Positions 1 to 35,951 of a stretch of DNA of 35,951 nt are shown here, piece after piece. The DNA lies in contig WELB01000111.1 in assembly GCA_009602725.1 (NCBI GenBank), positions 391,070-427,020 on the forward strand. The letters run 5' to 3'. Position numbers and translations under genes: made by a program. The notes below the pieces were generated by a model that saw only the letters and a program-made list of their open reading frames with translations, was not told the origin of the DNA and ran no database searches. The DNA is from Spirogloea muscicola (Eukaryota > Streptophyta > Zygnematophyceae > Spirogloeales > Spirogloeaceae). How positions within the stretch are numbered: the stretch's first letter is position 1; each line of letters opens with the position of its first letter.

Positions 1-4017
<4,017 letters not shown>

Positions 4018-4224
4018 GCGGCGGCCAGAAAGCGCGGGGTCTCACCGGAAAGAAGGGGGCTTCTCCATAGGGCCATTGCCATTTACTGGGATACTCTTCC
4101 CCTCTCCAAAGGGGAGGCTAGAAGGAGAGCGACAGCCCGGGAAGAGGCCGCAGGCAGGCCCGCGACGGTGCTGGGGGTTTCGGGGGTGGTGGGGAGAGGA
4201 GAGGAGGGAAGGCCTGCGGTTTGC

Positions 4225-4620
4225 ATTGAAGGGTGGCCAGATTCAAGCCAATACATTGTTCAGGCCAAAACTAGTGCACGCAAGTAGGGCTACATGAACG
4301 AAGCCCTAAGCGAAGAAGTTGGCTTCCCCGAAGGGACGAGGGCTTTGAACAGCCAGCCCGAAACGACTTGACATAGTCCGAAGGGGCCACAAGCGCTTTC
4401 GCAAAGCTTGCCCGGTAGGATAATCACTCAGGAATCTTCTAGTGAGGAGCCGCGAAGCAATGCGAAGGCGGGTAAGGAGGCGCGCAATGTGCGTGGACCT
4501 GAAAGGGTAACCAATCTGAGGCGACAGTGTAGGCAAAAGCTAGTGGTAGAAGTGGGGCGAAGCCCGCTTTTAATGTGGGCCAAGAGAGCAAACGGGCGTG
4601 GACGATAGTACGTTAGTAGG
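4225..4620 (-). repeat. Diverged retroelement 3' fragment, minus strand
   Basis: The minus strand reads as a worn 3' end of the retroelement family in this window. Around 4430-4465 it reads GGCTCCTCAC then CTGAGTGAT, matching the stop-codon region of the plus copy at 19510-19550. Then 4310-4400 matches the type 1 hairpin unit seen at 34770-34870 (shared AGCCAGCCC, TTGACA, CGAAGGGGCC, AAGCG). Positions 4225-4263 match the minus strand of the 140-base 3' module (AAGCCAATACATTGTTCAGG). Small perfect hairpins occur here, such as GCTTT-CGC-AAAGC near 4400. No gene is visible. Confidence 0.65.
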
Positions 4621-4780
4621 GGGGCGAGAGGCCCCCGAGCCCGTCGTGGCGGGTGGGGGTTTGGGGNCGCGCGCGGCGGGCGGGGGGCCGCTGTGAGGCC
4701 GCCAGCGGCCCGGCGGGCCGGTGGGGCATGGCGGACGTGTGGCCCGAACCCCCGGGGTGGGGGCTCTTCCTTCTTCCTCC

Positions 4781-5125
4781 TTAGGTCTCCGTATTATGTA
4801 GCATTGTTTAGTCTGCACTCGACTCTGCCTGAACAATGTATTGGCTTGAATTGGCCTCCCTTTCAATTCATGCGCCCCGCGCGCCTTCTCTCTCCTCCCC
4901 CCTTCTCAGATGATAGCTTCCCGGCAGCTAGTCTGTCGGATCTGAGGCTCCTCACTCGTAACTACTGGGTGATCCATCCTCCCCCCAGTTTTACCATAGC
5001 ATCCTCAGGCCCCTTCGTAGCTGCTCACCGCTCTTAGGCCCCTCTGAGCCTTTGTAAATTCTTTTTGGGCTGGCTTTTCGCAGCCCTTGCCCCCATTGGG
5101 AGTGCCACTTCTTCTCAGCCAATGC
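4781..5125 (+). repeat. Retroelement 3' module plus 3' end and hairpin unit
   Basis: Positions 4782-4891 are a copy of the 3' module (AGGTCTCCGTATTATGTAG to CCGCGCGCCTTCTCTCT) also found at 34440-34579 and 35219-35359. At 4931-4967 a second copy begins with the recurring C-terminal peptide SDLRLLTRNYW. It is followed by the type 1 3' untranslated region and a hairpin (GGGCTGGC at 5067, CAGCCC at 5081), ending near 5125. The fragment stops only about 80 bases before the reticulon start codon, so it may form part of that gene's promoter or leader. Confidence 0.8.
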
Positions 5126-5201
5126 TCTCCCGTCCCCTCCGCCACTCATTGTCGGACCCCCCCCCTTGCTCTTGCGCCCCCCGCGCCCCCCCGCCGCGGC
5201 C

Positions 5202-7043
5202 ATGGCGTCCTCCGCCGACTTCGCGCCCATGCCGCCGTCGCAGCAGCCCACCGCCGCCGACTCGCTCGCCACCTCGCAGCTCTCCGCGCCCAGCCCCTCC
5301 TCCGCCTCCGCGCCCACCTCCAAGCCCTTCGGCCGCAAGCAGTCCGTGCACCAGATGCTCGGCGGCGGCCAGGGTATGCCGCCCCCCGCCACCCCCGCGC
5401 CGCGTCGCCGCCCAGCCTGCGCCGCGGCTCGGGCAGCTCCACCTCGGAGCCCGTGCTCGCTGCCCCGCCAGCTGCCTGCTGTCTCACACTCCTCGGTGCC
5501 GCCACGCTCCTGTCCAGTCCGATGGCGGGCTTTGCCCTGCGAGCCTCTGACGCCCTCGCGGCGAGCGTGGCGCCCGCAGTGGCCGACGTGCTCTTGTGGC
5601 GCAAGTGGACCGTGAGCTCCGGCATCTTGGGAGTTGCCACCCTCGCGTGGATACTCTTCGAGTGGTCTGGCTACACACTCCTCACGCTTCTCGCCAACAC
5701 CCTCCTCATCCTCGTCGCAGCTGTCTTCGTCTGGGCGCAAGCCGCCTCCTTCCTGAACAGGTACTGCTGCCCCCAAGACTCGCTGCCGCTCTAACTCCTG
5801 TCAACATGGGCCCACCTGACTGGCAGACCTACTGTCATGCTGCGTGCGGTTGTTGTGCCGTCTGGCAACCGCCAGGCGTCCACTGCTGCTGTGATTCTGT
5901 GGTCCAGCCAATATCTTACCAGGTTTCTGTCTGCTTGCAGGGCTCCTCCGCCGCTTCCCGCGCTGTCGTTGTCGGAGGACAATGTTCTGTGGGCTGCCGG
6001 CTTCTTGCGCACGGAGATCAACAAGACTCTGGCAATCGCCCACTCGGTCGCGCTGGGCAAGGATGTCAAGCTCTTCATCAAGGTGAGCTCAAAGCGTCTG
6101 TCAGATGATGGTCAGCAAGGATATTGAGGGTGCTTGCCAGGGGACGCTGAATTTAAGGCCCTTTCAGACATGTCGGGCCCTGTGGGCAAGCTCTCTGCTT
6201 GATCATGATCATATACTTCTAGACCTCGTCCTCAGCATGATCAGGAAGAAAGCACCACAGACTAGCAGTGAACGTTGACAGGCCTGCGATGTAGAATGGT
6301 TTGCTCCTCTAGAGGCATCAAGGAGGCCAGTGATGTGGATCGATCTGCCCTCCTAGAGACATCAAGGACGGTCAAGAGACCTTTGCATCATCCTGGGTCC
6401 ATCACTTGGGTCACAGAATAGGTCACAGGATACTTCAGGAATTAGTGCTTAGGTCACACTTCGGTGCTTGTCTTAGGATTTTGCCGCCACTTTGCAAGGT
6501 GCAGCTCCCTGATGCCACTTGTGTGTATTGCTCCAGGTCATTGTTGGCTTATACCTCCTGGCAACCATCGGTGCCTGGTTCAACTTCCTGAGCTTGGTGT
6601 TCCTCGGTTAGTGCTTGCCATTCAATGCCTCCTTGCCAACTGGCTGGATGATGAGTTTGAAATAGCATTGGCTTCACATCATAGTGCAGTGCTGTGGGGA
6701 AGTCGGCACAATGTATGACGTGCTTCAGAGGTTGTCCTTACATAGTTCATGAGACGGGCGCTTGCATGTCTTGCACCTTGCCATTGTGCTGGTCGATGGG
6801 AATGCTGGGACGTGTGTGCGAGCTACTGATGCCCCTCCTGAGCCCCCCGTGGACTTGGCTGTCCCATCTGCAGTCGTCCTGCTGGCATTCACTATGCCGC
6901 TATTCTACGACAAGTACGAGGATGATGTGGACAAGTTTGTGAAGATTGCCGTGGACGAGTTCAACAAGGTATACAAGACTGTGGAGCAGCAAATCTTGAG
7001 CAGGATTCCCAAGGGCGCACCCAAGGAGAAGAAGCTTCAGTAA
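5202..7043 (+). CDS. Reticulon-like protein, plant RTNLB type
   Basis: Integral membrane protein that bends tubular endoplasmic reticulum. Five exons join in phase: 5202-5373, 5580-5760, 5941-6082, 6537-6606 and 6874-7043, giving 244 residues. The ATG lies in a strong context (GCCATGG). A Ser/Pro/Ala-rich N-terminus ends in FGRKQSVHQMLGGGQ, like the plant RTNLB lead-in to the domain. The reticulon homology domain then runs from about residue 58 to 244: ADVLLWRKWTVSSGILG, a hydrophobic hairpin to about residue 110, TEINKTLAIAHSVALGKD, a second hydrophobic hairpin around residues 166-200, then PLFYDKYEDDVDKF and LSRIPKG. The protein ends KEKKLQ, a lysine-rich tail typical of ER residents. Upstream lies retroelement debris. 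Exon 2 could in principle start earlier, but only the acceptor at 5579 restores both phase and the family sequence. Confident. Confidence 0.93.
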
Positions 7044-7574
7044 GCAGAGCGGCCAGAAGCAGGAGGCTTCGTCCTGGAGGCAGATTGTACAGAGACACTA
7101 GGTAGAGCCGTAGGCACGCCCGCACCACCTGTCACCAGGACTGGTAGCAGGCTGGTGCCACAGTTTTACGGGACTGCACACTACTTGTCTTTTCTTGTTT
7201 TGAGCAAGCAATGCTAGCGACCGCAGCCACAGACCAAAGGGGGACAGTGTGGTGGCCCCATTCCTGGGGGCAGTGGGTCGGGGTGGCTAGGTCGGGAGGA
7301 GGAGATAGGCCCAGGGTCGGGCGTGCTCGCGGGATGGGTGTAGTTGGGCAGGTCCATTTGGACGATGCCTTTGCAGCAGGGCCGAGCTTGTCTGGCGCGC
7401 AGGCCAACTTCTGGCGCGGTGAAGACAGTAGGGACTGCTTGATGGAGTGCCAGACTTGTGGGGAAAAAGGCAAGCGTTGGGAAAGTGAGCCGCCAGCCAC
7501 TTTACCGACCCGCCTCAGCAGTTTGTTTCAAATACACGAAATTTTCCTGCCTCAGCAGTGGTGGGTCAGCAAGG
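7044..7574. other. Intergenic, reticulon 3' flank
   Basis: This stretch holds the presumed 3' untranslated region of the reticulon gene. I see no protein motif, RNA gene or clear repeat in it. The open frames present are short and resemble nothing I know. Confidence 0.5.
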
Positions 7575-7850
7575 ACATGCCATGAAAGCACACCCGAGTG
7601 CAAGTCGAGGTCCCCTTGCGAGTGAGACTCCTCCAACTGGAGATGATGGCTGGGAGAGAAGGTTCGGGGGTGGGCATGACATGAAAAAGAAAGCGGCTGC
7701 TGATATGAAAGAATCGGCTGTGAAATGCCAGCCAGATGCATACAGGTGTTCGTGACGGAGCCAAAGGCTAGGCAGACAGGGCGCCCTCAATACCCCCGTG
7801 TCAGCAGTAGGAAGTCAGATGAGCTGAGGGGAGGAAGAGCAAAAAGGGAG
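7575..7850 (-). repeat. Retroelement 3' end fragment (type 4)
   Basis: On the minus strand, 7790-7830 reads SDFLLLTRGY followed by a stop, the recurring C-terminus of the family. Downstream on that strand are GGCTGGCATTTCACAGCC and CATATCAGCAGCCG, which match the flank of the minus copy at 18370-18500. Only the last few codons and the 3' untranslated region remain. Confidence 0.7.
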
Positions 7851-7879
7851 GTCAAGCCGAGCTATGCACACCGGTGTTG

Positions 7880-8115
7880 CAAGGTCAGAGAGGAAATGCA
7901 GAAGGGGGGCTCGCCCATTGAGGATAGGGGCTGGAAAAGCCCAGCCCAAGAAAGAATGAACAAAGGACGAGCAGGGGCCAAGGGGAAGCACTAAGGAAAA
8001 CAAGCACAAGAAGCAGAGCGGCTACGAAGCACTCAGTAACCCCTCCTAAGAAGCCTCAGGTGAGAGAGACTGGGTTTTCCTGGAAGCGGGTCCCCCGGCC
8101 TGAGCCAGAAGAAGA
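7880..8115 (-). repeat. Retroelement 3' end fragment with type 2 hairpin unit
   Basis: The minus strand at 8036-8062 reads SHLRLLRRGY then stop. It is followed by a 3' untranslated region nearly colinear with the plus copy at 17431-17575, including the hairpin at 7927-7947 (GGGCTGG arms) and the ATCCTCAATGGGCGAGC box at about 7904-7922. The fragment ends about 190 bases upstream of the adenylate kinase start. It is a 5'-truncated copy. Confidence 0.8.
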
Positions 8116-8301
8116 AGGCTCCGCCAGAGGCCAGGAGGGGGGGCTGAGGCGAGAGAGCGGAATCCGCAACGGGCCCGGGGGGGCGGTGAGATGCCAGCGC
8201 GGGGGCGCGCTGGCGTCGGGCCAGGCGACGCCCAGACCCGGCCCGCGCCTGGGGTAGGCGGGAGGCGGAGCGGGGGGGGACCACCCGCGGAGACCACCCC
8301 C

Positions 8302-9814
8302 ATGGCGCCCGCCGCCGCCGCGCCGCNCTCCCCTCTGGCCGCAGCCCGGCGGCGGCAACGCAGCCGCGGCGCTGCTGCCTTGCCGCGGGCGCGTGGCGTT
8401 CCTGGGGTGCCCCGGCGTGGGCAAGGGCACGTACGCCAGCAAGCTGGCGCAGCTCGCCAGCGTGCCGCACATCTCCATGGGCGACGTCGTGCGCGACGAG
8501 CTCCGCGCCGCCTCCGCGCTCGCCCGCAAGGCACGCCCCGCCGCAATCGCCGCCGCTGCTCCGCCGCCTGCCCTGACCTGGCCTGACCTGCCCGGCGCTG
8601 CGCCGGCCCTGGCCTGACGGGACCTGCCCCTCCCTGCGCCCGGCTGCAGCTGGAGGCCATGATGAGCGGCGGGCAGCTGCTGCCGGACAGCGTGACGCTG
8701 GAGATGCTGTCGCGGCGCCTGGCGCGGGAGCCAGGGCCGTCGGGCCACCTGCGCCGCGGCTTCATCCTCGACGGCTTCCCCCGCACCGTCACGCAGGCTG
8801 TACGGCGCCTCGCTGCCCTCTCCCTCCTCTCGTCTTCCAGGCCACTTCCCCCGCTGCCCCCACCTGTCCACGCAGCAAGGCCGACCCTGCACGCGCTGCT
8901 ACTATAGTGGCGTGTAAGGAGGGGGGAGAGGGGCAGTCTCCACTTGGAAGGTCCTGAGATCCTTCGTGGATGCTCTGGGCCAGCGGTCATTCTGATGCTC
9001 GTCTGAGGCCGCCTGGCCTGCCGAGCGAGGTCACCGCACAGCAGACTCCGTTGTGTGTGCTTGGCGCGCGTGGGTGCTTGGCACTCACGGGCGTAGCAGA
9101 AGCGGTGCTGGCATCAGCAGCTTGCATCCGGCACCCGAGCAGGAGGCACCTGTGCTGAAGATGCCAGCTACGCCCATGGTGCTGGTGGTCTTGTGCAGGA
9201 GATGCTGGAAGACATCACGGGCCTTGACGTGGTGCTCAACTTGACGCTCCGCGAGGATGTGCTCGTGAGCAAGTGCCTGGGCCGCCGGATCTGCAGCGAG
9301 TGCAGCGGCAACTTCAACCTGGCCAACATCGACGTCGACGGTGGTGCCGGATCCGCACGCGTGGTGATGCCACCTCTGCCGCCACCCGCAGCGTGCCTAC
9401 ACAAGATGACCGTGCGCGCCGACGACACGGAGGATGTCATCAGGGCGCGCTTGGAAGTGTACCATCTGCAGGTCAGCTTCCCTTTGCGCCCTGGAGTTTC
9501 CTCTGGCAGGATGGCATAACCGACAGGGCATGATGGGGCCGCTCCGCAGAGTTGTACATTCAGCACCGAGTGGGAGCTAGGAGGCGTACACCTGCTGCTA
9601 TGCAGCACCACAGTGGCTCTTGCAACCCCCGATAATGGTAACACCATTGTTTGTGGTCTTGCAGACCAAGCCTGTGGAGGACTTTTACCGACAGCGCGGG
9701 CTCCTCCTTGAGTTTCCTGTGGAGGGTGGCATCCCAGAGACGTGGCCCAGGCTGCTGGCAGCACTGCAGGCGTTTGAGACGGATGCACTTGAGCCCCAAC
9801 CAAGGGCGGCGTGA
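8302..9814 (+). CDS. ADK: Adenylate kinase, plant plastid/mitochondrial type
   Basis: Interconverts ATP + AMP and two ADP. Exons: about 8302-8530, 8650-8799, 9199-9471 and 9665-9814. Seen in order: P-loop [14 protein letters not shown] (about 8402), [12 protein letters not shown] (AMP site), [13 protein letters not shown], then a zinc-type LID with [15 protein letters not shown], a PP-rich stretch and a Cys, [16 protein letters not shown], and the C-terminal [14 protein letters not shown]. The unusual [11 protein letters not shown]-loop and the LID insertion match plant organellar adenylate kinases (Arabidopsis At2g37250 type). Intron 1 has a GC donor (AAG|GCACGC); no GT near it fits. The best ATG (8302, Ala-rich targeting-like start) is one frame off from the P-loop. 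An ambiguous base at 8327 lies between them, so the start depends on resolving that base. The downstream frame is intact and the family is certain. Confidence 0.92.
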
Positions 9815-10492
9815 GATGGTGGCAGGAGAGCCCCAGCCCGGCTTGCAGTCCGCACTGCACTCTGGGGCATGATGTTGCCGACTGAGGGCGTCAGTCAGCT
9901 GCAACAGGCCCAAGGTTTCTGGAAGCATTCTGTACAGATTGTGCAGGAGCAGGGCTTGCTCCTCCTCGAGTGGTGACCTTTGCGTCGTGCTCTTCGCTCC
10001 CCTGCTCGCCTTCTGTGTCCACGTTCAGAACTTCTTGCCCACAGCCTGCCCGCGCAGTATACCCTGCGCTTGTTCACAGATTGTGAGCAAAGTAATAAGC
10101 AGCATCCGCCAATAGCGGCATAATACTATTTTTTGGGGCGAGCTTGAGCCAATTGGTTGGCAAGCCCCCTCCGAACAATTTTGCTTGTCACAGACCTAGA
10201 GCAGGCGAGCCTCTGAGCATCTTACCACAGATCTGTGTTCAGTGGAGGACAGTTGGCCAGGCTTGCAAGCGCTGCCCCTGCCCTTGCAGCCCTATTTTGC
10301 GGGTTGACGCAAGGTAGCATCGGCGGTGGTGAGCTCGCAGGAACTCTGGCCTTGAGGACTTCAGCACACATCCATGCTGACACTAACAACTATACTAAGA
10401 ATCAGTCCTCAGATCAGGCATGCTCTTCTGGACACGTTACGGCGTGCAAAGTCTGGTTGCAGAAACAGAGCAACTATCAGGCGCTCTTGCCA
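9815..10492. other. Convergent intergenic region
   Basis: This lies between the stop codons of adenylate kinase (plus) and MRD1 (minus), so it should hold both 3' untranslated regions. I see no coding motif, RNA gene or member of the retroelement family here, which contrasts with the debris-filled gaps elsewhere in the window. Confidence 0.5.
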
Positions 10493-13400
10493 TCACAATT
10501 GTGCAGCTATGTCATGAAAGGACATGGCTGCGTCATCCACAAGCATGTCTTGCTGCTTGCGCTTCTTTGCTGCTCGAGCTGCCACTGTGCCTACTCCCAC
10601 CCCACCCTGTACATATTGTGCAGCTGTCCTTGTTCGCAGCTCCTCTATCCCCTCCCCCTCCTTGGCCCTCTCAAGAACCTGTGTCATCACCATGCACAAG
10701 AAGGCCAGTTTGCGCTCCATTGGGCTCTTGAAGTTGCCATAAACATGATATAGTATAGTTATATGGTACTTGAGCTTCAGCCTCTCTCAGAACCTGGCGA
10801 GTTCTACTCTATCGGCACTGGCAAGTCCTAGCATCATGTACTAAGTCCTAAGATTGAAGTCCATCGACGAGCAGAGGACTTACCAAGTGGCGACCGTAGA
10901 GATGGGAATTTTGGAGAGCGTCAAATGCATTCTGTGCCTCCTGGCGTGTGACAAACTCGACAAAGGCAAATCCCCTGTGGCTACCATCAAATTTCTTTGG
11001 AAGCCGCAAGGTCTTCACCTGCCAAGCCAGCAGCAGTGGGATGGTCTGATCGCAGCAGAAGCAAAGGAGATGGCAGACAAACCAAGACAAGCATACGCTA
11101 CACGAAGTTCTTACAGAAGGTGTTGCCTCTTCCGCAGGGTGGGACAAGAAGGCGTGCATCGTGCAAGGTGCAAGCCCCTTGCACGTTGTCAGGCACATCA
11201 GGGTTCACAGGCAAACCTGCCCGAAGGGGTCAAATAGCTGCCGCAAATCCTTCTTGGTGGCTTCGAATGCCTACAGAGATTTGCAGGTAGTACCAGGAAT
11301 CACAAGTCAGCATGCAATTGCAACAGGACACGTCAGACGCACTGAAGCAACACATCTCCAGCACCACAACACGAAATGATCGGCCGTATGAAGCTGGTGG
11401 CATGCCATGTACCACATTGCGGACTATAAGCTTGGTGGAGCTTGCTTGATGCTGGGCGATTGCAGCACCAGCTTCTCTGCTTGGAGCTGGTGCCGCATCC
11501 GCTGCTCTTCTGCCTCGGCTGCCTTGACTCAGCTGCAAGACTAGGGCATGCCCATCCACTACAAGGCCCTGCATCGCAAGCCCTTGTGGACCATCAGAGG
11601 TGCTCTCAGCAGCAACCTACTCGCTGCACAAGCAAGCAATCGGTATGGCTGCTTTGGCAGCTCAAATGGGTGCTGCAATTTGGTGGCTGTGTAGACACAC
11701 CTGTAGCTTCTTCAGAGCGTCCCTTGCCATCTCAGAACTGCTGCACTCCACAAATCCAAAACCCATAGACAGTGCTTGCCCGGTCTTGGCTGCCTTCTTC
11801 TTTATCTGAGACATGGACACAGCAGAATGAGCAGACCAATTGTGTCTGTCGTCCCACATCTATGAGCCACAGTAGTCAAGTCACACTCCGCCGCCCTCTT
11901 CCAACAAGGCAGGGGGAGCAACTTACCACAATACTTCGGATGCCCATGTTTGGTAATTTCTGCTCAAGCTGCTGCCTGAGACCAGCTTCTGTTGTGGTGA
12001 AGTTGAGGTTCTTGACAAACAACGACCGAGCCTGGATACACCACCAGCAATCTTGTTACTCTTGAGCCATCGAGGGTATCCTCTGGTATCATTAGTCCAA
12101 CCGGCATGCTATGTACTGGAGTGACGCACGTCCGATCTGTCACTGTTCCAAGATTACAGCTGTGCGCCCTCACAATGTGTTCACTGCGATTCCTCCTGCC
12201 TGCTCGGCTCTCGAATGGGCACGCTGTCAGGGATAACTCACCTCCAACATGGCAGCCTCATCGTCCATCTCAAGGTCCTCCACAACAGCAATACGCTTCA
12301 CTTGGCCCTCTCCCGCCTCCTTTTCAATAGGGGCTCTGTGGCCAGTGGCATCTGCTGCAGCTAACCCCTTGCTTGGTGCAGAAAGGAGGCCCTCTGGCGC
12401 CCACTCAAGGTAGAGCGGGACATGCCTGCGAACACAAGCTATGATCAACCTGACCGTTTCGCAGCTGTTGGATGCCTGCAAGATTGCATCCTACTGCTTG
12501 TGGATCTTGCAAGCATGTACATTTTACCCTCAGAGAAGCAGGACAGGTGGAGGATATCGTGATATTGCACTCGATACAGCATGAGCATGCAGGGGTGCAA
12601 TAACGAACTCACTTGAAGCGCTTGTAAGCCAGAGCCTTGAAGGCTGCTCGAGCTTGAGAAGCCTCCAGGAACTCAACCTTGTGCAGCAGGACACGGGTGC
12701 TTCGTTTCTTAGTGTCAATGGGCTTCCACTGCAGGGTTCTTCAGAATCCCTCGGCATACAGAATGCTTTAGAGGTGAAAGCACAAGCCAGGAAGCTAGTG
12801 GATCCACATCCCCGTTGCGCAATGGCCCAGCAAGTCCACGGGGCGGAGGGACTTACGATTGCCAGCGTCTTTGTGGTCGGTAGGATGAGGCGACCAAGGC
12901 TGCTATACCGACCAAAGAGGGCAGCAAGATCAGCATGAACAGTAGAGAATGGCAGGTTCTTCACTAGGATGACGTTATTACTGCGCTGTAACTTGCTGCC
13001 TGCTGTCTTCAATGCAAGTCCCTCGAGGATTGACACATCCACGCCCTCTGCAGCCAGAGATTGCTTGGTCTCTGCTATGATGTGGGTTTCTCCCAGGGCC
13101 ATGCGCACAGCCAGGTCATCAGCGCTGGGGTCAAGAAGCTCGCTCTTGGAAACACCATACTTCTTGGCCACATTCTCCACAACCTGCAGTAATCAACCTG
13201 CAGTGCTCAGGCTTGGACCACAGGCAGCTCTGGATCAAATAGTGGAGTCTGCCATGCCTGGACGGGTGGAATACATACAAGCAAATGCATGAGAGGCAAC
13301 CACACAGCTGGTAATGCACGGGGCAACGACTGATGTGCATGTGGAGTCTGCGGGACTCTGGCCAGACCGTGTCAGCGCGCATGAAGAGGCTGCTCCAAGC

Positions 13401-15940
13401 TGCGGTCTTGCCTTCGGACTCGGCAGCCTTGCGTTTTGCATCTCTCTCTGCTTTGACGTTGGTGCTGCCAGGCTGGACCCTCAACTCCTCTCTGGGCCCA
13501 ACAGAAAACGGAAAACTGCCAAACTTGTCAGGAGTGAGCTCCCTATTGCAGGAGAGATGCACGTCTGGCAGGCTGGGCATGGTCCAAGTATCACAGTACA
13601 GGTTGCGTTCTCATGACAGACTGTTGCTGGCAGTGTAGCGATCGTCAAGGACCATGTACTTACCTGTCAACCACTGCAGGGGGCCTCCTTGCGGGCAATA
13701 TGTGCAACAGACGGCCTTGGAAAGTGGTCTTGTCCAGCTTGTGCATTGCTCTGGAAGGGACGGCAACTAGACAGTCAGAAATGTGCCAATGTCCTTGGGT
13801 GTCAGCCCTCAGGTGTCAGCAGACGACATCAACTGGATGCACCAGCTCCGGGATCTGGCTAAAGAAGAAGAGGTCAGCTGGCAAGCCCCAAAGATGCAAG
13901 CCAGCAAAAGTCTGACCCACCATGTACAGAAAGGCTCAGAGCCTCCGTCTCACACCTATTATGTAAGCCAGCAGAGTAGCAGGGCAGTGAAAGTGTATTG
14001 CACGGTGTGCACGTTCCCAGAACTGTACATGATCAAAATACATACGTTCTCCGAGAAGGGATGCAGTACTCACATTCTCGCATTCTCAGGTAGCATGTAG
14101 AGTACATATGCAAAACCCTTGGATCGCCTGGTGTCCCGATCAACTACTACATGTACTTCAGAAAGCTTGCCATACACCCCAAAAAGCTCAAGGAGGTCCT
14201 CGTCACTGCCACCGGCAACACGAAGATGGGCAGAGCTTGGTCTTAGAGAGCGAGATCCTCGCGTGCGCTACAGCATCGAGCCTCCAGCGGCAGTAGCTTG
14301 CGAAGCACAGCACGGCAGTTGCCAGATTGCAGTGTCACTAAGAGCTATCAGTATAGCCCCATGAAGCTCACGTTGTGGAGTAGCAAAGGTTGCGGACAAA
14401 AAGGCGGCCGCTCTGTTCATCCACGTCAGGCCTGCCACGATCGCTGGGTTCGATGATATCGTCCTGGGGATCGCCCTCGATGACGACACCGCTGCTTTCT
14501 GCAGCCTTGCCTCGCTCAGCCAATTCCTCCTGAGTCGCTTCACGTCCAGCGGCTGCCTCTTCTTCCTCCTCCTGCTGCTCCTCCTCCTCCTCCTCCTCCA
14601 CTCCCTCGCCAGCTTCTTGTGAGTGCTCATCGTCTTCGTCATCGCTCCAGTCGGTACGCACCCTGCTCCTCAGATACTCTGCATCAGACAACTCTCTCCC
14701 CTCGCCAGCATCTGACCCACTCGAAGTGTCACCTGTGTCCAGCCCCACCGCTCCAGCCCCTCCTGAACGTACGTCTCCAGAGCCTTCCACCGGCCCAGCA
14801 CTGCTGGCAGCTCCGCTCAGTTGTAGACGATGCGCCTTGCCTCTGTTGCTCTTGCTCGCATTCACAGTGCTGGTGGTGACAGCAGCAGTCGTACCAGGCT
14901 GGCGACTTGCGTTGACGCACTCCCTCTGGCCTTTGAGGACCTTCTGCTTCCCACTACCAGGAGCTTGTTTCCTTGTCTGAGTGCTGCCCTCGACAGCCTC
15001 CAGGACGTCATCATTCGTCCACAGCCTGCTCTTCTTCCGAGGCTGCATCACCTCCAGGAACTCGAGCAGCTGAGGGTCATCCTCAGCCTGGCCGTGGGCT
15101 TCCTGAGCAGACGCTGCAGTGCGGCTCCCGTTAATGGAGCCTGACGCAGGCAGTGGTCGCGGAGCTGCTGTTCCACCTCTGACGCCGTGCTCCTTCTGCT
15201 GCGGCTCATGGGCCCTGCTATATGCAGAGCTGCCCTCCGAGTGCCGGCTCCAAGGGCGAACTGCAGTCGCCTCTCCAACCGGCCTTGCTAGCTGTGCAGG
15301 ACCCACTCAAGCAAGCGACTCAGCGATAGCTCCGCCAAACTCCTCCTGCGCGGCTCAGCTGACCATGCCGAGCTCAAGACGACCATGCCTTGAGGCGTGG
15401 CCAGTATCCAACCCCACACTTGTGTCCTGGGCTGCCCACGCTCAGACCCATGATTGTCACCGAGAGTTCCTCGCCCGGGCGGGGTCTGAGGGAGGAGTCC
15501 GGCAGGGTTTGGGGCCTGGCGGAGCGGGGTCTCGGGAGAAGGATATGAGCGTCAGCCGACCTCGCAGGTGAGCCGGCAGGTGTCGAGGAAGGAGCGGTTG
15601 AAGTACTTGATGGCCGCCGCAGCCTCCTCCTCCGAGCGGTACCCCACGAACGCGAGCTGCCGGGACTTGCCCTCGCTGCGCACCGCCCCGGCGCGCGCCG
15701 TGGCCTGACCGCGTCAGCTGCCGCTGCGCTGGGCTGCTCCCGTGCCAGTGCTCGGAGGGCAGTCGAGCCTGCGGCAGGCTAGGGCCCGGCAGCACGCGAC
15801 TGGGAGGAGAGGGAGGGGAGGGGCGGACACCTGGTGCGGAGGATGCGAGCGTCGGTCACCTCGCCCCTGGCGGCAAAGTGGTCCTTGAGGCGGCCCTCCT
15901 GGACGTACGGCGGCACGTTCTTGACGCAGATGCGCGACAT
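10493..15940 (-). CDS. MRD1: MRD1/RBM19 multiple RRM protein, rRNA processing
   Basis: Nucleolar factor that binds pre-rRNA and is needed for 18S rRNA maturation in the small-subunit processome. Fifteen minus-strand exons all join in phase: 15831-15940, 15561-15675, 14372-15291, 14074-14205, 13664-13750, 13368-13542, 12857-13183, 12613-12677, 12242-12425, 11927-12031, 11701-11805, 11413-11568, 11217-11270, 10884-11018 and 10493-10678. They give 951 residues. RRM1 begins at residue 1 ([18 protein letters not shown]). A long low-complexity linker follows, with a Glu run at about 14565-14600 and the DDEDDE motif. RRM2 is near 371 ([13 protein letters not shown]), RRM3 near 583 ([12 protein letters not shown]), RRM4 near 706 ([18 protein letters not shown]), RRM5 near 819 ([17 protein letters not shown]), and the tail ends at the TGA. 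Five RRMs match yeast Mrd1 (human RBM19 has six). [20 protein letters not shown] is a family signature. Start and stop are both well supported. Confidence 0.96.
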
Positions 15941-16129
15941 GCTGCGGAGCGAGGCGGCGCGGGGAAGAGGCGCGAGAGGGCGCAGCGTCGCGCGGCAGCC
16001 CGGCGACCCCTCAGCCCCTCAGCCCCGGCCCCGGCCCCGAGCCCGGCGGCGGCGCACGGCCTGCCTGCCCCTCGGCGAAGCGGCGCACGGCGCGCATGCA
16101 CCGCCAGAGGGACGCCCAAGCATGCCCGC

Positions 16130-16315
16130 TCCCTTTCGGGCTGGCTTTCCACGGCGGGGGAGCCCTTCCTTGTGCTTGTTTCTCTTAGCGCTTCCCCTGG
16201 CTCCCTTCTCGTACTTTGTCCATTCTTTTTTGGGCTGGCTGTTCCAGCCCCTATCCTCAATGGGCGAGCTCTTTCTTCCTCGAGTGCTTCGTAGCTGCTT
16301 AGCTTCTTCGCCTGC
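16130..16315 (+). repeat. Type 2 hairpin unit upstream of MRD1
   Basis: This contains a perfect 7-base stem (GGGCTGG 16232-16238, CCAGCCC 16244-16250), preceded by GTCCATTCTTTTTT and followed by ATCCTCAATGGGCGAGC, the core of the repeated hairpin unit. A weaker GGGCTGGCTTTCC box sits at 16138-16151. The unit lies in the roughly 400 bases between the MRD1 start codon (15940, transcribed leftward) and retroelement coding sequence, so it may lie in the MRD1 promoter. Confidence 0.75.
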
Positions 16316-16319
16316 CGCC

Positions 16320-17434
16320 TCCGTGGCTCAGCTCTTCATGGTCCATGGCCGGCGTGCACTGGAGCAGGCGGTGGTGGAGGTGGACAAGGGCGCGCTGCCG
16401 TTCCAGGTGGCGCTTCGCACCGCCCACCAGGAGCTGCTCGCGGCGCACCCCGACATGGCAGGCCAGGCGGTCTTCTTTGCGCACCTCGCGCACACCGCTG
16501 ACCTGCGCGTCCAAGCGCGCCTCGCGGCCGTCGTCGACAAGGCCGCCTACACCACCGCCGTGCTGCAGCTCCCTGAGGCCGACCTGCGCGGGCGCGCGAG
16601 ACTTCAATCTGCCTCGTCCCCGGGGGCAGCGGCGTGGCTTCAGGCCCTCCCCATCAACGACGCCCTCACGCTTCCCGATGAGGTTTTTCGCACTGCAGTC
16701 CACCGGCTCCTGGGACTGCCGCCTCCTTGTCTCCAGAGCGTGCGACAATGCGAATGCGGTGAGCGAGGGGCCGAGTCTGGGGAGCTGGCCGCCCACGTCC
16801 TGCGCTGCGCCCACGGCGGCGAGCGGACGGCGGCCCACGACCGCCTCCGCGATGCGATGCATGGCATTTTGGCGGAGGCGGGCTTCTCGGTGGCTGCGGA
16901 GCACTCCGGCGTCATGCCGCTCCAGGCCAGGGCCGACGGTCTCCACGCCCGGCGCGTAGAACTGGTGGCCACCCCACAGGCCGGCGGGCCACGTCTTCTC
17001 CTGGACGTGGTGACCACCGACCCTTCGACCGCTCCCACCCAGCCCAGTGTGCCACCAAGGCTGGGTGTGCGGTCGCCGGCGCCGCTCGCGCCAAGGAGCT
17101 CAATTACTCTGACCATCCGCCGGCAGACTAGTTCTTCCCGTTGGCCATAGACACCCATGGGGCGCTGGGCGCTCGGTGGCTCGAGCTGCTCACCCAGCTC
17201 GCCCGCCACACCATCGCCCGTCGCTTCCATGGGGAGCCTGTAGACTTCCCTGCAGCAGGGTCGCTGGCGCAATTGAATCGCATGCGCCTGGCCGTCTCGC
17301 TGCAGCGGTCGATGGCCCGTGCGCTGCACCTTCGTGCCGGCCGGGCTCTTGCTGCTGCCTCTGGCTCTGGCCAGGGGACCCACTTTCAGGACCCTAGCCT
17401 CTCTGATTTGCGGTTGCTTAGCAGGGGTTACTGA
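16320..17434 (+). pseudogene. Retroelement ORF C-terminus: zinc-knuckle, endonuclease-like and tail domains
   Basis: Longest surviving piece of the element. One frame runs to about 17040 and holds a CxC...HxxxC knuckle (CECG at about 16747, HVLRC at about 16795), then HDRLRDAM, then RADG...RRVEL and RLLLDVVTTDP. That order resembles the knuckle plus PD-(D/E)XK-like endonuclease that ends many eukaryotic non-LTR retroelement proteins. After a one-base frame slip near 17040 and an in-frame TAG at about 17130, the tail continues: KELNYSDHPPAD, PLAIDTHGALGARWLELL, NRMRLAVSLQRSMARAL, ending SDLRLLSRGY and a true stop at 17432-17434. No reverse transcriptase motif is present, so the copy is 5'-truncated and dead. 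Assignment to the exact clade is not possible from this piece. Confidence 0.8.
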
Positions 17435-17600
17435 GTGATTGTAGCTGCTTTCTTTCTTTGTGTGCTTTGTTTTCTTAGCGCTTCCTCTGGCCCCCTTCTC
17501 GTGCTTTGTTCATTCTTTTTTGGGCTGACTTTTCCAGCCCCTATCCTCAATGGGCGAGCCCTTCTCTCTTTCTTCCCCCCCGGCCCCTGGGCTGGCCTCC
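17435..17600 (+). repeat. Retroelement 3' untranslated region, type 2 hairpin unit
   Basis: This directly follows the stop codon of the preceding pseudogene and is therefore the reference 3' untranslated region for the type 2 subfamily. It includes CTTAGCGCTTCC, TGTTCATTCTTTTTT, the hairpin at 17522-17540 with one mismatch (GGGCTGA/CCAGCCC) and ATCCTCAATGGGCGAGC. Another GGGCTGGC...CACAGCC hairpin begins near 17589. Confidence 0.8.
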
Positions 17601-17639
17601 CACAGCCGCTGCCCTTCTATCAGAAGAGCTGTTTCTCTT

Positions 17640-18090
17640 GCTGTGCCCTGCCGGCGATTACTTCGTGGCGCTGGCGACGGACGTGCACGCCGGGGCGGCG
17701 TTCAGCAGTCGGTGGCTGAACCTTCTGCAGCTGCTTGCACGGCGGGCCACCGATCGTTGGCAGGGACAGCAAGGTGAGCTGCCCGGCTTCAGCGCCGCTG
17801 GGCCGCTTGCCCAGGTGTTCCGCATGCGGCTATCCACTTCCTTCCTTGGTAGCGTAGTCCTTTTTACGGCACCTCTCTCTTTGGCTTTGGACATTGTCCA
17901 TTGTTTCCGGGCTGGCTTTGCCAACCCCTCTTCTCCATGGGCGCGCACTTCTTCCAACGGTCCCAAGCTCACGCAGTGCACTTGCGGGCAGGCCGCACAT
18001 TGGCTGGGTCTCGTCGGGGTGCCTCTTTTCCAGCTGCAAGTAACTCCGACTTGCGGTTGCTGACTCGGGCGTACTACGCTCCCATTCGCT
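17640..18090 (+). pseudogene. Retroelement tail domain interrupted by a type 3 hairpin unit
   Basis: The frame from about 17650 reads DYFVALATDVHAGAAFSSRW, LNLLQLLARRATDRW, then FSAAGPLAQVFRMRLSTSF, which matches the tail domain of the 16320-17434 copy. At about 17855 it is broken by roughly 95 bases carrying the type 3 hairpin unit (TTGGACATTGTCCATTG then GGGCTGGCTTTGCCA). The tail resumes near 17950 with FQRSQAHAVHLRAGRTLAG and ends SNSDLRLLTRAYY near 18080. The coding sequence is thus split by an insertion. Confidence 0.7.
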
Positions 18091-18239
18091 GTAGTCTCTT
18101 GCATAGCTGCCAAAGTGAGGAGAAGCTCTTCCAATTGCAGCTGCAAGCCGGAAATACTGTACTAGCAGCCAGATAGCAGTCCCCCTGCCGATAGCCGGAG
18201 TCGGCCAGACAACGGCCCGCACGCAGCTTCCAGGCTTGA

Positions 18240-19150
18240 GCCAAAATAACGCTGCAGGGAGGTGCTGTGAAACGCCGGAGGAGGAGCTCATGCCAAGGGG
18301 GCGAGGGCTGGGAAGGCCAGCGAGCCAAGAAAGAAGTAGCTCTCCCTAAAGAGAGAACACGGCTGCTTATATTAAGGGGCGGCTGTGAAAGCCAGCTGAT
18401 CACATGCACAGGGCATTTATTTGGAGTCAATGTATACTACTTGAAGCCGTCAGGCTGGGCAAGAGGGCCCTCTCAGTACCCTTGTCAGCAGTAGGATGTC
18501 AGATGAGCTGAGGGGCAGGGAGGTACCGAGGAGGCGAGGGCTTGCGATGGGCCAGCCTGTCGGAGCTTTCTCTGCTCAGCACCTCCGACTGCGTGGCCAG
18601 CAATGTGTGTGGAAGCGGAACTCTCGTATGCCTCAGTCACCACCACATCAACCAAGGCTCGTGGGCCTCCGCCAGGTTGTACACCCACAAAGTCCAGGGT
18701 GCGACGGTGATGGCGTCCCTGGGAATCCGTGGTGATGGGCATTACATTGCTTACTTCCACGATGGCGCAGTAGCCAGCGTCGCGCATCAAGCCCGCCAGG
18801 GCGTCCCGTAGGAGATTGTGGACGCCCACCACCTCAGGGCCTGTGGGACACCGCAGCATGTGGGTGGCTAGGTCTCCGCCCTCCGCACGGAAGCCACACT
18901 CACACTGAGTTACTCCAATCAGGCAGGTCGGGGGCAGGCCCAGGAACAGCTGGAAAGCGAGGGAGCGCTGTGAAAAGTTGGAAAGGCGCATTCGGAACCC
19001 CAGGGCCTGATAGCTTGCAGCGTTGAAGTCTCCCGGCTCCTCTCGGTGATGGCTGGACACAGCGCGCCTGGCAAGCGGGTGCAAGCCACCGAGCGCCAAA
19101 AGCCCCGAGGATGTGGGTGGCGAGGGGAATGAGCACATCCTCCGACGGGT
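18240..19150 (-). pseudogene. Rearranged minus-strand copy of the retroelement C-terminus
   Basis: On the minus strand, about 18950-18600 reads LGLPPTCL, the knuckle CECG...HMLRC, HNLLRDAL, RRTLDF and RALVDVVVTEAYES, homologous to the plus copy at 16700-17030. It then runs to a damaged C-terminus (SDILLLTR) at about 18466-18500 and a type 4 3' untranslated region down to about 18240. Upstream on the minus strand (about 19150-18960) lies a second module with HILGAFGARWL and FRMRLSNFSQRSLA. This looks like the tail domain, which should come after the knuckle and not before it. The copy therefore appears chimeric. No reverse transcriptase motif is seen. Confidence 0.65.
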
Positions 19151-19194
19151 GGTGGGCTTGCTGGTGGTGACTGCAGATTGCGTTGATTCGGCCA

Positions 19195-19542
19195 ACCCCG
19201 CGAAGTCGGCGACGCTTGTCGGGCACGCGGTTCGCTTTGGCGGCTCGGAATAAGGAGCGCAAGTACTCTGACCACCAGGCGATGCCTTCGCGGCACTGGC
19301 CATTGACGTACACGGGGCCTTCGGCAGTGGCTGGTTGGATCTCCTCCAGCGGCTTGCCCGGGAGGCCATCGAGCGGCGGCCGGGTTCACCAGGCTTCAAT
19401 GCTGGCGGCGCCCTCGCGCAATTTTTCGGATGATGGCTGGCAGTCTCGCTACAGCGATCTTTGGCTCATGCGGTCCACGCGCGCTCTGGCTGTGCTATGG
19501 CTGCTGCTTCCGGATCTGAGGCTCCTCACTCGTGACTACTGA
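19195..19542 (+). pseudogene. Retroelement tail domain fragment
   Basis: Across frameshifts, the plus strand reads VGHAVRFGGSE, KYSDHQA, then ALAIDVHGAFGSGWLDLLQR, LAREAIER, FNAGGALAQFF and SLQRSLAHAVHAR, ending PDLRLLTRDY and a stop at 19540-19542. It is homologous to the tail of the 16320-17434 copy but with several frame breaks. It abuts the opposite-strand copy to its left. Confidence 0.7.
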
Positions 19543-20350
19543 GTGATCCATCCTCCCCCTGCTCTACCATAGCATCTTCCGACCCCTTTGTAGCTGCTCA
19601 ATGCTTTTTTGGCCCCTTCGAGCCTTTGTCAATTCTTTTTTGGGCTGGCTTTTTGCAGCCCTTGCCGCCATTGGGAGTGCCACTTCTTCTCTTCCGGGTC
19701 TCGGCAGAATGCCGCTTTTCCTGCTTCGAGTTACTCTGATCTGCTGTTGCTCACACGTGGATACTGAGCATCCATCTGAATCGCCCTCTGCACCGTCTCG
19801 TGCTTCGTAGTGTAGTCCTTTTTCGGCACTTCTTTCTTTGGCTTTGGACATTGTCCATTGTTTTTGGGTTGGCTTTGCCAGCCCCTCTTCTCTATGGGCG
19901 AGCTCTTCTCTCTTGCTCGGAGGTCCTTGTGTGTCGGGCTTAATTAGGCCACCTTTTCAGATTTTCAAGCGCAACGCGCGCCTTCTCTCTTTTCGCTTGA
20001 ATTGGCCTCGCTTTGATTTCATGCGCACCGCGCGCCTTCTCTCTCTCTTGCAGACGTCATGGAGAGTAGTATCCTGCTCTTTGTCACCTTCCGGCCCTTT
20101 CAGACCTTGTACAGTTCTTTGCGCTGGCCTCTAACTGCCATTGCCTTGCATTGGAGGAGCTGTTTCTTCCCTCTTGCCAAAGGCGGCTGGCGAGGTCCGG
20201 AAGAGACGGAGCAAGGAGGGGGGCGAGGGCTGTGAAAGGGAGCTTTTGAAAAGGTCCGAAAGGGCCAAAAAGCGCTGACACAGTCAGCTGACCAAGTGCC
20301 ATGTAGGATGGCACTTGCTGGCCTCTGGTGAGCAGCCGCAGGTCACGAAG
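19543..20350. repeat. Stacked retroelement 3' ends and hairpin units
   Basis: Several fragments lie end to end. A type 1 3' untranslated region with hairpin unit covers 19543-19695 (GGGCTGGC at 19642). A further C-terminus, SDLLLLTRGY plus stop, is at about 19735-19768. A type 3 hairpin unit covers 19805-19905, and a diverged piece of the 3' module lies at about 19982-20044 (GCTTGAATTGGCCTC). A plus-strand unit remnant sits at about 20080-20165. A minus-strand end covers about 20180-20350, reading LRDLRLLTRGQQ. No intact gene is present. Confidence 0.7.
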
Positions 20351-20467
20351 AGGAGAGTAGCCGCCGGGAAAGGGCAAAGGGGAGGGGGCGCCGGAATGGA
20401 AAGCAGGCAGTCCCCCGGGGGAAGCCAGAGGCTGGAAGCAGGCAAGGAGGAGGGCGGGGCGGGGCGG

Positions 20468-20917
20468 NNNNNNNNNNNNNNNNNNNNNNNNNNNNNNNNN
20501 NNNNNNNNNNNNNNNNNNNNNNNNNNNNNNNNNNNNNNNNNNNNNNNNNNNNNNNNNNNNNNNNNNNNNNNNNNNNNNNNNNNNNNNNNNNNNNNNNNNN
20601 NNNNNNNNNNNNNNNNNNNNNNNNNNNNNNNNNNNNNNNNNNNNNNNNNNNNNNNNNNNNNNNNNNNNNNNNNNNNNNNNNNNNNNNNNNNNNNNNNNNN
20701 NNNNNNNNNNNNNNNNNNNNNNNNNNNNNNNNNNNNNNNNNNNNNNNNNNNNNNNNNNNNNNNNNNNNNNNNNNNNNNNNNNNNNNNNNNNNNNNNNNNN
20801 NNNNNNNNNNNNNNNNNNNNNNNNNNNNNNNNNNNNNNNNNNNNNNNNNNNNNNNNNNNNNNNNNNNNNNNNNNNNNNNNNNNNNNNNNNNNNNNNNNNN
20901 NNNNNNNNNNNNNNNNN
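20468..20917. other. Assembly gap (450 N)
   Basis: A run of 450 unknown bases flanked by very GC-rich sequence. It separates the retroelement cluster from beta-amylase and may hide the 5' exons of beta-amylase, including its targeting peptide. Confidence 0.99.
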
Positions 20918-21197
20918 CCTCCGCCGCCGGCCCCGCCCCTGCGCCCCCGCTGCCCCGGCTGGCAACCATGCCAGGTCCCCCACCACCCGCAGCGCCGCGG
21001 TGTGCGCCCCCCTGCGGACCACCGGCACGGCGCTCAGCCGCCCATTGCCGCCCGGCGCGTGCTGACGGGCTTCGGCCTCCCCGGTCCCTGGCAGGCTGCG
21101 GGAGTCGCACGCGTGCCTCGCCACAGGCGGCCCCCGGGACGCCGAGCGCGCCCCGCAGCAGGCGTGCAGAGAAGCGGGAGCCGGGAGTCCGGCCGCG

Positions 21198-24434
<3,237 letters not shown>

Positions 24435-25270
24435 GAGTCAGGCCAGGCCAGGATCTGCCGGCAGCCTGATTTGCTCGCCTCGGCGGTTGGGGAGGGTCAT
24501 ATACACTGAGCATAGCTGAGGGTCTGGTTCGGCAGACAGGCTCGGTACAACGGCCATGTACATATAGCAAGCTCTCACACAGCACCCAATTGAATGGCCT
24601 CTTCTTCAGAGCGCAGCCACAACTTGGCTATTAATTGTGGTGTCCTTGGGGCACCACACCAAACACTTTTGCTTACTCTTTTTTGGCTCTTACGCCGGCA
24701 CCTTTTTGAATATAGCTTTTTCTCCCTTATTTGATCAGGTGTAATTCCATCCCTGGACAAGTGATCCTGACACCGAGCAAGCAATGCGTGAATGCAAATT
24801 TGCTGGCAGAAAGTTGCTGCACTGCCTTTCTGCCATTCTCTCAATGGATCAACAGTGCAATCATCCTAAGGTTGTCAGTCCACAAGTGCTTGACGGGTGG
24901 GCTGGACACATGCTGGGCTGGGCGACCCTCCTGAAGAATTTACTGAATTATACAATTCTCGGCTGGTCATCTTTGTCAATGACAGCACGGCGCAAAGCAG
25001 TGTACATGCTGGATACAGTAAGAGCCGCCTTGGGAGGCAACTTGGATAAGCTGCATGCGTGTTGCAGCCTGTTCATAGATTGGCCACTGAGGCTTAAATC
25101 ATACGGGTAGAGGTGTCCAGTAGGCAAGGTTGATAGATAGGCAGTAGGCCACGGTCCAGGCACCCTGTACCAGTACAGGCATCAAGCTGTGCTATAATGC
25201 TACCACCGAGCTGTTGCTTTAAGAGGCAACGTTGGCCCCATGTGGTCGTCACGTCCTGGTCGCACTCATG
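24435..25270. other. Convergent intergenic region, beta-amylase/PEPC
   Basis: This lies between two convergent stop codons and should hold both 3' untranslated regions. The open frames here are short and show no recognisable motif. No retroelement hairpin unit or C-terminal peptide is seen. Confidence 0.5.
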
Positions 25271-28200
25271 TCAGCCAGTATTCCGCATGTTACTTGCAAT
25301 GGCCTTGATAGTCCTGATCAGCGGCTTCTCCCAGAGAAGCTTCTCTTCCTCGGTCAATGTGGGATCACGTCTCCTTCCCAATAGAATGACCTGGCACGAG
25401 GGGCTGTCGCTCTCAGAAGTAGCAAAGGAAGAGCAGCTCCACCAGAATGGCAGATCGTGCATGGCGCTCTTGCAACCACAGAGTGATGGAGATGGCTTAG
25501 TATACCTGGATGTGATTTAAAGGATCTAGGTATTTGCGTCGGGTTTCAAAGGAGTTCTTGAGGAGGCGATTGTCCTCCTCTAAAGAGTTTTGTTGAGCAA
25601 TCATGAGGAACTGCAAGCAAGTTGCTCCAGAATAGTCAGCCCTCCACCACAAAGTCCGTCAACAGGCATGGCCCCTCAATCTGCTGAGTGCAGCCTGGCA
25701 AGTGATGTGTGTACCTGGGACTTGGTCAGGTCGTACTCTGCTAAGACAAGGTCGTAGATGAGCTTCTGAGTGATCCGGTTGCTGCGCAGAGGCACCAAGG
25801 CCACCAGTGCGGAAAGTCAACTTAAGGACAAGAAACTGGCACAGCTGTTGGAGGCTGAGAAGCAGATCCCAAGTGCATTGAACATCTCTGCACTATCTGC
25901 AACAATGTAGCTACTCCCGACAACACTATCCTTCTTATCATCTTACAAGAGAAATCACTTACCTGCAGAGGCTGGAGTACTCATTAGCAATCTCCATGGA
26001 AGCCTTGAAAAGCGCCATCTGCTGACAGATGAAGCATGTTGTCAAGTCAACTGCAGGTCACCCTAAAAGCCCAAGCTGGCAATGTGGTCTTGAGGCTGCT
26101 ACTCAATACAAGCACATATAAGGACTGGCACGCAGTCGGTACAGCAGACTCGCTGGTGCCAATCCCATCACAGTCAGATTTCAAGCTGTTGCTCAGAGCA
26201 ACGGAGAAATAGGAAGTAGGACTTGACCTGCACATTGGAAAGGAAGTTGCGGAAGAAAGGCCAGTCTATGTACATTCTCTGGAGCTCCTGTATGCGAACT
26301 GGATGATTCTCGGTGTAGCCAAGAATGCCAGAGCCGACTCCAAACCATGCTGGTAGAGTTACTCGCGACTGCGATCATTCACAAGCCATGTGGCACTGTC
26401 AAACTTGGTGGTAGCTACAACCAGCCTGTGAAGTGCGATGCGCACAAGCCCAGCAAGCTTGTGTGCATGTGTAACCCTGTTGAGACTTGCAGGTGAGACT
26501 CCCATCAACAGCCCAGAATACATAGCTGCCACATCCTGCACCTTGTGTGCAGCGTTTCCAGTTATTCTGGGCTTTGGATTGCAGAGAAGCATGTTGCAAC
26601 TTTCTGCTGGCATCAATCAGAGCATTGAAGCAAATTTCCAATCAACCGCAAAGAAAAGCATGCTGCCAGTTCTGCACCTGAGCCCAGCCGAAGACCCACG
26701 GGATTGCTCGGAGGCTTGATTTGTCTCGTACAGATGACTGTCTCCTCGATGGCCTACTGCCAATGTTCATCAAGTTGACCTCATTGACAACAGTGGCCTC
26801 GTAGAAGTAGTCATAGAAACCCTCAGTGTCATCTGTCAAATCCCTGTACGCCTTCTGGGCATTGCTGGCTATCGTTGTCATGATGTCATAATACTGCACC
26901 AATATTGAGAGAGTGGTCATGATAATTGTCAGTCTGGCAGCAAAATGCCCATGAGAAGACAAGTGCATGCAAGCTAGAAAGCGCCACTGAGCAGGCATGT
27001 GCGCTCCCACCAAATACTTTGCCCTTACTAACAAATGACTGAAGTGGTGCATGCCTGCTGCGGTACGTCAGCATTTGCCCTGGTAGCTGGGTGGCTCGCT
27101 TTCAGCAACCCGGTGATTCCCACCTGCCAAGATTATAGTGCGCTGCTCACAACAGAGTAACAAGCACTAACAACACAAAGACAGCACTGCCATAGTCAAC
27201 AACTATAACAAGTGCGGTCCATCTCCATCTGCAACGTGAGTGACACCTTCGTCCTGCCCCATGCTATCGTCTATGGCATGTCACACGCATTCCTTGGACA
27301 TGCAGCCAGGACTATGCCATCACCAGACGCACAGTGAGCTCAAAAGTGGCTGTCTCTGCATTCCCATAGCGGTAAGTGATGACCTCCCCTTGCTCTGTGA
27401 ACTTGATCTTCCCCGCCACTGATCCTGCAGGCTGCACATCGATGCCAAGATCTGCCTCAGGTAAGAGGGTGGATGGAGTAGATTCTGTTGCCATTTCATG
27501 GCACTTGCCTTGCTGCCACCAAGTCACTCAATCTGATACACACAGGGAGCCTGCGAAGATACTCCTCATCTTCAGTGCAGACCTCATGTCACAATGACAT
27601 ACCTGAGCAAGCACTGACTCGTGTGTTGGCCCGGCTCCTCGCCCCACCGTTCCACCTCTGCCATGGAAGATCCTTGACTTGACACCGGCTGATATTGTTA
27701 TCTCCCTGATCACCTCCTGGGCTTTGTAGAGGTTGTAGGCACTGGCCGTGATGCCGCCGTCTTTGCAGGAGTCTGAGTACCCGAGCATGACCTCCTGCTC
27801 AGAACCAGAAGTAGCAGGCTCGTGTGGTGTGAGAGCCCAAGCTTTGTCTCTGGGCGCTGGTAGTCATCCCACTTTGATGATGTGTGCTTGGCAAGCCAGC
27901 AGGCAATGCTGCGGAGCTCCTGAGATCCTACCTGGATACCGCCCGAGGAAGCCAGGATATCCTGGTAGGTTGGATTGTGCAGCAAAGATGCCAAAGCCTC
28001 TGGCATGTGCTGTCAAGGGGCAACGGGCATGCAGGCAGCTGGCATTGATAAGCCACACGTCTCTCAGCGTGACACGTACTTCCTTTTGAGCGTGTACTTA
28101 TGCTTGTCTCACTTGACAGAAACCTGAACACGGCTTTGCTCGGGTCAATTAGCCGTTCTTGCAGGAGAGCTGGCGGTGCAAAAGAACAAGCATGGCTTGC

Positions 28201-31200
28201 ATCAGATGACCTGTGTCTCACCTCCAAATCTGGGATCGTCTCAAAGAGGGGAGCAACAACAATGCGTGACTGCCACTTTCCATCCCCGTCCTTGAATATC
28301 AGGTCTCGGCATGCAAACCACGCCAAGAACAACACCTGGAAGTAGGAAAGAAGCAGCACTGGCCTCAAATGTCTCAAATGATGTTGCTCTTCATGACTCA
28401 GAGCCATGTGAACCCACAGGGTCGCAAAAGAGAACAATGACCTCACCTCCAAGATGTGGGAGGACTGCCGCGTCATGGATATCACGTAAGAAGCAACTGC
28501 TCGAGGCCCGAGCATGTCCATTATATTTGCGCAGCTCTCCAGAACCGCAACAACCTGCTGCGTTCCATCGGATGCGGCTTTAATAACCTCCTGCCAAGGC
28601 AACGATTGACAATGACTTTCAGCCTCTTGGATGGAGCTCTTTCCTGCCCTCCTGATGCAGATAACATTGCGGGAATGCTGAGATGCAAAACTGGAGGAAC
28701 GCATGGCTGTGAGTGGTAGTCACTTGTACAGCTTGAAGATAGATAGCTGCAGACCTCTCTCTTTCCGTATGGAGCAGGCTGCTGAAGGTAGCCCTCCAGG
28801 ACAGCCATGCGCTGCTGGTTGTCAAGCTCCAGATAGTCCTTGCTGCAGCCTAACAAGTGCAAGCACTCTGCCACAGCCTGTGAAAATGACAGGGACGAGG
28901 CTTGATTGAGATTCTCGCTGGTTTCTAATCAACTGCAGGCCACAATACCATGTCAGGCACCTTGGGCTGCTTACATGGTTGCTATCATCATGTGAAATAC
29001 AATCGTGATTTGCGAACGTGGTGGTGCCCAACCTCTGAATGCACACTTGACTCTTGCCGCACATCGAGTGCACACAAGAAGAACCCAAATGTCTCAGCCA
29101 GGCGGATGAGGTCCTTCAGCTTGCTATCTGCTGATCGCTGGTCACCATTGGCCCTCAAGGATGCCTAGCCCAAATGCACCATGACTATGTCAAAATGTGC
29201 TCCATACGTGTGCGACTAGTGGTCTCCTGTCAGCAACAAGAAGTGATTGACCCATGACATCCTCAACAGCACGGAAACTGTAGAAATAGCATAGGTGTGC
29301 TGCCTGCATTGAAGTATCACATCAACTATTCAGATCAAGTGACTCGGCTGCACTCCTTTCTTGTGAAGTCACAAGGTGCTGTTGCAGTGCAAATAGAAGC
29401 GCACATCAATGAGGCGCAAATCCTGCAAGAAATCGATCTCGCACAGATATGCATCCTTGTGGGGGTCCAGGCCTTCAATGTCGTCGATGTTGTACTCGTC
29501 GTCAAGCAGCAGAAGCTAGGAGCAGAAAAGCACAGCTACAGCTTGTGTGATTAAAAACGTTATTGTTGTCACTGCCACCCCTGGAATCATGGAGCATCAA
29601 CAGCCATCTCTCCAGCTCACGCATTTACAGAATACAGAAATGACGGAAAGGCCTGGCTCTCGATACCCGTTACTTACCTCACTGGCCACACCATCTTTTG
29701 AGAGCTGTCGCAGGTGCTGATTGACCATGCGAACATTCTGCTCCAGCCGGTGCCGCATCACGCGGAACTTCAGCCGGTATGGCTCCTGCATTGATGAGGC
29801 TGGAGACTGAGAGCCCTGCCAATGGAACCAACTCTATCTGCAATATCTTGCTTTAGCTACCACAGATTGTCTGCAATGCTCACTTGGCAGGGATACTGAC
29901 CTGATCAAATAGGTTGGCATCACCACCACGTATACTGCTCAAGACATCTGCATCCTTCTCTAGGGCGTCTAGGAGCTCAGGTGAGACATTGCAGATATGT
30001 AGAGAGTGCGTCAACATGTCCTACAACGGTCATCAGATCATCGAGCCAGGACTGTGTGAGGATTGTGTATGCTGTCCTGCAATTGTCATCAATTCGTCGA
30101 GCCAGGACCGCTCATCAAGCCAGGACAACTCATACTGCAGCATCCAGTGAGGGGAGCAGGCAGCATCACAGCAAGATACAACAAGGGAGAGGAAAGCCGT
30201 ATGCATTGTCACCTGGCAGGCGCGACAACGGCGAATGTACTCTGCAAGGATCAGACGGCTTTGCAGCAGTGCAGCCATTTCTGTTGTCTCGGGTAACACT
30301 GCCAAGCAGTAGCCGACATGATTTCTGACCACGTCAAGTCTTGACCTTGTGAGCTCATGCCTTTGCTGTCTTCTTCAGCTTGCACACACCAGGCGGAAAG
30401 CTCAGGAGAGCCACATGGCACGTATCACCTTGACTAGCACAAGCTTGGAATGCTTAGGAAAGGGCGGCGGCAAGCATACCAAATGGGTTGCCATCTCGGT
30501 CTCCCCCAATCCATGAGCCGAATTTTATCAAGCTAGGGACTTGCAGGCCAGCATTTGGATAGACATGCTGCCATTGACAAAGAGACAGTGAGCTCTTAAC
30601 GGAAAAGTCTTGCTCTTTGGCAATGATAGTCAAGCACAAGTCACAATCAATTCCGGTTTGCTGTTCATTGGTGCTTTAGCTCACTTGAAGCTCACAAGTG
30701 CTCCTTCCTGCAAGTCATGCCTCAGTCGCAAGGCAGGTCGCTGTGGCTGGCACCTGAAGCACCCCTCGCAAGCAAACAGTGTACTATTTTGCCTTGTCTG
30801 AGCATGCAAAGTTGATACGTCAGCGAGGAGTGCTGACCCTTATTGAATTCTCGGCATATCTGTAGGTGGTGCAGACGGCCTCAAAAAGGGAGTAACGGAA
30901 GTAGTCAAGGCCAGTCTGTATCTCCTCCAAGACTGTCGGTTTCTTGCCCCTCATTTCGTCTGTTCTCCACAGAATCTCGATCTGCATCACCCAACAAAAG
31001 AAGGACATGGGGGGCCAGTCGAGTCTGTCATCTTCTAGCCTGCTATCACTGCAAAGTACATGATCAGCTACACAGCAGGAAGGCATTTGTGACCGAGGCC
31101 ACGCAGCAGGAGGATACAATCAGTTCACCTCTGCATCGACCTCAACATCGATCTCAGATCTTTGGGCTGCACTAAGTCGTGGATCCTGCCATCGTCAAAT

Positions 31201-33426
31201 CCACTGTTGCCATCTCAGACCTAAGTGGTACAGCCACAAATCCATTGTGTACATTTGCTGACTGATTTATACTAGCACCCATCTTAAGATAGGCCTTCTC
31301 ATGGAAAGCAGAGTCACGTACCTATTACCCATCTCCCTTATTGCAGAGACCAGAGGCACAGACCTATTGAGAGGTACAGCATCATACAAGCAATCACAAG
31401 CTGGTTACCTCTGTATGTGTCAGAGGAAGTCAAGGAATGCCCACCTCACGAGAATGACAGAGCACAAAAATGCGATGTAGGCAAGTCAGGATCTCCCTTC
31501 GTCGCGCCTCAGTTGGGTGGGCAGTGAGCACAGGATAATACTGGCAAGTGGCAGTGAACGGAATGTATAAGTCCTCTATGAAGCTTCCGTGCATCTCCAG
31601 ACTGCTGTCTCAGCAAAGACACGAAGCCTGGGTAGGGAGCTAAGCCACTTCAATGACAGCTTGACTATGGAGGTGCTAGAGACCCCGGGTGAAAGTAACA
31701 ACCTAGGCCTAGAAATTAGATTGTTGTCAAATGCAACCGGTTGGCTCATAAATTCTTTTCCGAGGGCGTAGACTATTCAGCCTGATGACTGTTGATTCTC
31801 AGAGTCTACCTCAGAAGTAGGACGGTACGACTAAAAAGCACACCTCGCTTGGTGTATTGCCTAGCAAAGACACGTGGGATGTTGGCCACTGAACGGGTGG
31901 TGCAAACTTGTATCATCTGACCTCAAGACGATTCAAGAGTAGTTGAAGCTCCTTCGGAGGAACATCAAGACTCCGGAATAGCCGTAGCGTGTGGTCAAAG
32001 GAGGCATACCACAAAGGTGTGGCAGATTGGCTTGCCCAGACTTGCTCTCTTCTTGTCCGGTGTGCATGGGCTTCATCAGCAACGTTCAGTAAGGAAGAGT
32101 ACACGTAATACAAGCGTATCACCCCGTTCAGCTGAAGAAGTGAGTTACGGGTCCTCTCAGTGATCATGTGATGCACGACAGACGATTCATACGTTCAAAA
32201 TGAGCCCCGAACCTCTCCACGTTGTTGTGGTACTCTGCCGGTGAGCTTGCGTCAGACAAGTTTTGCATGCCATACCTGCTTGAGGAAAGAAACCATGAGT
32301 GCGTACCGTGGGCTCGTCCATTTTGTCAATGTAGCGAAGGAGTTCGGCACGCTTGCGAGGGTCCTCCTTGTCTCTGAGGGCCTCGAATCCCCGCTGGAGC
32401 GTGTTGGCCTGCAAATGTGAGGGGCATTACATGTGGCTTACCACACAGAGAAAAAAGGCAGCTGCAAAGGTACGACCAGCTATTTGCAGCCAATGAGGGC
32501 TACTCTTGGCATGTGTGCAGCAGCGCTTGAGTGCATAACCTACCGCTTCTAATATACGACTTTCTCCGTACTCCTCAACGACCTTCTCCAATCGTGACGT
32601 GAGGAAAGAGATCTGAAAGAAAATCAATCGCGCCCGCCCCTTTCAAATGCAGTAGTGAGCATGCTACTGTAGCAGGAGTTCTTGCAAACAGTGTCACCGG
32701 GGTCATCTGCTGCTATAGCATAATGACAGCGACAACAAAGCAAGCCCTTCTCGGGGTGCTCAGTGCCGGCTAGGCCATCAGCCAGTTTTGGCCAACCTGT
32801 TCTGTGAGCCTCGAGTCATCCTTCGAGGTTGCAATAAGCTTGCGAGTCTCCAGCTTCTTCATGATGCTGTCCTGAACACTAGCCCACTTGTCTTGGGCCA
32901 CAGCACCATCAGTTTCCAGATCCAGCACAACAAAAACGTCCAGTACACTGTTGTTTTGAGTCATAAGTCGCGCACTCTGCACACTGCAGGGGCCCACTCT
33001 TGTTAGGAGCCTGCATGGCACTGCAAATCCTTGAGCATTGCATCAGTCGCATGACCTAGCCTCGAGAGCACACAATGACTGCCACCCTGCGCAGTGTACA
33101 ATGATGTGATGGGAAGGGGAGTCGAGACTTGCCCGATTCCCATCTCGCTAAAAGTAGCAGAGATGTCGGCCAAGAGATTCTCTTGGTTCACTCCTTGTAC
33201 TACAATAACCGTGGTGCCTGGTGAGCTCTCGTTGTCAAATCGGACAAGAAAGTCACCGTTCACTGCGAGGGTTGTCGCAGCGGGTACATCGTCCTCCAGT
33301 TGGACTGCAGCACCAACTTCTGCAGCTAGAGCTGCAACAGTGCCATTGTCAGGTGGCGACTGCTGATGTGGAGCTGAGCTCGTGGTGTCCAAATTGGGGA
33401 GTGCTTCCGTTCTCCAAGGTATGTTC
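25271..33426 (-). CDS. PPC: PEP carboxylase, bacterial-type-like, with N-terminal ACT domain (5' partial)
   Basis: Carboxylates phosphoenolpyruvate to oxaloacetate. About 26 exons are recognisable on the minus strand. Those I could place exactly: 33133-33426, 32797-32983, 32544-32612, 32307-32408, 31922-32131, 31445-31540, 31129-31185, 30838-30981 and 30480-30567; at the 3' end 25506-25610 and 25271-25390. The rest lie near 30.3, 29.95, 29.75, 29.45, 29.1, 28.8, 28.5, 28.3, 27.95, 27.7, 27.4, 26.8, 26.3, 26.0 and 25.75 kb. PEPC motifs: [13 protein letters not shown] (catalytic His), [65 protein letters not shown], and the C-terminus NMRNTG. The RNTG ending is that of bacterial-type PEPCs; plant-type enzymes end QNTG. 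The first two exons encode an ACT domain joined in phase. The start codon is not found; the first listed exon begins mid-codon. Confidence 0.9.
32797..33426 (-). other. ACT domain encoded by the first PEPC exons
   Basis: The two exons (33133-33426, 32797-32983) encode a Pro/Ser/Ala-rich lead, then [64 protein letters not shown] and [10 protein letters not shown]. The alternation VIVVQG / NLLADI / F.E.GI.V..AR / VLDVFVVLD is the beta-alpha-beta-beta-alpha pattern of ACT domains, as in plant ACR proteins and bacterial GlnD. ACT domains bind amino acids or other small ligands and regulate enzymes. The intron between the halves has a GC donor with the classic GCAAGT consensus. The second exon ends in phase 0, and the next exon continues into the helical N-terminus of PEPC. 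Identification as an ACT fold rests on pattern recognition only. Confidence 0.78.
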
Positions 33427-34420
33427 CTGCAATAAAGTTGCGGCTCACAGTGCTTGTTGAAGACTCTGACATTGCAACAATTTGGTTGCAGATCTCAGAA
33501 GCTTCGGTCGATATCGCAGCGCAGCAGGATGGCAACTACTGTTCAAGCTCCACAGCCCATTGCTTGCTCTCCTACAGGTCTCCCAGCGAAATGCCAGCTG
33601 TAGCAGGCCCTGTGAGCAGTGTGGGCTCTGGTCATGCGTGCTTGCACCAGGCCTGCTGAACTACTGCAATGTACGAGGCATGCTGCCTTTGGGAGTGTCC
33701 TTGCTTGATCAACACCAAGTCAAGGCTGCACCTTGCATGAGGCCTGCAGTTGCTGCACCCAGGCAGCCAAGGTCGAGGTCGAGCGGCAGCTGTGCTACCT
33801 GCAGAGCAGCTTTCCCGCTGCATGGCTGCTTCCATCTGCACCAGAGGCCAGTGCTGCTTCTCTGTGATGAAGAGGGAGTGACCATGGCTCGTCGACTGCC
33901 GAGCCGGCTGGCTGTGTCGGACGGCTGTCCGCTCACCAGTGGAGCGCGCGCCGCTCCGCGCTTTCCAGAGGTGTGCATGAGGCTGCCGTGGCTTTTGGCG
34001 GGCTCAGCAACGCCGCTGGCACGAGCAGGAGAGCGTGGGCCTGCAGAGTGCGCCCGGTTCCGAGTGGAGCTGGAGCACGGGGTGCCCGACCTGCAGCAAT
34101 GTGAGTCGGCACGAGGTTAGCGAGGGTCGTCCGCAGTCGCTGCTGGCACAGGGGCTGCGGAGGAAAGCACAGGGGCGCGGGCGTGGTGACGAGCAGAGCT
34201 GGTGGGGCGCTGCGGGGGCGGGAGGGGCCGGAGGCACCTGCAAGCCAGAGCCGCGGCGGCGGCGGCCGGAGCAGCAGGCGGCGCAGAGGCGGCCATGGTG
34301 GGGGGCCGCAGGGGCAGGGCAGCTCCTGCCCGGGGGGAGTGGCCAGCTTGCCCGGGCCTCCGGGCCTCCGGGCTGTGGACCGTGGGCCCGTGCCGACGGG
34401 GCGGCTGGGGGGCTCATTCT
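33427..34420. other. Region upstream of PEPC
   Basis: It should contain the PEPC promoter and its missing 5' exon or exons on the minus strand, since the first recognised exon starts mid-codon after a TTGCAG acceptor. I could not choose a start: candidate ATGs on the minus strand near 33.47 and 33.98 kb do not give a matching splice phase. Plus-strand open frames here have low-complexity composition and no known motif. Positions 34200-34420 are very GC-rich. Confidence 0.4.
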
Positions 34421-34650
34421 CTTTGTTCTCTCTTTGGGTACTAATGTCATCTTAGGTACCTTAGATTAGGTCTCCGTATTATGTAGCATTGTTTAGTCTG
34501 CACTCGACTCTGCCTGAACAATGTATTGGCTTGAATTGGCCTCCCTTTCAATTCATGCGCCCCGCGCGCCTTCTCTCTCTTTGTGCATTCCTTGTTTGGG
34601 CTGGCTGTTCCAGCCCATATCCTCAATGGGCGAGCCCTTTCCTTCCTTCA
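34421..34650 (+). repeat. Retroelement 3' module plus type 2 hairpin unit
   Basis: The degenerate end of an ORF (LFGY then stop, about 34430-34442) is followed by the 140-base 3' module at 34440-34579 (from TACTAATGTCATCTTAGG to GCGCCTTCTCTCT). A type 2 hairpin unit comes next, with a perfect stem (GGGCTGG 34598-34604, CCAGCCC 34610-34616) and ATCCTCAATGGGCGAGC. The module therefore sits between the element's stop codon and the hairpin unit. Confidence 0.85.
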
Positions 34651-34965
34651 TTCTGGTCGCCCTGGGCTGGCGCCTCACAGCCTCCTGCAAGCCTCCTACA
34701 TCGTCGTGTGTTTCTGCCGTGGTTTGCAGTGTGGTTCCCTTCTCGTCCTTGGCTTGAAGAAAGGGCTCGCCCATAGAAGAAGTGGCACTCCCAATGGGGG
34801 CAAGGGCTGCGAAAAGCCAGCCCAACAAGAATTGACAAAAGTTCGAAGGGGCCGAAAAAGCGTGGAGCAGCTGCAAGCAGCCATAGAGAAGAGGGGCTGG
34901 CGTCCTTGGCTGTGGACATTGTCCATTCTTGTTGGGCTGGCTTTGGGCGACCACTTTCTTCCTGC
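34650..34965. repeat. Mosaic of hairpin units in opposite orientations
   Basis: A plus-strand GGGCTGGC...CACAGCC box at about 34661-34681 is followed by minus-strand pieces: AAGGGCTCGCCCAT (type 2 right end), then a type 1 unit at 34770-34870. A minus half of a type 3 unit ending at the stem (about 34880-34900) comes next, then a plus type 3 unit from about 34908 (GTGGACATTGTCCATTC, GGGCTGGC at 34934). Several junctions fall at or beside the hairpin stem. Confidence 0.65.
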
Positions 34966-35149
34966 AGGCCCCCCTCTCTTACACACGCACCCGTCTTTGC
35001 GGCTGCTGCCGGGGCAGGCAGGGCAACTGCGCCCCACGTGTGCGCCACGCGTCAGGCGCGCAGGGGCCGCTGGTGCCACGGGGGCCAGGAGACGCCCCCC
35101 CACTCCGCTTCTGTGTTTCCTGCTTTCTGCTCCATCCGGCTCCATCAGA

Positions 35150-35359
35150 CCTTGTCCATTGCTTTGGGCTCCAGCTCCCCAAGTTAGCTTGTCAGATTTG
35201 TTTGTGCTCACCCGTGGGTACTAATGTCATCTTAGGTACCTTAGATTAGGTCTCCGTATTATGTAGCCTTGTTTAGTCTGCACTCGACTCTGCCTGAACA
35301 ATGTATTGGCTTGAATTGGCCTCCCTTTCAATTCATGCGCCCCGCGCGCCTTCTCTCTT
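35150..35359 (+). repeat. Retroelement 3' end, plus arm of inverted pair
   Basis: This contains the C-terminal peptide SDLFVLTRGY and stop (about 35190-35222), followed at 35219-35359 by the 140-base 3' module. The segment 35169-35357 recurs almost unchanged in inverted orientation at 35761-35949; I noticed only two substitutions. The left part of the fragment (about 34965-35150) is not clearly homologous to the other copies. Confidence 0.85.
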
Positions 35360-35365
35360 TGGGCT

Positions 35366-35387
35366 GGGTTTAGGGTTTAGGGTTTAG
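35366..35387 (+). repeat. Interstitial telomeric repeat (TTTAGGG)
   Basis: GGG followed by two full TTTAGGG units and a partial TTTAG. TTTAGGG is the telomere repeat of plants and many green algae including Chlorella. The array sits exactly between GGCTGG (35362-35367) and CCAGCC (35388-35393), which are the stem arms of the retroelement hairpin unit, so it replaces the usual short loop. Confidence 0.9.
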
Positions 35388-35449
35388 CCAGCCACCAGTC
35401 AATCTGGCCGCGCTTCCCTCCCTATCCCGCCCATCGTATTTCATGCCCT

Positions 35450-35680
35450 TGTTGCGGAGTGCTGGTGGCCCACCACGCCGGGCGGGCACTGCTGACGTGG
35501 TCGCCACAGCTGCGGGTTGGCCCGGCTTGCGCCGCGCTCTGCCCCGCAGGCGTGGCGAGCAGGCCGACTCAACGCCGCTGGCTCGTCAGAACCCGTGCTT
35601 CGCATGCGCCTGTACCTGTTCCTCCAGCGCTCCATGGCCCACGCCCTGCGTGCTAGACGTGCTCCTAGCTGCAGCCTCTT
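35450..35680 (+). pseudogene. Retroelement tail domain fragment
   Basis: The frame around 35570-35660 reads AAGSSEPVLRMRLYLFLQRS then MAHALRARRA, clearly matching the NRMRLAVSLQRSMARALHLR segment of the 16320-17434 copy. Upstream similarity fades. The fragment has no stop-region peptide of its own; instead it runs into the inverted 3' end copy on its right. Confidence 0.65.
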
Positions 35681-35699
35681 GCTTTCGCCAAGGAGAGAA

Positions 35700-35951
35700 C
35701 GACGCTTCCAGGCAAGGGCGGTGGCTGGGAGTGGCCAGCCCAGAGAAACAAATGAACAGAGAGAAGGCGCGCGGGGCGCATGAATTGAAAGGGAGGCCAA
35801 TTCAAGTCAATACATTGTTCAGGCAGAGTCGAGTGCAGACTAAACAATGCTACATAATACGGAGACCTAATCTAAGGTACCTAAGATGACATTAGTACCC
35901 ACGGGTGAGCACAAACAAATCTGACAAGCTAACTTGGGGAGCTGGAGCGCC
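35700..35951 (-). repeat. Retroelement 3' end, minus arm of inverted pair
   Basis: The minus strand reads SDLFVLTRGY and stop (about 35930-35898), the 140-base 3' module (35898-35758), then the start of a hairpin unit (GGGCTGGCCACTCCCAGCC, about 35746-35728). It mirrors 35169-35357 and continues past the right edge of the window. Confidence 0.85.

Follow-up and report, generated by a model that had tools for sequence, protein, structure and literature searches.

A predicted PEP carboxylase of Spirogloea muscicola with a GlnD-type ACT domain and proteobacterial affinity

Gene structure

The window, a stretch of 35,951 nucleotides from Spirogloea muscicola (contig WELB01000111.1), carries on its minus strand two exons that together form one ACT domain and join 25 PEP carboxylase (PEPC) exons in phase, down to an RNTG terminus at 25271 (Table 1). 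The encoded protein has at least 1,100 residues: a leader, a single ACT domain of GlnD type and, after a linker of 18 residues, a complete PEPC. Profile E-values, together with an architecture shared by three homeologous copies, make a chance arrangement very unlikely, and the prediction that a single gene encodes an ACT-PEPC fusion is well supported.

Table 1. Predicted exons and selected introns of the ACT-PEPC gene (coordinates are positions within the window)
Feature	Position	Strand	Remarks
ACT exon 1	33133..33426	-	about 58 aa of Ala/Ser-rich leader, then first half of ACT
Intron between ACT exons	32984..33132	-	GC-AG; donor GCAAGT (GCAAGC in both homeologs)
ACT exon 2	32797..32983	-	rest of the ACT, then the 18-aa linker
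Fusion intron	32613..32796	-	phase 0, GT-AG, kept in three copies
PEPC exon 1	32544..32612	-	no Met
PEPC exon 2	32307..32408	-	
PEPC exon 3	31922..32131	-	
PEPC exon 4	31450..31540	-	VLTAHPTEA (E. coli His138)
PEPC exon 5	31129..31166	-	
PEPC exon 6	30838..30981	-	
PEPC exon 7	30480..30567	-	
PEPC exon 8	30213..30298	-	
PEPC exon 9	29901..30020	-	
PEPC exon 10	29678..29785	-	
PEPC exon 11	29405..29515	-	
PEPC exon 12	29033..29164	-	LDVRQES (E. coli Arg396)
PEPC exon 13	28755..28877	-	
PEPC exon 14	28447..28590	-	
PEPC exon 15	28222..28335	-	17th exon overall; one extra base in the C126 copy
PEPC exon 16	27932..28009	-	
PEPC exon 17	27603..27794	-	
PEPC exon 18	27333..27431	-	
PEPC exon 19	27055..27123	-	21st exon overall; followed by the second GC-AG intron
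PEPC exon 20	26678..26893	-	
PEPC exon 21	26228..26368	-	
PEPC exon 22	25963..26018	-	
PEPC exon 23	25715..25781	-	
PEPC exon 24	25506..25610	-	
PEPC exon 25	25271..25390	-	terminus NMRNTG, then TGA

Splicing of the ACT exons in phase into PEPC, as proposed in the initial annotation, was upheld, with one correction. The peptides given there imply a phase-0 join at the first intron (CAA/GTCTCG to TGTGCAG/AGTGCG), which we rejected because only the window copy has GT at this donor, both other copies having GC, and because the score of the GlnD-type ACT drops from 42.8 to 34.1 bits. In the corrected model the exon ends at 33133 and the next begins at 32983 (GG/GCAAGT to CTGCAG/TGTGCAG). This GC-AG join is kept in all three copies and adds one residue (...MGIGVQSARL...) relative to the peptide-implied version.

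The first ACT exon starts in phase 2 and lacks a Met ahead of the ACT domain, so a 5′ exon is missing from the model and the predicted coding start lies upstream of 33426. A search of the six ATGs 5′ of this exon that are common to the three copies did not yield the start codon: eight single-exon combinations fit the phase with a conserved GT donor, and none stands out. By eye, several of the candidate leaders resemble targeting peptides.

ACT domain

The spliced domain matched the C-terminal part (841-933 of 940) of the NCBIfam GlnD model PRK05092 with an E-value of 1.5e-11 (42.8 bits), and its counterparts in the two other copies did so at 7.3e-13 and 3.8e-11. In Pfam, the ACT similarity claimed in the initial annotation was recovered by three models, each below its gathering score: PF24931 (1.8e-5; 25.2 bits versus 27), PF22754 (1.1e-3; 19.6 versus 27.6) and PF13291 (1.2e-3; 19.9 versus 27), with PF22754, the plant bHLH ACT-like domain, fitting about as well as ACT_4. 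The score rises once the two exons are joined: the unspliced frame with exon 1 reached PF24931 at just 0.048, and that with exon 2 matched no family. Split across two exons, the domain was not listed by single-model Pfam ACT searches of the alga's genome. A phmmer search of the ACT part against the PDB returned no ACT chain and one chance match (E 0.43); a Big_6 match on the leader (0.0082-0.0085, under the cut-off) was likewise taken as chance.

By profile score, the predicted domain is nearest to the GlnD ACT and falls in the subfamily of the C-terminal ACTs of GlnD, the [protein-PII] uridylyltransferase, and of plant ACR proteins. Those proteins carry two C-terminal ACTs, in GlnD on a signalling enzyme, whereas the window gene has a single ACT, placed at the N-terminus of a metabolic enzyme.

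The loop through which ACT domains bind ligands has a DRPG-like consensus. The corresponding position reads DQPG in GlnD ACT2 and NRPG in the closest ACT of the genome outside the three copies (C75); in the three copies it reads NQEN, NQEN and NQDN, none of them DRPG-like, and this change may abolish or alter ligand binding. Because the loop is unusual, a serious rival to amino-acid control is a real fusion whose ACT binds no ligand and acts as a dimerisation or docking module, setting the oligomeric state of the enzyme or serving to connect it with other PEPCs of the alga or with a further ACT protein. The PF22754 match is consistent with such a role, as bHLH ACT-like domains act through dimerisation; however, GlnD ACTs give the best matches, and the loop glycine is also missing from GlnD ACT1 (DRPYLF). 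We consider a ligand-free domain possible but on balance rather unlikely, and prefer an ACT that senses an amino acid.

Catalytic body

PF00311 covered the spliced protein over its full profile (1-919 of 919) with 857.7 bits against a cut-off of 22.4. Comparison with E. coli PEPC at 16 positions, which we take to include the catalytic residues and the aspartate site, showed identity at every one, and the residues of the native aspartate/malate site are intact in the predicted enzyme. The window PEPC reads GRGAGP where six of six bacterial sequences have Gly at the fourth position (GRGG).

Homeologous copies

Two homeologous copies, with 92-93% DNA identity across the ACT region, have the fusion and its splice sites as well. 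Splice sites are kept in all three copies, as are phases except in the 17th exon overall (PEPC exon 15) of the C126 copy, where one extra base shifts the PEPC frame; the other two copies are open from exon 1 through to the stop. The linker shows zero differences among the three. In the three pairwise comparisons, dN/dS was low in both parts: 0.14-0.28 in the ACT, 0.09-0.12 in the PEPC body.

In all three copies an in-frame stop lies at the ninth codon past the ACT exon, and the spacer could hold a 3-codon first exon (MTP/MTL, then GTGACA) followed by an intron of 85-86 bases. Both features would suit two adjacent genes, one for an ACT protein that stops near 32.77 kb and one for a PEPC that has a promoter and first exon of its own. 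That arrangement is nevertheless improbable: none of the copies has an in-frame Met from the upstream stop to the PEPC exons, the first Met of the PEPC frame falling within ...YIDKMDEPT, beyond the first helices; the donor and acceptor of the fusion intron are kept in each; and the spacer diverges as an intron would (17 of 183 and 15 of 181 aligned sites, versus 5 of 187 and 7 of 187 in ACT exon 2), so that the ACT protein would have to end by running into intron-like diverging sequence. Slightly less probable still is a decaying gene, with a degenerate leftover ACT and a PEPC on its way to loss, which the C126 frameshift, the altered ACT loop and GRGAGP would fit but which two open copies, low dN/dS in both parts and the full set of retained PEPC positions speak against.

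Phylogenetic affinity of the PEPC

In a PEPC tree of the available sequences, the window enzyme fell into one clade with 17 proteobacterial sequences, 15 of them from Gammaproteobacteria (Thiohalomonas, Thioalkalivibrio, Halochromatium, Methylophaga and others), with support of 100/100. The same genome also encodes a plant-type PEPC (C254, ending in QNTG) and a bacterial-type-like PEPC (C31), which cluster with E. coli at 100/100 and leave the window gene outside. According to one survey (PMC4196954), chlorophytes and land plants have two recognised PEPC types, and (R/K)NTG is the C-terminal mark of the bacterial type (BTPC). The window protein ends accordingly in NMRNTG, yet the label "bacterial-type PEPC" in the initial annotation does not apply in the plant and algal sense, as the gene sits in the proteobacterial clade apart from C31, the one BTPC-like sequence on which the green-lineage BTPC placement rests. 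The plant-type and bacterial-type enzymes of green algae and plants share the Pfam family of the window gene but are separate genes in the genome. Since the window PEPC groups with proteobacteria and apart from the alga's own PEPCs, it looks horizontally acquired.

Scanning genome contigs with the PEPC body alone found no relatives; with alignment A1, the best 80 of 592 relatives were kept, a selection rather than a census, and among these the gammaproteobacterial PEPCs reached up to 48% best-segment identity. Viral contigs held three PEPC loci; two had sufficient length for inclusion in the tree, where they joined Paenibacillus and Burkholderiales sequences. The gammaproteobacterial genes are single uninterrupted frames in which no ACT was found, whereas the window gene has both an ACT and introns. 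A bacterial PEPC as the source of the ACT was rejected: none was detected among 89 bacterial and viral-contig PEPC loci (5 plasmid, 1 E. coli, the 80 genome loci and 3 viral-contig; L030, L034, L060 and L093 start within the gene) or in L004 and L005. The local profile of the three ACTs used here (E up to 0.5) matched just the C75 ACT and E. coli GlnD, the latter a positive control with a modest 23.4 bits on the whole protein, a sensitivity at which a very diverged ACT could be missed.

Discussion

The best explanation, to which we give a probability of roughly 0.5, is an acquired PEPC joined to a GlnD-type ACT through which an amino acid, perhaps glutamine, would control activity. After horizontal acquisition the gene would have gained introns, as well as a regulatory ACT related to that on PHOB-like starch phosphorylase. 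The ACTs of neighbouring subunits may pair beside the N-terminal helix of PEPC and, on binding an amino acid, shift its activity, so that a nitrogen signal would act in addition to the native aspartate/malate site. Kinship with GlnD makes glutamine the leading candidate ligand.

No ACT-PEPC fusion was known to the initial annotation, and our literature search likewise turned up no paper describing one. An ACT fused to a carbon enzyme has a precedent, because PHOB/PHO3 starch phosphorylases bear an N-terminal ACT (PMC5005325). The C75 ACT, which matches the same GlnD models as the window ACT, heads a gene for a PHOB-like starch phosphorylase in the alga's own genome. Plastidial PHOB/PHO3 enzymes (Chlamydomonas STA4, Lotus PHO3) share with the window gene the order of leader, one ACT and central-carbon enzyme; they differ in that the enzyme is a glucan phosphorylase instead of PEPC, and the C75 ACT retains NRPG in its loop.

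GlnD is regulated by glutamine and 2-oxoglutarate via its ACT domains (PMC12702975). Glutamine is also reported to activate the PEPC of Chlamydomonas and one Selenastrum isoform, to inhibit that of Synechococcus 7002 and to activate that of a related cyanobacterium (PMC7046716). Such effects do not need an ACT, the Chlamydomonas and Selenastrum enzymes are not known to carry one, and we met no structural basis for those reported in green algae. Plant PII, the glutamine sensor of the green lineage, has the same carbon/nitrogen role as ACT-PEPC would play, with an unrelated fold, as a separate protein and on a different target.

More tentatively, a PEPC taken up from a gammaproteobacterium and joined to a GlnD-type ACT in the alga might constitute a third algal PEPC class, in which anaplerotic flux is directly gated by glutamine or another amino acid, a carbon/nitrogen switch in one polypeptide parallel to PII. 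PEPC is the entry point of carbon into amino-acid synthesis, and glutamine effects in green algae have long been reported (PMC7046716); if a PEPC bears a GlnD-type sensor domain of its own, deleting that single domain would test such a link directly. If the proposal is true, one sensor family would, together with ACT-PHOB, sit both on an enzyme of stored carbon and on a supplier of carbon skeletons for nitrogen assimilation. The gene would also extend the PEPCs of green algae by a third lineage and would be a case of an acquired enzyme placed under host-type regulation.

Gene structure and homeologous copies

Assembled by hand from the sequence, the coding region of the ACT-PEPC gene comprises 27 exons on the minus strand (33426-25271). 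We checked this exon model against the two additional copies that the genome carries on contigs C126 and C312, whose ACT regions share 93% and 92% DNA identity, respectively, with that of the window over 901 bases. Splice acceptors were AG throughout in all three copies, and donors were GT except for two GC sites. Exon lengths were phase-consistent across the three copies, except for C126 exon 17 (overall count), where one extra base at C126:15622 (L001:6723) shifts the frame; the base may be a sequencing error, or this copy may be broken. The frame stays open as far as the stop codon in the window and C312 copies. Given the 26 introns and three homeologous copies, contamination is an unlikely source of the gene.

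Introns of the ACT-PEPC gene with a GC donor
Intron	Position	Strand	Splice sites
After exon 1	33132-32984	-	GC-AG in all three copies
After exon 21	27054-26894	-	GC-AG in all three copies

Likeness to the other two copies ends upstream near 34400, and 34430-35951 is a mosaic of short repeats with at least 154 genome matches (40 of 6428 candidates), including a ~200-bp element matching in both orientations.

The ACT domain and its connection to PEPC

The ACT-PEPC arrangement noted in the initial annotation was confirmed, with a different first splice. The peptides proposed there, given with no splice site, imply a phase-0 join of CAA/GTCTCG to TGTGCAG/AGTGCG. This join leaves the ACT domain one residue short, depends on a GT that reads GC in both homeologs, and scores lower against the GlnD ACT (6.3e-9, 34.1 bits). 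We replaced it with a GC-AG join, GG/GCAAGT to CTGCAG/TGTGCAG, which adds one residue and has the GlnD C-terminal ACT as its best NCBIfam match (1.5e-11, 42.8 bits); E-values for the other two copies were 7.3e-13 and 3.8e-11. In Pfam, three ACT models covered the same residues, all under their gathering scores. Alone, the exon 1 frame matched PF24931 no better than 0.048, with Big_6 (0.0085) over the leader ahead of the ACT, and the exon 2 frame matched no family in the Pfam search. The leader is Ala/Ser-rich, and putative plastid targeting of the protein is possible.

We estimate a probability of about 0.9 that ACT and PEPC form one gene. The PEPC exons open with ISFLTSRL, which is also the starting point of those bacterial PEPCs whose alignment runs from their first residue. 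Less probably, PEPC is instead a separate gene with a hidden three-codon first exon inside the fusion intron; in all three copies this spacer permits such an exon (MTP or MTL, then GTGACA), which would be followed by an intron of 85-86 bases. However, no Met occurs between the upstream in-frame stop and the PEPC exons in any of the three copies, and ACT exon 2 and the spacer evolve differently. Against C126 and C312, respectively, the window copy showed 5/187 and 7/187 aligned substitutions in ACT exon 2 versus 17/183 and 15/181 in the 184-bp spacer (Fisher p = 0.008 and 0.08); for both ACT exons (leader excluded) versus both introns, p was 0.0009 and 0.012. Between copies, the ACT had dN/dS values of 0.14, 0.23 and 0.28; values were 0.29-0.45 in the leader and 0.09-0.12 across the PEPC body. 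The 18-residue linker between ACT and PEPC (32797-32850) is identical in all three copies, down to the nucleotide; the two introns nearest it differ at about 8-11% of sites.

Phylogenetic position of the PEPC body

The PEPC body matches PF00311 over 1-919 of 919 (857.7 bits) and equals E. coli PEPC at all 16 positions compared, including those that we take to be catalytic (such as His138, Lys546 and Arg587, E. coli numbering) and to form the aspartate site (Lys773, Arg832 and Asn881). It reads GRGAGP where the six bacterial rows compared have GRGG.

A profile search of the genome, with 50 of 101 candidates scored, placed PF00311 matches on at least nine contigs. Judged by the profile parts covered, nine look like three sets of three: C111 (the window contig)/C126/C312, C31/C92/C218 and C74/C93/C254. 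PEPC loci in threes, with 92-93% ACT-region identity between copies of the window gene, suggest from sequence a triploid or hybrid genome. One member was read from each other set: C254 is a plant-type PEPC (PTPC) ending in MQNTG, and C31 carries bacterial-type (BTPC) sequence, in a stretch that stops short of its C-terminus.

Among the matches listed, the bacterial PEPCs nearest to the window gene came from Gammaproteobacteria (up to 48% best-segment identity), with Bacillota, Actinomycetota and most Alpha- and Betaproteobacteria at ~32-36%. A quick tree of 91 rows combined 86 of 88 bacterial or viral-contig proteins (L030 and L094, under 780 aa, were omitted) with E. coli and four algal rows; here and in the careful tree the only eukaryotic PEPCs were the alga's own. 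The window gene fell in a 31-row group (SH-aLRT 100) whose other 29 rows were 28 Pseudomonadota and one outermost Chloroflexi bin, and a possible long-branch meeting was flagged for PTPC and E. coli. In the careful tree, of 34 rows picked from the quick one, the two algal rows shared one side of a 100/100 branch with 17 proteobacterial rows, of which 15 were Gammaproteobacteria and one each came from the Alpha- and Betaproteobacteria; sulfur oxidisers are frequent among the genera named. The alga's PTPC and BTPC formed another 100/100 group with E. coli. The initial interpretation is partly supported: the fusion is well supported, and the label "bacterial-type PEPC", in its plant and algal sense, is not. 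The internal order of the clade with the window gene lacks resolution, and the algal branch is a long one, at 1.22 changes per column; these two features prevent a donor from being named.

ACT-enzyme fusions and possible regulation

In line with the initial annotation, a full-text literature search, with most subscription journals outside its coverage, found no published description of an ACT-PEPC fusion. A local profile built from the ACTs of the three copies, which recovered GlnD as a positive control at a modest 23.4 bits, detected no ACT in the 89 PEPC loci screened from bacteria or viral contigs, four of which start within the gene, or in the alga's two other PEPC loci that were screened. 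The closest in-genome ACTs outside the three copies belong to a separate gene set on contigs C75, C77 and C156, at 38-39% identity and E-values from 7e-5 to 1.3e-4. On C75, where L096:3268-4113 was read, the ACT matches the same GlnD models (5.6e-16) and lies within one uninterrupted 281-aa reading frame, in which the stretch after the ACT is presumably the start of a glucan phosphorylase (PHOB-type starch phosphorylase). Pfam matched the ACT alone in this frame, and a later exon matched PF00343 (56.8 bits). The layout fits the published PHOB/PHO3 architecture, which includes an N-terminal ACT (PMC5005325), so an ACT-carbon enzyme fusion has precedent.

Regulation of GlnD by glutamine and 2-oxoglutarate runs through its ACT domains, according to one report (PMC12702975). 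Another (PMC7046716) describes glutamine as an activator of Chlamydomonas PEPC and one Selenastrum minutum isoform and as an inhibitor of a cyanobacterial PEPC; by the latter, glutamine effects on PEPC need no ACT. One feature speaks against a nitrogen-sensing role: the ACT loop reads NQEN or NQDN in the window gene copies, in contrast to DQPG in ACT2 and DRPY in ACT1 of GlnD and NRPG in the C75 ACT. Since the loop is neither DQPG nor NRPG, the ligand, judged from these motifs, may be different or absent.

We regard only as tentative, at rather less than even odds, the reading that the alga acquired a gammaproteobacterial PEPC and joined a GlnD-type ACT to it, with anaplerotic flux gated directly by glutamine or another amino acid; for amino-acid control of this PEPC as such, the chances appear evenly balanced. 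A GlnD-type ACT immediately ahead of the first PEPC helix would most simply be read as adding a nitrogen-status input to the enzyme.
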